Shown here piece after piece: positions 1 through 64,000 of a stretch of 64,000 bases of DNA. The notes beneath the pieces were generated by a model that did no database searches, was not told where the DNA came from, and saw only the letters and a list, made by a program, of their open reading frames with translations. Source of the stretch: Salipiger bermudensis HTCC2601 (GTDB lineage: Bacteria > Pseudomonadota > Alphaproteobacteria > Rhodobacterales > Rhodobacteraceae); contig NZ_DS022276.1 in the NCBI RefSeq assembly GCF_000153725.1, forward strand, positions 1,967,495-2,031,494. Direction: 5' to 3'. The position numbers and the translations under genes are program-made. The first letter of the stretch is position 1, and every line of letters begins with the position of its first letter.

Positions 1-1188
1 ACGCCGCAGGTGGATATGCCGCGCGCAGACCCACGTGGCCGAGACCATCGCCCGAATCGAGCCGATGACAGCCAGGAGCGCTTCGAGGGCTTCGGCGTCA
101 CGGTGATCCGGGAGCATGGCCGCTTCATCTCGCCCACCGAGGTGCAGGCGGGCGCGCATGTCATCTCGGCCCGGCGCATCGTGCTGGCCACCGGCTCCTC
201 TCCGTTCGTGCCGCCGATTCCGGGCCTGTCCGATGTCCCCTACCTGACCAACGAGACGCTCTGGCAACTGCGCGAGCAGCCCGAGCACCTGGTGATCATC
301 GGCGGCGGCCCCATCGGGCTCGAGATGGCGCAGGCGCATCGCAGGCTTGGCAGCCGTGTCACGGTGATCGAGGCGCAGAAAGCGCTCGGTCGCGAAGATC
401 CCGAGATGGCCGCCATCGTGCTCGAGGAACTGAGTGCCGAGGGTGTCGAGATCCTCGAGGAGACGCCGGCGCAGCGGATCCGCGGCAGCGACGGGGCCAT
501 CGCGGTCGAAACCGTCAGCGGCGCGGTGCAGGGCTCGCATCTGCTGGTCGCGGTCGGGCGCAAGGCCAACATCGAGGGGCTCGGGCTCAAGAAGGCCGGG
601 ATCGAGACCACCAAGGCCGGCATCAAGGTCGACGAGGGGCTGCGCACGACGAATCGCCGGGTCTATGCCATCGGCGACGCCGCCGGCGGGCCGCAATTCA
701 CCCATGTGGCGGGCTATCACGGCGGGCTGATCGTGCGGAATGCGCTCTTTGGCCTTCCGATCAAGGTGAAGCCCCAGATCCTGCCGCGCGCCACCTACAC
801 CGCGCCCGAGCTGGCGCAGGTCGGGTTGACCGAGGCCGAGGCGCGGCTCGAGCATGGCGATGCGCTCGAGGTCGTGCGTCTGCCCTATCAGCACAACGAC
901 CGGGCCATCGCGCAGCGCCAGACCACCGGCCTGCTCAAGGTGATGGTGGTAAAGGGGCGCCCGGTGGGCGCCTCGATCGCGGGCGCGCAGGCAGGCGAGC
1001 TGATCGGGCTCTGGGCGCTTGCGATCGGCTCGAAACTCAAAATGAGCGCGATTGCAGGGATGGTTGTGCCTTATCCCACCATCGCAGAGCTTAACAAACG
1101 CGTCGCGGGAACCTATTTCTCTCCCCGTCTGTTTGAAAACGAAACAGTGAATAGAATTGTAAGACTGGTGCAGCGCTGGCTGCCCTGA
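1..1188 (+). CDS. FAD/NAD(P)-dependent disulfide-oxidoreductase-family protein (5' partial, apparent indels near start)
   Basis: This is the C-terminal most of a flavoprotein of the dihydrolipoamide dehydrogenase/mercuric reductase family; the N-terminal FAD-binding segment lies before the window. Visible are the NAD-binding GGGPIGLEMAQAH motif, the second FAD motif VYAIGDAAGG and a C-terminal dimerisation domain with GAQAGELIGLWALAI. The specific substrate is not evident. The frame reads cleanly from about position 67 (DSQERFEGFGV). Between roughly 23 and 64 the family-like text HVAETIARIEP is in a different frame, so about one base is missing at 64-66 and a compensating indel lies near 22-28. 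This is either a sequencing error or a damaged gene. The sensor kinase gene starts 20 bases downstream on the same strand, so the two may be cotranscribed. Confidence 0.8.
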   Translation, partial: TPQVDMPRADPRGRDHRPNRADDSQERFEGFGVTVIREHGRFISPTEVQAGAHVISARRIVLATGSSPFVPPIPGLSDVPYLTNETLWQLREQPEHLVIIGGGPIGLEMAQAHRRLGSRVTVIEAQKALGREDPEMAAIVLEELSAEGVEILEETPAQRIRGSDGAIAVETVSGAVQGSHLLVAVGRKANIEGLGLKKAGIETTKAGIKVDEGLRTTNRRVYAIGDAAGGPQFTHVAGYHGGLIVRNALFGLPIKVKPQILPRATYTAPELAQVGLTEAEARLEHGDALEVVRLPYQHNDRAIAQRQTTGLLKVMVVKGRPVGASIAGAQAGELIGLWALAIGSKLKMSAIAGMVVPYPTIAELNKRVAGTYFSPRLFENETVNRIVRLVQRWLP

Positions 1189-1208
1189 CGGGACAAGCAG
1201 TACTCTTG

Positions 1209-2591
1209 ATGCTCAACTCTCTTTCCGGCCGCTTCCTGATCCTCACGACGGTGTTCGTGATGCTGGCCGAGGTGTTGATCTTCGTGCCCTCCGTCGCCCG
1301 ATTCCGCGCCGACTATCTCACCGACCGTCTCGAGCGGGCGCAGATCGCCTCTCTGGCGCTGCTGGCGGACGACATGCTCGACCCCGATCTCGAACGCGAG
1401 CTTCTGGCCAATGCCGGGGTCTACAACGTTGCCCTTCAGCGCAACGCCACGCGCGAGCTGATGCTGTCGTCAGAGGTCCCGGGGCCCGTGGCCGAGAGCT
1501 TCGACCTGCGCGAGGCCGGGCCGGTCACGCTCATGCATGACGCGCTGGTGCGCTTGGCGAGCCCCGAGCCCGAAGTCATCCGGGTGCTGGGCTACCCGTC
1601 GCAACAGGCCGGCCAGCTCATCGAGATCACCATGGAGGCCGGACCGCTGCGCAGCGCCATGCTGGATTACGGCGTGCGCATCCTGCTGCTCTCGGCGGTG
1701 ATCTCGGTGATCACCGCGCTGCTGCTGTTCCTCGCTGTGCGACGGCTGCTGGTGCGCCCGATCAAGGGCGTGGTCGGCCACATGATCCGCTTTGCCGAGG
1801 CGCCGGAGGATGCGCGCCGCATCATCAAGCCCTCGGCCAGCGTGAAGGAGCTGCGCGAGGCCGAGGAGGCGCTTCAGTCGCTGCAGACCCAGCTTGCCGC
1901 GAGCCTGCGGCAGAAGGAGCGGCTGGCGCAGCTTGGCGGCGCGGTGGCGCGGGTCAGCCACGACCTGCGCAACATCCTGACCTCGGCGCAGCTTTTCACC
2001 GACCGCATCGAGATGTCCGAGGACCCGTCGGTCAAGCGCATGGCCCCGAAGCTGGTGGGCTCGATCACCCGCGCGGTGTCGCTCTGCGAGAACACGCTGG
2101 CCTTCGGGCGCGCCGAAGAGCCGGCCCCGGTGCTGACCCAGTTCAATCTCGCCGAACTGGTCAACGAGGTGCTCGAGGCCGAGCGTCTGGCGATCGACGA
2201 GCATGACGTGAGCCTCTCCGAGGATATCCCCGCCACGATGCAGATGCGCGGCGATCCGGAACAGATCTACCGGGTGATCGGCAACCTGGTGCGCAACGCG
2301 CGGCAGGCGATCACCGGCACCGGCCGGCCCGGTGAGATCAGTGTCGCCGCCTGGGCAGACGATACCGAATGGGTCATCGAGGTGACCGATACCGGCCCCG
2401 GCCTGCCGCCCAAGGCGCGGGAGCACCTGTTCCAGCCCTTCCAGGGCGGTGTGCGCAAGGGCGGGGCGGGGCTTGGCCTTGCCATCGTCGCCGAGCTGGT
2501 GCGCAACCACGGCGGCACGCTGCAGCTGGCGCGCTCAGACGAGAGCGGCACCTGTTTCGAGATCCGTCTGCCGATGGGAGAAATGGGCTGA
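1209..2591 (+). CDS. Membrane sensor histidine kinase
   Basis: A 460-residue two-component sensor kinase. Membrane segments are at about residues 8-27 and 156-178, enclosing a periplasmic sensing region of about 125 residues with no recognised ligand fold. A HAMP-like linker follows, then a HisKA domain with the phospho-accepting histidine at about 251 (RVSHDLRNIL). The HATPase domain shows the N box (NLVRNARQAI), G1 (DTGPGLPPK) and G2 (GGAGLGLAI). An ATG at 1209 is preferred to the TTG just before it. No response-regulator gene is adjacent, so it is an orphan here; it may be cotranscribed with the upstream flavoprotein gene. The signal sensed cannot be read from the sequence. Confidence 0.85.
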   Translation: MLNSLSGRFLILTTVFVMLAEVLIFVPSVARFRADYLTDRLERAQIASLALLADDMLDPDLERELLANAGVYNVALQRNATRELMLSSEVPGPVAESFDLREAGPVTLMHDALVRLASPEPEVIRVLGYPSQQAGQLIEITMEAGPLRSAMLDYGVRILLLSAVISVITALLLFLAVRRLLVRPIKGVVGHMIRFAEAPEDARRIIKPSASVKELREAEEALQSLQTQLAASLRQKERLAQLGGAVARVSHDLRNILTSAQLFTDRIEMSEDPSVKRMAPKLVGSITRAVSLCENTLAFGRAEEPAPVLTQFNLAELVNEVLEAERLAIDEHDVSLSEDIPATMQMRGDPEQIYRVIGNLVRNARQAITGTGRPGEISVAAWADDTEWVIEVTDTGPGLPPKAREHLFQPFQGGVRKGGAGLGLAIVAELVRNHGGTLQLARSDESGTCFEIRLPMGEMG

Positions 2592-2663
2592 ACGAAATTT
2601 CTTCGAAAAACATTCTGGCCCCCCTTGCGCATCTTCGCGGGTAAGTCTAAACCCCGCCTCCAC

Positions 2664-2740
2664 GGACCGATAGCTCAGCTGGATAGAGTACTTGACTACG
2701 AATCAAGGGGTCGGGGGTTCGAATCCTCCTCGGTCCGCCA
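2664..2740 (+). tRNA. tRNA-Arg (anticodon ACG)
   Basis: A 77-base cloverleaf. The acceptor stem GGACCGA pairs with TCGGTCC, and the CCA end is encoded. The D arm contains AGCTCAGCTGGATAGAG. The anticodon stem CTTGA/TCAAG encloses the loop CTACGAA, giving anticodon ACG, normally deaminated to ICG and reading CGU/CGC/CGA. The T loop is GGTTCGAATCC. A strong terminator follows 10 bases downstream, so it is transcribed as a single-gene unit. Confidence 0.97.
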
Positions 2741-2750
2741 GTTTCCGGGA

Positions 2751-2785
2751 AGCCCGCTGCATAGCGCAGCGGGCTTTCTTATTTT
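2751..2785 (+). terminator. Rho-independent terminator of tRNA-Arg
   Basis: The 10-bp stem AGCCCGCTGC/GCAGCGGGCT has a 5-base loop (ATAGC) and is followed by the T-rich tract TTCTTATTTT, directly after the tRNA 3' end. Confidence 0.9.
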
Positions 2786-3060
2786 CTGCTCGGAAAACCA
2801 GACGTTTATCCACGCGCCGTGGACTGCAATCCGCAATATGTGCGCGGGCTCTGTAACAGTGTCGCAGTGCTTGGAGTGTCAGGGGCGAGGTTTCAGAGAC
2901 TCGGCGCTCAGCGCGGGTGAGGGCGATCGCCTGAAGATCAGCGCGCCAGCGTGTGCCCGCCACGTTCGGCAGCAGGACTGGGCCGCTGGCAGACGCGGCG
3001 AGTCGGTCGTCGTGAGTCTGCGGCGGGTTTCCTTGTGCGAGAGAAAGCCGCAGCCATTTT

Positions 3061-3430
3061 CGCCGAGGGCGAATCGCTGCCGACCCCGAGCCGCGTGGGT
3101 TCTACGATCCCGGCCCTGTTCGGACTGCCCTTCGTGGTGCGGATCTACGGCGTGCTTGGCCGGCTGCCCCCTGAACGCGATGCCGGCACGTTCGGGCGGG
3201 CAAACGATGCGGGTGCGGTCTGCCTTGAGCGGGGAACGCCCGATGAGGCAGCAATCCGCCGCGCCTTGACCGACCGGATGGGCGCTAACGACTTCCCCGC
3301 AGGCGCGATGGGGCCCAAGGTGGAGGTGGCGCAGAACGTTGTCTGCGCCAGCGGCAAGCGCGCCGTGATCCGTGCCCTCAGGGATGTCGCCGTACGGTGC
3401 GGCGAAACCGGCATCGCCATCGACCCGGAG
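3061..3430 (+). pseudogene. arcC: Decayed carbamate kinase C-terminal remnant
   Basis: The open frame here has no credible start or ribosome binding site, but its text follows the C-terminal part of carbamate kinase. The stretch DAGAVCLERGTPDEAAIRR corresponds to the family's TDVDGVYLDWGTPxxxxI region. NDFPAGAMGPKVEVAQN corresponds to the conserved FxAGSMGPKVEAA motif. SGKRAVIRAL and GETGIAIDP correspond to the terminal GGRAVIG...GTxI segment. Several family-invariant residues are changed and the N-terminal two thirds is missing or unrecognisable, so this is read as a relic. It ends about 65 bases before the P-type ATPase gene. The stretch from 2786 to 3060 shows nothing recognisable. Confidence 0.65.
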
Positions 3431-3495
3431 GTCGCCCCGTTTGGACTGGTACGCGAGCAGGCGCGGGCCACCCCCAGTTTGAGAAGGAAACGATC

Positions 3496-6243
3496 ATGAG
3501 AGACCGGACCGCCCAGAGTGTTTCCGACCATGAGGCCGGAATCGGAACCGCTGCGCCCTGGACCCGGAGCGGCGAAGACGTTGCGGCCGGTCTGCACTGT
3601 GACGCCGGCACCGGTCTCTCCATGTCGGAGGCACAGCAACGCCTCGACCGGCACGGGCCCAACAGGCTTGCCGAGGGCAAGCAGACCTCGCCCCTGACGC
3701 TCTTGCTCGGCCAGTTCAAGAATCCGCTGCTGATCATCCTGATGATCGGCGCGGTGATCTCGCTTCTGACCGGCCACATGGTCGATGCCATCGCCATCGC
3801 CGTGATCGTGGTGCTGAACGCGGTGATCAGCTTCTACCAGGAGTTCAGTGCCGCCCGCTCGCTCGCCGCGCTACGCGAGATGGCCGCGCCGCTGGCCTTC
3901 GTCAAACGCGACGGCGAATGGGCCGAGATCCCCGCCGCCGACATCGTCCCCGGCGACATCCTGCGCTTCAAGGCCGGCGACATCATCGCCGCCGACGTGC
4001 GCTTCCTCGAGGCCGCCCGTCTGGCGGTGGACGAGGCTGCGCTGACCGGCGAATCCGAGCCCGTCGACAAGCACATCCTGGCGATCGACGATCCCGAGCT
4101 AACGCTGGCGGACCGGCTCAACATGGGCTTCATGTCGACCAAGGTGACCAGTGGAACCGGCCTTGGCATCGCGACCTCGACCGGGATGCAGACCGAGGTC
4201 GGCCATATCGCGCATATGATGGCCACCACCGAAGAGCCCAAGACGCCCCTGCAGGAGCGCATCGAGAAGCTCTCCAAGGTGCTGATCGCCGCGGCGCTGG
4301 GCGTGGTGGCCGTGGTCATCGGCATCGGGATCTTCCACGGCATGAGCCTGTCGGAGATGCTGACCACCGCGATCTCGCTCTCGGTCGCCGCCATTCCCGA
4401 GGGCCTGCCGACGGTCGTCACCATCGTTCTGACGCTGGGGTCGCAGCGCATGGTCCACAACAACGCGCTGGCGCGAAAGCTGGCGGCGGTCGAGACGCTG
4501 GGCACCACCTCGGTGATCTGCTCCGACAAGACCGGCACGCTGACCCAGAACCAGATGCAGGTGATGCGGCTCTGGGCCGGCGGCAAGACATGGGATCTGA
4601 CTGGCGAGGGCTTCGACCCCACGGGCGACTTCCTCGATGCCGAGGGCCGTGCCGCTGTGATCGCCGAGGAACAGGACCTGGCCCATATGCTCGAGGTCTC
4701 GGTCTACTGCAACGAGGCCGAGCTGATGCTCAAGGATGGCCGCCACGCGGTGCAGGGCAACCCGACCGAGGGCGCGCTGGTCGTCGCCGGCGCCAAGGTC
4801 GGCATCAGCCGCGACGCGTTGAAGAAGGACCATTACGACATCCTCCAGTCCTTTCCCTTTGACAGCACGCGCAAGATGATGAGCATGCATGTGCGCACGC
4901 CCGACGGTCGCAAGGTGTTGGTCGCCAAGGGGGCGCCCGACGTCATCATGTCCCGCGCCAAGGGGATCTTGCTGAATGGCGAGATCCGGCCTCTCGACGA
5001 TGGTATCCGGGCGCAGGTCGAGGAGGTGATCGAAGATTTCGGCGGACGCGCGCTGCGCACGCTTGCCGTGGCCTTCCGCTATGCCGAGGACGGCACCTTC
5101 GATCCCGCGGACCCCGAGCATGACATCGTGCTGCTGGGTGTCCACGGTATCATGGATCCGCCGCGCCCCGAGGTGAAACGCGCCGTGGCCGATGCCACCT
5201 CCGCAGGCATCCGCACGGTGATGATCACCGGCGACCACGCCGTGACGGCGCAGGCCATCGCCGAGCAGATCGGCATCCGCACCTCCGAGGCGCAGACCGT
5301 CCACACCGGGCACGAGATCGACGGCATGGATGACAGGCGGCTGGCCGAGGTCGCGAAGAACGCCGCCGTGTTCGCCCGCGTCACGCCCGAGCACAAGCTG
5401 CGTATCGTCAAGGCGATGCAGGCCAATGGCGAGGTCGCCGCGATGACCGGCGACGGGGTCAACGACGCGCCGGCCCTGCGCACCGCCGACATCGGCGTGG
5501 CGATGGGCATCACCGGCACCTCGGTCGCCAAGGACAGCGCCGCGCTGGTGCTGCTCGACGACAACTTCTCGACCATCGTCAGCGCCGTCCGCGAGGGCCG
5601 CAGGATCTATGACAACCTGCTCAAGTTCGTGCGCCAGGCGTTGACCTCGAACGTGGCCGAGGTGTCGACCATCCTGTTCGCCTTCCTGCTCATGGGCAAC
5701 GAGCCGCTGATCCCGCTCGCCCCGCTGATGATCCTCTGGGTCAACCTCGTCTCCGACGGGATCCCGGCGCTGGCGCTGGGCTTCGAGGAGGCCGAGCACA
5801 ACGTCATGCGGCGCGCCCCGCGGACCCGGGACCACGACCTGTTCTCGGACGGCATGAAGGAGCGCATCCTGATCCGTGGCCTCGCCGTGGGTGGCATCAG
5901 TTACTACACCTTCTCGCAGGGGCTGGCGATGGAACTCGGCTTCGAGATGGCCCAGACCATGGCCTTCGTGACCATCATGTTCGCGCAGCTTTGGCATGTC
6001 TTCGATGCCCGCACGACCACGACGCTGTTCCGCAAGTCGCCCTTCGGCAATCCCAAGCTGCTGATGGCGGTGGGAATCTCGCTGGCGCTCTCGGCCATCG
6101 CCGTCTACTCGCCCTTCGGCCATTACGTGCTGGGCACCGCCAGCCTGCCGCTGAGCATCCTGCTGGCCTGCGCCTTCATTGCGGCGGTCCCGACCTTCGT
6201 GCTCTCGGGCATCAAGGAGGTCTTCGGGTTCAAGTTCCTCTGA
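3496..6243 (+). CDS. Cation-transporting P-type ATPase, P2A (calcium/PacL) type
   Basis: A 915-residue inner-membrane ion pump. In order it shows the N-terminal cation-ATPase domain, the actuator motif TGES, the M4 signature PEGLPT, the phosphorylation motif DKTGTLTQNQ with the acylated Asp at about residue 344, the nucleotide-binding KGAPD, the hinge GDGVNDAPAL, and four C-terminal membrane helices including NLVSDGIPALALGFE. PEGLP plus the NLVSDG M6 motif places it with SERCA/PacL-like calcium pumps rather than with heavy-metal pumps; it lacks CPC and metal-binding domains. The ATG at 3496 is chosen because GAGAAGGA lies 7 bases upstream. It stands alone between a carbamate kinase relic and a terminator. 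The exact ion is inference. Confidence 0.9.
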   Translation: MRDRTAQSVSDHEAGIGTAAPWTRSGEDVAAGLHCDAGTGLSMSEAQQRLDRHGPNRLAEGKQTSPLTLLLGQFKNPLLIILMIGAVISLLTGHMVDAIAIAVIVVLNAVISFYQEFSAARSLAALREMAAPLAFVKRDGEWAEIPAADIVPGDILRFKAGDIIAADVRFLEAARLAVDEAALTGESEPVDKHILAIDDPELTLADRLNMGFMSTKVTSGTGLGIATSTGMQTEVGHIAHMMATTEEPKTPLQERIEKLSKVLIAAALGVVAVVIGIGIFHGMSLSEMLTTAISLSVAAIPEGLPTVVTIVLTLGSQRMVHNNALARKLAAVETLGTTSVICSDKTGTLTQNQMQVMRLWAGGKTWDLTGEGFDPTGDFLDAEGRAAVIAEEQDLAHMLEVSVYCNEAELMLKDGRHAVQGNPTEGALVVAGAKVGISRDALKKDHYDILQSFPFDSTRKMMSMHVRTPDGRKVLVAKGAPDVIMSRAKGILLNGEIRPLDDGIRAQVEEVIEDFGGRALRTLAVAFRYAEDGTFDPADPEHDIVLLGVHGIMDPPRPEVKRAVADATSAGIRTVMITGDHAVTAQAIAEQIGIRTSEAQTVHTGHEIDGMDDRRLAEVAKNAAVFARVTPEHKLRIVKAMQANGEVAAMTGDGVNDAPALRTADIGVAMGITGTSVAKDSAALVLLDDNFSTIVSAVREGRRIYDNLLKFVRQALTSNVAEVSTILFAFLLMGNEPLIPLAPLMILWVNLVSDGIPALALGFEEAEHNVMRRAPRTRDHDLFSDGMKERILIRGLAVGGISYYTFSQGLAMELGFEMAQTMAFVTIMFAQLWHVFDARTTTTLFRKSPFGNPKLLMAVGISLALSAIAVYSPFGHYVLGTASLPLSILLACAFIAAVPTFVLSGIKEVFGFKFL

Positions 6244-6266
6244 GCCTTGCTCTCCGCGCAAGAAAC

Positions 6267-6295
6267 AAGACCCGGCGTTTCCGCGCCGGGTCTTT
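6267..6295 (+). terminator. Rho-independent terminator of the P-type ATPase gene
   Basis: The 11-bp stem AAGACCCGGCG/CGCCGGGTCTT with a 6-base loop ends in a short T run, 23 bases after the ATPase stop codon. Confidence 0.85.
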
Positions 6296-6411
6296 CGGTG
6301 TCTCCTGGCCGGGCTTCGAGGGGCGGGGGTATATCCTGCCACCCCGCCACTCCCCCCGGCTGTCGCGGAGCGTGGTCTTGACCTGTTCGCTGGCAGCCGA
6401 CCCGCAGGGTC

Positions 6412-6429
6412 GCGGGCCCGAAGGCCCGC
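6412..6429 (-). terminator. Hairpin with UUCG loop downstream of tamB
   Basis: On the minus strand this reads GCGGGCC-TTCG-GGCCCGC, a 7-bp GC stem closed by the very stable cUUCGg tetraloop, 9 bases after the tamB stop. There is no T run, so termination strength is uncertain; it may mainly protect the mRNA 3' end. Confidence 0.55.
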
Positions 6430-6438
6430 CCCGCGAGG

Positions 6439-9400
6439 TCAGTAGTCTTTCTCGAAATAGATCCCGAGGCCGCTGTCGCCGCCGGTGTCGGCACTGGCGC
6501 GAGCCTTGACGTTTCGGTTGATCTGGTAGTTCAGGTTGATCGACGTCTCGCCGCCGGAATCGACCTCCACGTCGGTATAGAGATCGTCGCTGATATACTT
6601 GCCCAGACGCAGCCCGGCATTGCCTTCGTCATCGGTGGTGACGTCGAAATCATCCAGCCCGAAGCCTCTGCGCAGGTTGCCGACGATGCCTTCACCGCCC
6701 TGACCGGCCAGCGTGTTGACCGCCGCCGCGATGCGCAGCGCCTGCAGCGCCGACAGTTCGGTCACGTCGCGCCCGAACAGCAGCAGGGCCAGCACCTCTT
6801 CCTCGGGTCGCGAGGGGTTGGAGCTGAAGGTCACCTCGGGCTCCGTCGCCTCGCCCTCGATCGACACGGTCACCACGGTGCCGTCGCGCTCGGCGGTGGC
6901 CTCGACCTCGATGGTCGGGACGAAATCGCCGGTCAGGCGCAGGATCGCGGTGTCGAGCGTCAGGCGCTGGCCGAGGATGTCGAGCCGGCCGCGGATCAGG
7001 TCGAACCGGCCCACCGGCACGATGTCCTGCGAAGTGCCCGTGATCCTCAGCGAGCCGCCAAGCTCGGCATCGAGGCCGCGGCCGCGCACGAAGATCCGTG
7101 ACGGCGCCCGGATTTCGAGATCGAGCGGCAGGGTGTAGGCGGGACCGCCGCGGGAGCTGCCGGTCTCGATCAATCCGGCGCGGGCGCGGGTCTGGCGCAC
7201 CGGGGCGGGCTCGGAGAGATGGGTGAGCGTGAAGCCGCGGCTGCCCGGCCCGAGGCCGGTCTCGGGGATGCGCAGCTCGGCCTGCTCGATGTCGATGCGG
7301 CCGCCGATGGTCGGTCCGGTGAGCAGGGGACCCTGCACCGTCACCCGCCCGCCGGCGGTGGCCTGGTAGAGCCGGCGATCCTCTAGCAGCAGCTCGCGCA
7401 TCTGGACCGTGAGGTCTGCGCTGTAAGGCGCGTTCAGCCCGATGGTGCCGGAGGTCTCGAGACGCCCGCCGGTGGCGAGCTGGCCGGTGACGTCGAGCCG
7501 CACCTGACCGCCGCCGAGATTGGCGTTGATGTTGATGCCGTTGAGCGAGAGGCCCGGCCCCGGCAGCACCACCTCGGCGCCGTTCACCGTGACGGTGCCC
7601 GCCAGCGAGGACGGTGCCAGAGGCCCGTTGAGGCGCAGGTTCAGCTGCGCCATGCCTGAGAGCAGGTTGGGCTCGGCGATCTGGTTGGCGAGCGCCAGCG
7701 GCGCGTTGCCGGCGATGGACAGGTTGGCGCTGTCGAAGCTCTGCGCCAGCGTGCCCGAGACCGTCGCCTGCGTGCCGCCGGGGGCGTTGATCCGGGTGTC
7801 GACCTGCCACGGCCCGTTGCCGGAACCGCCAAGCGTGCCGCTGGCGGTGGCTCGGCCCGGCAGCTGCGGCACGATCACGCCCAGATTGTTCAGCGCCACG
7901 TCATAGCTGAGTGCGCTGTCGCCGGACTGGCTCAGCGTGCCGTTCATCGTGGCGGTGATCTGTGAGGTGGTCACGTCGAGCTCTTCGACGGTGATGTTGC
8001 CGTCGTCGTCGCGCCTGGCCGAGACCACGGCGCTGCCGCTGCCGCCAGCAAGCCTGTCGGCGATCTCGATGCCGGTGGCGAGGTCGCGCGTGTTGAGCGT
8101 ACCATCGGCGCTGAATGCACCCGTGGCCAGCGTGTAGCTGCCCGCGCCGTCGAAGCTCACCGAGCCGCGCAGGGTCTGCCCCGTGAGCGGCGCATAGGCC
8201 GCCAGGGAACCCACCGAGGCGGTGCCGTCGAAGCCCACGGTTCCGATCTGGCCTTCGTCGGTCTTGCTCGCGGTGACGATGCCGCCGGCCAGGGTCTGCC
8301 CGGGACCGCGTGCGGTAAAGTCGAGCCGGTAGGCCTCGGCGCTTTCCTGCAGGTTGCCCGATACCGAGACGCTGCCCGACATGCCGGGCGCGACCGGGCT
8401 CAGGTCGGGCAGGGTGAGGTTGAAGGTGGCAGTGCTGCCGTCGCCCACGAGGTTGCCGTTGGCGGTGAGCTGGATGCCCGGCCCGTCGACATCGGCGCGC
8501 CGGATGGTGATGCCCTCGGCGTCGCGCGAGACGTCGATCTCGGTGCGGGTGGTTCCGCGCAGAAGCCCGTCGACCTGCTGGATGCCGATCGCAAGGTCAT
8601 TGGTCTCGAGCGTGCCGTCGGCGTCGAAATAGCCGCTCTCGAGCGCGTAGGCGCCTTCGCCGTCGAAGCTGAAAGAGCCGTCGAGCTCGCGGCCTGCGAG
8701 GTCGGCAAAGGCCGACAGGTCGCCGCCGGCTGCGGTGCCGTCGAAGCTCACGTCCGCGATTCCGCCATCTTCGGCCTTGGTCGCGGTCACGTTGCCGTCG
8801 ATCTGGGTCTGAGCCGGGCCGGTGGCGGCGAGGTTCAGCAGGTAGGCCTCGGCGCTTTCCTCAAGCGTGCCGCGCAGGGTGGCGCGCCCCGACAGCCCCT
8901 CGGCACGCAGCCGGGTGAGATCGGGCAGGGTGATGTCGAAGCTCGCCGAACTGCCGGCGTCGAGCAGCGTGCCGCTGGCGGTCATCTCGAGGCCGGGGCC
9001 ATCGACCTCGGCGCGGCGGATGGTGATACCGTCCGCATCGCGGGTCACGTTGACCTCGGCGTCGGTAGTGCCCTGCAGCAGCCCGTCGACCGGGTCGATG
9101 CCGATCTCCACATCGCGGGTCTGCAACGACCCGTCGGCGTCGAAATAGCCGTTCTCGAGCGTGTAGCTGCCGGTGCCCTGAAAGCTTGCCGCCCCGTCCA
9201 GCGGGCGGTCTGCGATGGCGGCAAAGGCAGAAAGATCGGCCGCCGAAGCGTCACCGGTGAAGCCCACCGACACGACCCCGCCATCCTCGCCCTTGCCGGC
9301 GGTCACCACGCCGTCGAACTGGGTGTTGCCGGGACCGGACGCCACGAGGTCGAGCGCGTAGGCGTCCTCGCCCTCGTCGAGGGTGCCGGTCAGCGTGGCC

Positions 9401-11232
9401 GCGCCGCTCATCGCGGGATCGACCAGCGACAGGTCGGGCAGGGTGAGGTCGAACTGGCCGGTGCTTGCGCCAGTCTGCAGCTGTGCGTCGGCGGTGACGA
9501 CGATGCCTGGCCCGTCGAGATCTAGGTTACGCAGGAACGTGCCCTGCTCGGTGCGCGCCGCGGTGGCGTCGAGCGTCAGGTTGCCGGCCAGTAGGCCGTC
9601 GACCTGCGGGATGCCTGCGGCGAGATCGGTGGCGTTGCCCGCCACGGTAATGTCGAAACGGCCCGAGACCGGCTCGGCCCGGCCCGAGACGCGCACGTCG
9701 GCATCGCCGCCGAGCTCACGCCCGGCAAGGCCAGAGAAGCGGGCAAGATCCTCGGCGCGGATCTGGAGGTCCGGCTCGATGGCCGGGTCGGCGCCTTCGG
9801 TCAGCCCCGAGAGCACCACGTCGCCCTGCACGCCGATGCCCGCGCCGGTCAGGTCGATGCCGGTGATCTCGAGCGGCGAGCCCTGCTGCCAGTCGAACTG
9901 CAGCGCGCCGGTCATCGCGTCACCGGTGGCCTCGGCCAGTGAGGCATCCGAGAAGGCCAGCCCCGTCATGTCGAGGTTCAGCTGCCCGCGCACCGCGCCG
10001 GGAACGCTGCTGGTCTCGTTCTTGGCGATGACGCCGGCGCCGGAGAGCTGGGCGCTTTGAAGCGACATCTCGGGGCGGTCGAGCCCCTGCAGCGCCAGCT
10101 CAAGCGTGAATTCGTCGCCCACCGAGGCGTCGAAGAACAGTGACAGCGTCGCCTGTTCGAGCAGCGTCTCGTCCTGTGCGAAGGCGAGCCGCACCGGGCT
10201 GCCATCCTCGGAGGCGATGCGGCCCGACAGGCGCAGCCGCTCGGGCCAGCCCTCGGCGCCGATGCGTGCCTCGCCGTCAAGCGACATGGCGGCGGTCTCG
10301 AGCGTCAGCTCGTCGAGCTCGATGGCGCCGCCGGTCTCGAGGATTCCACTGGTGCGCAGCAGTTGGTTGTCGCCGAGAAAGGCGCGCTGCTCCTGCGGCA
10401 GCAGCGGCCGCAGGTCGCCCTCGAGGTTGGCGGCAAAGCGGTGGCCTTCTTCCTCGACGCCTTCCAGCGTGACCTGACCGCCAAAGCGGTCCTCGCCATC
10501 GGTGGCGAGCGTGAGATCGGCGGTGAAATCGTCGACCACGCCCTCGCCCTGCACCGCGAGGCGGATCGGCGGGGCGCCGGGCAGGCCCATCTTGGTGGTC
10601 AGCAAGCCGCCGGAGCCTTCCTCGAGCACGAGATCGACCAGCAGTTCACGGCTGTCATTGGCATAGCTGCCGGTGAAATTCAGCGCGTCGGTGGGGCCGT
10701 TCTGCCGCACCACGGCAAGCTCGACATTGCCCTCGCCATCGGCGAGCTGGGCAGTGCCCTCGACATTGAGCGTGACCTCCTCGCCGATCACCGGCGCGCC
10801 AAGCTCGACCGTCTCGATGGCGAAGCGGCCGACATTGACCGAGACCGGCAGGTCGGGCAGCGCAAAGCTGCCGCCACTGGCCTCCGGGGCCGGCGCGGCA
10901 GAGCCGGAGGCGGGCAGGCGGGCCAGCTCCAGCCGCTCGGCGCTCAGCTCGTCGACCTGAAGGCGGCCGCGCAGCAGGGCAAGACGGCTCCAGTCGAGCT
11001 CGGCGTTCTCCAGCGTCAGCCAGATGCCCTGATCGTCGGCAATGGTCAGGCGCTCCATCGTGGCCTGCGAGCTCAGGGCGCCGCGGAAGCCGCGCACCGT
11101 CACGTCCATGCCGTCGCCCGAAAGCGCGTTCTCGATCAGACGTTCAAGCCGGGTGCCCTCGTCGTCTTCCTGCGCCATCGCGGGCAGGGACAGTCCGAGA
11201 AGCAGGGAGAGGAGGAGGAGAAACCGTTTCAA
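6439..11232 (-). CDS. tamB: Translocation and assembly module protein TamB
   Basis: A very long (about 1597 residues) periplasm-spanning protein of the TamB/AsmA-like superfamily, which partners TamA in building the outer membrane and is thought to conduct lipids. It begins with a signal/anchor sequence (LKRFLLLLSLLLGL...PAMAQ), continues as repetitive beta-rich sequence and ends with the conserved TamB C-terminal domain, including FSSNPSRPEEEVLALLLFG and the final GLGIYFEKDY. The start is taken as the TTG that overlaps the tamA stop codon (TTGA), implying translational coupling; no ATG fits before the signal sequence. It is longer than E. coli TamB (about 1260), explained at least partly by internal repeats at 7978-9516. 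Very GC-rich, so long antisense open frames overlap it; these are shadows. Confidence 0.92.
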   Translation of the reverse strand: MKRFLLLLSLLLGLSLPAMAQEDDEGTRLERLIENALSGDGMDVTVRGFRGALSSQATMERLTIADDQGIWLTLENAELDWSRLALLRGRLQVDELSAERLELARLPASGSAAPAPEASGGSFALPDLPVSVNVGRFAIETVELGAPVIGEEVTLNVEGTAQLADGEGNVELAVVRQNGPTDALNFTGSYANDSRELLVDLVLEEGSGGLLTTKMGLPGAPPIRLAVQGEGVVDDFTADLTLATDGEDRFGGQVTLEGVEEEGHRFAANLEGDLRPLLPQEQRAFLGDNQLLRTSGILETGGAIELDELTLETAAMSLDGEARIGAEGWPERLRLSGRIASEDGSPVRLAFAQDETLLEQATLSLFFDASVGDEFTLELALQGLDRPEMSLQSAQLSGAGVIAKNETSSVPGAVRGQLNLDMTGLAFSDASLAEATGDAMTGALQFDWQQGSPLEITGIDLTGAGIGVQGDVVLSGLTEGADPAIEPDLQIRAEDLARFSGLAGRELGGDADVRVSGRAEPVSGRFDITVAGNATDLAAGIPQVDGLLAGNLTLDATAARTEQGTFLRNLDLDGPGIVVTADAQLQTGASTGQFDLTLPDLSLVDPAMSGAATLTGTLDEGEDAYALDLVASGPGNTQFDGVVTAGKGEDGGVVSVGFTGDASAADLSAFAAIADRPLDGAASFQGTGSYTLENGYFDADGSLQTRDVEIGIDPVDGLLQGTTDAEVNVTRDADGITIRRAEVDGPGLEMTASGTLLDAGSSASFDITLPDLTRLRAEGLSGRATLRGTLEESAEAYLLNLAATGPAQTQIDGNVTATKAEDGGIADVSFDGTAAGGDLSAFADLAGRELDGSFSFDGEGAYALESGYFDADGTLETNDLAIGIQQVDGLLRGTTRTEIDVSRDAEGITIRRADVDGPGIQLTANGNLVGDGSTATFNLTLPDLSPVAPGMSGSVSVSGNLQESAEAYRLDFTARGPGQTLAGGIVTASKTDEGQIGTVGFDGTASVGSLAAYAPLTGQTLRGSVSFDGAGSYTLATGAFSADGTLNTRDLATGIEIADRLAGGSGSAVVSARRDDDGNITVEELDVTTSQITATMNGTLSQSGDSALSYDVALNNLGVIVPQLPGRATASGTLGGSGNGPWQVDTRINAPGGTQATVSGTLAQSFDSANLSIAGNAPLALANQIAEPNLLSGMAQLNLRLNGPLAPSSLAGTVTVNGAEVVLPGPGLSLNGININANLGGGQVRLDVTGQLATGGRLETSGTIGLNAPYSADLTVQMRELLLEDRRLYQATAGGRVTVQGPLLTGPTIGGRIDIEQAELRIPETGLGPGSRGFTLTHLSEPAPVRQTRARAGLIETGSSRGGPAYTLPLDLEIRAPSRIFVRGRGLDAELGGSLRITGTSQDIVPVGRFDLIRGRLDILGQRLTLDTAILRLTGDFVPTIEVEATAERDGTVVTVSIEGEATEPEVTFSSNPSRPEEEVLALLLFGRDVTELSALQALRIAAAVNTLAGQGGEGIVGNLRRGFGLDDFDVTTDDEGNAGLRLGKYISDDLYTDVEVDSGGETSINLNYQINRNVKARASADTGGDSGLGIYFEKDY
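7978..9516 (-). repeat. Three tandem 171-172-codon repeats inside tamB (fourth partial copy follows)
   Basis: Within tamB the phrase DGPG(I/L) recurs with its Asp codon ending at 9516, 9003 and 8487, a spacing of 513 and 516 bases; a divergent fourth unit starts at 7977. Each unit runs DGPG..., FD/NLTLPDLS, a GTL(D/E)E segment, DGxVTA.K, DGxASxxxLxAFA, a S(F/Y)...GYFDADG block and xDADGITIRRA. The units look like amplified beta-strand modules that lengthen the TamB groove. Confidence 0.85.
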
Positions 11233-13040
11233 AATGCCTGACCTATGCCGATGTAAAGCTGTACCCCTTCGCCGGTATCGCCCGAGACCGGGCCGGCGAC
11301 ATCGACTCTGAGCGGGCCGATCGGGGTAGAATATCGCACGCCGAGACCGGCGCCCGCGTGCCAGTCGCCCTCGGTGCCGGGGGCGCTGGCCTCGCTGATA
11401 TAGCCAGCATCTGCGAAGGCGACCACGCCCCATGTGTCGTTGATGTCCTGCCGCAATTCGGTCGAGAGGCCGAGGAAGCTGCGACCGCCGGTCTCATTGC
11501 CGTCGAATTCGACGGTGAGCGACTGGTAGGGCTGGCCGCGCACGGTGCCGGCGCCGCCCGAATAGAACAGGAACTCGGGCTGGGTGTCCTCGAGCTCGGC
11601 ACCCACCACCGAGCCAAGCTGAAGCCGGCCGGCGAGCACGGTGCTCTTGCTCTCGCCAAAGCCGTAATAGCCGCGCAGATCGGTAAAGAGCCGTGCGCCG
11701 TGGCCCTCGCCGTCGAGATTGTAGAACGGTGTCAGCTCGGCATCGAGATACCAGCCCGAGGTCGGGTCGAGGTCGATGTCGCGCTTGTCCCATGTCAGCG
11801 AGAGCGGCAGCGTGAACAGCAGGAACTCGCGCTCGCCAAGATCGTCCTCGGTCTGCGAATAGAACAGCCCGACACCGATCTCGCCGGTCAGGTCGTCGTT
11901 GAAACGCCGGGTGAGACCGGCGGTCAGCTCGGCGGTATCGGCCGAGTAGGTCGGCTCGTTCAGGGTCGAGACCGAGGCCTCGAAGAAGGCGTCGGTGTTG
12001 GGGCCGAGCTCGGCGATGGCCGCCGGAACCTCGAGCCGCGCGGTCAGGCTGGCATCGAGCGCGTCGCTGCCGGAGGCACCGATATCGGTGACCTCGCCGT
12101 CGATGCGCAGCCGCTCGGCGCCGCCCCAGAGATTGCGGTGCAGCCAGAAGGCGGTGAGGCTCAGCCCTTCGAGCGACGAGATCTCGGCGCCGAAACCGAA
12201 GCGGCGGGGCTTGTTGTCGACCACGTCGACGATCATGTCGAGCGTGCCGTCCGGGTTCGGCTGCTCGGCCTCGCGCACGGTGACGCTCGAGAAGGCGCCG
12301 GTGCGGGTGAGGCGGTTGGTGACGTCCTGAACCTCTTCGGGATCGAACCGCTCGCCGCTGGGCAGACCGGCGATGCGCCGCTGCGCCGCGGTGCGCACCG
12401 CGCTGGAGCCGTCGGTGTCGAGCCGGCCGAAGCGCAACTCGGGCCCGGGGGCGATGCGCATCGCCACGTCGAGTTCGCTGGTGCGGTGATTGGCGGTGAC
12501 CTGTTGGTCGGTGACCTCGGCCTTGGCGTGTCCGATATCGCGCCAGCCGTCGACCCCGGCCTCGGCGGCATCGCCCACCACCGAGGCGCGGGCGGTCTCG
12601 CCACGGGCGAACGCTTCGGGCAGCTCGGTCTCCGGCGCCAGCGGGGTCAGCTCGGTCCGCCCGAACTCGAAAGAGGGACCGGTGTCGATCCGCACCGTGA
12701 CGGTGCCGACCGTGTCGGGCGTACTGAGCAGCGGAATCTCCGAGGCCTCGCGGCCGTCGATCAGGATGCTGATGACACCGCCGTAATAGCCATTGGCATA
12801 GAGCGTCTCGAGCAGGATGCCGTAATCCGACAGCGCCGCGGCGAGCACGTCCTGTCCCGAGATCTGGCCGTCTTCGGCCTCGACCTCGGCGGCAGCCAGC
12901 GCAGAGTTGTTGCGGATCTGGTCGCTCAGATCGTCGGACATGGAGGGGCTGGTAAACCTCACGTCATCAAGCGCGACGACGGGGCTGGAGGCGAGACAGA
13001 GGGCGGTGCCGGAGGCGGCAGCAAGGCGCCGGATGGTCAC
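11229..13040 (-). CDS. tamA: Outer-membrane Omp85-family protein TamA
   Basis: A 603-residue BamA/TamA-family barrel protein. A signal peptide (cleavage likely after SPVVA, about residue 24) is followed by POTRA-like domains to about residue 310. The C-terminal 16-strand-type barrel contains conserved text such as LTWDKRDIDLDPTSGWYLDAE and the terminal strand GEGVQLYIGIGQAF, ending in the Phe typical of BAM substrates. The GTG at 13040 is preferred because GAAAGGA lies 8-9 bases upstream; the in-frame ATG at 13064 would put extra residues before the signal peptide. It overlaps tamB by 4 bases, and the pair forms the translocation and assembly module. The 250 bases between this start and the divergent dehydrogenase gene must hold both promoters. 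Confidence 0.92.
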   Translation of the reverse strand: MTIRRLAAASGTALCLASSPVVALDDVRFTSPSMSDDLSDQIRNNSALAAAEVEAEDGQISGQDVLAAALSDYGILLETLYANGYYGGVISILIDGREASEIPLLSTPDTVGTVTVRIDTGPSFEFGRTELTPLAPETELPEAFARGETARASVVGDAAEAGVDGWRDIGHAKAEVTDQQVTANHRTSELDVAMRIAPGPELRFGRLDTDGSSAVRTAAQRRIAGLPSGERFDPEEVQDVTNRLTRTGAFSSVTVREAEQPNPDGTLDMIVDVVDNKPRRFGFGAEISSLEGLSLTAFWLHRNLWGGAERLRIDGEVTDIGASGSDALDASLTARLEVPAAIAELGPNTDAFFEASVSTLNEPTYSADTAELTAGLTRRFNDDLTGEIGVGLFYSQTEDDLGEREFLLFTLPLSLTWDKRDIDLDPTSGWYLDAELTPFYNLDGEGHGARLFTDLRGYYGFGESKSTVLAGRLQLGSVVGAELEDTQPEFLFYSGGAGTVRGQPYQSLTVEFDGNETGGRSFLGLSTELRQDINDTWGVVAFADAGYISEASAPGTEGDWHAGAGLGVRYSTPIGPLRVDVAGPVSGDTGEGVQLYIGIGQAF

Positions 13041-13290
13041 TGAAAAATTCCTTTCTCGGGCCATGGGGCTGTTCGCCCTTTGGGCGAGATCGGTCCACAG
13101 TAACCCAGTGCAATCGTGGACGCTAGGGAAGGGAATAGCATCTCGCGCCCCGTCCGGCGGTTCACGTTTCAGCCAAGCCATGAAAGGCTGGCCTGTGTGT
13201 CTCGTCTGCATCGCTTGCCCCGTCCCCTCGGGCTGTCTATCCCGGTTGGGCGCCATCTAGCCCGGCGCGGCGGAACGTGAAGGAGACGAC

Positions 13291-14382
13291 ATGCCCGACA
13301 TCATCGTGATCGGCGGCGGAATGGCCGGTGTGAGCGCCGCGGCGGCGCTTGCCGCAGACGCAGAGGTGCTGCTGCTCGAGGCCGAGCCGGGGACGGGGCA
13401 GCATTCCACCGCGCGCTCGGCGGCAATCTTCATCCGCAACTACGGCAACGCGGCGCTCAGGGCGCTGAACGACCGGGCGGCGGGCTTCTTCGAGGCGCCC
13501 GACATCGATGTCGAGGCGCCGCTGCTGACGCCGCGCGGCGAACTGCTGCTTGCGACCGGCGAAGAGCTAGACCTGCTCGAGGAATATGCCGCCGGCAGTG
13601 CCGGGCTCGAGCGGCTGAGCGCCGTCGAGGCCGAGCGGATGGTGCCGATCCTCAAACCCGGCCATTTCGCTGGTGCGGTTCTCGAACCCGAGGCCCGCGA
13701 CATCGACGTCGACGCCATGCTGCAGGGCTTCCTGCGTCAGTTCCGGGCGCGGGGCGGCCAGCTGCGCTGCAAGGCGCCGGTCTCGGCACTGAGCCGCGAG
13801 GCAGGGCTGTGGCAGATCGTGGCGGGCGGCGAGACCCACGCCGCGCCGGTGGTGGTCAACGCGGCCGGTGCGTGGGCGGGCGAGATCGCGCGCATGGCCG
13901 GCGCGCAGCCGATCCCGATCCAGCCCTGCCGGCGCTCGGCGGCGGTGCTGCCGGCACCCGAGGGCCACGAGTTGGGCCTCTGGCCGCTTTTCGGCTCGAT
14001 CGCCGAGACCTGGTACGCCAAGCCGATGGGCGGGCAGCTCATGGTGAGCCCCGCCGATGCCGATCCCGTGCCGCCGCAGGACGCGTGGCCCGACGACATG
14101 GTGCTGGCCGAGGGGCTGTACCGCTACGAGGGCGCGGTGACGGTGCCGGTGACGCGCATGGTTTCGAGCTGGGCCGGGCTGCGCAGTTTTGCGCCGGACA
14201 AGACCCCGGTCTGCGGCTTCGATAGCGAGGCGGAGGGCTTTTTCTGGCTCGCCGGGCAGGGCGGGCACGGCATCCAGACCGCGCCTGCGCTGGCCGAGCT
14301 GACCGCGGCACTCGTCGCTGGACGTGCGGCCTCGATCGACGATGGAAGCCTCGGCGCGTTGTCGCCGGTGCGGTTCGCCTGA
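13291..14382 (+). CDS. FAD-dependent D-amino-acid dehydrogenase, DauA (D-arginine dehydrogenase)-like
   Basis: A 363-residue flavoprotein of the DAO family. The N-terminal dinucleotide motif VIGGGMAG is at residues 6-13. HSTARSAAIF, VNAAGAWAGEIA, SSWAGLRSF and FFWLAGQGGHGIQT match in order the signature segments of Pseudomonas D-arginine dehydrogenase DauA (HSTGRSAAHY, WAGLRSF, GFFWVAAQGGYGIQT), and the end LSPVRF resembles LSPRRL. It should oxidise a D-amino acid to the 2-oxo acid and ammonia, passing electrons to the respiratory chain; the side-chain preference is not readable. The ATG has GAAGGAGA 6 bases upstream. The epimerase gene follows 10 bases later, suggesting a two-gene operon. 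Confidence 0.8.
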   Translation: MPDIIVIGGGMAGVSAAAALAADAEVLLLEAEPGTGQHSTARSAAIFIRNYGNAALRALNDRAAGFFEAPDIDVEAPLLTPRGELLLATGEELDLLEEYAAGSAGLERLSAVEAERMVPILKPGHFAGAVLEPEARDIDVDAMLQGFLRQFRARGGQLRCKAPVSALSREAGLWQIVAGGETHAAPVVVNAAGAWAGEIARMAGAQPIPIQPCRRSAAVLPAPEGHELGLWPLFGSIAETWYAKPMGGQLMVSPADADPVPPQDAWPDDMVLAEGLYRYEGAVTVPVTRMVSSWAGLRSFAPDKTPVCGFDSEAEGFFWLAGQGGHGIQTAPALAELTAALVAGRAASIDDGSLGALSPVRFA

Positions 14383-14392
14383 GGGGACCGGG

Positions 14393-15298
14393 ATGAGCAT
14401 CTACGTCACCGGCAGTTCCGGCGTTCTGGGCTGCGAGATCCTGTACCACCTGCGCGCCTCGGGTCATGACGCGACCGGGGTCGCCCGGCGTGCTCTGCCG
14501 CGGCAGGCGGCGGGGTTGCCGCAGATCTCGACCGCCGAGGTGCTTTCGCCCGGCTGGCTGCCGGAGCGCGACACCGAGGCCACTATCGTGCATTGCGCCG
14601 GGCTCGCCAGCCCGCGTGTGCCATTCGCGGACTACGCCGAACTGAGCCGCCGCGAGATCGAGCCGCAGGCCCGGTTCGTCGAGGCGTTGCTGGCGCGCGG
14701 CTGGCGCGGGCACATGGTCTACGTCTCCTCGGCAGGGGTCTATGGCGACACCGATGCGCTGCCGATCCCGGAGGATGCACCGCTCAATCCCAAGTCTTTC
14801 TATGCGCTTCAGAAAATGGCGGTGGAGCAGGCGCTGGTCATGCTCGCCAACCGCTATGGTTTCCGGCTGACCATCCTGCGGCTGGCCAATGCCTACGGCT
14901 CGCCTCTGGCGGGGCCGGGCTATGGCGTGGTGACGATCCTGCTCGACGCGCTGGCGACGGGGCGGCCGTTCAAGCTTTTCGGGACGGGTGAGAGCCTGCG
15001 CGACTATGTCCACGTGTCGGATTTCTGTGCCGCCGTGGCGCGGAGCTGCACGGCGGACCTGCCCGAGCGGGTCACGACGCTGAACATCGGCACCGGGCAG
15101 GGCACCTCGCTGGCAGATCTGGTGACGCTGGTGCAGCAGGTCACCGGACGGGCGCTGACGCTGGAGCGCGCGCCGCTGGAGAGCGAGCTGAAATCGAGCG
15201 TGCTGGATATCTCGCGGGCTCAGCGGCTGCTTGGCTGGACGCCCGCGCTCGGGATCGAGGAGGGGCTGCGGCGGACCGTCGAGGTGATGGGCGGCTGA
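14393..15298 (+). CDS. NAD(P)-dependent epimerase/dehydratase (extended SDR)
   Basis: A 301-residue extended short-chain dehydrogenase. It has the Rossmann motif TGSSGVLG at residues 6-13, the active-site serines in VSSAGVYG (about 110-117), the catalytic pair Y137/K141 (YALQK) and a GALE-type C-terminal substrate domain with NIGTGQGTSL. These features fit nucleotide-sugar epimerases or dehydratases acting in the cytoplasm. No polysaccharide genes flank it, so the substrate is unknown. The start ATG follows GAGGGGACCGGG. It sits 10 bases after the DauA-like gene. A weak inverted repeat (GCCTTGC/GCAAGGC) just after the stop lacks a T run. Confidence 0.82.
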   Translation: MSIYVTGSSGVLGCEILYHLRASGHDATGVARRALPRQAAGLPQISTAEVLSPGWLPERDTEATIVHCAGLASPRVPFADYAELSRREIEPQARFVEALLARGWRGHMVYVSSAGVYGDTDALPIPEDAPLNPKSFYALQKMAVEQALVMLANRYGFRLTILRLANAYGSPLAGPGYGVVTILLDALATGRPFKLFGTGESLRDYVHVSDFCAAVARSCTADLPERVTTLNIGTGQGTSLADLVTLVQQVTGRALTLERAPLESELKSSVLDISRAQRLLGWTPALGIEEGLRRTVEVMGG

Positions 15299-15370
15299 GC
15301 CTTGCCTTGCGTGGAAGCAAGGCCCGGCGTTGCAATTCGGCCTCGTGACGGACGGATTGGCCCCGGCGGG

Positions 15371-17137
15371 TCACTCTTCCTCGAACGGATCCCACTCGTC
15401 CTCAACCTCGGGCAGCGCTTCGGCGGTGGCCTCCTGCGCGGCTTCCTCGGGGGTGCGGATCTCGACGATCTCGGCCTTGGGAAAGGCCGCGAGTGCGGCC
15501 TGTACAAGCGGGTGCTCCGCCGCCTCCGCCTTCATCGCCAGCTCGGCGGCGTGGGTCTGCTCCCAGATCGTCGCCGTCTCGCAGCCATTGACCAGCGACA
15601 CGCCCCAGCGGTTGCCGGTCCAGCGCTGCAGCGCGCTGCCAAGGCGCTGGGCAAGATCGCCGCGGGCGTTGTTGGTGGGGGTGAACTCGATCCGTCCGGG
15701 CTGGTAGGCGGCGAGCCGCACGCAGCGCTCGACTTCCATTAGAAGCGTCATGTCGCGGTTGGCCCGGATCAGCTCGACCACGTGCTCGAAGGTCGGGAAA
15801 CGGGCCAGCGCATGATCGGCCGCCACCGCCAGCACCGCGTTGCCCTGCGTCGCGACCGGGCCGGAAGGCGCGGGGTGGGTGGGCTGCACGTGGCCGCCGG
15901 CCTGCGTCTGAGCGCCGCCTCCGGCCGGGGCATGGGCATAGCCACCACCACCGGGGCCCGGCGCGGGCGGCGGCGGGGTGTCCTGCAGCTTGCGCAGCAG
16001 CTCTTCGGGAGAGGGCAGCTCGGCCACGTGGGTCAGCCGGATCACCGCCATCTCGGCGGCCATCATGGCATTGGGGGCCTGCGCCACCTCGTCGAGCGCC
16101 TTGAGCAGCATCTGCCACATGCGGGTCAGTGCCCGCATCCCGAGATTGGCGGCCATGGTCTCGCCGCGTGCGCGCTCGTCGGGCGAGATCGTCGGGTCCT
16201 CGGCGGCCTCCGGCGTGATCTTCACCACCGAGGTCCAGTGGGTGATCTCGGCCAGATCGCGCAGCACCGCCAGCGGGTCGGCGCCGTCGGCATATTGCTG
16301 CGACAGCTCGGTCAGCGCGCCGGGGGCATCGCCGTACATGATCTTTTCGAACAGATCCATCACCCGGCCACGGTCGGCAAGGCCCAGCATGGCGCGGACC
16401 TGCTCGGCGGTGGTCTCTCCGGCGCCGTGACTGATCGCCTGGTCGAGCAGCGAGGTGGCATCGCGCGCCGAGCCCTCGGCGGCGCGGGTCACCAGCGCCA
16501 GCGCGTCATCGGTGATCTCGGCCTGTTCGGCGGTGGCGATCCTGCGCAGCAGCGAGATCATCACCTCGGGCTCGATGCGGCGCAGGTCGAAGCGCTGGCA
16601 GCGCGACAGCACCGTCACCGGCACCTTGCGGATCTCGGTGGTGGCGAAGATGAACTTCACATGCTCGGGCGGCTCTTCCAGCGTCTTGAGCAGCGCGTTG
16701 AAGGCGCTGTTCGAGAGCATGTGCACCTCGTCGATGATGTATATCTTGTAGCGCGCCGAAGCCGCCCGGTAGTGCACGCTGTCGATGATCTCGCGGATAT
16801 CGCCGACGCCGGTGTTCGACGCGGCGTCCATCTCGATGACATCGACATGGCGGCCTTCCATGATCGCCTTGCAATGCTCGCACTCACCGCAGGGCTCAGT
16901 GGTCGGGCCGCCCTCGCCATCGGGGCCGATGCAGTTCATGCCCTTGGCGATGATCCGCGCGGTGGTGGTCTTCCCCGTGCCGCGGATGCCGGTCATGATG
17001 AAGGCCTGCGCGATCCGACCCGCCTTGAAGGCGTTCTTGAGCGTGCGCACCATGGCGTCCTGACCGACGAGATCGGCAAAGGTCTCGGGGCGGTACTTGC
17101 GGGCGAGAACCTGGTACTTGGGCGATTGCTCGGACAT
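15371..17137 (-). CDS. dnaX: DNA polymerase III subunit gamma/tau
   Basis: A 588-residue clamp-loader ATPase of the replicative polymerase. It shows Walker A GIRGTGKT at residues 50-57, a four-cysteine zinc module (C69, C83, C86, C89), Walker B with sensor IIDEVHML, and the SRC motif (LSRCQRF) sensing the neighbouring ATP site. A Pro/Gly-rich linker (PPPPAPGPGGG) separates the motor from the C-terminal tau-specific region. The frame is open upstream to 17449, but the ATG at 17137 is chosen: GGAAGG precedes it, and the family start SxxxxYxVLARKYRPxxF follows. No obvious slippery A-run is seen, so no evidence for an E. coli-style gamma frameshift. The common recR neighbour is not present here. 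Confidence 0.95.
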   Translation of the reverse strand: MSEQSPKYQVLARKYRPETFADLVGQDAMVRTLKNAFKAGRIAQAFIMTGIRGTGKTTTARIIAKGMNCIGPDGEGGPTTEPCGECEHCKAIMEGRHVDVIEMDAASNTGVGDIREIIDSVHYRAASARYKIYIIDEVHMLSNSAFNALLKTLEEPPEHVKFIFATTEIRKVPVTVLSRCQRFDLRRIEPEVMISLLRRIATAEQAEITDDALALVTRAAEGSARDATSLLDQAISHGAGETTAEQVRAMLGLADRGRVMDLFEKIMYGDAPGALTELSQQYADGADPLAVLRDLAEITHWTSVVKITPEAAEDPTISPDERARGETMAANLGMRALTRMWQMLLKALDEVAQAPNAMMAAEMAVIRLTHVAELPSPEELLRKLQDTPPPPAPGPGGGGYAHAPAGGGAQTQAGGHVQPTHPAPSGPVATQGNAVLAVAADHALARFPTFEHVVELIRANRDMTLLMEVERCVRLAAYQPGRIEFTPTNNARGDLAQRLGSALQRWTGNRWGVSLVNGCETATIWEQTHAAELAMKAEAAEHPLVQAALAAFPKAEIVEIRTPEEAAQEATAEALPEVEDEWDPFEEE

Positions 17138-17460
17138 CGGGGGCCTTCCGGGTGACGGGACGCACCCAAGGTATGCGCGCGGCCCTCCAAGGTAAACCGG
17201 GCGCGGCGCGGAAAAGCGGGCCGGCTGCGCCGGCTCCACTGGCGGGGGGCGTCGGGACGGTGCGGGCAGAGGCTTTGGACTGGCGCTGATATTCGGCACG
17301 GGGGCGCGTGCTGGCGGAGGGGTGATGCCGTGCCGGGCCGCCGCCTTAGGGCCTGCAGATGCGTGGCGCCCGCTCGGCGGCGCGCGAAAGCAGGTTCGCA
17401 AGAGGCGGCGAATCGGGCAGCATCGGCGCATATGACACGTTCGACGCATCGAGCCTCCGT
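17138..17460. other. Intergenic region, dnaX promoter side
   Basis: No gene is recognised here. The region is GC-rich, carries a small perfect inverted repeat (GCCGGC-TGC-GCCGGC, 17220-17234) and must contain the divergent promoters of dnaX and the phosphatase gene, which I could not pick out. Confidence 0.5.
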
Positions 17461-17973
17461 ATGACCATGCTGCACGCGCTCAGGGTTCTGGACGGAATTC
17501 TCGCCATCTCGCCCCTTCCCGGGGCGGGCGGGGATCTCGTGGGTGACCTCCAGCACGTGGCGGACTGGCGGCCCTCGCTGGTCATCTCGCTGGTCAGCGT
17601 CGCCGAGTTCGAGGCTGCGGGGGCGGGCTCGGTGGGCAGCTTCATCGCCGATCACGGCGCGCGCTGGGAGCACCTGCCGATCGTGGATTTCGGCGTGCCC
17701 TGCGCCGCCTTTGAAGATCGTTGGCCCGAGGTCAGCCGCGCCGCGCTGCACGCCTTGCAGGGCGGCGGGCGGGTGCTGGTGCATTGCCGGGGCGGCTGCG
17801 GGCGCTCGGGCATGGTGGCCCTGCGGCTGATGATCGAGGCGGGCGAGGCGCCGGACGAGGCCCTGTCACGGCTGCGCGGGGTGCGGCCCTGTGCGGTCGA
17901 GACCGAGGCGCAGATGGGCTGGGCGCTGGCGGCCGAGCGGGAAGCGGCGGTGTTTCACCGGCACGGCGACTGA
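17461..17973 (+). CDS. Small protein-tyrosine/dual-specificity phosphatase
   Basis: A 170-residue cytoplasmic phosphatase with the cysteine-phosphatase signature HCRGGCGRSG, in which Cys109 would be the nucleophile and Arg115 binds phosphate. D77 in IVDFGVP is a candidate general acid. The N-terminus ISPLPGAGGDLVGDL...WRPSLVISL is typical of bacterial DSP-like proteins of this size. The start is taken at the ATG at 17461; one two codons later is equally possible, and neither has a strong ribosome binding site. The open frame extends further upstream without supporting signals. It converges with the exosortase gene, and the substrate is unknown. Confidence 0.75.
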   Translation: MTMLHALRVLDGILAISPLPGAGGDLVGDLQHVADWRPSLVISLVSVAEFEAAGAGSVGSFIADHGARWEHLPIVDFGVPCAAFEDRWPEVSRAALHALQGGGRVLVHCRGGCGRSGMVALRLMIEAGEAPDEALSRLRGVRPCAVETEAQMGWALAAEREAAVFHRHGD

Positions 17974-18039
17974 GCGGAGCGGGGACGCTCGGCTATGTTC
18001 AATTTCGCCCGCGCGTCGAAGCTGCCACCGTGCCGTACC

Positions 18040-19692
18040 CTACCAGAGATCCCAGCGTCCGAAGCCGATCACCCAGATCGCGATCAGGGCATTGGCCACG
18101 GCATGGGCGATGATGGCATCGATCAGGCGGCCCCGCAGCCGTGTCATCAGGCTGAACAGGATGCCGGACAGGATCCCGGCCAACCATGCGCCGTGCAGCA
18201 TCCCGAAGGCCGTGGCGCTTCCCAGGACCGCGAAAGGTGTCAGGCGATCCTGTGCAACGGCCAGCCAGTCCGCCGAGATCAGCCTCCGTTGCAGATACCC
18301 TCGGAAGGCCAGTTCCTCGATGATCGGCACGATGATCACGCTGCCGATGACACGCAGGGCGATCCACAGCGCAAGAAGCACTGGCGGCAGTGCCGTAAGT
18401 GTCGCCGGGGCGGCCGCTTCGGCCGGCTCCGCAACTGGCGCAAGCGCGAGCCAGAACAGGAAGACGGCCGTCCCGCAAAGCCAAGGCGCGGCAGCCGCCA
18501 GAGTGATCGGCGCGGGCACCCGGCCGAGGCGTCCGATCGCATCCGCCAGCGGCGCGCGGTAGAGCACGAGTACCGCGCCGACAGCTGCGACGCGCAGGCC
18601 ATAGGCGAGCTCGCCCAGATGGCCGAAGGCGGCGCTGACCAGCGAGAGTGCAAGCCACACGAGGAACGGCAGGAGGTAGGCCGTGACCTCGAGACTGTCA
18701 TCGCGAAGCGACGGTGCCACGGGGAGATGGCGGGTCATCCAGGGCAGCCGCCGCAGGGTCGCAATGATGCCGAGGCTGATGCCGCAGAAGAAGACCCAGC
18801 CTGCCATCGAATGGAACGCGCCCTTCGCGAGTTGCGGGTCGATCCGGTCTCCGACCCAGAGCAGGATGGCGATGCGGGCGGCATTGGCCACGAAGGAGAT
18901 GGCAATCGCGGCGGGAAACACCAGCAGGGCTTGGGGGAAACGGTGCTCCTCGCGGAAGCGGTAGAGGTAGCCGGCGAGCAGCACGGTGATCATCGCCATG
19001 CCCTCGATGCCCGAGCAGGTGGCGCCGATATGCGCGCCGAAATCGCCAAGCTGGATGCCGGGCAGTGCCGGTTCGACGAGGACCGTGAAACCGGCCGCTT
19101 CCAGCATCGCAGTGACGAGGCGCAACGTCGGATCCGACAGCGCTCTCCAATAGGGAAGGATCTGGACGGCGGCGACGCCGGTGGCGGTGCCGAGCACTGC
19201 GGCGAGCGCCACGTGTGGACCGGCGGCGCGCAGGACAGCCTTCGTTGAGGCACCGAGCACCGCGATCACGAGGCTTGTCGGTACGCTCACCGCGACGCCC
19301 AGCCACAAGACAAGCAATGGCCAGCCGAGGTCCGCCGCCACGTCGGGCCGGGCAAGGATCAGGATCGTCAGGCCGGCAAACGCCGCATAGCTGGCGAAAT
19401 GGACAGAGAGGCTGCCGCCCGTGACCGGGCGCGTGCCGGCAAGCGCGGCGCGCATGCGGTCAGCGATGCTGCCGTCCCAAAGCACCGCGAAGGCGCCCAG
19501 TGCTGCAATCATGGCTCCGGCAAATCCGCTGCCAGCCCAGAGGAGGCCCTGCCACGAACTGGGCAGGGCCTCGACTGCGTCGATGTCGTGGCGCCAAGCC
19601 AAGACAAGGAACAGGCAGAGGTATTCGGCGATCAGAACCGCCGGAACGGTTGCAACACGAACGGTGGTTTGTCCGTGAGTTGCGACAGTCAT
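18040..19692 (-). CDS. Exosortase E fused to CPBP-family intramembrane protease (VPEID-CTERM system)
   Basis: A 550-residue polytopic membrane protein with two enzymatic halves. The N-terminal half carries the exosortase triad in family context: Cys226 in ATCSGIEGMAMI, Arg273 in NAARIAIL and His294 in GAFHSMAGW. Exosortases cleave and transfer proteins bearing a C-terminal PEP-CTERM-like signal. The C-terminal half is a CPBP (Abi/Rce1-like) protease: EELAFR with E459/E460/R464, then FGMLH with H500, and a final H530 in IIAHAVANA. This arrangement matches the family named 'exosortase E/protease, VPEID-CTERM system'. It lies 13 bases downstream of a gene whose product ends in a VPEIG-CTERM signal, so the two probably form an operon of enzyme and substrate. 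Confidence 0.9.
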   Translation of the reverse strand: MTVATHGQTTVRVATVPAVLIAEYLCLFLVLAWRHDIDAVEALPSSWQGLLWAGSGFAGAMIAALGAFAVLWDGSIADRMRAALAGTRPVTGGSLSVHFASYAAFAGLTILILARPDVAADLGWPLLVLWLGVAVSVPTSLVIAVLGASTKAVLRAAGPHVALAAVLGTATGVAAVQILPYWRALSDPTLRLVTAMLEAAGFTVLVEPALPGIQLGDFGAHIGATCSGIEGMAMITVLLAGYLYRFREEHRFPQALLVFPAAIAISFVANAARIAILLWVGDRIDPQLAKGAFHSMAGWVFFCGISLGIIATLRRLPWMTRHLPVAPSLRDDSLEVTAYLLPFLVWLALSLVSAAFGHLGELAYGLRVAAVGAVLVLYRAPLADAIGRLGRVPAPITLAAAAPWLCGTAVFLFWLALAPVAEPAEAAAPATLTALPPVLLALWIALRVIGSVIIVPIIEELAFRGYLQRRLISADWLAVAQDRLTPFAVLGSATAFGMLHGAWLAGILSGILFSLMTRLRGRLIDAIIAHAVANALIAIWVIGFGRWDLW

Positions 19693-19705
19693 GACAAGCG
19701 TGGGG

Positions 19706-19951
19706 TCAGGCCGAACGGCGCTTCCGTGCTGTCATCAGGACGAGGGCTCCAAGCACCAGTGCCACAGCGGCGGCGGCACCTTCTGCCCCGATCTCGGGGA
19801 CCGTGGCATTGGGGCAGAAGCTTGCGTTGCCCGGGTTGCAGGCGCTCGCGTTGGGAATGCCACCCTTGTCTGCCATAGCAAGCTGCGGGGTGGTGAAGAC
19901 GCAGACAAAAGCGATGGCTGCGGCGTTCAGAATAGTCTTTGTGTAAGTCAT
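19706..19951 (-). CDS. VPEID-CTERM-type sorted small protein (VPEIG variant)
   Basis: An 81-residue secreted protein, likely substrate of the adjacent exosortase. It has an N-terminal signal peptide (MTYTKTILNAAAIAFVCVF...AMA), a very short mature part of about 25 residues with two cysteines (ACNPGNASFCPNAT), then the sorting signal VPEIG, a hydrophobic Ala/Val/Leu helix and the basic tail TARKRRSA. This tripartite end is the hallmark of exosortase targets; the fifth residue is Gly rather than the Asp that names the family. The ATG at 19951 is chosen because the signal peptide begins there, although its ribosome binding site is weak and a GTG five codons upstream is possible. What the tiny mature domain does is unknown. 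Confidence 0.8.
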   Translation of the reverse strand: MTYTKTILNAAAIAFVCVFTTPQLAMADKGGIPNASACNPGNASFCPNATVPEIGAEGAAAAVALVLGALVLMTARKRRSA

Positions 19952-20113
19952 GCCTAAAGTTCTCACTACTGAGGAAACAAGTACCGGGGCTGAATGAAGT
20001 TGCCCGTCACGATTATGCCTTATTTCGTGAAGCGTCTCGCAGATAACTCGCTCGAGCATGGGGCAATTGGCCGAATTCCGCTCTTATCGAGGCAGGTTTA
20101 CACGGAATGCGTG

Positions 20114-20133
20114 TTTCCAAAAATTATTGGAAA
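20114..20133. promoter_or_regulatory. Perfect inverted repeat in AT-rich gap upstream of the VPEIG-CTERM gene
   Basis: TTTCCAA and TTGGAAA flank the spacer AAATTA. The element is about 160 bases upstream of the VPEIG gene start, in the only AT-rich stretch of this neighbourhood. It could be an operator or a terminator; function is inferred from symmetry only. The rest of 19952-20230 shows no gene. Confidence 0.4.
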
Positions 20134-20229
20134 GTCGCTAGTTGTCCCGAACTGAGACTCTTTGAATTCGCTTGCGAATCGGCCGATCGCCCTCCTGTGT
20201 CTGCAGAGGCGGAGCCGGCGCCTAGGGCT

Positions 20230-20440
20230 CGGGTTTGTCGGCGTCTCCGCAGGGCTGTCATGATGATAATGGCTTCGGGAACCAGAGCCATCCCGGCAGT
20301 CCGGCAATCGGCGGGCTCGCGGGCAGTCTGCTGCAGAACCGCTCGAGCCGGGGCATGTTGCGGTGGGCTGGCGCAAGGAGTCGCGCCCCGCAAGGAACAG
20401 CGCGAGATCATGGCCCCGGTCGGGCTTTCATGGAGCGTCC
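20230..20440 (-). pseudogene. Probable decayed second VPEIx-CTERM substrate gene
   Basis: Read on the minus strand, one frame gives ATCPGSSGSAADCP at about 20360-20320, resembling the intact neighbour's ACNPGNASFCP. A different frame then gives TAGMALVPEAIIIMTALRRRR ending near 20240, which aligns with the neighbour's hydrophobic helix and basic tail (VALVLGALVLMTARKRR). At the nucleotide level the segment over MTA is recognisably similar. The intervening VPEI pentapeptide is not intact and at least one frameshift separates the halves; a stop interrupts the would-be signal peptide. I read this as the remnant of a paralogous substrate gene in the same orientation. The resemblance is short, so this is tentative. 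Confidence 0.35.
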
Positions 20441-20535
20441 AGCTCCGCTGCTCATTACAAAGCAGACGTCCCGTAGCATGGGAACAGAGGTTTTGGGGAA
20501 GAGCATTAGCTCGTACGCTTTGTGAAAGCGTAAGT

Positions 20536-20629
20536 GAGAGGCTGGACAACGACCCAAGCGGGGCTCGTTACGGCTGCTTCCTTCCGGACCTGACCGGGTT
20601 GGCGAGGCGCCTGCCCGCGCCAACCTCTC
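20536..20629 (-). ncRNA. ffs: Signal recognition particle RNA, small bacterial type
   Basis: The minus strand contains GGTCAGGTCCGGAAGGAAGC, the diagnostic apical loop of bacterial 4.5S/SRP RNA with the GGAA tetraloop and the Ffh-binding symmetric loop. The ends close in a 10-bp terminal stem, GAGAGGTTGG with CCAGCCTCTC, giving about 94 bases. It forms the RNA core of the SRP with Ffh and targets nascent membrane proteins. It lies between the cyclic phosphodiesterase gene and the exosortase locus and has its own putative promoter. Confidence 0.93.
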
Positions 20630-20637
20630 GAGGGGTG

Positions 20638-20665
20638 ATCTAAGTGCTTTGTGACGGATTCGCAA
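20638..20665 (-). promoter_or_regulatory. Putative sigma-70 promoter of ffs
   Basis: On the minus strand TTGCGA (-35) and TTAGAT (-10) are separated by 16 bases, and the -10 box ends 8 bases before the first base of the terminal SRP stem. Four of six consensus bases are matched in each box; inferred, not proven. Confidence 0.5.
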
Positions 20666-20691
20666 CCCCGGCCCGAACTCTCGGGCCGGGG
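20666..20691 (-). terminator. GC-rich hairpin after the cyclic phosphodiesterase gene
   Basis: The perfect 11-bp stem CCCCGGCCCGA/TCGGGCCGGGG with a 4-base loop begins 8 bases past the stop codon of the upstream minus-strand gene. It lies just before the ffs promoter; the T run is poor. Confidence 0.65.
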
Positions 20692-20698
20692 ATGGTGA

Positions 20699-22675
20699 TC
20701 ACAAAGCGATGCGGAAGAGGACGAAGCCTGCGTCGGTGTCGCCGGCATCCTCGAGGCGCAACCCTGGCACGCTGTCGGCATAGGCGCGCGCAGCCGGCCC
20801 GGTCTCGAACAGCACCGTGGTGTCGGGCAGTGGCGCGAAGGACCAGTTGCCATCGGCGCTCGGGTTGATGGTGCCCTGATCGACGATGTAGCGCACGATG
20901 ACGTCGCGGTTGGTGTCGGGGCCCTCGAAGATGATGGTGTCGCCGGTGCCGGGGAAGCTGCCGCCGCCCGAGGCGCGGTAGTTGTTGGTGGCGATGACGA
21001 AGTCCATGTCCTCGGTGACCGGCGCGCCGTCGAAGGTGAGCTCGGTGATGCGGTTGGCGTCGGGGGCCACGACCGCGCCGTCGGAATCGAATTTCGACGG
21101 CTGCGACAGGTCGATCCGGTAGCTCACCCCGTCGATCACGTCGAAATTGTAGCTTGGGAAGTCGGGGTTCAGCAGCGTTGCGTCCTGTGCGCCGGGCTCG
21201 ATCCGGTTGAACATCCCCGCCGAACGTTCGAGCCAGTCCTTGAGCTGGGCGCCGGTCACCTTCACCGCGCGCACCGTGTTGGGGTAGAGGTAGAGATCGG
21301 CGACGTTCTTGATCGCGATGTCGCCCTCGGGCACGTCGGTGTAATACTCCGGCCCGCCGCGGCCGCCGGCCTTGAACGGCGCTGCCGCCGAGAGGATCGG
21401 CAGACCCTCGTGCTCGGTGCCCTGAAGCATCTGCTCGATATACCAAGTCTGCGCGTTCGACACGATCTGCACCGACGGGTCATCCGCCACCAGCGCGAAG
21501 TAACTGTAGAGCGGCGCCGAGGTCTTGCCCACGGCGCGGCGCACATAGGCCAGCGTTTCCTCATGCGCCTGTTCGACAGAGGCCACGACCTCGGGCGCGT
21601 CCTCGACCAGCGCGGTGACCGAGCGGTCCTCGTTGCGCTGGGCGATGGGCCGGGCCTCGGTGGTCGAGGAGACCACGCGCCAGCCGTTGCCGTCGCGTTC
21701 GAGCAGCAGGTCGATGAGGCCCATATGCGAGCCCCAGAAGCCGCCCATGACCGCGGGCTTGCCGTGGATCGTGCCGGCCCCGGCATCGACGGCGGCGAAA
21801 TCGGCATAGGTGGGCGAGGGGAAGACGAGGTGGCTGTGCCCGGTCATCACCGCGTCGATGCCGCCAACACCCGCGAGCGGCACCGAGGCGTTCTCCATGC
21901 CGTCCTCGTGATTGGCCGAACCGATGCCGGAATGGCTCAGCGCGATGACGATGTCGGCACCCTCCTCGACGATCTGCGGCACCCAGGCGCGGGCGGTCTC
22001 GACGATGTCGCGGGCCTGAACGTTGCCCTCGAGATGCTTGCGGTCCCAGTTCATCACCTGCGGCGGCGTGAAGCCGATCACGCCGACCCTGATCGGGTGG
22101 CTGTTGCCGGCCCCGTCGGTGAGCTGGCGCTCGAGGATGACATAGGGCTTGTAGAGCGTCTCGTCCTCGCGCGGGTTGGCGCCGAGGCTCTTCGAGACAT
22201 TGGCCAGCACCACGGGGAACTGCGCCCCGGCGGTGGATTTCATCAGGAACTCGAGCCCGTAGTTGAACTCGTGGTTGCCGATGGTGGCGGCATCGAAGCC
22301 CACGGCGTTCATCGCGTCGATCACCGGGTGGGTGTCGCCCTCCTTCATGCCGCGCTCGTAGGCGACATAATCGCCCATCGGGTTGCCCTGCAGGAAGTCG
22401 CCATTGTCGAGCAGCATGGAGTTGGTCGCCTCGGCGCGCACGCCGTTGATCAGCGTGGCGGTCCGCGACAGGCCGACCGTGTCGACCGGTTTATCGGAAT
22501 AATAGTCGTAGGGCATCACGTGCACGTGCAGGTCGGTGGTTTCCATGATCCGCAGATGCGCCTGGTTGGCTGCGGCTCGGGCGGAATATGGGTGCAGTGC
22601 AATCAAGGCAGAGCCCGCGGCTGTGCCCGCCAGGAACGAACGGCGGGTGAGTTCGGAAGGTTGGAAACGGGACAT
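20699..22675 (-). CDS. cpdB: 2',3'-cyclic-nucleotide 2'-phosphodiesterase/3'-nucleotidase, Tat-exported
   Basis: A 658-residue periplasmic enzyme that releases nucleosides and phosphate from RNA breakdown products. The N-terminus carries a twin-arginine signal ([18 protein letters not shown]). The metallophosphatase domain shows [33 protein letters not shown] and a later GHSHLVFP metal-ligand motif. The C-terminal 5'-nucleotidase domain binds substrate ([16 protein letters not shown]). The start ATG has AGGAGA 7 bases upstream. The family in E. coli is Sec-exported, so the Tat signal is a lineage trait. It is monocistronic, with a hairpin after the stop. Confidence 0.92.
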
Positions 22676-22921
22676 GAGGGCTCTCCTGCTGGTGCGATTC
22701 GCTCTTAGTCCAGTTTTCCAACACCAAGATCACACGAGAAGACAAAACGCCCGGACTCAACCTTCGGGAGAGGCTTCCGTTGGGGAAACGGTCTCGGGAA
22801 ACAGGTTTGCCACGTCGCGGCGGGCATGTCATGGGATTCCATGGGCCGATTGGCTCGATCGGACGGGTTTGCCATGGGAACCCTTGGGCCGGCGCGACGC
22901 AGAACAGGGGGCAGGGCGAAC

Positions 22922-23881
22922 ATGAGACATGCGGAAGAGGTGACATTCGGCGGATCCGGGCTCGACCGTGCGGCAGAGCTGCGCGGCGACATTCCGGCGT
23001 TGGCGGCGCTGATGCAGGCCCCCGAGACGCGCACGATCCTGCTCTGGCGCGGCAAGGTGCTGATGTTGCAGGACGGATCAGGCCTCTGCCGGTTGCCGCT
23101 CGATCACCCGGTGCTGGCGGAGGCGCGCGGCGAGCCGCTGTTCCTTGGTCGCGAAGACAGCGGTGCCATCTTCTCCCATGACATCTCGGGCTGGGAGCCG
23201 GAGGGCGAGGCGCCCGGCGAGGGCGGCTTCCTCGACAGCACCGAGCAGGCCCACCCGGCCTGTCCGGGGGCGCATTTCGTCGAGCTGCGGGCGCTGCTGA
23301 CCCAGCTCACCCCGCGCGATGCCGAGCTTGGCGCCACCGCCCGCGCGCTCTTTGGCTGGCACCAGAGCCACGGCTTCTGCGCCCGCTGCGGCACCAAGAG
23401 CGATGTGTTCATGGCTGGCTGGCAGCGCATCTGCCCGTCCTGCGGTGCCCATCATTTCCCACGCACCGATCCGGTGGTGATCATGCTGATCACCCGCGGC
23501 AATGCCTGCCTGCTGGGCCGCTCTCCGGGCTGGCCGGAGGGGATGTTCTCGTGCCTCGCGGGCTTCGTGGAGCCGGGCGAGACGCTGGAGGCTGCGGTGC
23601 GCCGCGAGGTGGTCGAGGAGGCCGGCATCAAGGTCGGCGCGGTGCGCTACCTGGCCAGCCAGCCTTGGCCGTTCCCGGCGTCGCTGATGATCGGCTGCCA
23701 TGGCGCGGCCGAGAGCGACGAGATCGAGATCGACCCGAACGAGATCGAGACCGCGCGCTGGGTCAGCCGCGAGGAACTGGCCGCCGCCTTCGACGGCTCG
23801 AACCCGGGCCTGCAGCCTGCAAGGCGCGGCTCGATCGCGAATTTCCTCCTGCGCAACTGGCTTGCGGACCGTCTGGATTGA
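22922..23881 (+). CDS. nudC: NAD(+)/NADH pyrophosphatase NudC
   Basis: A 319-residue Nudix hydrolase that splits NADH and can remove NAD caps from RNA 5' ends. The zinc-ribbon cysteines C153, C156, C171 and C174 precede the Nudix box G214-x5-E220-x7-REVVEEAGI (ending at 236), followed by the NudC-specific SQPWPFPAS motif at 246. The ATG at 22922 is preferred over an upstream in-frame ATG at 22826 because the family domain begins soon after it and a purine-rich AGGGCGAAC precedes it. The SRPBCC gene follows 50 bases downstream and may be cotranscribed. Confidence 0.93.
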   Translation: MRHAEEVTFGGSGLDRAAELRGDIPALAALMQAPETRTILLWRGKVLMLQDGSGLCRLPLDHPVLAEARGEPLFLGREDSGAIFSHDISGWEPEGEAPGEGGFLDSTEQAHPACPGAHFVELRALLTQLTPRDAELGATARALFGWHQSHGFCARCGTKSDVFMAGWQRICPSCGAHHFPRTDPVVIMLITRGNACLLGRSPGWPEGMFSCLAGFVEPGETLEAAVRREVVEEAGIKVGAVRYLASQPWPFPASLMIGCHGAAESDEIEIDPNEIETARWVSREELAAAFDGSNPGLQPARRGSIANFLLRNWLADRLD

Positions 23882-23931
23882 GGCAAGACTGACCGCCAAC
23901 ACACCCACGGACAGAACGGGGCAGAGAGCAG

Positions 23932-24402
23932 ATGGAATTCACCACCCGCGAGGACATCGAGGCGCCGCTCGAGCAGGTCTTTGCACAGGCCACCAATTTC
24001 GAGCAGATCGAGCGCCAGATCATGCGCCGCAGCATCGACGTGCGCCGCACCTCCGAGGGCGGGGCCGGCACGGCCCGTGGCATGAGCTGGCAGGCCACGT
24101 TCGGCTTCCGTGGCAAGACCCGCACCACCGATGTCACGCTGACGGAATACGATCCGCCCAATGCGCTCAGCTATCACGCCGTGTCTGGCGGGCTGGAGAT
24201 CGTGACGCAGATCGACTTCGTGGCGCTGTCGCGCAGCCGGACCCGCGTCGGGATGAAGGTCGAGCTGCTGCCCAAGACGCTGTCGGCGCGGTTGATGGTG
24301 CAGTCGATGAAGCTCGGAAAGTCGGGCATCGAAAAGCGCTTCCGGGTGAAGATGGCAGAGTACGCCAAGGAACTCGAGGACCGGCTCAAGCGCGCCTCCT
24401 GA
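23932..24402 (+). CDS. SRPBCC-family (START-like) protein
   Basis: A 156-residue protein with the helix-grip fold pattern of the polyketide cyclase/dehydrase group: N-terminal MEFTTREDIEAPLEQVFAQ, central beta strands and a long C-terminal amphipathic helix ending KELEDRLKRAS. Such proteins bind a hydrophobic ligand in a deep pocket; neither ligand nor pathway can be inferred. The ATG is preceded by AGAGAGCAG. It lies directly downstream of nudC and converges with ynjD, with only 7 bases between stop codons. Confidence 0.7.
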   Translation: MEFTTREDIEAPLEQVFAQATNFEQIERQIMRRSIDVRRTSEGGAGTARGMSWQATFGFRGKTRTTDVTLTEYDPPNALSYHAVSGGLEIVTQIDFVALSRSRTRVGMKVELLPKTLSARLMVQSMKLGKSGIEKRFRVKMAEYAKELEDRLKRAS

Positions 24403-24409
24403 TGAGGTT

Positions 24410-25048
24410 CTAGGCGCCGAGCTCGATCACCGCACCGCCTGCGGCGCAGGCATCCTCGCGGTCGTGGGTCACCAGAAGCACCGGCAGGCGCTGGGCTTTG
24501 GCGCGGGCGAAGACCAGCTCGCGGATCTGGCCGCGCCGCGCCGCATCCAGACGTGAGAACGGCTCGTCGAGCAGCAGCGCGCGGGGGTCGGCCAGCAGCG
24601 TGCGCATCAGCGCCACGCGGGCCTTCTGCCCGCCCGAGAGCGTCGCTGGATCGCGCGACGCAAAGCCCTCCAGACCGATCTGCTGCAACGCGCTGTCGAT
24701 GCGCTTGCGCCGTGCCGCGCGGCCGCGCAGCGAGGGCGTCAGCCCGAAGGCGAGATTGCCGCCGACCGAGAGATGCGGGAACAGCAGCTCGTCCTGAAAC
24801 AGGATGCCGATGCGTCGCCGTTCGGTGGGCAGGGCGGTGACGTCCTCACCGTCGAGCAGGATGCGCCCCGAAAGCGCGAAGGCCGGATCGAGCGCACCGG
24901 TGATCGCGGCCAGCAGCGTCGACTTGCCCGAGCCGGACGGGCCCATCACGGTGAGCACTTCGCCGGGCGCCACATGCGCGTCGAGCGCCACCATGCAGCG
25001 CCCGCCAAGGCGGATCTCGAGCGTGTCGAGCCTCAGCCCGTCAGCCAT
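24410..25048 (-). CDS. ynjD: ABC transporter ATP-binding protein, YnjD type
   Basis: A 212-residue ATPase subunit. Walker A GPSGSGKST is at residues 36-44, the Q loop lies in ILFQDELLFPHLSV, the signature is LSGGQKARVAL, Walker B is ALLLDEP and the switch is THDREDA. The order binding protein, double permease, ATPase matches the E. coli ynjBCD cluster. That transporter is uncharacterised, with distant similarity to thiamine and ferric-iron importers. The gene overlaps the 3' end of ynjC by 8 bases, implying coupled translation. It is the last gene of the operon. Confidence 0.82.
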   Translation of the reverse strand: MADGLRLDTLEIRLGGRCMVALDAHVAPGEVLTVMGPSGSGKSTLLAAITGALDPAFALSGRILLDGEDVTALPTERRRIGILFQDELLFPHLSVGGNLAFGLTPSLRGRAARRKRIDSALQQIGLEGFASRDPATLSGGQKARVALMRTLLADPRALLLDEPFSRLDAARRGQIRELVFARAKAQRLPVLLVTHDREDACAAGGAVIELGA

Positions 25049-26723
25049 GTTTCAGTCCTTTCCGATTGCGCCAGACCAGCGCCGGGATCAGCAGCGCCAG
25101 CGCGAAGGGCAGGAAGGCGGCGGCAGTCTGTGCCAACGCGGTGACCCCGATCACCCGCCGCGCCCCGCCGGAGGCCAGCGCCACCGCCTCGGTGGTCAGC
25201 GTCTGGACCCGCCCGCCACCAAGCAGCAGCGTCGGCAGGAATTGCCCGACCGAGACCGCGCAGCCCACCGCCATGGCGGTCAGCATCGGGCGCAGCAGCA
25301 TCGGCAGGCGCAGGCGCCAGAACACCCGCGCCGGGCTGGCCCCTAGCGCGTGGCCCACGATGGCGTTGCGCCGATCCCAGCCGCGATAGGGATCGGCCAG
25401 CGACAGGAACACGTAGGGCAGGACAAAGATCACATGCGCCGCGATCACCGCCGTGATCGTGCCATCGACCCCGCCCACCAGCGCGAGGATCTGCAACCCC
25501 GGCAGGAAGGCGATCTGGGGCACGATGAGCGGCAGGTAAAGCAGCCACAGCGCCCGCGCCGAGGGCCGCAAGCCAAAGCGGTGCTCCGCCTCGAGGCAGG
25601 CCAGCACCAGCGCGAGCGCCACCCCGGTGGCGACCAGCGCGATCAGCGCTGTGTCTGCGGCGGGTGAGAGCAGCTGCGGCCCCTGCTTCATCCAGCTCTT
25701 CGCGGTGAATGCGTCGGGCAGCAGCGCCGGAAAGCCCCAGAACCCGGCCACCGACCAGACGCCGAGCGCCGTGAGGCCGAGGATGATCGCCAGCGCCGAG
25801 AGCGCGCCCGCCCCGAAGGAGAGCGCGCGCAGCGGCGCATCGTGCCGGGCGCGTCCGCCGGCCTCGATCCAGGCCCGCCCGATCCGCGCCACTGCCATCT
25901 CGCCCAACCGCCAGAGCCCCAGCGCGCCCAGCGTCAGCACCAGTTGCAGCAATGCCCCGGCCGCAGCGCGCAGGCGCAGGGCGAGATCGGGATCGTTCAT
26001 CCAGCGCAGCACCTGCACGGCCAGCGTCGGAGGCGTGTTCGGTCCGAGGATCAGCGCCACGTCGACCACGCTCATGGAGAAGGCCAGCACCGCGTAGACC
26101 GGCAGGCGGATTTGCGGGTAGAGCCTCGGAAACACGGTCTTGAGCCAGCCGGCGCTGCGCCCGTAGCCCAGGCTGCGCGCGGTGGCGAGGCTCTGGCCCG
26201 GGCGCAGCGCGGGCAGGGCGGCCAGCGTCATCAGCAGCAGGAAGGGCAGCTCCTTCACCACCAGCCCGGCGATCAGCGAGAGCCCCCATGGGTCCTGAAG
26301 GATCAGCAGATCGGGCGGACGCTCCCAACCCAGCAGCTGCGCCAGCGCGCGGGCGATCCAGCCCGAGGGCGCGATCAGAAAGGCAAGGCCGAAGGCTGCG
26401 GCGGCGTGCGGCACCGACAGGAGCGGCGAGAGCGCGCGCTCGAGCCAGCGAAAGGCGCGGGTGCCCTGCCAGCCGGCGCAGATCAGCATGGTGAGCGCCA
26501 GTGCCAACAGTGTCGAGCCGAGCCCGGTAGCAAGGCTCAGCGCCACCGCACGCGGCAGCCCCGGCCAGGCGGCGAGCTCGGAAAATGGCATCAGCCCCGG
26601 CTCGACCCGCCCCAGCGCCGGCATGATGCCGAAGGCGGGCAGAAGCGTGCCCGCCAGCCCGGCGAGCACCGGGCCGAGCATCACCAGCAGCGTCAGGGCC
26701 GGGGCGCGCCGCAGCAGGGACAT
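25041..26723 (-). CDS. ynjC: ABC transporter double permease, YnjC type
   Basis: A 560-residue inner-membrane protein made of two fused permease units, about residues 1-260 and 300-560, each with around six membrane helices and a cytoplasmic EAA-like loop (LATARSLGYGRSAGWLK in the first, IVGHALGASPARVFWR in the second). Duplicated permeases of this length are typical of the ThiP/FbpB/YnjC branch. It starts at ATG 26723, 3 bases after the binding-protein stop, and overlaps the ATPase gene. A large antisense or out-of-frame reading on the same strand covers the region but has no family features. Confidence 0.85.
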   Translation of the reverse strand: MSLLRRAPALTLLVMLGPVLAGLAGTLLPAFGIMPALGRVEPGLMPFSELAAWPGLPRAVALSLATGLGSTLLALALTMLICAGWQGTRAFRWLERALSPLLSVPHAAAAFGLAFLIAPSGWIARALAQLLGWERPPDLLILQDPWGLSLIAGLVVKELPFLLLMTLAALPALRPGQSLATARSLGYGRSAGWLKTVFPRLYPQIRLPVYAVLAFSMSVVDVALILGPNTPPTLAVQVLRWMNDPDLALRLRAAAGALLQLVLTLGALGLWRLGEMAVARIGRAWIEAGGRARHDAPLRALSFGAGALSALAIILGLTALGVWSVAGFWGFPALLPDAFTAKSWMKQGPQLLSPAADTALIALVATGVALALVLACLEAEHRFGLRPSARALWLLYLPLIVPQIAFLPGLQILALVGGVDGTITAVIAAHVIFVLPYVFLSLADPYRGWDRRNAIVGHALGASPARVFWRLRLPMLLRPMLTAMAVGCAVSVGQFLPTLLLGGGRVQTLTTEAVALASGGARRVIGVTALAQTAAAFLPFALALLIPALVWRNRKGLKHG

Positions 26724-26726
26724 GGA

Positions 26727-27929
26727 TTATTGCGCGACGCCGTAGCGCGCGGTCCAGTCCTCCTCGAGCTTCACCATCCACGACGGGTGCGGCTCTGGCA
26801 GGGTTTCGCCCAGCTCCTCGGGCTTCAGCGTCGCCGGGCCGAACTCGATGCGGTCGAAGAGCAGCAGCTGCTCGGGCTCGAGCGCGGCCACGTCGAGCAC
26901 GGTGCCGAGGCCCCAGACCTCCGGGTCGGCCATGCGGGCCTGCGCCTCTGGCGAGAGCAGGATGTCGGCCACGACCATGGCGCCGGCCTTGGCGTTGGCG
27001 TTGTAGGGGATGGCGACGAAGCTGGCATTGCCCAGCGTGCCGCCGTCGTGCACGTGGCTGCGCACGCTGTCGGGCAGCTGGCCGTTTGCGATGGCGTTGG
27101 AGGCGGCGTTGGGATTGAAGTCGAAGCCGATGTCGATCTCGTTGTCGGCCATCAGCTGCACCAGCCGCGCGCCGTTCTGCGGATAGGCGCGGCCCTGCCG
27201 CCAAAGGTTCGGCGTCAACTCGTCCATGAAGGCCCACAGCGGCGCGGTGGTGGCCTCGTAATCGGCATCTTCCACCGGGCCCTCAAGCGCCATCATGTCT
27301 GGCGAGAACTCGATCAGCGCCTGTTTCAGGAAGGTCGCGCCGAGGAAATCAGGTGGCTGCGGAAAGGTGAAGCGGCCGGGATTGGCCTGCGCCCAGGCCA
27401 GCAGCGTGGGCATGGTGCGCGGCGGCTCGGGCAGGCGGGCGCTGTCGTGGAAGAACACCAGCTGCGCCATACCCCAAGGGCTTTCCATGCCATCGGTCGG
27501 AACGGTGAAGTCGGCGCTCAGGGCGCTGTTCTGGGGATCGGTCAGGGCGCGGTTGGGCAGCGCCTCGGCCCAGGGCCCGAACAGCAGGTCCTGCTCCTTC
27601 ATCGAGGCGAAGTTCTCGCCATTGATCCAGATGAGATCGATCGCGCCGCCCTCGTCCTTGCCGGCGGTTTTCTCGGCCAGCACCCGGCTCACCGCCTCGG
27701 CCGTGTCGGTGAGCTTCACATGCTCAAGCGTCACGCCCTGCTCGGCGGCCTGCTCGCCGATCCAGGTGATGAAGTCGTTGATCACGTCCGAGCCGCCCCA
27801 GGCGTTCCAGTAGACGGTCTGGCCCTGCGCCTCGGCGGTCACCGCATCCCAGTCGGCGGGATCGGGATCGGCCAGGGCCGGCATGGCGAGCGCGGCCGCG
27901 AGGGCTGCGGCGGCTAGCATGGGTTTCAT
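26727..27929 (-). CDS. ynjB: ABC transporter periplasmic substrate-binding protein, YnjB type
   Basis: A 400-residue exported protein with a signal peptide cut after about residue 20 (MKPMLAAAALAAALAMPALA). The mature part begins DPDPADWDAVTAEAQGQTVYWNAWGGS and includes INGENFASMKEQDLLFGPWAE, both characteristic of YnjB-like binding proteins. The ATG at 27929 has GGGAGGAT 8 bases upstream; the open frame extends 15 codons further but lacks a signal. First gene of ynjBCD. Substrate unknown: YnjB relatives have been suggested to carry thiamine or sulfur compounds, and no thiamine riboswitch is visible in the upstream 160 bases. Confidence 0.82.
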   Translation of the reverse strand: MKPMLAAAALAAALAMPALADPDPADWDAVTAEAQGQTVYWNAWGGSDVINDFITWIGEQAAEQGVTLEHVKLTDTAEAVSRVLAEKTAGKDEGGAIDLIWINGENFASMKEQDLLFGPWAEALPNRALTDPQNSALSADFTVPTDGMESPWGMAQLVFFHDSARLPEPPRTMPTLLAWAQANPGRFTFPQPPDFLGATFLKQALIEFSPDMMALEGPVEDADYEATTAPLWAFMDELTPNLWRQGRAYPQNGARLVQLMADNEIDIGFDFNPNAASNAIANGQLPDSVRSHVHDGGTLGNASFVAIPYNANAKAGAMVVADILLSPEAQARMADPEVWGLGTVLDVAALEPEQLLLFDRIEFGPATLKPEELGETLPEPHPSWMVKLEEDWTARYGVAQ

Positions 27930-28097
27930 CTGGGATCCTCCCGGGTAAGTGCAGTGTTTTGCCAAGTTTTTCAAAGCTTATGGCAATGGCGTGCGGCTGG
28001 CGTCAAATGACTTTCCGGTGGGGAAGGTTACAGCCACGCGCTTGCAAGGGCGCGGCGGCCGGCTACCATTCCGGCAGGACAGCAGGGAGACGTCAGA

Positions 28098-28697
28098 ATG
28101 TGGGAAGAGCGCTTCAACACCGAGGACTACGTCTTTGGTCGCGCCCCGGCGGCGTTCCTGCTCGCACACGCGGAGTGGCTGACGCCCGGTGCAAGCGCGC
28201 TGTCGGTGGCCGATGGAGAGGGGCGCAACTCGGTCTTCCTCGCGCAGAAGGGGCTTTCGGTCACCGCATGGGACGGCGCGCCCTCGGCGATCGCCAAGGC
28301 ACGCAAACTGGCGCAGAAGGCCGGGGTCGAGGTCGACTATCAGGTCGCCGATCTCGAGGCGTGGGATTGGCCCGAGGCCGCCTATGATCTCGTGCTCGGC
28401 GTGTTCATCCAGTTCGTCGGTCCCGAGGCGCGGGCGCGACTCTTCGGGCGCATGGTGCGGGCGCTGCGGCCTGGCGGCGTGCTGATGCTGCACGGCTATA
28501 CGCCGAAGCAGCTCGACCATGGCACCGGCGGGCCGAAGGCGCTTGAGAACCTCTATACCGAAGCGCTGCTGCGCGAGGCCTTCGCCGGGCTCGAAATCCG
28601 GGTGCTGGAAAGCTACGAGGCGGAGCTTGACGAGGGTCACGGGCACAAGGGGGTGTCTGCGCTGATCGACCTCGTGGCGGTCAAACCCGCCGGCTGA
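28098..28697 (+). CDS. Class I SAM-dependent methyltransferase
   Basis: A 199-residue cytoplasmic methyltransferase with a Rossmann-like fold. Motif I reads SVADGEGRNSVFLA, the acidic residue of strand 2 lies in TAWDGAPSAI, and motif IV is in YDLVLGVFIQF. The start MWEERFNTEDYVFGRAPAAFL resembles the TehB/thiopurine-methyltransferase-like branch that often methylates small molecules. The target is unknown. The ATG is preceded by GGGAGACGTC. Single gene, divergent from ynjB and convergent with cbbY. Confidence 0.8.
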   Translation: MWEERFNTEDYVFGRAPAAFLLAHAEWLTPGASALSVADGEGRNSVFLAQKGLSVTAWDGAPSAIAKARKLAQKAGVEVDYQVADLEAWDWPEAAYDLVLGVFIQFVGPEARARLFGRMVRALRPGGVLMLHGYTPKQLDHGTGGPKALENLYTEALLREAFAGLEIRVLESYEAELDEGHGHKGVSALIDLVAVKPAG

Positions 28698-28716
28698 GGG
28701 CATATCGGGAGGGGCG

Positions 28717-29418
28717 TCAGGCCCCCACGGAGAGCGCGTCGCGGATCCGCGACGGCAGGTCACCCGGGGCCAGCGAGGCGACGATCTCGGCGCCGGCGAA
28801 ATCCTCGCCTGCGGTATAGACCGAAGGCGTCACCAGCACTGCAATCCCCGCGCGCTGCGCTGAGAGCACGCCGTTGCGGCTGTCCTCCAGCGCCAGCACC
28901 TCGCCTGCGGGCAATCCCAACCGCTCCAGCGCGAGCGCGTAGACATCCGGCGCCGGCTTCTTCGTCGCCACCTCGTCGCCCGCCGCGATCACGTCGAAGA
29001 GCTCCGCCGCAGGTTTGCCCCAGCAGCAGCGGCAGAGCGCCTCGACATTGGGCCGGCTGGTAGTGGTGGCGATGGCGAGCCGCATCCCGGCCCCGCGTGC
29101 CGCCACCATCAGCGCCTCGACCCCCTCCCGCAGGGCCAGCCCGCCGCTTTCGAGGATCTCGACGTAGCGGCGCGTCTTCGCGGCATGGAGCGCCGCGATG
29201 TCCAGTCCCGCATCGCTCTTCCCGCTTTCGGCGAGAAACGCCCGAATCCGCTCCTTGCCGCCGGTGGTCTTCAGCAGCCGGCGATAGTCCTCTCGGCTCC
29301 AGTGCCAGCCAAGACCCGCGTTGTCGAAACTGTCGTTGAAGGCCATCCGGTGTGCCTCCTCGGTCTCGGCCAGCGTGCCGTCGACGTCGAAGATCAGCGC
29401 CCGGAGCGGCGTGCTCAT
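28717..29418 (-). CDS. cbbY: CbbY-family HAD phosphatase (xylulose-1,5-bisphosphate phosphatase)
   Basis: A 233-residue HAD-superfamily hydrolase. The nucleophile motif FDVDGT gives D11 and D13, and a helical cap follows (ERIRAFLAESG). Motif II is ATTTS, and the motif III lysine and motif IV acid lie in KKPAPD and ALEDSRNG. Known CbbY enzymes dephosphorylate xylulose-1,5-bisphosphate, a misfire product that inhibits red-type RuBisCO. Its place at the end of the cbb operon fits that role. The start codon overlaps the cbbZ stop as ATGA. The paired phosphatase genes cbbZ-cbbY show two separate clean-up reactions. Confidence 0.9.
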   Translation of the reverse strand: MSTPLRALIFDVDGTLAETEEAHRMAFNDSFDNAGLGWHWSREDYRRLLKTTGGKERIRAFLAESGKSDAGLDIAALHAAKTRRYVEILESGGLALREGVEALMVAARGAGMRLAIATTTSRPNVEALCRCCWGKPAAELFDVIAAGDEVATKKPAPDVYALALERLGLPAGEVLALEDSRNGVLSAQRAGIAVLVTPSVYTAGEDFAGAEIVASLAPGDLPSRIRDALSVGA

Positions 29419-30092
29419 GCCTCGACCGAGGCGCCGTGGCGGGCAACAAGATCCGGCAGTTGGTCGAAATGGTCGAAGATGTAGGTGTGGTAGAGCTCCG
29501 AGATCGGCGTCTTGCGGTAGCCCTCGGTATAGAGCGCGAAGGGCAGGCCGGCGCGCCGGGCGGTCTCGGCATCGACCTCGCTGTCGCCGATGTAAAGCGC
29601 CGTGCCGTCGCCGAGGGCGCGCGCCACGTGGTGCAAGGGCGCCGGGTCGGGCTTGCGCTCGGGCAGCGTGTCGGCGCTTGCGACCGCCTGCATGAAGCGA
29701 TCGAGCCCGAAATGCCGCAATGCGATGCGCGTGGGCTCGCCCGGCTTGTTGGTGCAAAGCCCCATCGGGTGACCCGCCGCCTCGAGCCGGGCCAGCGCGT
29801 CGACCACGCCGGGATAGAGCACCGTGTTGGCGGGCTCGCCCTCGTAATGCTCCATGAACTTGGCCAGCAGGCGGGCGTGTTCGTCCGGGTCATCGCCCAG
29901 CCCGACCGCCGTCATCACGCGGCTGATGAGATTGGCAGCACCCTTGCCGATGAAGCTGCGCGCCTGTGCGAAGGTGATCTCGGGCAGGCCCTCGTCGCGC
30001 AGCACGAGATTTGCGGCAAGGTGCAGGTCGGGGGCGCTGTCGATCAGCGTGCCGTCGAGGTCGAAGACGAGGGCGGTCCGGGGAGCGGTCAT
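29415..30092 (-). CDS. cbbZ: Phosphoglycolate phosphatase
   Basis: A 225-residue HAD hydrolase with nucleophile motif FDLDGT (D11, D13), cap domain, CTNKP motif, ERKPDPAPL with the motif III lysine, and IGDSEVDAETA motif IV, all in Gph/CbbZ order. It removes phosphate from 2-phosphoglycolate, the product of RuBisCO oxygenation, opening photorespiratory salvage. The ATG at 30092 has AAGGA 7 bases upstream. The gene overlaps cbbY by 4 bases and lies 41 bases after the thioredoxin-like gene. Confidence 0.93.
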   Translation of the reverse strand: MTAPRTALVFDLDGTLIDSAPDLHLAANLVLRDEGLPEITFAQARSFIGKGAANLISRVMTAVGLGDDPDEHARLLAKFMEHYEGEPANTVLYPGVVDALARLEAAGHPMGLCTNKPGEPTRIALRHFGLDRFMQAVASADTLPERKPDPAPLHHVARALGDGTALYIGDSEVDAETARRAGLPFALYTEGYRKTPISELYHTYIFDHFDQLPDLVARHGASVEA

Positions 30093-30133
30093 GGGCGGTC
30101 CTTCGTGGCTTTGGGGCAGGGTGGGCTCGCCTC

Positions 30134-30688
30134 TCAGGCGGGCTTCCACTTGATCGAACAGCCCATCGAGGGGATCTGTTCCTTCGGGCCATGCCCGGTC
30201 TCGGCGACCTGTTTCATCGCTTCATAGAGGTCTCGGCGCAGGTCGGCGGGGCCCGCCTCCCGGCGCGAGGCGTCGAGCCGGCCGCGATATTGCAGCCCGC
30301 CCGATGCGTCGTAGCCGAAGAAATCCGGCGTGCAGGCGGCATCGTATGCGCGGGCGACGCCCTGTCCCTCGTCGTAGAGATAGGGGAAGGGAAAGTCCTT
30401 CTCCGCCGCCATCGCCTTCATGTTCTCGAAGCTGTCCTGCGGATAGGCCTCGGCATCGTTGGCGCTGATCGCCACCACGCCGATGCCCATCGCCTGCAGG
30501 TCGCGGGCATCGCGGATGGTCCGGTCGAGCACGGCGAGCACGTAGGGGCAGTGGTTGCAGATGAACATCACCAGCGTGCCCTTCGGCCCGGCGACGTCGC
30601 GGAACGTGTGGCTCCGGCCGTCCGTACCCGGCAGCGAGAAGCCGGGGGCGGGGCGGCCGAAATCGCAGACGGGCGGGACGACCGGCAT
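30134..30688 (-). CDS. Thioredoxin-fold (AhpC/TSA-like) protein within the cbb operon
   Basis: A 184-residue protein with a thioredoxin fold of the peroxiredoxin/TlpA-like kind. The strand FICNHCPYV carries a CxxC pair, C44 and C47 (CNHC). FPYLYDEGQGVARAYDAACTPDFFGYD contains the cis-Pro of the fold (TPDFF). No signal peptide is seen, so it should be cytoplasmic. Proteins of this kind ('thioredoxin family protein') are generally uncharacterised. It is embedded between rpe (3 bases away) and cbbZ, so it is coexpressed with carbon fixation. A role in redox control of, or peroxide protection for, Calvin enzymes is an inference from context. Confidence 0.8.
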   Translation of the reverse strand: MPVVPPVCDFGRPAPGFSLPGTDGRSHTFRDVAGPKGTLVMFICNHCPYVLAVLDRTIRDARDLQAMGIGVVAISANDAEAYPQDSFENMKAMAAEKDFPFPYLYDEGQGVARAYDAACTPDFFGYDASGGLQYRGRLDASRREAGPADLRRDLYEAMKQVAETGHGPKEQIPSMGCSIKWKPA

Positions 30689-30691
30689 GGC

Positions 30692-31393
30692 TCAGGCCGC
30701 CTTCACGCGGGCGCCCTCGGCGGCCTCGCGGATGGCACGCATGTTCTGGCCGTAGACCTCGGGCGTATCGACCGAGCCACCCTTGAACACGGCAGAGCCC
30801 GCGACCAGCACGTCGGCCCCGGCCTCGACCACCAGCGGCGCGGTCTCGGGCGTGATGCCGCCGTCGATCTGGATGTGAATCGGGCGGTCGCCGATCATAT
30901 GGCGGATCTTGCGGGTCTTCTCGACGCCGGAATGGATGAACTTCTGCCCGCCGAAGCCGGGGTTCACCGTCATGATCAGCACCATGTCGCAGAGGTCGAG
31001 CACGTCGGCCACGGCGTCGGCCGGGGTGCCGGGATTGAGCACCACGCCGGCCTTCACGCCCTGCGCGCGGATCGCCTGCAGGGTGCGGTGGATGTGCGGG
31101 CCGGCCTCGACATGGGCGGTGATCATGTCGGCACCGGCCTCGGCATAGGCCTCGATATAGGGATCCACCGGTGCGATCATCAGGTGCACGTCCATGAAGG
31201 TCTTCACATGCGGGCGGAACGCCTTCACCGCCGGCGGGCCGAAGGTCAGGTTGGGCACGAAATGCCCGTCCATGACGTCCACGTGCACCCAGTCGGCGCC
31301 CTGCGCCTCGATGGCCTGGATCTCGGCGCCGAAATTGGCGAAATCTGCCGACAGGATCGACGGGGCGATCTTGATCGAACGGTCGAAGCTCAT
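30692..31393 (-). CDS. rpe: Ribulose-phosphate 3-epimerase
   Basis: A 233-residue TIM-barrel metalloenzyme interconverting ribulose- and xylulose-5-phosphate. Metal ligands H37 and D39 lie in [13 protein letters not shown], followed by [19 protein letters not shown] and [11 protein letters not shown], all family signatures. The ATG at 31393 is chosen over one two codons earlier because it overlaps the cbbX stop as ATGA and places GGGAG at proper distance. It supplies the regeneration branch of the Calvin cycle (cbbE position). Confidence 0.95.
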
Positions 31394-32322
31394 GCGCATG
31401 TCTCCCTTTGCGCGCGGTCCACGTCGAGCCCGCCCCGGAAGACGCGGCTGGCGCGGATGTCCGCCTCCGTGATGGTGCTCAGCGCCGTGGCGTCGAGCGG
31501 GCCGTCCGAGGTCTCGAACAGCCGGTTGGCCTGCCGCAGCCGCGCCCGGTCGAGCGCATTGCGGATCGAGCGCGCATTGGCGAAGTGCGGCTGCGCGCGT
31601 CGCTGCCCGATATACTCCTCCATCGCACGCTTGCCACCCTCGTCAAAGACGTAATTCTGCTCCGCCAGCATGATCTCGGCGATGCTCTCGAGCTCGTCAT
31701 CGCTGTAATCGGGAAACTCGATGTGATGGGCGATGCGCGAGCGGAAGCCCGGGTTCGATTCGAAGAACCGATCCATCCGGTCGGCATAGCCGGCCAGAAC
31801 CACCACGAGATCGTCGCGGTTGTTCTCCATCACCTGCAAGAGGATCTCGATCGCCTCCTGGCCGTAATCGCGCTCGTTCTCGGGCCGGTAGAGATAATAG
31901 GCCTCGTCGATGAACAGCACGCCGCCCATCGCCTTCTTCAGCACCTCCTTGGTCTTGGGCGCGGTGTGGCCGATATACTGCCCCACCAGATCGTCGCGCG
32001 TCACCGTCACGAGGTGCCCCTTCCGCACGTATCCCAGCCGGTGCAGCAGGTCGGCGATCTTCAGCGCCACCGTGGTCTTGCCGGTGCCGGGATTGCCGGT
32101 GAAGCTCATGTGAAGCGTGGGCGTCTCGGTCGCCAGCCCCATCTCGCGCCGCGCCTTGTCGACCAGCAAGAGCGCCGCCGTCTCCTTGATGCGTTGCTTG
32201 ACCGGGGCGAGCCCGATCAACGTCTCGTCGAGTTCGCGCAAGATATCCTTCACGCCCGACTCCTCGTAGGAGGCGGCAAGGTCGACGCTCGAGGGTGTCA
32301 TCTCCCTGGTCTCGGCATTCAT
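31390..32322 (-). CDS. cbbX: Red-type RuBisCO activase CbbX
   Basis: A 310-residue AAA+ protein that remodels RuBisCO inhibited by bound sugar phosphates. Walker A GNPGTGKT is at residues 76-83, the pore-loop region is [15 protein letters not shown], Walker B is LFIDEAYYL, and the sensor/arginine-finger part includes [17 protein letters not shown]. CbbX pulls on the extended C-terminus of red-type large subunits and is activated by RuBP. The ATG at 32322 has AGGGGAT upstream. It follows cbbS with a 97-base gap that holds a repeat element and hairpin, and overlaps rpe by 4 bases. Confidence 0.96.
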
Positions 32323-32333
32323 GGGCGGATCCC

Positions 32334-32392
32334 CTGTCTTCTTCTGGCTGAAAATATCCTGCGGGGGGGCCGGGGGGCGCAAAGCCCCCCGG
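32334..32392. repeat. Extragenic repeat element, copy 1, with GC hairpin
   Basis: CTGTCTTCTTCTGGCTGAAA followed by ATATCCTGCGGGGG resembles, with small gaps, the sequence at 59684-59717. It is followed by a perfect hairpin, CCGGGGGGC-GCAAA-GCCCCCCGG (32370-32392). It fills the cbbS-cbbX gap and may tune expression of cbbX relative to cbbLS. Confidence 0.5.
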
Positions 32393-32419
32393 TCCGGCGT
32401 CTGTCGTCCCGCAAGCGGC

Positions 32420-32839
32420 TCAGGCGTAGCGCGCGCCCTCGGGCTCGCGCACGGCGTAGCTCTCGATGGTGTAGCGGATCTTGCGGCCCTCGGCCTCCTG
32501 CCGCACCACGCGGAAGCCCGGCTCCTCGGCGGGGCGGTTGACGATGAAGCTCATGCGGATCGATTCCCAGCCGGCGCTGGCATCGAAGGCCAGCACGCGG
32601 ATGTATTTCGAGCCGTGCTCCTTGCGGCACTCGTTGACCTCGTAGACCACCGCCGCGGCGTCGGGATTGTCGAACATCGGGTGGCCCCACATCTCCCAGT
32701 AGCTGTTCCGCGGGTGGGGATCGTCGGTGTATTCCACCGACACCGCCCAGCCATTGTCGATGGCGTATTGCGCCTGGGTGCGGATGTCGTCGTCGGTGAG
32801 GTCGGGGAGAAAGCTGAACTGGCCCTGTCTCAGTCGCAT
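32420..32839 (-). CDS. cbbS: RuBisCO small subunit, red type
   Basis: A 139-residue small subunit starting [19 protein letters not shown] and containing [10 protein letters not shown] and EVNECRK. The extended C-terminus ([15 protein letters not shown]) is characteristic of red-type (form IC/ID) small subunits, where it forms a hairpin in the central solvent channel. It assembles with CbbL into the L8S8 holoenzyme. It lies 74 bases downstream of cbbL, the gap containing a hairpin. Confidence 0.96.
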
Positions 32840-32885
32840 GTCATGTCCTTTCAGAGGGTCGGGCTGATGCCCGTGAAACGTTAGG

Positions 32886-32905
32886 GGGGGCGCGGCTGCG
32901 CCCCC
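32886..32905 (-). other. GC hairpin in the cbbL-cbbS gap
   Basis: GGGGGCGC-GGCT-GCGCCCCC forms an 8-bp stem 8 bases after the cbbL stop. With no T run it more likely stabilises the upstream mRNA than terminates. Confidence 0.5.
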
Positions 32906-32913
32906 GCGCGGGC

Positions 32914-35494
<2,581 letters not shown>

Positions 35495-35507
35495 GGTCGG
35501 TCCTCCC

Positions 35508-36716
35508 TCAGGCCGCTTGCTTGGGCGCGCAAAGCGCCGCGATGCCGGGCAGCGTCTTGCCTTCCAGCCATTCCAGGAATGCCCCACCGGCGGTGGAGAC
35601 ATAGGTGAAGTCGCCGGTGACCCCGGCGGCGTTGAGCGCCGCGACGGTGTCGCCGCCGCCCGCCACGGTGACGGCGCGGCTCTCAAAGCTGAGCTTGGCC
35701 GCCTTGCGGGCCACCGCCGCGGTGGCGGCGTCGAAGGGCGGGATCTCGAACGCGCCCAGCGGGCCGTTCCAGAGGATGGTGTGAGCGTGGTTCAGCCGCG
35801 CCATGAAGGCCTCGGCCGATTGCGGCCCGGCATCGAGGATCATCGCGTCAGCTGGGCACTGGTCGGCGGGCACCGTCTCGCAGGGGGCGCCGGCGGCGAA
35901 TTCGCGGGCGACGACCACGTCCTCGGGCAGCAGGATCTCGCAGCCCGCGGCCTCGGCCAGTGTCTCGATCTGGCGCACCGTGGCGACCTGATCGGCCTCG
36001 TGCAGCGATGTCCCCATCCGGTAGCCGCGGGCATAGAGGAAGGTGTTGGCCATGCCGCCGCCGATGATCACCGCGTCGAGCTTGCCGACGAGGTTCTTCA
36101 GCACCGAGATCTTGGTCGAGACCTTGGCCCCGCCGACCAGTGCCACCGATGGGCGCTCGGGCGCCTCGAGCGCCTGCGTCAGCGCGGTCATCTCCTCGAC
36201 CAGCAAGGGGCCGGCATAGGCGGGCAAGAGCCCGGCGACAGCGGCGGTGGAGGCATGTGCCCGGTGGGCGCAGGAGAAGGCGTCGTTGACGTAAAGATCG
36301 CCAAGCCGCGCCAGCTCTGCCGCGAAGGCGGGATCGTTGGTCGTTTCGCCGGGGTTGTAGCGCAGGTTCTCGCAGAGCAGCACCTCGCCGTCGCGCAGCT
36401 GCTGCGACAGCAGAACGGCGCTGTCGGTGGCGCAGTTGTCGGAGAACCGCACCGGCACGCCGAGCGCCTCGGAAAGCGCCGGGCGCAGCTTGTCGACCGA
36501 GAAGGACGGGTCGAGCTCGTTGGGCTTGGGCCGGCCGAAATGGGTCAGGATGACCAGCCGGGCCCCCTTGGCCAGCAGCGGTTTCATGCCCTCGGCAAAG
36601 CGGGTGATGCGGGTGGCATCCGAAACCCGGCCGCCCTCCACAGGCACGTTCAGGTCGGCGCGCACCAGCAGGCGCTGGCCCGCGACCTCCGCCTCGGTGA
36701 TCGGGGTGACGCGCAT
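35508..36716 (-). CDS. pgk: Phosphoglycerate kinase
   Basis: A 402-residue two-domain kinase making 1,3-bisphosphoglycerate from RuBisCO product. It has the substrate-binding RADLNVP and [18 protein letters not shown], the hinge and nucleotide site [23 protein letters not shown] and the glycine-rich GGGDTVAAL. It starts 1 base inside the gap stop codon (TGATG), so translation is coupled. It is the cbbK position of the operon; whether another pgk exists elsewhere in the genome cannot be seen. Confidence 0.96.
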
Positions 36717-37717
36717 CACAGCAGCCCTCCCATCGCCACGGCGGTATCGGCCATTCGGTTCGAAAAGCCCCACTCGTTGTCGTACCAGGTCAGGATGCGG
36801 ACCATGCGGCCGTCCATCACCTTGGTCTGGTCCATGTGGAAGACCGAGGAATGCGGGTTGTGGTTGAAGTCGATCGAGACGTTGGGGGCGTCGGTGTAGC
36901 CGAGGATGCCCTTGAGCGGCCCGTCCGCGGCGGTGCGGATCGCGGCGTTGACCTCGTCGACCGAGGTATCCCTTGCCGCCTCGAAGACGAGGTCCACCAC
37001 CGAGACGTTCGGCGTCGGTACGCGGATCGCGACGCCGTCGAGCCGTCCGTTCAGCTCGGGCAGCACGAGCCCCACCGCCTTGGCGGCACCGGTGGAGGTG
37101 GGGATCATCGACTGCGCCGCGGCCCGGGCGCGGTAGAGATCGGAATGCATGGTGTCGAGCGTCGGCTGGTCGCCGGTGTAGCTGTGGATCGTGGTCATGA
37201 ACCCCTTATCGATGCCGATGGCGTCGTTCAGGGCCTTGGCGACCGGAGACAGGCAGTTGGTGGTGCAGGACGCGTTCGAGACCACGAGGTCGTCCGAGCC
37301 CAGCGTGTCGTGGTTGACGCCGTAGACGATGGTCTTGTCGGCGCCCGCCGCCGGAGCCGAGACGAGCACCCGCTTGGAGCCGTTCTTCAGGTGCAGCGCC
37401 GCCTTGTCGCGGGCGGTGAAGATGCCGGTGCATTCCAGCGCGATATCGACATCGCCCCAGGGCAGCGCGGCGGGATCGCGCTCGGCGGTCACCATGATCG
37501 GGCCGCGGCCCAGATCGATGCTGTTGCCCGAGACCGTGACCTCGCCGGGGAAGCGCCCGTGCACGCTGTCGTAGCGCAGCAGGTGGGCGTTGGTCTCGAC
37601 CGGACCGAGATCGTTGATGGCGATCACCTCGATATCGGTGCGGCCCGATTCCGCGATGGCGCGGAGCACATTTCGCCCGATACGGCCGAAGCCGTTTATC
37701 GCAACCGTGACAGTCAT
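36716..37717 (-). CDS. gap: Glyceraldehyde-3-phosphate dehydrogenase, type I
   Basis: A 333-residue enzyme reducing 1,3-bisphosphoglycerate. The Rossmann motif is [14 protein letters not shown]. The catalytic Cys151 is in [17 protein letters not shown], followed by IHSYTGDQ and [17 protein letters not shown] at the cofactor-binding strand has Asn-Asp rather than a clear NADP-specific residue, so coenzyme preference is open. The stop overlaps the pgk start by 1 base; the tkt gene lies 17 bases upstream. Confidence 0.96.
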
Positions 37718-37734
37718 TGATGTCCCTTTGTCTT

Positions 37735-39720
37735 TTATTTCAGGTCTTTGGCGAGGCCGGCGACGGCCTCTGCGGTGATGCCGAAATGGCGGTAGAGCTC
37801 ACTTGCCGGGGCCGAGGCGCCAAAGCCGGTCATGCCGACGAAGCCGTCCTCGGGGCGCAGCATCAGGTCCCAGCCCTGCCGGATCGCGGCCTCTATGCCG
37901 ATGCGCGGGGCCTCTCCCAGCACCGCGGCGCGGGTCTCGGGCCGCGCTTCGGCAAAGAGCTCGAAACACGGGGCCGAGATCACGGCGGCCCGAATGCCCT
38001 CGGCCTCCAGCAGATCGGCGGCGTCGAGCGCGATCTCGACCTCGGAGCCGGTGGCGATCAGCGTCACGTCGCGCTTGCCCGGGTCGCGGAGCACGTAGGC
38101 GCCGCTGGCGGTGAGGTTGGCGTCGGTGTGGCGGGTACGTACCGTGGGCAGGCCCTGACGCGACAGCGCCAGCGTGCTCGGGCGACGGGTCTCGGTCATG
38201 GCGATCTGCCAGGCCTCGGCGGTTTCGACCGCGTCGGCGGGGCGGAAGACGAGGTGGTTGGGCATGGCGCGCAGCGAGGCGATGGTCTCGACCGGCTGAT
38301 GCGTCGGGCCATCCTCGCCGAGGCCGATGCTGTCATGGGTCATGACGTAGACCACCGGCACGCCCATCAGCGACGACAGCCGCATCGCGGGCCGGCAATA
38401 ATCGGCGAAGGCGAGAAAGGTGCCGCCATAGGGCTTGAGCCCGCCATGCAGCGCGAGGCCGTTCATCGCCGCCGCCATGCCATGCTCGCGGATGCCGTAA
38501 TGAATGTAGCTGCCGGCATAGTCGCCCGGTTTGACGGGGCCCTGGCCCTTGGTCCTGGTGTTGTTCGAGCCGGTGAGGTCGGCGGAGCCGCCCACGGTGT
38601 TGGGCAGGGTGCCGTTGACCACCTCGAGCGCCATCTCGCTGGCCTTGCGGGTCGCAAGTTTGGGGGCGTCGGACGAGAGCCGGTGCTTGTAGGCGCAGAT
38701 CGCCGCCTCGAGTGCCGCCTTGTCCGCCGGGCCATGGGCGGCGCGGAAGGCGTCGGCGTTGGGGCTGTCGAAGAGGCGGCGGCTCCATGCGGCACGGGAT
38801 GAGGCACCGCGCGCGGCCACGGCGCGCCAGCCGTCGCGCACCTCGGCGGGGATCTCGAACGGCGCATGGGGCCAGCCGAGCGCCTCGCGGGTGGCGGCGA
38901 TCTCGTCGGGCCCAAGCGGCGAGCCGTGCACGCTGTGGCTGCCCTGCATGGTGGGCGCGCCGTAGCCGATGATCGTCTTGCAGGCGATCATCGAGGGGCG
39001 CGGGTCGCTGCGGGCCGTCTCGATGGCGGCGGCGACCGCCTCCTTGTCATGGCCATCGACGGAGACAACGTGCCATCCGGCGGCCGCGAAGCGCGCCGTC
39101 TGGTCAGTGGAGGTCGAGAGGTCGGTGCCCCCGTCGATGGTGATCCCGTTGTCGTCCCAGAGGACGATCAGGCGGGAGAGGGTCAGGTGTCCGGCGAGGT
39201 CGATGGCCTCGTGGCTGATGCCTTCCATCAGGCAGCCGTCGCCGGCGATGACATAGGTGAAATGATCGACCAGATCAGAGCCGAACCGGGCATTCATCAT
39301 GCGCTCGGCCAGCGCCATGCCCACCGCGGTCGAGATGCCCTGACCGAGCGGGCCGGTGGTGGTCTCGATGCCCTTGGCATGGCCGTATTCCGGGTGCCCG
39401 GCGGTGCGGCTGCCAAGCTGGCGGAAACGCTTGAGCTGCTCGATGGGCATGTCGTCATAGCCCAGCAGGTGGTTGATCGCGTAGACCAGCATCGAGCCGT
39501 GCCCGGCGCTCATCACAAAGCGGTCGCGGTCGGGCCAGCTGTGGTCCCTGGGATCGACGGTCATGAAGCGGTTGAACAGCACGGTGGCCACGTCGGCCAT
39601 GCCCATCGGCGCACCGGGATGGCCCGAGTTCGCCGCCTGCACCGCGTCCATCGCGAGGGCACGGATGGCGTTGGCCATGAGGTCTTCGGTGGTGGTCGGG
39701 ATCGCTTGCTGAATGGTCAT
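37735..39720 (-). CDS. tkt: Transketolase
   Basis: A 661-residue thiamine-diphosphate enzyme (cbbT position) that shuffles two-carbon units in RuBP regeneration. The N-terminal [24 protein letters not shown] is the family start. The cofactor motif is [13 protein letters not shown]...DDNGI. The second domain has [17 protein letters not shown] and [16 protein letters not shown]. The ATG at 39720 is supported by AAGGAG about 9 bases upstream. It lies 13 bases after prk. Confidence 0.96.
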
Positions 39721-39733
39721 CGGACGGGCTCCT

Positions 39734-40606
39734 TCAGGCACGCTTGGATTCATGGACGAGGCGCTGGACCATCGGGGTGAAGATCAGCTGCATGGCGAGA
39801 TCCATCTTGCCACCCGGGATGACGATCGAGTTGGCCCGGCTCATCCACGAGTTCTGGATCATCGAGGTCAGGTAGGGGAAATCGATCCCCCTCGGGTTCT
39901 TGAAGCGGATCACCACGAGGCTCTCGTCGGCGGTGGGGATCCAGCGGGCGATGAACGGGTCGGACGTATCGACCACCGGCACGCGCTGGAAGTTCACATC
40001 CGTTTCGACGAATTGCGGGCAGATGCAGTGCACGTAGGCGTGCATCCGGCGCAGGATGGTGTCGGTCACCGCCTCGGTGGTGTAGCCGCGGCTGGCCTTG
40101 TCGCGGTGGATCTTCTGGATCCATTCGAGATTGATCACCGGCACCACGCCGATCTTGAGATCGGCCAGCGCCGAGAGATTTACCTCGTCGTTCTTCACCG
40201 CGCCGTGCAGGCCCTCGTAGAACAGCAGGTCGCTGCCGTCGGCAAACGGCTTCCAGTCGGTGAAATGGCCCGGCGGTGTGCCGTGGCGCTCGGCTTCTTT
40301 CTCGTCGTGGATGTAGTGGCGGGTGCGGCCGCTGCCGGTCTCGCCATAGGTGCGGAAGATGCTTTCGAGTTCGCCGAGCTCGTTGGCGTCATAGGAGAAA
40401 TGCGAGAAGGTCTCGTCCCCCGCGGCCTTGCGGCTCTCGAGCTCGGCCTTCATGTCGGCGCGGTTGTAGCGGTGGAAGGCGTCGCCCTCGATCGACACCG
40501 CGCTGATGCCCTCGCGGCGGAAGATCTGGTCGAAGGTCGCCTTGACCGTGGTGGTGCCGGCGCCCGAGGAGCCGGTGACCGAGATGATGGGATGCTTCTT
40601 GCTCAT
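39734..40606 (-). CDS. prkB: Phosphoribulokinase, bacterial class I
   Basis: A 290-residue kinase forming ribulose-1,5-bisphosphate. P-loop GSSGAGTTT at residues 12-20, [14 protein letters not shown] (substrate region and Asp base), [22 protein letters not shown], and [11 protein letters not shown] with the Walker B Glu. Its length and lack of the regulatory Cys pair mark it as the octameric NADH-activated bacterial form rather than the plant form regulated by thioredoxin. It starts 19 bases after fbp. Confidence 0.96.
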
Positions 40607-40625
40607 GGAACTTTCCTGACGGGTC

Positions 40626-41633
40626 TCAGACGCGGAACAGGCCGCGGTGACCGAAGAGGGCGGAGACTTCCTGCTCGGGCAGGTCGTGATAGGCGGTGAC
40701 GCGGTCGACCTTGGTGGTCGAGCCGAAGACGAAAGGCGTGCGGGCGTGAAGGCTCGCGGGCACCTTGTCGAGGATGCGGGTGGTGGCGTCGGTGGCGCGG
40801 CCCTGCGCTTGCTCGATCAGCATCGCGATGGGGGCGCATTCGTAGACCATGCGCAGCCGGCCATCGGCATAGCCCGGGCGGTCATCGCGGGGGTAGAGGA
40901 ACAGCCCGCCGCGCACGAGGATGCGGTGGGTTTCGGCCACAAGCGAGGCGATCCAGCGCATGTTGAAGTTCTTGGCGCGCGGCCCCTCACTGCCGGCGAG
41001 GCAGTCGTCGATATAGGCGCGCACGGGCCTTGCCCAGTGGCGGTAATTCGAGGCGTTGATCGCGAATTCGGCGCTTTCCTCGGGAATGGTCAGCCGGCTG
41101 TTGACCAGGGTGAAGAGCCCGGTCTCGAGGTCGAGCACGTAGTCCTGCACACCGTCGCCGAAGGTCACCACCATCATGCATTGCGGGCCGTAGATGATGT
41201 AGCCCGCTGCGATCTGCTCGTGGCCCGGGCGCAGGAAGCTGGGCTCGCCCGCGTCGCCGGCCTCGCGGATCGAGAAGATCGTGCCGATCGAGACGTTGGT
41301 CTCGATGTTGGACGAGCCGTCGAGCGGGTCGATCGCCAGCGCCAGGCGGCCGGCGGGGTCGAGCTCGATGACGCGGTCCTGCTCTTCCGAGGCGTACCAG
41401 CGGATGCCGGTCCCGCGCAGGGCGGCGGCAAAGGCGGTATCGGCCATGACGTCGAGCGCCTTCTGCTCGTCACCATCGGCATTGTCGCCCACGGCGGCGG
41501 CCAGCTGGCCGGCGAGTGGGCCGCGGGCGATGTGCCGGGCGAGATCGCGGCCGACCCGGCCGATGGCCTCCATGGCGGGGCGCAGACGGGCCGGGATTGG
41601 CGCATCGGCGGAATAGGGGTTGCGGTCGGTCAT
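40626..41633 (-). CDS. fbp: Fructose-1,6-bisphosphatase class I (cbbF)
   Basis: A 335-residue phosphatase giving fructose-6-phosphate, and in Calvin operons often sedoheptulose-7-phosphate too. The metal site is [14 protein letters not shown]; the substrate part includes GLFLYPRD and the [18 protein letters not shown] motif. The ATG at 41633 is preferred to the TTG one codon earlier, because GAGGAGGAGG is positioned for it. This is the first gene of the operon, divergent from cbbR across about 100 bases. Confidence 0.95.
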
Positions 41634-41690
41634 CAAGGCCTCCTCCTCCTCGACGGGTGACTGAGACTTGATCTTCCCGATTGGGGCTTG

Positions 41691-41712
41691 TTAGAAAATT
41701 TAAAACTTCTGA
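41691..41712. promoter_or_regulatory. Probable CbbR operator between fbp and cbbR
   Basis: The 100-base divergent gap is AT-rich, unlike its surroundings. It carries TTAGAA-N10-TTCTGA, an imperfect dyad of the T-N11-A kind bound by LysR regulators, and a second small dyad, GTTTT-AGG-AAAAC at 41717-41729, next to the cbbR ribosome binding site (AGGA). Control of both directions by CbbR is the known pattern; the exact site is inferred. Confidence 0.5.
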
Positions 41713-41733
41713 TCTTGTTTTAGGAAAACTTGA

Positions 41734-42669
41734 ATGCGCAGATTGGCCTCGCTGACCTTCAAACAGCTCCGCGCCTTGGAAGCCGTTGATCGGACAGGCT
41801 CAATTTCCCGCGCGGCGGAGGAGCTGGGGCTCAGCGCCCCGGCGGTTCACAGCCAGCTCAAGGCGCTGGAGCAGACCTTTGGCTGTGCCATGCTGTCGCG
41901 GGACGGGGCCGGCCCGTTCGCCGCAACCCCCGAAGGCGAGGCGCTCTTGCTGGCCCATGAGCGGGCCGATGCGGGGTTCCGGCTCGCCCTGCGCCGAATC
42001 GATGCCCTTCAGAAGGGCATGGCCGGGACGGTGGTCCTGGGCGTGGTCTCGACGGGGAAGTATTTCGCGCCGGCCATCGTGGCGCGACTGCGCAAGGCCT
42101 GCCCGGAGATCGAGGTGCTGCTTCAGATCGGCAACCGCGACGCCATCATCGGCGCGTTGCAGGACGGGGCGCTCGACCTGGCGATCATGGGCCGCCCCCC
42201 GCGCGAGCCGGTGCTCGATGCGCTGTCGCTCGGGGATCACCCGCATGTGCTGATCGCGCCGCCGGATCATCCGCTGGTGGGCGCGGCCGAGATCACCCCG
42301 GACGACCTCCTGCGGGAGACCATCCTGATGCGCGAGCAGGGGTCAGGCACACGCATCCTGGCCACGCGCTTTCTCGACCGGATCGGCGAGGGCAAGACCT
42401 ATGAACGGGCCGAGATGGGCACCAACGAGACCATCAAGCAGGCGGTGATCGCCGGGTTGGGGGTGGCGCTGATCTCGTATCACACGGTGGTGGAGGAGCT
42501 GCGCAGCGGACGGCTGGTGACGCTGGACCTGCCGGGGCTGCCGATCATGCGGCACTGGTTCCTGCTGCATCCGGCAGAGACGCCGCTCAGCGGGGCGGCG
42601 CGCACGGTCTGGCAGTTCATCGCGACCGAGAAGGACAGCTTCCTGCCGCACTGGCCGCCTGAGGGATGA
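41734..42669 (+). CDS. cbbR: LysR-family regulator of the cbb operon
   Basis: A 311-residue LysR-type transcription factor. The winged-helix DNA-binding domain spans about residues 8-65 (TFKQLRALEAVDRTGSISRAAEELGLSAPAVHSQLKALE), followed by the linker helix and a two-lobe effector domain (VLGVVSTGKYFAPAIV...). CbbR proteins sense RuBP or related metabolites. Position head-to-head with fbp is the classic arrangement. The ATG follows TAGGAAAACTTG. The gene ends just before a double palindrome and converges with the TRAP operon. Confidence 0.92.
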   Translation: MRRLASLTFKQLRALEAVDRTGSISRAAEELGLSAPAVHSQLKALEQTFGCAMLSRDGAGPFAATPEGEALLLAHERADAGFRLALRRIDALQKGMAGTVVLGVVSTGKYFAPAIVARLRKACPEIEVLLQIGNRDAIIGALQDGALDLAIMGRPPREPVLDALSLGDHPHVLIAPPDHPLVGAAEITPDDLLRETILMREQGSGTRILATRFLDRIGEGKTYERAEMGTNETIKQAVIAGLGVALISYHTVVEELRSGRLVTLDLPGLPIMRHWFLLHPAETPLSGAARTVWQFIATEKDSFLPHWPPEG

Positions 42670-42670
42670 G

Positions 42671-42727
42671 CCCCAAGATTTTTCGTACGAAAAATCTTGG
42701 GGGCAAGAATTTTAGCTAAAATTCTTG
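42671..42727. terminator. Two adjacent perfect palindromes, bidirectional terminator
   Basis: A 32-base perfect palindrome at 42671-42702 (half-site CCCCAAGATTTTTCGT) is followed after one base by a 24-base perfect palindrome at 42704-42727 (half-site CAAGAATTTTAG). Both lie between the convergent cbbR and dctM stop codons. Each stem has A/T runs on both sides of the centre, so transcripts from either direction form hairpins. Confidence 0.75.
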
Positions 42728-42737
42728 GGCGCGCCGT

Positions 42738-44051
42738 TCAGCCGGCGGGTCCTTTGCGGATGTTGTCCGGCAGCCAGGTGGCCAGCTCGGGGAAGGCGAT
42801 CAGCACGAAGACCATCACCACCATGATCAGGAACATCGGGATCGCCGCCTTGGCGATGAAGTTCATCTCGTGCCCGGTCATGCCCTGCAGCACGAAGAGG
42901 TTGAAACCGATCGGCGGGGTGATCTGCGCCATCTCGACCACCACGACGATGAAGATGCCGAACCAGATGATGTCGATGCCCTGCGCCCGGATCATCGGCT
43001 CGACCACGGCCATGGTCAGCACCACCGACGAGATCCCGTCGAGGAACATGCCGAGGATGATGTAGAACACGAGGAGCGCCATCAGCAGCTCGAAGCGCGA
43101 CAGCTCCCAGCTGGCGATCAGGTCGGCAAGGCCGCGCGGGATGCCGGTGAAGCCCATCGACAGCGACAGGAACGAGGCCCCGGCGAGGATCAGCGCGATC
43201 ATCGCCGAGGTGCGCACCGCGCCCATCAGGCTCTCGCTGAAGCTCGACCAGCTCAGCGAGCCTTGCGTTGCGGCGAGGATCAGCGAGCCGATGACGCCGA
43301 AGGCGGCGGCCTCCGTGGCGGTGGCGATGCCCATATACATGGAGCCGATCACCACCAAGATGAGGCAGATCACCGGGATCAGGAAGCGCGAGTTCTTGAG
43401 CTTCTCCATGACGCTCATCTTCGGCTCGGGGTCGGGATTGAAGCCCTTCGAGACGAAGGACATCACCGCCACGTAGCCCATGAACATCAGCGCCAGCACG
43501 AGCCCGGGGAAGACGCCCGCCATGAAGAGCTTGGTGACGCTCTCGTTGATCGTGACGCCGTAGACGATGAGCGTCAGCGAGGGCGGGATCATCAGCCCCA
43601 GCGTGGCCGCGCCGGCCAGCGTGCCGATCACCATGGTCTCGGGGTAGTTGCGTTTGCGCAGTTCGGGGATCGACATCTTGCCCACCGTGGTCAGCGTCGC
43701 CGCCGACGAGCCCGAGACCGCGGCAAAGACGGTGCAACCGACGATGTTGGTGTGCACGAGCCCGCCCGGAAGGCGCGCCATCCAGGGGCTTAGGCCGCGG
43801 AACATGTCCTCGGACAATCGCGTCCGATACAGGATCTCGCCCATCCAGATGAACAGCGGCAGCGCGGTGAGTGTCCAGCTCGAGGACGAGGCCCAGACCT
43901 TGGTGATCATGGCGTCGCCCGCGGGCCGCGAGGTGAAGAGCTCCATGCCGACATAGGCCACGCCCATGAGCGCGAGGCCAACCCAGACCCCGGAGCCCAG
44001 AAGCAGGAACAGCACGAAGAGGAAGATGGCGATGGGGATCATCTGCTCCAT
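42738..44051 (-). CDS. dctM: TRAP transporter large permease DctM
   Basis: A 437-residue inner-membrane protein with about 12 helices, the sodium-coupled transport subunit of a TRAP system. Family text includes LLLGSGVWVGLALMGVAYVG, GGLVHTNIVGCTVFAAVSGSSAAT (the conserved substrate/Na-site loop), IPPSLTLIVYGVTINESV and ITPPIGFNLFVLQG. It lies 1 base after dctQ. The substrate is determined by DctP upstream. Confidence 0.94.
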   Translation of the reverse strand: MEQMIPIAIFLFVLFLLLGSGVWVGLALMGVAYVGMELFTSRPAGDAMITKVWASSSSWTLTALPLFIWMGEILYRTRLSEDMFRGLSPWMARLPGGLVHTNIVGCTVFAAVSGSSAATLTTVGKMSIPELRKRNYPETMVIGTLAGAATLGLMIPPSLTLIVYGVTINESVTKLFMAGVFPGLVLALMFMGYVAVMSFVSKGFNPDPEPKMSVMEKLKNSRFLIPVICLILVVIGSMYMGIATATEAAAFGVIGSLILAATQGSLSWSSFSESLMGAVRTSAMIALILAGASFLSLSMGFTGIPRGLADLIASWELSRFELLMALLVFYIILGMFLDGISSVVLTMAVVEPMIRAQGIDIIWFGIFIVVVVEMAQITPPIGFNLFVLQGMTGHEMNFIAKAAIPMFLIMVVMVFVLIAFPELATWLPDNIRKGPAG

Positions 44052-44052
44052 G

Positions 44053-44583
44053 TCACTCTCCCTGGCTCTGATCGACGAGGTCGGTGGTGATGCCGTGCGA
44101 TCCGGTGAAAATCAGCCGCACGAGGTGATCCCAGAAGGCGATGGCCAGCAGCACCGTGCCGATCGACATCGAGAGCTGCGGGATCCAGATCGGGGTGGCG
44201 TCGAGTCCCTGGCTGAGCTCGTTCCAGCGGTGCGAGATCTGGTTGCCTCGGATGGCGTACCACGCGAACCAAGTCGAGATCGCGGTGCCGATGCCGAAGC
44301 ACCAGAGCTCTCCCCACCAGCGGAACCGCCCGAGTGCGGTGAGGAACAGCGACACCCGGATATGGGCGCCGTGGTTCAGCGCGTAGGCGAAGGCGAAGAA
44401 CGACGCCGCCGCCATGCAGTAGCCGGCATAGGAGGTGGCGCCGGGAAACACCTGCCCGGTCCAGCGCGCCAGCATCTGCAGCACGATGATCGAGAGGATC
44501 GCGATCAGGAAGAGCGAGGCGATGACGCCCCCGATGAAATAGAGCGTGTCGAGTATGCGCCTGAGCGCCTTCGCGGCGGCCAT
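44053..44583 (-). CDS. dctQ: TRAP transporter small permease DctQ
   Basis: A 176-residue four-helix membrane subunit. Family features are the first helix (LYFIGGVIASLFLIAILSIIVLQML), the AR(W)TG...ATSYAGYCMAAASFFAFAYALNHGAHIRV segment and a final amphipathic tail. The ATG at 44583 is preceded by GGACAGGAC. It is separated from dctP by 154 bases with a hairpin, and its stop is followed at once by dctM. Confidence 0.9.
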   Translation of the reverse strand: MAAAKALRRILDTLYFIGGVIASLFLIAILSIIVLQMLARWTGQVFPGATSYAGYCMAAASFFAFAYALNHGAHIRVSLFLTALGRFRWWGELWCFGIGTAISTWFAWYAIRGNQISHRWNELSQGLDATPIWIPQLSMSIGTVLLAIAFWDHLVRLIFTGSHGITTDLVDQSQGE

Positions 44584-44681
44584 GTCCTGTCCCTCACTGT
44601 TGGTCCTGGCACTTTTTGTCCTGCCGGGGCAGGGGTGCGCCTTGTCTTGTCGGGATGGCCCCGGGGCAGGGGCCGGAAAGC

Positions 44682-44707
44682 ACAGGCCCGCGCCGTGGCG
44701 GGCCTGT
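44682..44707 (-). other. GC hairpin between dctP and dctQ
   Basis: A perfect 10-bp stem, ACAGGCCCGC/GCGGGCCTGT with 6-base loop, lies 30 bases after the dctP stop. It probably shields the dctP message or partially terminates, giving excess binding protein over permease. Confidence 0.6.
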
Positions 44708-44737
44708 GATCTATGCGGTGCTGTCGCGCCGGGGCGC

Positions 44738-45709
44738 TTACTCGCCCTTGTAGGCGTTGACGATGGCCTGACCGTCTTCGCCGGCCGCCTCGAGCCAGTC
44801 ATCGGTCATGGTGGCGCCAAGCTCCTGCAGCTGGCCCATCAGGTGTTCGGAGGCCCGCTCGACCGTCATGCCGTTCTTCTTCAGCTCTTCCAGCGTGAAG
44901 CTGGTGTAGTCCTTCGACTTGGCGAGGCCGTCGGCAGCGGCGGTGGTGGCACAGTCCTCCATTACCGCCTTGGACTCGTCCGGCAGATCATTCCACGCGT
45001 CGAGGTTCACGAAGACCGCGTTGCGCGGCAGCCATGCGTCGACCTCGTAGAAATGCGACAGGTGCTCCCAGACGCCGCGGTCATAGCCGGTGGCCCCCGA
45101 GGAGATGAAGCTCTCGGCCACGCCTGTGGCCAGCGCCTGGCTCAGCTCCGCGGCCTCGACCTGCACCGGCAGCATGCCGGTCAGCTCGGCCATGCGCGCG
45201 GTCGCGGTGGAGTAGGAGCGGAACTTCACGCCCTTGAGGTCCTCAATGTCCTCGATCGCCATGTTGGTGTAGAGGCCCTGCGGCGGCCACGGCACCGAGT
45301 AGAGGTAATGCAGGTTGTCTTCTTCCAGCGCCGAGGCGACGTAGGGCGACGCGATCTCCCAGAGCGCTTCGTGATCGTCGAAGGAGGACACGAGGAAGGG
45401 GATCGAGTCGACGCCGTAGAGCGCGTTCTCGTTCTGGTGCGCCGAGAGCAGGCGCTCGCCGATATTGGCCTGGCCCGTCATCACCGCGCGCTTGATCTCG
45501 GCACCGCCGAACAGCGAGCCCGACGGGTGGGTGACGATCTCGAGATCGCCGCCGGTGCCCTCGGTCACGCAGGAGGCGAAGGCCGCGCCGACCTCGGAAT
45601 GGAAGTTGGTGGCCGCGTAGGCCATCGGCATGTCCCACTTCTCGGCCTGTGCCGCGGCGCCGATCCCGGCCAGCGCGGTGGCGGCGAGCAATGTGTTGAT
45701 GGTCTTCAT
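44738..45709 (-). CDS. dctP: TRAP transporter periplasmic substrate-binding protein DctP
   Basis: A 323-residue exported protein. The signal peptide is cut after about residue 22 (MKTINTLLAATALAGIGAAAQA). The fold shows the DctP landmarks SGSLFGGAEIKRAVMTGQANIG, GLYTNMAIEDIEDLKGVKFRSYS and the arginine R-S-Y region that binds substrate carboxylates. The ligand is therefore likely an organic anion, possibly an amino or hydroxy acid given the flavin dehydrogenase gene 44 bases upstream in the same operon. Exact substrate unknown. Confidence 0.9.
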   Translation of the reverse strand: MKTINTLLAATALAGIGAAAQAEKWDMPMAYAATNFHSEVGAAFASCVTEGTGGDLEIVTHPSGSLFGGAEIKRAVMTGQANIGERLLSAHQNENALYGVDSIPFLVSSFDDHEALWEIASPYVASALEEDNLHYLYSVPWPPQGLYTNMAIEDIEDLKGVKFRSYSTATARMAELTGMLPVQVEAAELSQALATGVAESFISSGATGYDRGVWEHLSHFYEVDAWLPRNAVFVNLDAWNDLPDESKAVMEDCATTAAADGLAKSKDYTSFTLEELKKNGMTVERASEHLMGQLQELGATMTDDWLEAAGEDGQAIVNAYKGE

Positions 45710-45753
45710 TTTCAGACTCCCTGCTGTTTGTGTTCTAATGTTTTTATGTCTCT

Positions 45754-46995
45754 TCAGTGAAACCGATCCGGGGCGTAGGGCGCAAGGTTGATGTTCGGGG
45801 TATGGCCCGAGATCAACTGCGAGAGGAGGCGTCCGGTCTTGGGACCGCCTGTCAAACCGACATGATCGTGGCCGAATCCCATGTAAGCGCCCCCCACGAC
45901 AGGGGATTCCCCGATCATCGGCAGGGAATCGGACATCGAGGGGCGGTGCCCCATCCATTCCACGGTCTTTTTCCAGGTGAGCCCCGGGATGGCGGCGCGG
46001 ATCTGCTTTTCGAGCAGCGCGAAGGGTGCGCGCGACGGCGGCAGGTCGAGCCCGCCAAGCTCGACGATGCCGGCGAGCCGCAGCCGGCCGTCCATCGGGG
46101 TCGCGACGAACTTGCCCGAGGCGATCATCACCGGCGAGCGCGGCATCACCGAGGGCTCGTAGAGCTCGAGATGGTAGCCGCGCTCGGACTCGAGCGGGGG
46201 TTTGACGCCGAGCTTGGCGGCGAGCGGGCCGGACCAGACGCCGGTGGTCAGCACCGCTGCGTCGCAGGCGATGGTCTCGCCCCCGATCCGCACGCCGCTG
46301 ACCACGCCCTTCTCTCGGGCGATGTCGCTCACCTCGCCAATGACCAGCCGGCCACCCTGCGCCTGCACGTGGGCCGCGAGATCCTTGACGTACTGGCCGG
46401 GATCACTGATGCGGCCGTGATCGGGGAAGCGGGCGGCGCAAGTCATCTGCGGGCCCCAGATCGGGTCATAGTCCCGGAACGCCTGATCCTCGAGCAGCTC
46501 CCACTCGAAGCCGTTTTCCTTGCGCACCGAGAAGCCGAAAGAGTCGGCCTCGTAGTCGGCGCGGGTGTTGTAGATGAAGACGTAATCGCCGGGCACGACC
46601 CACTTCTCGGCCCCGGTGCCGGTGGCGAGGGCAAGGTGATCCGACAGGCTGTCGCCGATGATCGAAGTCGCCGCCGCGGCCCGCCTGCGGGCGCTGTCGG
46701 CATTGGCATGACGCATGTATTTCATCAGCCACGGTGCCAGCTTGGGCAGGTAGGACCATTTCATGAAGAGCGGCTGGTTGGGATCGAGCAGCATCCTCGG
46801 CGCCTTGGTCCAGAGCCCGGGCCCCGGCACCGGCATCACCGAGCAGGAGGCCAGCACGCCGCCATTGCCGTGGCTGGTGCCCTCTCCGGGGCCGGCCTTG
46901 TCGATCAGGATCACGTCATGCCCGTCACGCTGCAGCCAGATCGCGGTCGAGACCCCCACGATGCCGGCGCCGATCACTGCCACTGTCTTCTTCAT
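45754..46995 (-). CDS. FAD-dependent D-amino-acid dehydrogenase-like protein (DadA family)
   Basis: A 413-residue flavoprotein with N-terminal FAD motif VIGAGIVGVSTAIWL at residues 7-21, the GEGTSHGNGGVLASCS segment typical of DadA-like enzymes, AVLTTGVWSGPLAAKLG, and the terminal VGGAYMGFGHDHVGLTGGPKTGRLL. It should oxidise a D-amino acid or similar secondary or primary amine. GAAAGG precedes the ATG. It is first in an operon with dctPQM, so the imported compound is probably its substrate. The divergent FAH-family gene may handle the product. Substrate identity is inferred only to class. Confidence 0.8.
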   Translation of the reverse strand: MKKTVAVIGAGIVGVSTAIWLQRDGHDVILIDKAGPGEGTSHGNGGVLASCSVMPVPGPGLWTKAPRMLLDPNQPLFMKWSYLPKLAPWLMKYMRHANADSARRRAAAATSIIGDSLSDHLALATGTGAEKWVVPGDYVFIYNTRADYEADSFGFSVRKENGFEWELLEDQAFRDYDPIWGPQMTCAARFPDHGRISDPGQYVKDLAAHVQAQGGRLVIGEVSDIAREKGVVSGVRIGGETIACDAAVLTTGVWSGPLAAKLGVKPPLESERGYHLELYEPSVMPRSPVMIASGKFVATPMDGRLRLAGIVELGGLDLPPSRAPFALLEKQIRAAIPGLTWKKTVEWMGHRPSMSDSLPMIGESPVVGGAYMGFGHDHVGLTGGPKTGRLLSQLISGHTPNINLAPYAPDRFH

Positions 46996-47162
46996 CTTGC
47001 ACCTTTCTACACGGCGCGTCGCCCGCCGCCGCCCTTTCCTGTTGCCGGGATCAAGCGCCGCTTCGCCTTGCCTGTCAATCTGGAGGGCCGGGGAAAGGGG
47101 CTGGTATCGGGGGCAGCTCCGGGCGTAAGCCTCAAGAGACAGCACGAGACACGGGAGTTCGC

Positions 47163-47858
47163 ATGAGCTTTGTCATCCCCCCGATGGAGACGCCCTCCAT
47201 CGCCATCGCCGGCAGCGAAGACCGCTTCCCGGTCCGCCGCATCTTCTGCGTCGGGCGCAACTACGCCGCCCATGCCCGCGAGATGGGGCGCGACCCGGAC
47301 CGCGAGCCGCCGTTCTTCTTTACCAAGCCCGCCGATGCGGTGGTGGGTGACGGCGCGACCATTTCCTATCCGCCGCAGACCGAGAACCTGCATTACGAGG
47401 CCGAACTGGTGGTCGCCATCGGCGCCGGCGGGCGCGAGATCCCGGCCGACCGGGCGCTCGAGCATGTCTGGGGGTACGCGGTGGGCAACGACCTCACCCG
47501 CCGCGACATGCAGAACGCCGCCAAGGAGCTGCGCCGTCCGTGGGATCTCTCGAAGGGCTTCGACCGTTCGGCGGTGATCGGGCCGCTGGTCTCGGCCAGC
47601 GAGATCGGCCACCCCTCCGAGGGGCGCATCAGCCTGTCAGTGAATGGCACGGTGAAGCAGGATGGCGATCTGTCCGAGATGATCTGGCCGGTCGCGGACG
47701 TGGTGGCCTTCCTGTCGGAAAGCGTCGAGCTGGCCCCGGGCGATCTGATCATGACCGGCACGCCGGCCGGTGTTGGCGCGCTGGTGCCGGGCGACAGCTG
47801 TGTCGTCACCATCGAAGGGGTGGGCGAGATCACCACAGTGATCGGCTCGCGCGACTAG
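47163..47858 (+). CDS. Fumarylacetoacetate hydrolase-family protein (FAHD1/YcgM-like)
   Basis: A 231-residue metal-dependent enzyme of the short FAH branch. FCVGRNYAAHAREMG opens the domain; ENLHYEAELVVAIG carries the metal-binding glutamates, GNDLTRRDMQ follows, and GDLIMTGTPAGVG closes it. Short FAH proteins act as acylpyruvate hydrolases or oxaloacetate decarboxylases. It is divergent from the DadA-like gene across 167 bases, suggesting shared regulation, and would fit breakdown of a 2-oxo acid formed by that enzyme. It converges with rhaD with 18 bases between stops. Confidence 0.85.
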   Translation: MSFVIPPMETPSIAIAGSEDRFPVRRIFCVGRNYAAHAREMGRDPDREPPFFFTKPADAVVGDGATISYPPQTENLHYEAELVVAIGAGGREIPADRALEHVWGYAVGNDLTRRDMQNAAKELRRPWDLSKGFDRSAVIGPLVSASEIGHPSEGRISLSVNGTVKQDGDLSEMIWPVADVVAFLSESVELAPGDLIMTGTPAGVGALVPGDSCVVTIEGVGEITTVIGSRD

Positions 47859-47876
47859 GCGCGGGCCGCAGGCGCG

Positions 47877-48719
47877 TCAGTCGTCGAGCAGCACCGGCGG
47901 CGCGACCAGAAGCGTGGCGAACTTCTCGGTAAGCTGGCGCAGCATGTCGGTCGAGATCGCCTGCTTCGCGCCGCCCGCCGAGAGCACCTTGCGGTGGATC
48001 GCTGCCGCCTTCTCGACGGTCTCGACAAGCGCGAAGATCTTGTCGGGGTTTTCCTCGGAGGCGAAGATGCCGTGGTGGCTCCACGAGATCACCCGGCTGT
48101 GCTCGAGCTCGACCGACGAGGCCTGCGCGATCTCGACCGTGCCGGGCAGCAGCAGCGGCACCACGCGCACGCCATCGGGGAAGATGACGATGCATTCGGG
48201 CATTTTCTCCCAGAGCACGCGGGTCAGCCGCCTGGTGTCGAGCGGCTCGAGGAAACTCAACGCGACGAATTCCGGCGGGTGGCAATGCAGGATCATCCGC
48301 TCACGCCCGTCCGAGACGCGCTTGCGGATGGCGTGGGCCACAAGGTGGGTGGCAAACTCCGAGGTGGGCTTGGCACCCGACGAGAAGCCCCAGCATTTCT
48401 GCCAGGCGGTGCCGCCTTCGGTGATGCGCACGATGCCGAACACCTGGTTCGGTTTTTCCAGCGCGTGGCGGAAGAACTGCCCCGAGCCGGTGACGAGGAA
48501 GTACTCCCCGTCCAGTTCAGGCTCGTCGATCGGCATCGGCACCGGCTCTCCGGGGGCGAGCTCGGGATAGTGGCGGGTCAGGATGGCCTCGATCTCCTCC
48601 CGCGGCAGCCGCCACGAGAAATTGCCGCCATTGGCCTCGTTCCAGCCCATCTTCCAGCACAGATGCGCCAGCGGAGCGGCTTCCTTGACGAAGGAAATCG
48701 GATGCGTGAACGGTGCCAT
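47877..48719 (-). CDS. rhaD: Rhamnulose-1-phosphate aldolase, E. coli RhaD type
   Basis: A 280-residue class II aldolase that splits L-rhamnulose-1-phosphate into DHAP and L-lactaldehyde. It follows E. coli RhaD in order: GWNEANGGNFSWRL, FLVTGSGQFFRH, the zinc ligands in ILHCHPPEF, ECIVIFPDGV, LLPGTVEIAQAS, SHHGIFA and GGAKQAIS. It lies 5 bases after rhaA in the minus arm of the rhamnose locus. It duplicates the aldolase activity of the bifunctional enzyme encoded at 50.2-52.3 kb, which is unusual. Confidence 0.9.
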   Translation of the reverse strand: MAPFTHPISFVKEAAPLAHLCWKMGWNEANGGNFSWRLPREEIEAILTRHYPELAPGEPVPMPIDEPELDGEYFLVTGSGQFFRHALEKPNQVFGIVRITEGGTAWQKCWGFSSGAKPTSEFATHLVAHAIRKRVSDGRERMILHCHPPEFVALSFLEPLDTRRLTRVLWEKMPECIVIFPDGVRVVPLLLPGTVEIAQASSVELEHSRVISWSHHGIFASEENPDKIFALVETVEKAAAIHRKVLSAGGAKQAISTDMLRQLTEKFATLLVAPPVLLDD

Positions 48720-48724
48720 GGTCT

Positions 48725-49972
48725 CTATCCTCGCGAGGCGACAGACGCCTGGTAGGCGTCGAGATCGGAGATGAGCGGCGCGCCCGAGGGCACGCCCATG
48801 CGGTCGCAGAACTCGGCCCAGACTGCGCCGAAGGGCATGTCCTTCATCTCTTCGGTAAGCATCAGCCGTGTGGTGAAGTCGAGCGAGGTCTCGGCCGCCT
48901 TGAGCCGCGCCTGCGGCATCAGCATCGACTCGAGCAGCGCCTTTTGCATGTTGCGCACTCCGATCACCCAGGCGGCGGTGCGGCTGATCGTGGCGTCGAA
49001 GAAATCGAGCCCGATATGAGTGCGCCCGAGCAGGTCGCCGAAGACCAGCTCCTGCGCCATGGCGCGGATGCTGTCGTCGAGCAGGATGACGTGGTCGCTG
49101 TCCCAGCGCATCGGACGGCTGACATGCAGCAGGATCTCATCGACCGACAGCGCCACCGCGCTGAGCTTGTCGGCGATGTTTTCGGTCGGGTGGAAGTGCC
49201 CCATGTCGAGGCAAAGCAGGGTGTCGCGCCGGATCGCGTAGCCCATGTAGAACTCGTGGCTGCCCACGGTCATCGCCTCGACGCCGATGCCGAAGAGCTT
49301 CGATTCCACCGCGTCCAGCATCTCGGCCTTATTGAGCGTCTCGGCGCACATGGCGTCGAGCGAGGTCTCGAGCCGCTTGCGCGCGCCCATGCGGTCGACG
49401 GGATTGTCCTTGGAGCCGTCGGGCACCCAGATGTTGTTGACGCAGGCGCTGCCCTGCGCGCGCCCGAAGGCCGCCGCGATCTCGCGGCTGCGCTTGCCGT
49501 GCTCGATCCAGAAGTCGCGGATGCCCTGATCGGGGTGGCTGAGGGTCAGGTTGTCGTCGGCCTTTTCGTGGGCAAAGAAGGTCGGATTGAAATCCAGCCC
49601 GACGCCCTGGTCGCCGGCCCAGTCGATCCACGGCTGGAAGTGCTTCACCTCGATCTCGTCACGGTCTGGCGACTCGTCGGTGTCCATGTAGCAGGCATGC
49701 AGGTTGAGCCGGTGGCGGCCGGGGATCTTCGCGTAGGCGAACTCCAGATCGGCGCGCAGCTCGTCGGGGGTGCGGGCGCGGCCGGGGTGGTTGCCGGTGG
49801 CCTGAATGCCGCCGCCGGAGCTGCCGTGGCGGGTTTCGAAGCCGACCACGTCGTCGCCCTGCCAGCAATGCACCGAGATCGGGATCGTGGACAGCGTCGC
49901 AAGCGCGGCCTCGGTATCGACATCCCAAGCGGCAAAGGCCTCGCGGGCCATCTCGTAGCTCTTGGTGGTCAT
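48725..49972 (-). CDS. rhaA: L-rhamnose isomerase
   Basis: A 415-residue TIM-barrel metal isomerase converting L-rhamnose to L-rhamnulose. It matches E. coli RhaA closely: PISVHCWQGDDVVGFE, GGIQATGNHPGRAR, AVESKLFGIG, HEFYMGYA, LDMGHFHPTE, LLHVSRPMRWDSDHV and HIGLDFFDASI-like HIGLDFFDATISR. This is the enteric RhaA type, not the separate isomerase type usual beside rhizobial rhamnose operons. The ATG at 49972 has AAGGAGAC upstream. It is followed directly by rhaD, and is separated from the upstream bifunctional gene by 254 bases with no recognised gene. Confidence 0.95.
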   Translation of the reverse strand: MTTKSYEMAREAFAAWDVDTEAALATLSTIPISVHCWQGDDVVGFETRHGSSGGGIQATGNHPGRARTPDELRADLEFAYAKIPGRHRLNLHACYMDTDESPDRDEIEVKHFQPWIDWAGDQGVGLDFNPTFFAHEKADDNLTLSHPDQGIRDFWIEHGKRSREIAAAFGRAQGSACVNNIWVPDGSKDNPVDRMGARKRLETSLDAMCAETLNKAEMLDAVESKLFGIGVEAMTVGSHEFYMGYAIRRDTLLCLDMGHFHPTENIADKLSAVALSVDEILLHVSRPMRWDSDHVILLDDSIRAMAQELVFGDLLGRTHIGLDFFDATISRTAAWVIGVRNMQKALLESMLMPQARLKAAETSLDFTTRLMLTEEMKDMPFGAVWAEFCDRMGVPSGAPLISDLDAYQASVASRG

Positions 49973-50202
49973 GGCGGGTCTCCTTATCAGGGGGCGGGGT
50001 GCGGCTGGCATCCCGGCAGGGCAGGCGCGCGCGCAGTCATCTGCGGCGTCCGGCCTGCGACGGTGTCATTGGGAAGATGGGGGTGGCGCGCCGGCGGCAT
50101 CGCGGAGCGACGCCGCAAGGTGTCGGCCGCGCGCCGGGAACCGGGTCCGTGAGTGGTGGTCTTGTGGGAACATGCCGCATGGTCTCCTCCGGGCGGCGGG
50201 TG

Positions 50203-50222
50203 GGGCGGGCCGAGGCCCGCCC
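50203..50222 (-). other. GC hairpin after the bifunctional rhamnose gene
   Basis: GGGCGGGCC-GA-GGCCCGCCC makes a perfect 9-bp arm pair with a minimal 2-base centre, 4 bases after the stop. No T run follows, so partial termination or mRNA protection ahead of rhaA is more likely than full termination. Confidence 0.5.
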
Positions 50223-50226
50223 GCGC

Positions 50227-52329
<2,103 letters not shown>

Positions 52330-52399
52330 GGCTTCCTCCCATTGGCGCGGCGCGCCCGATTCAATCTTGCTCAAAACCTGCGCCCCGCGGGCAGCTCTG

Positions 52400-52468
52400 T
52401 CAATCATAAACAATCACGTTCAATCATTCTGCGCCGCAGAATGATCATTCATGACAGAAAATGATTGA
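52400..52468. promoter_or_regulatory. Operator cluster in the divergent rhamnose control region
   Basis: TCAATCAT occurs at 52400-52407 and 52420-52427, a variant ACAATCAC at 52410-52417, and the inverse ATGATTGA at 52461-52468. A perfect dyad ATCATTCTGC-GCC-GCAGAATGAT spans 52423-52445. These lie between the two rha arms and are the best candidates for DeoR-family RhaR binding and for both promoters. Assignment to RhaR is inferred from position. Confidence 0.6.
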
Positions 52469-52515
52469 CGATGATCGGGAATCCGCGCAAGTTTCTCGCC
52501 AATAGGGAGGACGGC

Positions 52516-53322
52516 ATGCACGAAAGCGAACGCCACAGGCTGATTCTGTCAGCGGTTCAGGAGCGACCGGTCGCAACCGTGGTCGATCTGGTGAACCTGA
52601 CGGGCGTATCCGAAGCGACGGTGCGCCGCGACATCGCCACCCTTCACATGCAAAAGAAGCTGCGTCGTGTGCGCGGTGGCGCCGAGGCCATCGCCCCGCC
52701 GCAGTTCGTGGGTCTTGCCGGTCGCACTTTCGCGGTCAACGAAACCATGCGGATCAAGCAGAAGCAGGCCATCGCCCGCGCTGCCTGCGAGCTGGTGAAC
52801 GACGGTGATCCGATCATCATCAACGGCGGCACCACGACCTTTCAAATGGTGCATCCGCTGGCCAGCCGCCGGGTGCAGGTCTTCACCAACTCGTTTCCCA
52901 TCGCCGAGCACCTGCTCAAGCACTCCAAGAACACGGTGATGCTGTCGGGCGGGGTGATCTACCGCGAGCAGCAGATCGTGCTGAGCCCGTTCGAGAACGA
53001 CGTGACCCGCAACTTCTATGCGCGGCGCATGTTCATGGGTGCGCAGGGGGTCGGGCCGCTGGGTCTGATGGAGGCGGATCCGCTGCTGATCCAGGCCGAG
53101 CACAAGCTGATCGGCCAGGCCGACGAGCTGGTGGTGCTGGTGGACAGCACGAAATTCGAACAGCGCTCGTCGCTGGTGCTCTGTCCGCTCGAGCGGGCGA
53201 ACGTGGTGATCACCGATGACGGGATTTCGGATCGTGCCGCCGCGATGCTCGAGGCGGCGGATGTGGAGCTGATCGTCGCGCCGGTCGCGGCGGCAAACGA
53301 GGAGGATGGGGCGGCCTCCTAG
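52516..53322 (+). CDS. rhaR: DeoR-family transcriptional regulator of rhamnose genes
   Basis: A 268-residue regulator with an N-terminal DeoR helix-turn-helix (VVDLVNLTGVSEATVRRDIATL, then LRRVRGGAEAI) and the C-terminal sugar-phosphate-sensing domain (DPIIINGGTTTFQMVHPL, VMLSGGVIY, FMGAQGVG, LVDSTKFEQRSSLVLCPL). The ATG at 52516 is chosen because GGGAGG lies 5 bases upstream, although the frame opens earlier. In rhizobia the homologue represses the locus in the absence of inducer. It heads the plus arm, 35 bases before rhaS. Confidence 0.92.
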   Translation: MHESERHRLILSAVQERPVATVVDLVNLTGVSEATVRRDIATLHMQKKLRRVRGGAEAIAPPQFVGLAGRTFAVNETMRIKQKQAIARAACELVNDGDPIIINGGTTTFQMVHPLASRRVQVFTNSFPIAEHLLKHSKNTVMLSGGVIYREQQIVLSPFENDVTRNFYARRMFMGAQGVGPLGLMEADPLLIQAEHKLIGQADELVVLVDSTKFEQRSSLVLCPLERANVVITDDGISDRAAAMLEAADVELIVAPVAAANEEDGAAS

Positions 53323-53357
53323 GTCTTCGCCCAACACGCTTCATACGGGAGGAACTT

Positions 53358-54362
53358 ATGCGCGTGATCAACAAGGTACTTGGAACGGTGGCGCTGGCCG
53401 CAACGATGGCGGCGGGCTTCGGCGCAACGGCGGCCTCGGCCGACGAGACGCGCATCGCGCTCGTGGTGAAGGCGCTGGGCATCGGTTTCTTCGAGGCCGC
53501 AGCCAAGGGCGCCGAGGAGGCCGCGGCCGAGCTGGGCGACACCGAGATCATCTATACCGGCCCGACCGACACCACCGCCGAGGGGCAGATCGAGGTGATC
53601 AACTCGCTGATCGCGCAGGGCGTCGATGCCATCGCGATCTCGGCCAACGACTACGACGCGCTGGTGCCCTCGCTGAAGAAGGCGATGCAACGCGGCATCA
53701 CCGTGATCAGCTGGGATTCGGGCGTGGCGCCGGAGGGCCGTCAGATGCACCTCAACCCGTCCTCGAACGAGCTGATCGGCAACATGTGCGTCAAGCTCGC
53801 CGCCGATCACCTGCCGGATGGTGGCCAAGTGGCGATCCTGTCGGCTTCGGCCACAGCTACGAACCAGAACATCTGGATCGAGGAGATGAAGAAGGTGCTG
53901 CCCGAGTACGAGGGCATCGAGCTGGTCGCGACCGTCTATGGCGACGACCTTGCCGACAAGTCCTACCGCGAAGCGCAGGGCCTGATGGCGACCTATCCCG
54001 ATCTCGACGCCATCATCGCGCCGACCTCGGTCGGCATCGTGGCCGCCGCGCAGGCCGTCGCCGACGCCGGCAAGGCGGGTGAGGTGAACGTGACCGGCCT
54101 CGGCCTGCCCTCCGAGATGGCCGGCGCCATCGAGTCCGGTGCATCGCAGTCCTTCGCGATCTGGAACCCGATCGACCTCGGGTACTCGGCCACGATGATC
54201 GCCCACGCGCTGGCCTCGGGCGAGGCCACCGCCGAGCCGGGCGCGACCCTGCCGATGGGCCGCATGGGCGAGGTGACGCTCGATGACGAGGGCAATGGCG
54301 CAATGGCCGATCCCTTCGTCTACGACGCCGGCAACATCGACGAGTTCAAGTCGATCTTCTGA
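53358..54362 (+). CDS. rhaS: Rhamnose ABC transporter substrate-binding protein
   Basis: A 334-residue periplasmic binding protein of the CUT2 (ribose/rhamnose) class. A signal peptide of about 28 residues ends ASA before DETRIALVVKALGIGFFEAA. The hinge-linked lobes contain TDTTAEGQIEVINSLIAQGVDAIAIS and ITVISWDSGV, as in RhaS of Rhizobium. GGGAGGAAC precedes the ATG. It delivers L-rhamnose to RhaPQT. A GC hairpin lies shortly after the stop. Confidence 0.93.
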   Translation: MRVINKVLGTVALAATMAAGFGATAASADETRIALVVKALGIGFFEAAAKGAEEAAAELGDTEIIYTGPTDTTAEGQIEVINSLIAQGVDAIAISANDYDALVPSLKKAMQRGITVISWDSGVAPEGRQMHLNPSSNELIGNMCVKLAADHLPDGGQVAILSASATATNQNIWIEEMKKVLPEYEGIELVATVYGDDLADKSYREAQGLMATYPDLDAIIAPTSVGIVAAAQAVADAGKAGEVNVTGLGLPSEMAGAIESGASQSFAIWNPIDLGYSATMIAHALASGEATAEPGATLPMGRMGEVTLDDEGNGAMADPFVYDAGNIDEFKSIF

Positions 54363-54392
54363 TCGCGTCCACTTTGGACCTACCAGACGCGA

Positions 54393-54417
54393 CCCCGGCG
54401 CCAAAGCCGCGCCGGGG
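54393..54417 (+). other. GC hairpin between rhaS and rhaT
   Basis: CCCCGGCGC-CAAAGCC-GCGCCGGGG, a perfect 9-bp stem 30 bases past the rhaS stop with no T run. Likely an mRNA stabiliser or attenuator giving more binding protein than ATPase and permease. Confidence 0.6.
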
Positions 54418-54447
54418 CGCTCCCTCCAATCGACGGGGCGACGCCAC

Positions 54448-55989
54448 ATGCTCATGCAGACACAGACCCAGGCAGAGACAGATCCAGTGACCCGCCCGAC
54501 GCCCGTTCTGGCCCTCGACGGCATCACCAAGACCTTCCCCGGTGTGCGCGCCCTCTCCGAGGTGTCGCTCAACCTCTATCCCGGCGAGGTCACCGCGCTG
54601 ATCGGCGAGAACGGCGCCGGCAAGTCGACGATGGTGAAGATCCTCACGGGCATCTACCAGCCGACCGAGGGCCGCATCCTCGTCGACGGCGAGGAGACCC
54701 GCTTTCCCACCGCTCAGGACGCCGCCGACGCCGGCATCACCGCGATCCACCAGGAGACGGTGCTGTTCGACGAACTGTCGGTGGCCGAGAACATCTTTCT
54801 CGGCCATGCGCCCCGCACCCGCTGGGGCCTGCTCGACTGGGCCGAGATCCACCGCCGCTCGTCCGAGATCCTGACCGGGATCGGCGCCGAGATCGATCCG
54901 GCCACCCGGCTGCGCGATCTCGGCATCGCCAGCAAGCACATGGTTGCGATCGCCCGGGCGCTGTCGATCGATGCCCGCGTTGTGGTCATGGACGAACCCA
55001 CCGCGGCGCTGTCGCACAAGGAGATCGAAGAGCTCTACGAGCTGGTCGATCAGCTCAAGGCGCAGGGCAAGGCGATCCTGTTCATCAGCCACAAGTTCGA
55101 CGAGATCTTCCGCATCGCCGACAACTACACCGTCTTCCGTGACGGCCAGTATGTCGGCGAGGGGCGCATCGAAGACACAGACAACGACGCGCTGGTCAAG
55201 CTGATGGTCGGCCGCGAGGTGGCGCATATCTTCCCCGAGCGCACGCCGGAGCTTGGCGACGAGGTGCTGGCGGTCGAGAACTATTGCCACCCGACCGAGT
55301 TCGACGGGGTCGGTTTCTCGCTGCGCAGGGGCGAGATCCTCGGATTCTACGGCCTTGTCGGGGCAGGGCGTTCAGAGGTCATGCAATCGCTCTTCGGCAT
55401 CACCCGGCCCTCCTCGGGCCGCATCCGCATCGACGGCGAGGCTCGCGAGATCGCCTCGCCCGCCGACGCGGTGGGGGCGGGGATCGTCTATGTCCCCGAG
55501 GATCGCGGTCAGCAGGGGGCCATCACCGCCATGCCGATCTTCCAGAACGTCACGCTGCCGTCGCTTGGCCGCACCTCGCGCAGCGGCTTCATCCGGCTGG
55601 CGGAGGAATTCAAGCTGGCGCGCACCTATTGCGAGCGGCTCGACCTGCGCGCCGCCTCGCTCGACACCGACGTGGGCAATCTCTCGGGCGGCAACCAGCA
55701 GAAGGTGGTGATCGCCAAGTGGCTCGCCACCCAGCCCAAGGTGATCATCCTCGACGAGCCGACCAAGGGCATCGACATCGGCTCCAAGGCCGCGGTGCAC
55801 GATTTCATGGCCGAACTGGCCGGGCAGGGGCTCGCGGTGATCATGGTCAGCTCCGAGATCCCCGAGGTGCTGGGCATGTCCGACCGGGTCATCGTCATGC
55901 GCGAGGGACGCATGGTCGCCGAGCTCGGGGGCGACGAGATGACCCCCGAAACCCTTGTCCGTCACGCCGCTGGCATTCGGGAGAGCTGA
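54448..55989 (+). CDS. rhaT: Rhamnose ABC transporter ATP-binding protein
   Basis: A 513-residue double ATPase of the RbsA/MglA kind. The first domain has Walker A GENGAGKST and Walker B VVVMDEPTAALS with a degenerate signature. The second has a degenerate Walker A (GLVGAGRSE) but an intact LSGGNQQK signature and IILDEPTKGIDIG, the usual asymmetry in CUT2 importers. The start is the ATG at 54448; one two codons later is possible. It follows rhaS after 85 bases and is 1 base before rhaP. Confidence 0.93.
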   Translation: MLMQTQTQAETDPVTRPTPVLALDGITKTFPGVRALSEVSLNLYPGEVTALIGENGAGKSTMVKILTGIYQPTEGRILVDGEETRFPTAQDAADAGITAIHQETVLFDELSVAENIFLGHAPRTRWGLLDWAEIHRRSSEILTGIGAEIDPATRLRDLGIASKHMVAIARALSIDARVVVMDEPTAALSHKEIEELYELVDQLKAQGKAILFISHKFDEIFRIADNYTVFRDGQYVGEGRIEDTDNDALVKLMVGREVAHIFPERTPELGDEVLAVENYCHPTEFDGVGFSLRRGEILGFYGLVGAGRSEVMQSLFGITRPSSGRIRIDGEAREIASPADAVGAGIVYVPEDRGQQGAITAMPIFQNVTLPSLGRTSRSGFIRLAEEFKLARTYCERLDLRAASLDTDVGNLSGGNQQKVVIAKWLATQPKVIILDEPTKGIDIGSKAAVHDFMAELAGQGLAVIMVSSEIPEVLGMSDRVIVMREGRMVAELGGDEMTPETLVRHAAGIRES

Positions 55990-55990
55990 C

Positions 55991-56974
55991 ATGCTGAAAC
56001 GTATCCTCACCGCGCGCGAAACCATCCTTGCCGCCGCCATCCTGGCGCTTCTGGTTTTGATCGCCGTGCGCTTCCCGGCCTTCGTGGCGCCCTCGAACCT
56101 GATCGCGGTGTTCAACGACACCTCGCCGCTGATGCTTCTGGCGCTGGGGCAGATGATCGTCATCCTGACCAAGTGCATCGACCTCTCGGTCGCCGCCAAC
56201 CTCGCGCTCACCGGCATGTGCGTGGCGATGCTCAACATCATGATGCCGGGCCTGCCGGTGGCGGTCATCATCGTCATCGCGGTGGCGCTCGGCACCCTCA
56301 TGGGCATGATCAACGGCCTGCTGGTGTGGAAGCTCGACATCCCGCCGATCGTCGTGACGCTTGGCACGATGACCATCTTCCGTGGCATCATTTTCCTGAT
56401 CTCCAACGGCAAGTGGGTGAACGCGCACGAGATGTCGCCGGCCTTCAAGGCCTTCCCCCGCGCCGAGCTGCTGGGTTTGCCGATGATGAGCTGGGTCGCC
56501 ATCCTCGTGATCCTCGCCTTCTTCGTGCTGATGACCCGCACCAGCCTCGGCCGCGCGGTCTATGCGGTGGGCGGCAACCCTCACGCGGCGGTCTATACCG
56601 GCATCGATGTCGGCCGGACCAAGTTCACCGCCTACACCATCTCCGGCGCGCTCGCGGGCCTGACGGGCTATCTCTGGGTCAGCCGCTACGCCGTGGCCTA
56701 TGTCGATATCGCCGGCGGCTTCGAGCTCGACACCGTCGCCGCCGCGGTGATCGGCGGCGTCTCCATCGCCGGCGGCGTCGGCTCGGTCTTCGGCGCGGTG
56801 CTCGGGGCGCTGTTCCTCGGCGTGATCAAGAACGCCCTGCCGGTCGTCAACATCTCGCCCTTCTGGCAGCTCGCGATCTCGGGCAGCGCGATCATCGTCG
56901 CCGTCGCCTTCAACGCGCAGGCCAACAGGACCAAGGGCCGGGTCATCCTCAAGCAGGCGGAGGCCGCAGCATGA
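55991..56974 (+). CDS. rhaP: Rhamnose ABC transporter permease
   Basis: A 327-residue membrane permease of the CUT2 class with about 8-10 helices. Conserved family segments are [56 protein letters not shown] (the ATPase-coupling loop) and [21 protein letters not shown]. It is translationally close-packed: 1 base after rhaT and overlapping rhaQ by 4 bases (ATGA). It pairs with RhaQ to form the channel. Confidence 0.93.
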
Positions 56975-57963
56975 GCACGAGTTCCACCCATCACATCCCC
57001 GACACGCTGGTCTCGCCGCTGGCAAAGCGACTGAAAAGCTGGGAGAGCCTGCTGCTGGTGGTGGCGGTGGCGATCTTCATCGCCAACTGCTTCGCCTCGC
57101 CCTACTTCCTCAACGCCTGGAACCTGAGCGACGCCACCTTCAACTTCACCGAGAAGGCGATGATCGCCTTCGCCATGGCGCTGCTGATCATCGCCGGCGA
57201 CATCGACCTCTCGGTCGCCTCGATCATCGCGCTGGCCTCGACCGCCATGGGGGCCGCGGTGCAGGCCGGGGTCGGCACGCCGGGGCTGGTGGCCATCGGC
57301 CTTGCCACCGGGCTGGCGGCGGGTGCGTTCAACGGCGTGCTGGTGACGCGGCTGGCGCTGCCCTCGATCGTGGTCACCATCGGCACCATGAGCCTGTTCC
57401 GCGGCATCGCCTATATCGTGCTCGGCGATCAGGCCTATCGCGGCTACCCCGAGAGCTTCGCCTTCTTCGGGCAGGGCTACGTTTTCTGGGTGATCAGTTT
57501 CGAGTTCGTGCTCTTCGCGGTGCTGGCGGTGATCTACGGCGTGCTGCTGCACAAGACCAATTTCGGCCGCTCGGTCTATGCCATCGGCAACAACCCCACA
57601 GGGGCGCTGTTCTCGGGCATCAGGGTGCAGCGGGTGCGCTTCGTCCTGTTCCTGCTCACCGGGCTGATGTCGGGCGTGGCGGCGATCTGCCTGACCTCGC
57701 GGCTGGGCTCCACGCGCCCCTCGATCGGCTTCGGCTGGGAGCTCGAGGTCGTCACCATGGTGGTGCTGGGCGGGGTCAGCATCCTTGGCGGCTCGGGCTC
57801 GATCCCGGGCGTGGTGATCGCGGCCTTCGTGATGGGCATGGTGACTTTCGGGCTGGGCCTTCTGAACGTGCCGGGCATCGTCATGTCGATCGTCATCGGC
57901 GCACTGCTGATCGGGGTGATCGCGCTGCCGCGGCTCTGGTCGAAGCTGCGCTGGGGGGCATGA
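56971..57963 (+). CDS. rhaQ: Rhamnose ABC transporter permease
   Basis: A 330-residue CUT2 permease paralogous to RhaP. Shared landmarks are [58 protein letters not shown] and [22 protein letters not shown]. It overlaps rhaP and rhaU by ATGA at both ends, so the three are translated as a coupled block. Confidence 0.93.
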
Positions 57964-58280
57964 GCATGGAGAAGCACGCCTTCCGCATGGTCCTGAACGA
58001 AGGCCAGCTCGACGAGTACAAGCGCCGCCACGACGCCATCTGGCCCGAGCTCGTCGAGGCGCTGAAAGCGGCCGGGGTCGAGGATTACTCGATCCATTAC
58101 GACCCCGAAACCCGGCATCTCTTCGCGGTGCTCTGGCGGCGTGAGGATCACGGCATGGCGGCGCTGCCCGCGCATCCGGCGGTGCAGAAATGGTGGGCCT
58201 ACATGGCCGACATCATGCAGACCAACCCCGACAACAGCCCCGTAGAGACGCCGCTCGTACCGGTGTTTCACCTGCCATGA
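57960..58280 (+). CDS. rhaM: L-rhamnose mutarotase
   Basis: A 106-residue enzyme interconverting alpha and beta anomers of L-rhamnose so that uptake and isomerisation are not limited by spontaneous rotation. It follows the RhaU/RhaM family: [23 protein letters not shown] with the active-site His, NYSIHYD-like [18 protein letters not shown], and terminal [21 protein letters not shown] overlaps join it to rhaQ and rhaK. Known as rhaU in rhizobia. Confidence 0.95.
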
Positions 58281-59671
58281 GCGCGCCGCGCAACATCGCC
58301 GTGATCGACGTGGGCAAGACCAACGTCAAGCTCGCGCTGGTCGATCTCGAACGGCTCGAGGAACTGGCCGTGGTCACCCGTCCCAACGCCGTGCGCCCGG
58401 GCCCGCCCTATCCGCATTTCGACCTCGAGGGCCACTGGTCGTTCTTCCTCGAGCATCTGGCGGCGTTCCACGAAAGCCACGGGATCGACGGCATCTCGGT
58501 CACCACGCACGGGGCTGCGGCGGTGCTGCTCGACGCGGAAGGTGGGCTCGCCGCGCCGATGCTGGACTATGAGCACACCGGCCCTGATGCGACGGCCGAG
58601 GCCTACGACGCGCTGCGCCCGCCCTTTGCCGAGACCGGCAGTCCGCGCCTGCCCATGGGGCTGAACCTGGGCGCGCAGCTGCACTGGCAGCTGGCCTGCG
58701 ACCCGTCCCTGAAAGACCGCATCGCCCACGTCGTGACCTACCCGCAATACTGGGGCTTCCGCCTCAGCGGCGCGCTGGCCACGGACATGTCCTCGCTGGG
58801 CTGCCACACAGATCTCTGGCGCCCCCGCGAGGGCCGGTTTTCCGACTTGCCGGGCCGCCTTGGCCTCGAGGGAAAGATCGCCCCTCCGCGCCGCGCCACC
58901 GAGGTGCTGGGCCCGATCAGCGCCGAGATCGCCGATCGCACCGGCCTGCCCGCCGACACGCAGGTAGTCTGCGGCATCCACGACAGCAACGCCTCGCTGC
59001 TGCCCCACCTGCTGGGCCGCGCCGGGCCGGTTTCGGTGGTCTCCACCGGCACCTGGGTGATCGCCATGTCGGTGGGCGCCACGGCCCCGGCGCTGGACCC
59101 CGCTCGCGACACGCTGATCAATGTCGACGCCTTCGGTCAGCCGGTGCCCTCGGCGCGCTTCATGGGGGGGCGCGAATACCAGTTGATGAGCGAGGGCCTC
59201 ACCGGCGCCCCGACCGGGGCCGAGCGCGAGGCGGTGCTGCGCGACGGCATCATGCTGCTTCCCGCGGTGGTCCCCGAAAGCGGCCCCTTCGCCGGCCGGA
59301 CGCATCGCTGGAGCCGCGAGCCGCGCAGCGACGGAGAGCGCCTCTTCGCGCTGTCACTCTATCTCGGGCTGATGACCGACACCTGTCTCGGGCTCATCGG
59401 CGCCGAAGGGCCCCAGCTCATCGAGGGCCCCTTCGCGCGCAATCGCGACGTGCTCGACATGCTCTCTGCCCTGCGTCCCGGCGGGGTCGAGACCGCCGCC
59501 TCTGCCACCGGCACCTCGATCGGCGCGGCGCTGCTCTTCGCGCCCGGACACAGCAGCGCCACCGCGCGCCACGACGGACCGGCGGACCCGGCGCCCTACC
59601 GCGACTATGCCGCCCGCTGGCGCGCCGCTCTCGGCACCCAAGACCGGGCACGCGCGCATCAGCCGGTCTGA
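58277..59671 (+). CDS. rhaK: Rhamnose/rhamnulose kinase, FGGY family
   Basis: A 464-residue sugar kinase of the FGGY/actin-like fold. The first phosphate loop is [15 protein letters not shown], the catalytic-base region [12 protein letters not shown], and the second phosphate motif [11 protein letters not shown]. In Rhizobium leguminosarum RhaK is needed both for phosphorylation and for transporter activity. It is the last gene of rhaRSTPQUK, overlapping rhaU by 4 bases; a repeat element with hairpins follows the stop. Confidence 0.92.
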
Positions 59672-59681
59672 CCGAGCGACA

Positions 59682-59754
59682 TCCCTGTCTTCTCTGGTTC
59701 GGAAAATACCTCGGGGGTGAATTGGCGCTTGCGCCAAGAGGGGGCAGCGCCCCC
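59682..59754. repeat. Extragenic repeat element, copy 2, with two hairpins after rhaK
   Basis: CCTGTCTTCTCTGGTTCGGA then AAATACCTCGGGGG matches, with small gaps, the element at 32333-32366. It is followed by two perfect hairpins, TTGGCGC-TT-GCGCCAA (59722-59737) and GGGGGC-AGC-GCCCCC (59740-59754). The position suggests it ends the rhamnose transcript. Confidence 0.55.
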
Positions 59755-59832
59755 TGATCCGGTCCCTGAACCTGCCGGATGGGCGCACCGTGGCGCGATC
59801 TTGCCGCGCCACGACAGTGTCGTTGCCAGCCC

Positions 59833-60330
59833 TCAGGCCGCGATGCTGCGGCCGTTCGGGGCTTCCGCTTCCGCATTGCGGGCGGCGGCATAGCTCGCGG
59901 CGCCACGGCTCGGGGTTGCGCCGAGCTCGGGGGCGGATTCGCCGGTTTCGGTGCTCATGCTGGCCACCAGCAGGCTCTTCTTGAAGCTCTCCTGCGTGGC
60001 GATGGCCTCGGCACGGGCCGCCGCAAGGTCATCCTCCGAGGCGGTCTCGGGGGCGGCTGCCGTCCCGGTGGCGCCCGAGGGGGCGTCGGCCCTGGCGCTT
60101 GTGGCGCCAGACCGCTCGGACGGCTTGGCGGCGGTGCTCGCGGTTTCGTCGCTGCCCGAGTTTGCCGCGACCGGCGTCGCGCCAGCGCTGGCTGTCGTCT
60201 CCTCGATGGCGGTTTCGACCGCGGAAACAGTCACGGGGGCGGTGGTTTCGGGCTCTGCAGGCTTGGCCACAGGCTGCGCCGCGGAGGGGGAGAAGAGGCC
60301 CGCTGCGGCGCTCGTTATCATACCTAGCAT
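59833..60330 (-). CDS. Ala/Thr/Ser-rich small protein of unknown function
   Basis: A 165-residue protein that I do not recognise. The first 100 residues are low-complexity, rich in Ala, Thr, Ser, Glu and Pro, and probably disordered. A more ordered stretch follows (DLAAARAEAIATQESFKKSL, then LVASMSTETG), which could be an amphipathic helix. There is no signal peptide or clear membrane segment, though the N-terminus MLGMITSAAAGLFS is mildly hydrophobic. The ATG at 60330 is supported by AGAAAGG 8 bases upstream, and the codon use matches neighbours. It stands alone between the rha and opp operons. Confidence 0.55.
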   Translation of the reverse strand: MLGMITSAAAGLFSPSAAQPVAKPAEPETTAPVTVSAVETAIEETTASAGATPVAANSGSDETASTAAKPSERSGATSARADAPSGATGTAAAPETASEDDLAAARAEAIATQESFKKSLLVASMSTETGESAPELGATPSRGAASYAAARNAEAEAPNGRSIAA

Positions 60331-60821
60331 TCTGTTAACCTTTCTGATCGTAACGGCTTTTGCCTGCGGGCGAAGCGTGGAAAAAGTTGGGCGACAGATA
60401 GACCTTTAAGCGCCGGGATCGTTTCTGTGCCAACAATCTCGCAGCTGCGGCATGATTGTCGGAAAATCCGTCCGCGTTGCGGAATTCGGCGCGGTCGCGG
60501 GCCTTGGAATGCTCACGCAATGCGTGTGCCAGGGGGGCTTCACAGCCGGCGGCTGTCCCGAGAGCCCCGATGGGCGGCGGCAAGGACTCGCCCAATCGTC
60601 GCTGCATTTCGCCCGATGCGCGATTACGTCGCGTTGTGCCCCCTTGTCTGCGGGAGCGGAATCGGATGTTGGTCCGCCCCATGTCCTCGAGACCGCAGGA
60701 TCCGTGGTTCTGCAATGCGCAGCCACACGTTTCACGTGATGATTGCTGTGGCTCGAATTCACTTTACCTTGGCGAGAAGGGGGCGCACCGCTCCCGACCC
60801 CAGAACAGGGAGGCACATGCC
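60331..60821. other. Intergenic region upstream of the opp operon
   Basis: No gene is recognised in these 491 bases; open frames on both strands lack family features. The stretch nearest 60331 is relatively AT-rich and should hold the promoter of the minus-strand small gene. The segment around 60735-60775 is a candidate for the opp promoter, but no convincing -35/-10 pair was found. Confidence 0.5.
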
Positions 60822-62447
60822 ATGACGCGATTGACCCGACTGACCCTGACCACGTTCCTCAGCGCCGGCCTTGCCGCCAGCGCGGTGGCGCAGGAGACCC
60901 ATCCCGAGACCGGCGACACGCTGGCGGCGGATCAGACCTTCACCTACCGAATCCTCGACAACATTTCCTCGATCGACCCGCAGATCGTCGAGGATACCGA
61001 CGGCTCTGACGTGGTGCGCGATCTGTTCGAGGGCCTGTTGAATCAGGATGAGAACGGCGAACTGGTCCCCGGCGTGGCCACCGACTGGGAGGTCTCGGAC
61101 GACAAGATGACCTACACCTTCCACCTGCGCGACGACGCCAAGTGGTCGAACGGCGATCCGGTCACTGCCGGCGATTTCGTCTACGCCTGGCGCCGCGCCG
61201 CCGATCCCGCCACCGCCTCGCCCTACCAGTGGTTCATCTCGCTGATGTCGCTCGAGAACGGCGATGCCGTGGTTGCCGGTGGCATGGCCCCCGAGGAGCT
61301 CGGCGTCGAGGCCATCGACGACACCACGCTCGAGGTGCGCCTGACCTCGCCGCTGCCCTACTTCCCGCAGATGGTGGTGCACTCGACCACCTTCCCGTCG
61401 CCGCAGAGCGTCATCGAAGAGCACGGCTCGGCATGGACCAGCCCCGAGAACTTCGTCGGCAACGGCGCCTATGTGCTGACCGAGATGAACCCCGGCGAAT
61501 CCATCGTGCGCGAGAAGAACGACCAGTACTGGGATGCCGAGAACGTCATCCTCGACAAGTCGGTGGCGCTGATCATCAACGACGAGAACGTGGCGCTGAC
61601 CCGGTACCGCGCCGGTGAGCTCGACATGACCGACATTCCCGCCGGCCAGTTCCCGCGCCTGCGCGACGAGTATGGCGAGGAGGCGCACAGCTTCCCGAAG
61701 CTCTGCAACTACTACTACACCTTCAACCTTTCCGAGAGCGGCCCTGAGGCCTTCAAAGATCCCAACGTCCGCAAGGCGCTGGCGCTGGCGGTGGATCGCG
61801 ACATCATCGTCAACAACGTCATGGCCGGTGGCCAGCCCCCGGCTTACGTCTTCACCCCCGAGGCAACCGCGGGCTTCAACGCGCCCGAGACCGAGATGGC
61901 GGGCATGACCCAGGCCGAGCGTGATGCGAAGGCCAAGGAACTGCTGGCCGAGGCCGGCTTCGGCGAGGACAATCCGCTGAGCTTCGACATGGTCTACAAC
62001 ACCTCCGAGGCACACCAGAAGGTGGCCGTGGTGCTGTCGCAGATGTGGAAGCAGAAACTTGGTGTCGAGGCGCAGCTTTCCAACATGGAGTGGAAGGTGT
62101 TCCTCGAGGAGCGCGGCAACCAGAACTTCGAGCTGGCCCGCGGCGCATGGTGCGGCGACTACAACGAGGCGTCGACCTTCCTCGACCTGCTTCAGTCCGA
62201 CTCGGGCTACAACGACGGCAAGTACTCGAACGCCGAGTACGACCAGCTGCTCGAGGACGCGCTGACCGCCGAGGACACCGCGCCGCTCTACACCCGGGCG
62301 GAAGAAATCCTCGCCGCGGACATGCCGGTGATCCCGCTCTACCACTATGCGGGCGTCTACATGATCGACGATTCGCTGAAGAACTTCCCGGTGAACAACA
62401 TCCAGTTCAACTGGTACTCCAAGGACCTCTACAAGGCCGCCGAGTAA
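60822..62447 (+). CDS. oppA: Oligopeptide ABC transporter substrate-binding protein OppA
   Basis: A 541-residue periplasmic protein of binding-protein family 5. The signal peptide ends at about residue 23 (SAVAQ). The family motif region is RDLFEGLLNQDENGELVPGVA followed by TFHLRDDAKWSNGDPVTAGDFVYAWRRAADP, which is close to enteric OppA/MppA. NNYYYTFNLS-like LCNYYYTFNLSESGP and ADMPVIPLYHYAGVYM follow. The ATG at 60822 has AGGGAGG 7 bases upstream; an upstream in-frame extension lacks a signal. First gene of oppABC. A hairpin follows the stop. Confidence 0.93.
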   Translation: MTRLTRLTLTTFLSAGLAASAVAQETHPETGDTLAADQTFTYRILDNISSIDPQIVEDTDGSDVVRDLFEGLLNQDENGELVPGVATDWEVSDDKMTYTFHLRDDAKWSNGDPVTAGDFVYAWRRAADPATASPYQWFISLMSLENGDAVVAGGMAPEELGVEAIDDTTLEVRLTSPLPYFPQMVVHSTTFPSPQSVIEEHGSAWTSPENFVGNGAYVLTEMNPGESIVREKNDQYWDAENVILDKSVALIINDENVALTRYRAGELDMTDIPAGQFPRLRDEYGEEAHSFPKLCNYYYTFNLSESGPEAFKDPNVRKALALAVDRDIIVNNVMAGGQPPAYVFTPEATAGFNAPETEMAGMTQAERDAKAKELLAEAGFGEDNPLSFDMVYNTSEAHQKVAVVLSQMWKQKLGVEAQLSNMEWKVFLEERGNQNFELARGAWCGDYNEASTFLDLLQSDSGYNDGKYSNAEYDQLLEDALTAEDTAPLYTRAEEILAADMPVIPLYHYAGVYMIDDSLKNFPVNNIQFNWYSKDLYKAAE

Positions 62448-62455
62448 ACCGACCC

Positions 62456-62484
62456 GAGCGCCCCGCCATGCGGCAGGGGCGCTC
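62456..62484 (+). other. GC hairpin between oppA and oppB
   Basis: GAGCGCCCC-N11-GGGGCGCTC, a 9-bp stem 8 bases after the oppA stop and 20 bases before oppB, without a T run. It probably favours accumulation of oppA message. Confidence 0.6.
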
Positions 62485-62504
62485 CCCCACGGGGAACCCC
62501 TGAC

Positions 62505-63428
62505 ATGCTGATCTATATCATCCGGCGGCTTCTGGTCGCCATTCCCACCATTGCGCTTCTGGTCATCGCCGCCTTCTGCATGATGCACCTCGCGCCGGGT
62601 GGCCCGTTCACCTCCGAGCGGCCGCTGCCGCCGGACGTTCTGGCCAATATCGAGGCCCGCTACGGGCTCGACCAGCCGCTGTGGAAGCAGCTCTGGGACT
62701 ATTTCGTCAACATCGTGCTGCATTTCGATTTCGGGCCGTCCTTCGTCTACAAGGACCGCGACGTGAACGACATCATCGCGACCGGCTTCCCGATCTCGCT
62801 GACCTACGGCTCGCTGGCCTTTCTTGCGGCCACGCTGGTGGGTGTCGCGCTCGGCATCGCCGCCGCAATCCGCCACAACACCTGGATCGACTATTTCGCC
62901 GTCAGCCTCGGCATCGCGGCGCAGGCCCTGCCCAACTTCATCATGGGCCCGATCCTGATCCTGACCTTCACGCTCTGGCTCGGCTGGCTGCCCGGCGGCG
63001 GCTGGAACGGTGGCCAGTGGCAGTATCTCATCATGCCGGTGATCGCGCTCTCGACCTCCTACATGGGCTCGATCGCGCGCATCACGCGCTCCTCGATGCT
63101 CGAGGTGATGAACGCCAACTTCATCCGCACCGCGCGGGCCAAGGGCCTGCCGCAGCGCTCGATCATCTGGCGCCACGCCATGAAGCCGACGCTGCTGCCG
63201 GTGGTCTCCTACCTTGGTCCGGTCTTCGTCTACGTGCTGACCGGCTCGGTCTTCGTCGACCTGTATTTCTCCACCGGCGGCCTCGGGCAGGCCTATGTGA
63301 ACTCCGCCCTGACCCGCGATTACGCGGTGCTGCTGGGCGTGACGATCCTCTATGGCGCCCTGACCGTCATCGTGAACCTTCTGACCGACCTCGCCTATGC
63401 GTGGTTCGATCCCAAGATCCGGTACTGA
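62505..63428 (+). CDS. oppB: Oligopeptide ABC transporter permease OppB
   Basis: A 307-residue inner-membrane permease with about six helices. It starts MLIYIIRRLLVAIPTIALLVI, has the large N-terminal periplasmic loop with RYGLDQPLWKQLWDYFVNI, and the EAA coupling loop FIRTARAKGLPQRSIIWRHAMK. The end LLTDLAYAWFDPKIRY is typical of the OppB/DppB family. It is followed after 1 base by oppC. Confidence 0.95.
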   Translation: MLIYIIRRLLVAIPTIALLVIAAFCMMHLAPGGPFTSERPLPPDVLANIEARYGLDQPLWKQLWDYFVNIVLHFDFGPSFVYKDRDVNDIIATGFPISLTYGSLAFLAATLVGVALGIAAAIRHNTWIDYFAVSLGIAAQALPNFIMGPILILTFTLWLGWLPGGGWNGGQWQYLIMPVIALSTSYMGSIARITRSSMLEVMNANFIRTARAKGLPQRSIIWRHAMKPTLLPVVSYLGPVFVYVLTGSVFVDLYFSTGGLGQAYVNSALTRDYAVLLGVTILYGALTVIVNLLTDLAYAWFDPKIRY

Positions 63429-63429
63429 C

Positions 63430-64000
63430 ATGGCATTCTTCGGCACTTCCCCCAAAGCCGCGGAGCTGGCGGACGAGATCACCGATTTCACCGCTGTGCG
63501 GGGCCGGTCGCTGTTTCGCGACGCGCTCAACCGCTTCCTGCGCAACAAGGCCGCGATGGCGAGCCTCTTCATCCTCGTGCTGATCGCGGCCTTCGTGGTC
63601 CTCGGTCCGTTCTTCTCGCAATGGTCGAACGAAGAGATCGACTGGGTCGTGATGGGCGACGTGAAGGGCATGGGCGGCCCGTCGATCGAGACAGGGCACT
63701 ATTTCGGCGTCGACGACCTTGGCCGCGACCTCTTCGCCCGTACCATCCAGGCGACCCAGACCTCGCTGCTGGTGGGCCTGATCGGCGCCGCCATGGCGCT
63801 GCTCGTCGGCACCTTCTGGGGTGTCGTGGCAGGCTATTACGGCGGCAGGCTCGACAGCATCATGATGCGCTTCGTCGACATCCTGCTGGCGATCCCGCTG
63901 ACGCTGGTGCTGATCCTGATCCTCGTGGTGGCAGGGCGCAGCTTCACGGCGCTGTTCCTCGGGCTCGGCGCGGTGTCTTGGCTCACCATGAGCCGCATCG
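63430..64000 (+). CDS. oppC: Oligopeptide ABC transporter permease OppC (3' partial)
   Basis: The first 190 codons are present and the gene runs off the window end. The cytoplasmic N-terminus (MAFFGTSPKAAELADEITDF) leads into NRFLRNKAAMASLFILVLIAAFVVLGPFF, then the conserved HYFGVDDLGRDLFAR and TSLLVGLIGAAMALLVGTFWGVVAGYYGGRLD, which are OppC/DppC signatures. The EAA loop would lie past the end. The ATG at 63430 is 1 base after the oppB stop. Confidence 0.93.
   Translation, partial: MAFFGTSPKAAELADEITDFTAVRGRSLFRDALNRFLRNKAAMASLFILVLIAAFVVLGPFFSQWSNEEIDWVVMGDVKGMGGPSIETGHYFGVDDLGRDLFARTIQATQTSLLVGLIGAAMALLVGTFWGVVAGYYGGRLDSIMMRFVDILLAIPLTLVLILILVVAGRSFTALFLGLGAVSWLTMSRI

Follow-up and report, generated by a model that had tools for sequence, protein, structure and literature searches.

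XrtE, the exosortase E/protease fusion of Salipiger bermudensis HTCC2601, and the small VPEIG-CTERM protein encoded beside it belong to a gene pair that recurs in four phyla. On balance, we favor a dedicated enzyme/tag pair in which the exosortase half of XrtE would cut the tag at VPEI|G and the CPBP half would cut the tag helix.

A fused enzyme and its tagged neighbor

The window analyzed here, 64,000 nucleotides in all, carries both genes on the minus strand, with the 81-residue substrate gene (19706..19951) lying 13 bases upstream of xrtE (18040..19692, 550 residues). The original prediction of a two-gene system was right about both open reading frames and their adjacency, and the combination of enzyme and tagged protein recurs in relatives. 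The family assignment was likewise upheld, as the 550-residue protein scores 201.5 bits against TIGR04162 (cut-off 150) and covers positions 56-515 of the 516 in that profile, both halves included. The exosortase half (residues 47-314, 18751..19554, minus strand) passes Exosortase_EpsH of Pfam, PF09721 (57.3, cut-off 25.7), and the CPBP/Rce1-like half (residues 343-550, 18043..18666, minus strand) passes Rce1-like PF02517 (53.6, cut-off 22.4) and TIGR03008 (115.1 bits, cut-off 81.05).

The residues proposed for the two active sites are all in place, with C226 (codon 19015-19017), R273 (18874-18876) and H294 (18811-18813) in the first half, and EELAFR (459-464), FGMLH (496-500) and H530 in the second (E459-E460 at 18313-18318, H500 at 18193-18195 and H530 at 18103-18105; all minus strand). 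Both sites are also conserved in relatives. The Cys-Arg-His triad is unchanged in all 46 aligned relatives and throughout a 77-row alignment, while E459, E460, H500, H530 and N534 are identical in 45 of the 46, the exception being L091, where the enzyme gene is broken across two frames in a fragmented assembly. In the 77-row alignment E459, E460 and H500 are invariant, and H530 and N534 are conserved in at least 90% of rows. This alignment (A2) joins the window enzyme with 76 of 80 possible rows, four near-duplicates being omitted, and does not include L050 and L051; a smaller alignment (A1) used 41 of the 46 enzymes. An AlphaFold2 model of the enzyme built from 77 sequences has a mean pLDDT of 90.0 and a pTM of 0.81. 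A Foldseek search against the PDB found nothing at E up to 0.001, SagB-SpdC being the best relevant entry with E 2.1, and the two halves were therefore assigned by sequence; a sequence profile also gave no PDB match at E up to 1.

The small protein had been described as exported and as ending in VPEIG, a helix and a basic tail, and so it reads: MTYT...QLAMA|DKGG..., a segment with two cysteines, VPEIG, the helix and RKRRSA. The signal-peptide-like start (predicted residues 1-27, cleavage at AMA|D, 19871..19951) was read from the sequence by eye, and is followed by an exported segment of 23 residues with Cys38 and Cys46 (19802..19870) and by the tag of motif, hydrophobic helix and basic tail (19709..19801), all on the minus strand. 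The substrate fails TIGR04161 (7.1 bits, cut-off 33), and when TIGR04161 was run on 46 tags alone, 28 matched at E up to 0.001, the window's tag not among them.

Distribution of the pair

Of 20 same-genus genomes (S. bermudensis included), 5 score above the TIGR04162 cut-off, as do 42 of 394 at the level of the family. The best 80 of at least 189 relatives are fusions of complete or almost complete length, and are spread over Pseudomonadota, Planctomycetota, Myxococcota and Acidobacteriota. We collected 130 loci, 119 of them distinct after removal of near-identical enzymes, and scanned them for [VAITLS]PE[IVLFM]x followed by a helix and a basic tail, a match being called near if it lay within 1.5 kb of the enzyme gene. 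Absence of the gene pair from related genomes had been named beforehand as refuting; the pair is kept in 98 of the 119 loci, across four phyla. Near sequence (347 kb) holds 110 motif matches against 9 in the sequence farther out (1071 kb), all nine in loci that also hold near matches, and the 64-kb window holds a single match, strongly arguing that the pairing of tag and enzyme is not due to chance. The near matches lie upstream on the same strand in 62 cases, downstream on the opposite strand in 42 and in other arrangements in 6.

No tag protein was found within 1.5 kb in 21 of the 119 loci, and a looser motif pattern gave nothing convincing there. In two of these (L093 and L146) the enzyme abuts the end of the available sequence, and in L060 the partner sits elsewhere in the genome.

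The family and its name are already in NCBIfam and xrtE is in RefSeq plasmid records, 12 of 16 plasmid matches being so named. The VPEIG gene of Salipiger sp. CCB-MM3 (NZ_CP014598.1, L172:7654-7923) is missing from the incomplete gene table of its record, and small VPEIG-type genes may be widely missed in annotation. One locus (L070:10743-10835 and upstream) has two VPEID motifs in one open frame, as if substrates had fused or a frame had been overrun. A contig binned as Klebsiella pneumoniae (L128) encodes an XrtE that groups with those of L115 and L120, from a bacterium and an alphaproteobacterial MAG, and its species assignment is probably wrong.

Number of substrates

Sorting enzymes mostly handle a range of cargo proteins, and exosortases such as XrtA have many substrates each. 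XrtE could be an ordinary PEP-CTERM-type exosortase serving many surface proteins genome-wide. The whole-proteome scan for tags suggested with the original prediction was run as a six-frame genome search with A3, a profile of 46 of the 119 tags, with E below 1e-5 taken as a strong match. It returned a single strong match in the S. bermudensis genome, at the substrate gene (E 8.4e-11, the window's tag being itself a row of A3), and a Pfam search found one exosortase. Among 13 same-genus genomes (own included), tags occur in G000, G005, G010 and G011, the four with XrtE over cut-off (the one tag of G011 appears at both ends of a contig), and the nine without XrtE over cut-off gave no strong match to A3. 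All 30 further XrtE genomes have a strong match, exactly one in 28 of them, four in G070 and six in G183. The only strong match in G077 lies on the enzyme's contig but about 2.5 Mb away, showing that the number one is kept without linkage. These counts cover 34 of the 46 genomes with XrtE over cut-off, and weaker A3 matches (E 0.003-0.1) in several genomes cover only part of the model. Usually, one enzyme goes with one substrate.

Besides the precedent of XrtA, the six tagged proteins of G183 and the exopolysaccharide-type genes that adjoin xrtE on two plasmids would fit many-substrate sorting. However, no exopolysaccharide genes were seen by eye among the window's neighbors, its genome has one strong tag match and one exosortase, and 28 of the 30 other genomes have exactly one tag. 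We therefore reject this reading for the window genome, unless it holds tags invisible to the A3 model, and regard it as extremely unlikely.

A few loci carry several tagged genes. In L090 (from G183), five tagged open reading frames of 203-539 residues adjoin xrtE and a sixth lies elsewhere, a many-substrate version of the system. L099 and L103 (Methylococcaceae) and L110 (Rhodocyclaceae) have three or four APEID/APEIS/VPEID-tagged proteins of 216-378 residues by xrtE. In L062, three consecutive small genes carry the tag, and none of them seems to encode a signal peptide.

Conservation of the tag

Conservation is higher in the tag than in the enzyme, and almost absent from the exported segment. 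In pairs of loci with enzyme identity of 0.45-0.55, tags average 0.74 and exported segments 0.19, and at 0.55-0.65 the averages are 0.87 and 0.26. Enzyme and tag identity correlate (Mantel r 0.80 over 97 pairs, a value reached in none of 2000 permutations), which in part reflects shared inheritance; the frame-broken L091 was omitted from this comparison and from the enzyme tree. The CTERM codons of 165 pairs show 1549 synonymous against 712 nonsynonymous changes.

Position 5 of the tag is D in 71 of the 110 near matches, S in 29, G in 6, and H, N, A and T in one each. The Gly that was called notable for replacing the family Asp is thus not exceptional. Of 97 tags, 83 have an acidic residue ahead of the basic tail and 61 have W[ED], the window's clade having neither. 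Cysteine occurs within the tag in 1 of 119 and is absent from the window's. Enzyme residues that might track D or non-D at position 5 could be compared in only five independent pairs on supported branches, too few for significance.

Such conservation could also mean that the small protein is a subunit or regulator of the enzyme, with the helix as its functional part and the exported end as filler. A tag conserved above the enzyme when the remainder is not, the preponderance of synonymous codon changes and the almost constant single copy per genome would all agree with such a role, as would the proteins of L062, L066, L139, L143 and L155, which by eye appear to lack a signal peptide and to have little beyond the tag. 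This is very unlikely, as the loci with three to six tagged proteins, some with large domains (L090, L099, L103 and L110), resemble ordinary sorting, and the layout of motif, helix and basic residues is that of known sorting tags. The cysteines described below also speak against the exported part being mere filler.

The exported segment

By a crude rule, the exported segment of 102 small substrates has a median length of 23 residues (20 among those with a recognized signal peptide), and it is at most 12 residues long in 23 of them. Large cargo of 135-360 residues is found in 17 of the 119 substrates, from 5 loci. The release of a short peptide, as originally proposed, is hence doubtful as the general output of the system.

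The two cysteines noted in the window's protein, in contrast, are part of a family-wide pattern. Counted under a crude signal-peptide rule, cysteines number zero in 68 of the small segments, two in 33 and one in a single case, so that 101 of 102 have none or two. In 10,000 reshuffles of the 67 cysteines over 2502 residues, there were never fewer than 14 singletons (mean 31), against the one observed. The raw 25 residues before the motif have no cysteine in 67 cases, one in 6 and two in 29, and the large substrates have none in 12, one in 1, two in 3 and three in 1. Mapped on the enzyme tree, the cysteine state switches 15 times among 92 rows, so that the pairing is not a single inherited accident. 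The three clade mates of the window have two cysteines each, like the window itself. These pairs fit a disulfide.

In a reading close to the original proposal, the system would mature a short exported peptide, freed at both ends and closed by a disulfide, that acts as a signal, a bacteriocin-like or a surface peptide, the CPBP half trimming the N-terminal signal anchor. CPBP enzymes take their name from bacteriocin processing, in line with this proposal. The cysteines are paired, with about 14 of the 15 state changes necessarily between zero and two given that one row only has one, and the segment varies between genomes much more than the tag, as peptide signals do. Yet 68 of the 102 small segments have no cysteine, 23 have 12 residues or fewer, a few loci have cargo of 135-360 residues, and among the 119 loci no exporter or receptor gene is a conserved neighbor of the pair. 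We consider such peptide maturation rather unlikely.

Orientation and proposed mechanism

To orient the enzyme, segment borders were set by hand from the helices of the model and hydropathy, the helix 179-199 being taken as periplasmic. From the N to the C terminus, the mean net charge of the inter-helix segments over 77 sequences runs +,-,+,-,+,-,+,-,+,-,+,-,+,+,+,-, an alternation that follows the positive-inside rule in 15 of 16 segments and is broken by 498-503 around H500 (+0.26). The most negative segment precedes C226 and another negative one contains H294, so that the exosortase site is predicted to be periplasmic. E459/E460 immediately precede a segment of +2.19, and H530/N534 come soon after one of +1.56, which would place the CPBP site near the cytoplasmic leaflet. 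As modeled, these loop charges would favor the leftover helix over the VPEI site as the target of the second protease. Around the CPBP core, five MrtX-like proteins show this charge pattern too when compared by eye (none of 6 genomes had a match over the MrtX cut-off), and MrtX is reported to cut a tag whose motif is periplasmic (PMC11980579). The charges, then, do not fix where a CPBP enzyme cuts.

In the mechanism that we favor, the small protein would, after export, span the membrane once, with VPEIG in the periplasm and RKRR in the cytoplasm. The exosortase half, with C226, R273 and H294 predicted at the periplasmic face, would cut VPEI|G through a cysteine acyl-enzyme, and the short two-cysteine peptide would be passed to water or to an envelope acceptor. 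The CPBP half (E459/E460/H500/H530), predicted to lie near the cytoplasmic leaflet, would cut the tag helix, most likely as the stump of the first cut. The acceptor to which exosortases attach their products is, to our knowledge, not settled. Transpeptidation is put forward only as a suggestion in PMC11980579.

A more speculative extension, which we find distinctly unlikely, would make XrtE a two-site maturation machine and not a surface-protein sorter, producing for each strain one rapidly changing peptide, looped by a disulfide and either secreted or kept in the envelope. Selection would keep the tag while the peptide diverged as in strain-specific signals, and the substrate helix would be cut at both ends by one site per membrane face.

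A divergent branch and an empty site

The window enzyme forms a clade (support 100) with L050, from a plasmid of Salipiger sp. CCB-MM3, L051 and L092 (Alloyangia pacifica), and is only 38-45% identical even to these clade members. All four tags have G or H at position 5 and no acidic residue before the basic tail. The enzyme tree splits into 35 and 83 rows at support 100, with the window in the 35 and the 83 being mostly Rhodobacterales. The window belongs to a deep four-member Salipiger/Alloyangia branch, whose placement outside the 83-row clade is not firm. An origin of this branch outside Rhodobacterales is not claimed, as the AU test does not reject its joining the 83 (p 0.416). The plasmid copy of A. 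pacifica YSBP01 (L047) falls in the other clade, so that the genus Alloyangia holds two lineages.

Seven same-genus loci were compared with the window. Two of them, in the close relatives G019 and G007, are empty sites, where the flanking genes on both sides are 87-94% identical and 189 and 182 other bases, respectively, replace the 2556 bases of the pair-bearing segment (17976..20531); in the other five, similarity to the window is confined to the phosphatase gene or the sequence to its left, which makes them uninformative about the site. The GC content of the segment is 0.646, against 0.70 and 0.69 on its flanks. Edges of a mobile element were sought around the unit, with no flanking direct repeat and only short chance-like repeats found. 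About 470 bases upstream of the substrate gene (20060-20531), within the segment absent from these relatives, have a lower GC of 0.597 and carry no assigned gene.

An adhesin-like companion in other loci

The only neighbor family present in more than 11 of the 119 loci is a large adhesin-like protein (455-1728 residues as called), which adjoins the tag gene in 23 loci of a single enzyme clade (for example L101:1881-5126, L082:5783-8683 and L159:1859-5176). It has SdrD_B repeats in 4 of 4 proteins scanned, mostly a DCLC-like tail, and sometimes a thioester domain (over the cut-off in L101, under it in L159). The gene lies upstream on the same strand in 22 loci and downstream on the opposite strand in L084. 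Adhesin, tag and xrtE look like a three-gene module. As a functional clue for the window's clade this companion was set aside, with no match in the window genome and a match in 1 of 20 genomes (G010).

Significance and comparison with known systems

A two-gene unit with one tiny natural substrate comes close to a minimal exosortase system, which could be transferred to a laboratory host for direct weighing of its product. XrtE is also where one could first ask why a sorting enzyme is fused to another, unrelated membrane protease. The paired cysteines and the conservation of tag over cargo are specific patterns that experiments could explain or refute. In the literature searched, which leaves most subscription journals outside, we found no experimental paper on the XrtE/VPEID-CTERM family, and none joining XrtE with exosortase or naming VPEID-CTERM; passages of PMC3048395 and PMC5244752 mention the exosortase EpsH. 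As far as that literature goes, the one-to-one count, the paired cysteines, the tag-over-cargo conservation, the wider tag alphabet in four phyla, the divergent branch and the empty site are new.

The window's pair shares with the exosortase E/protease and VPEID-CTERM families (TIGR04162/TIGR04161) the fused two-domain enzyme and the adjoining small tagged protein. It differs in being a divergent branch, with G or H in the tag, no acidic residue before the basic tail and a substrate under the TIGR04161 cut-off. A parallel in number is MrtJ/JDVT-CTERM, described in PMC11980579 as a two-gene unit of one CPBP sorting enzyme and one target. Like this system and MrtX/MYXO-CTERM, as presented there, XrtE combines one sorting enzyme, one target and a CPBP protease. 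However, their tags have an invariant cysteine, in contrast to those of XrtE, and the CPBP domain of XrtE is fused to an exosortase. The C-terminal half of XrtE also resembles the CAAX prenyl protease-related proteins of TIGR03008, whose cut-off it exceeds, although these are encoded by a separate gene; on a Nitratidesulfovibrio plasmid, one such stand-alone gene is found 8 kb away from a PEP-CTERM gene. With the archaeosortase/exosortase superfamily (ArtA, XrtA), XrtE has in common the Cys-Arg-His triad and the tripartite C-terminal tag, and it is set apart from these enzymes by its extra protease domain and by the single substrate in most genomes searched.
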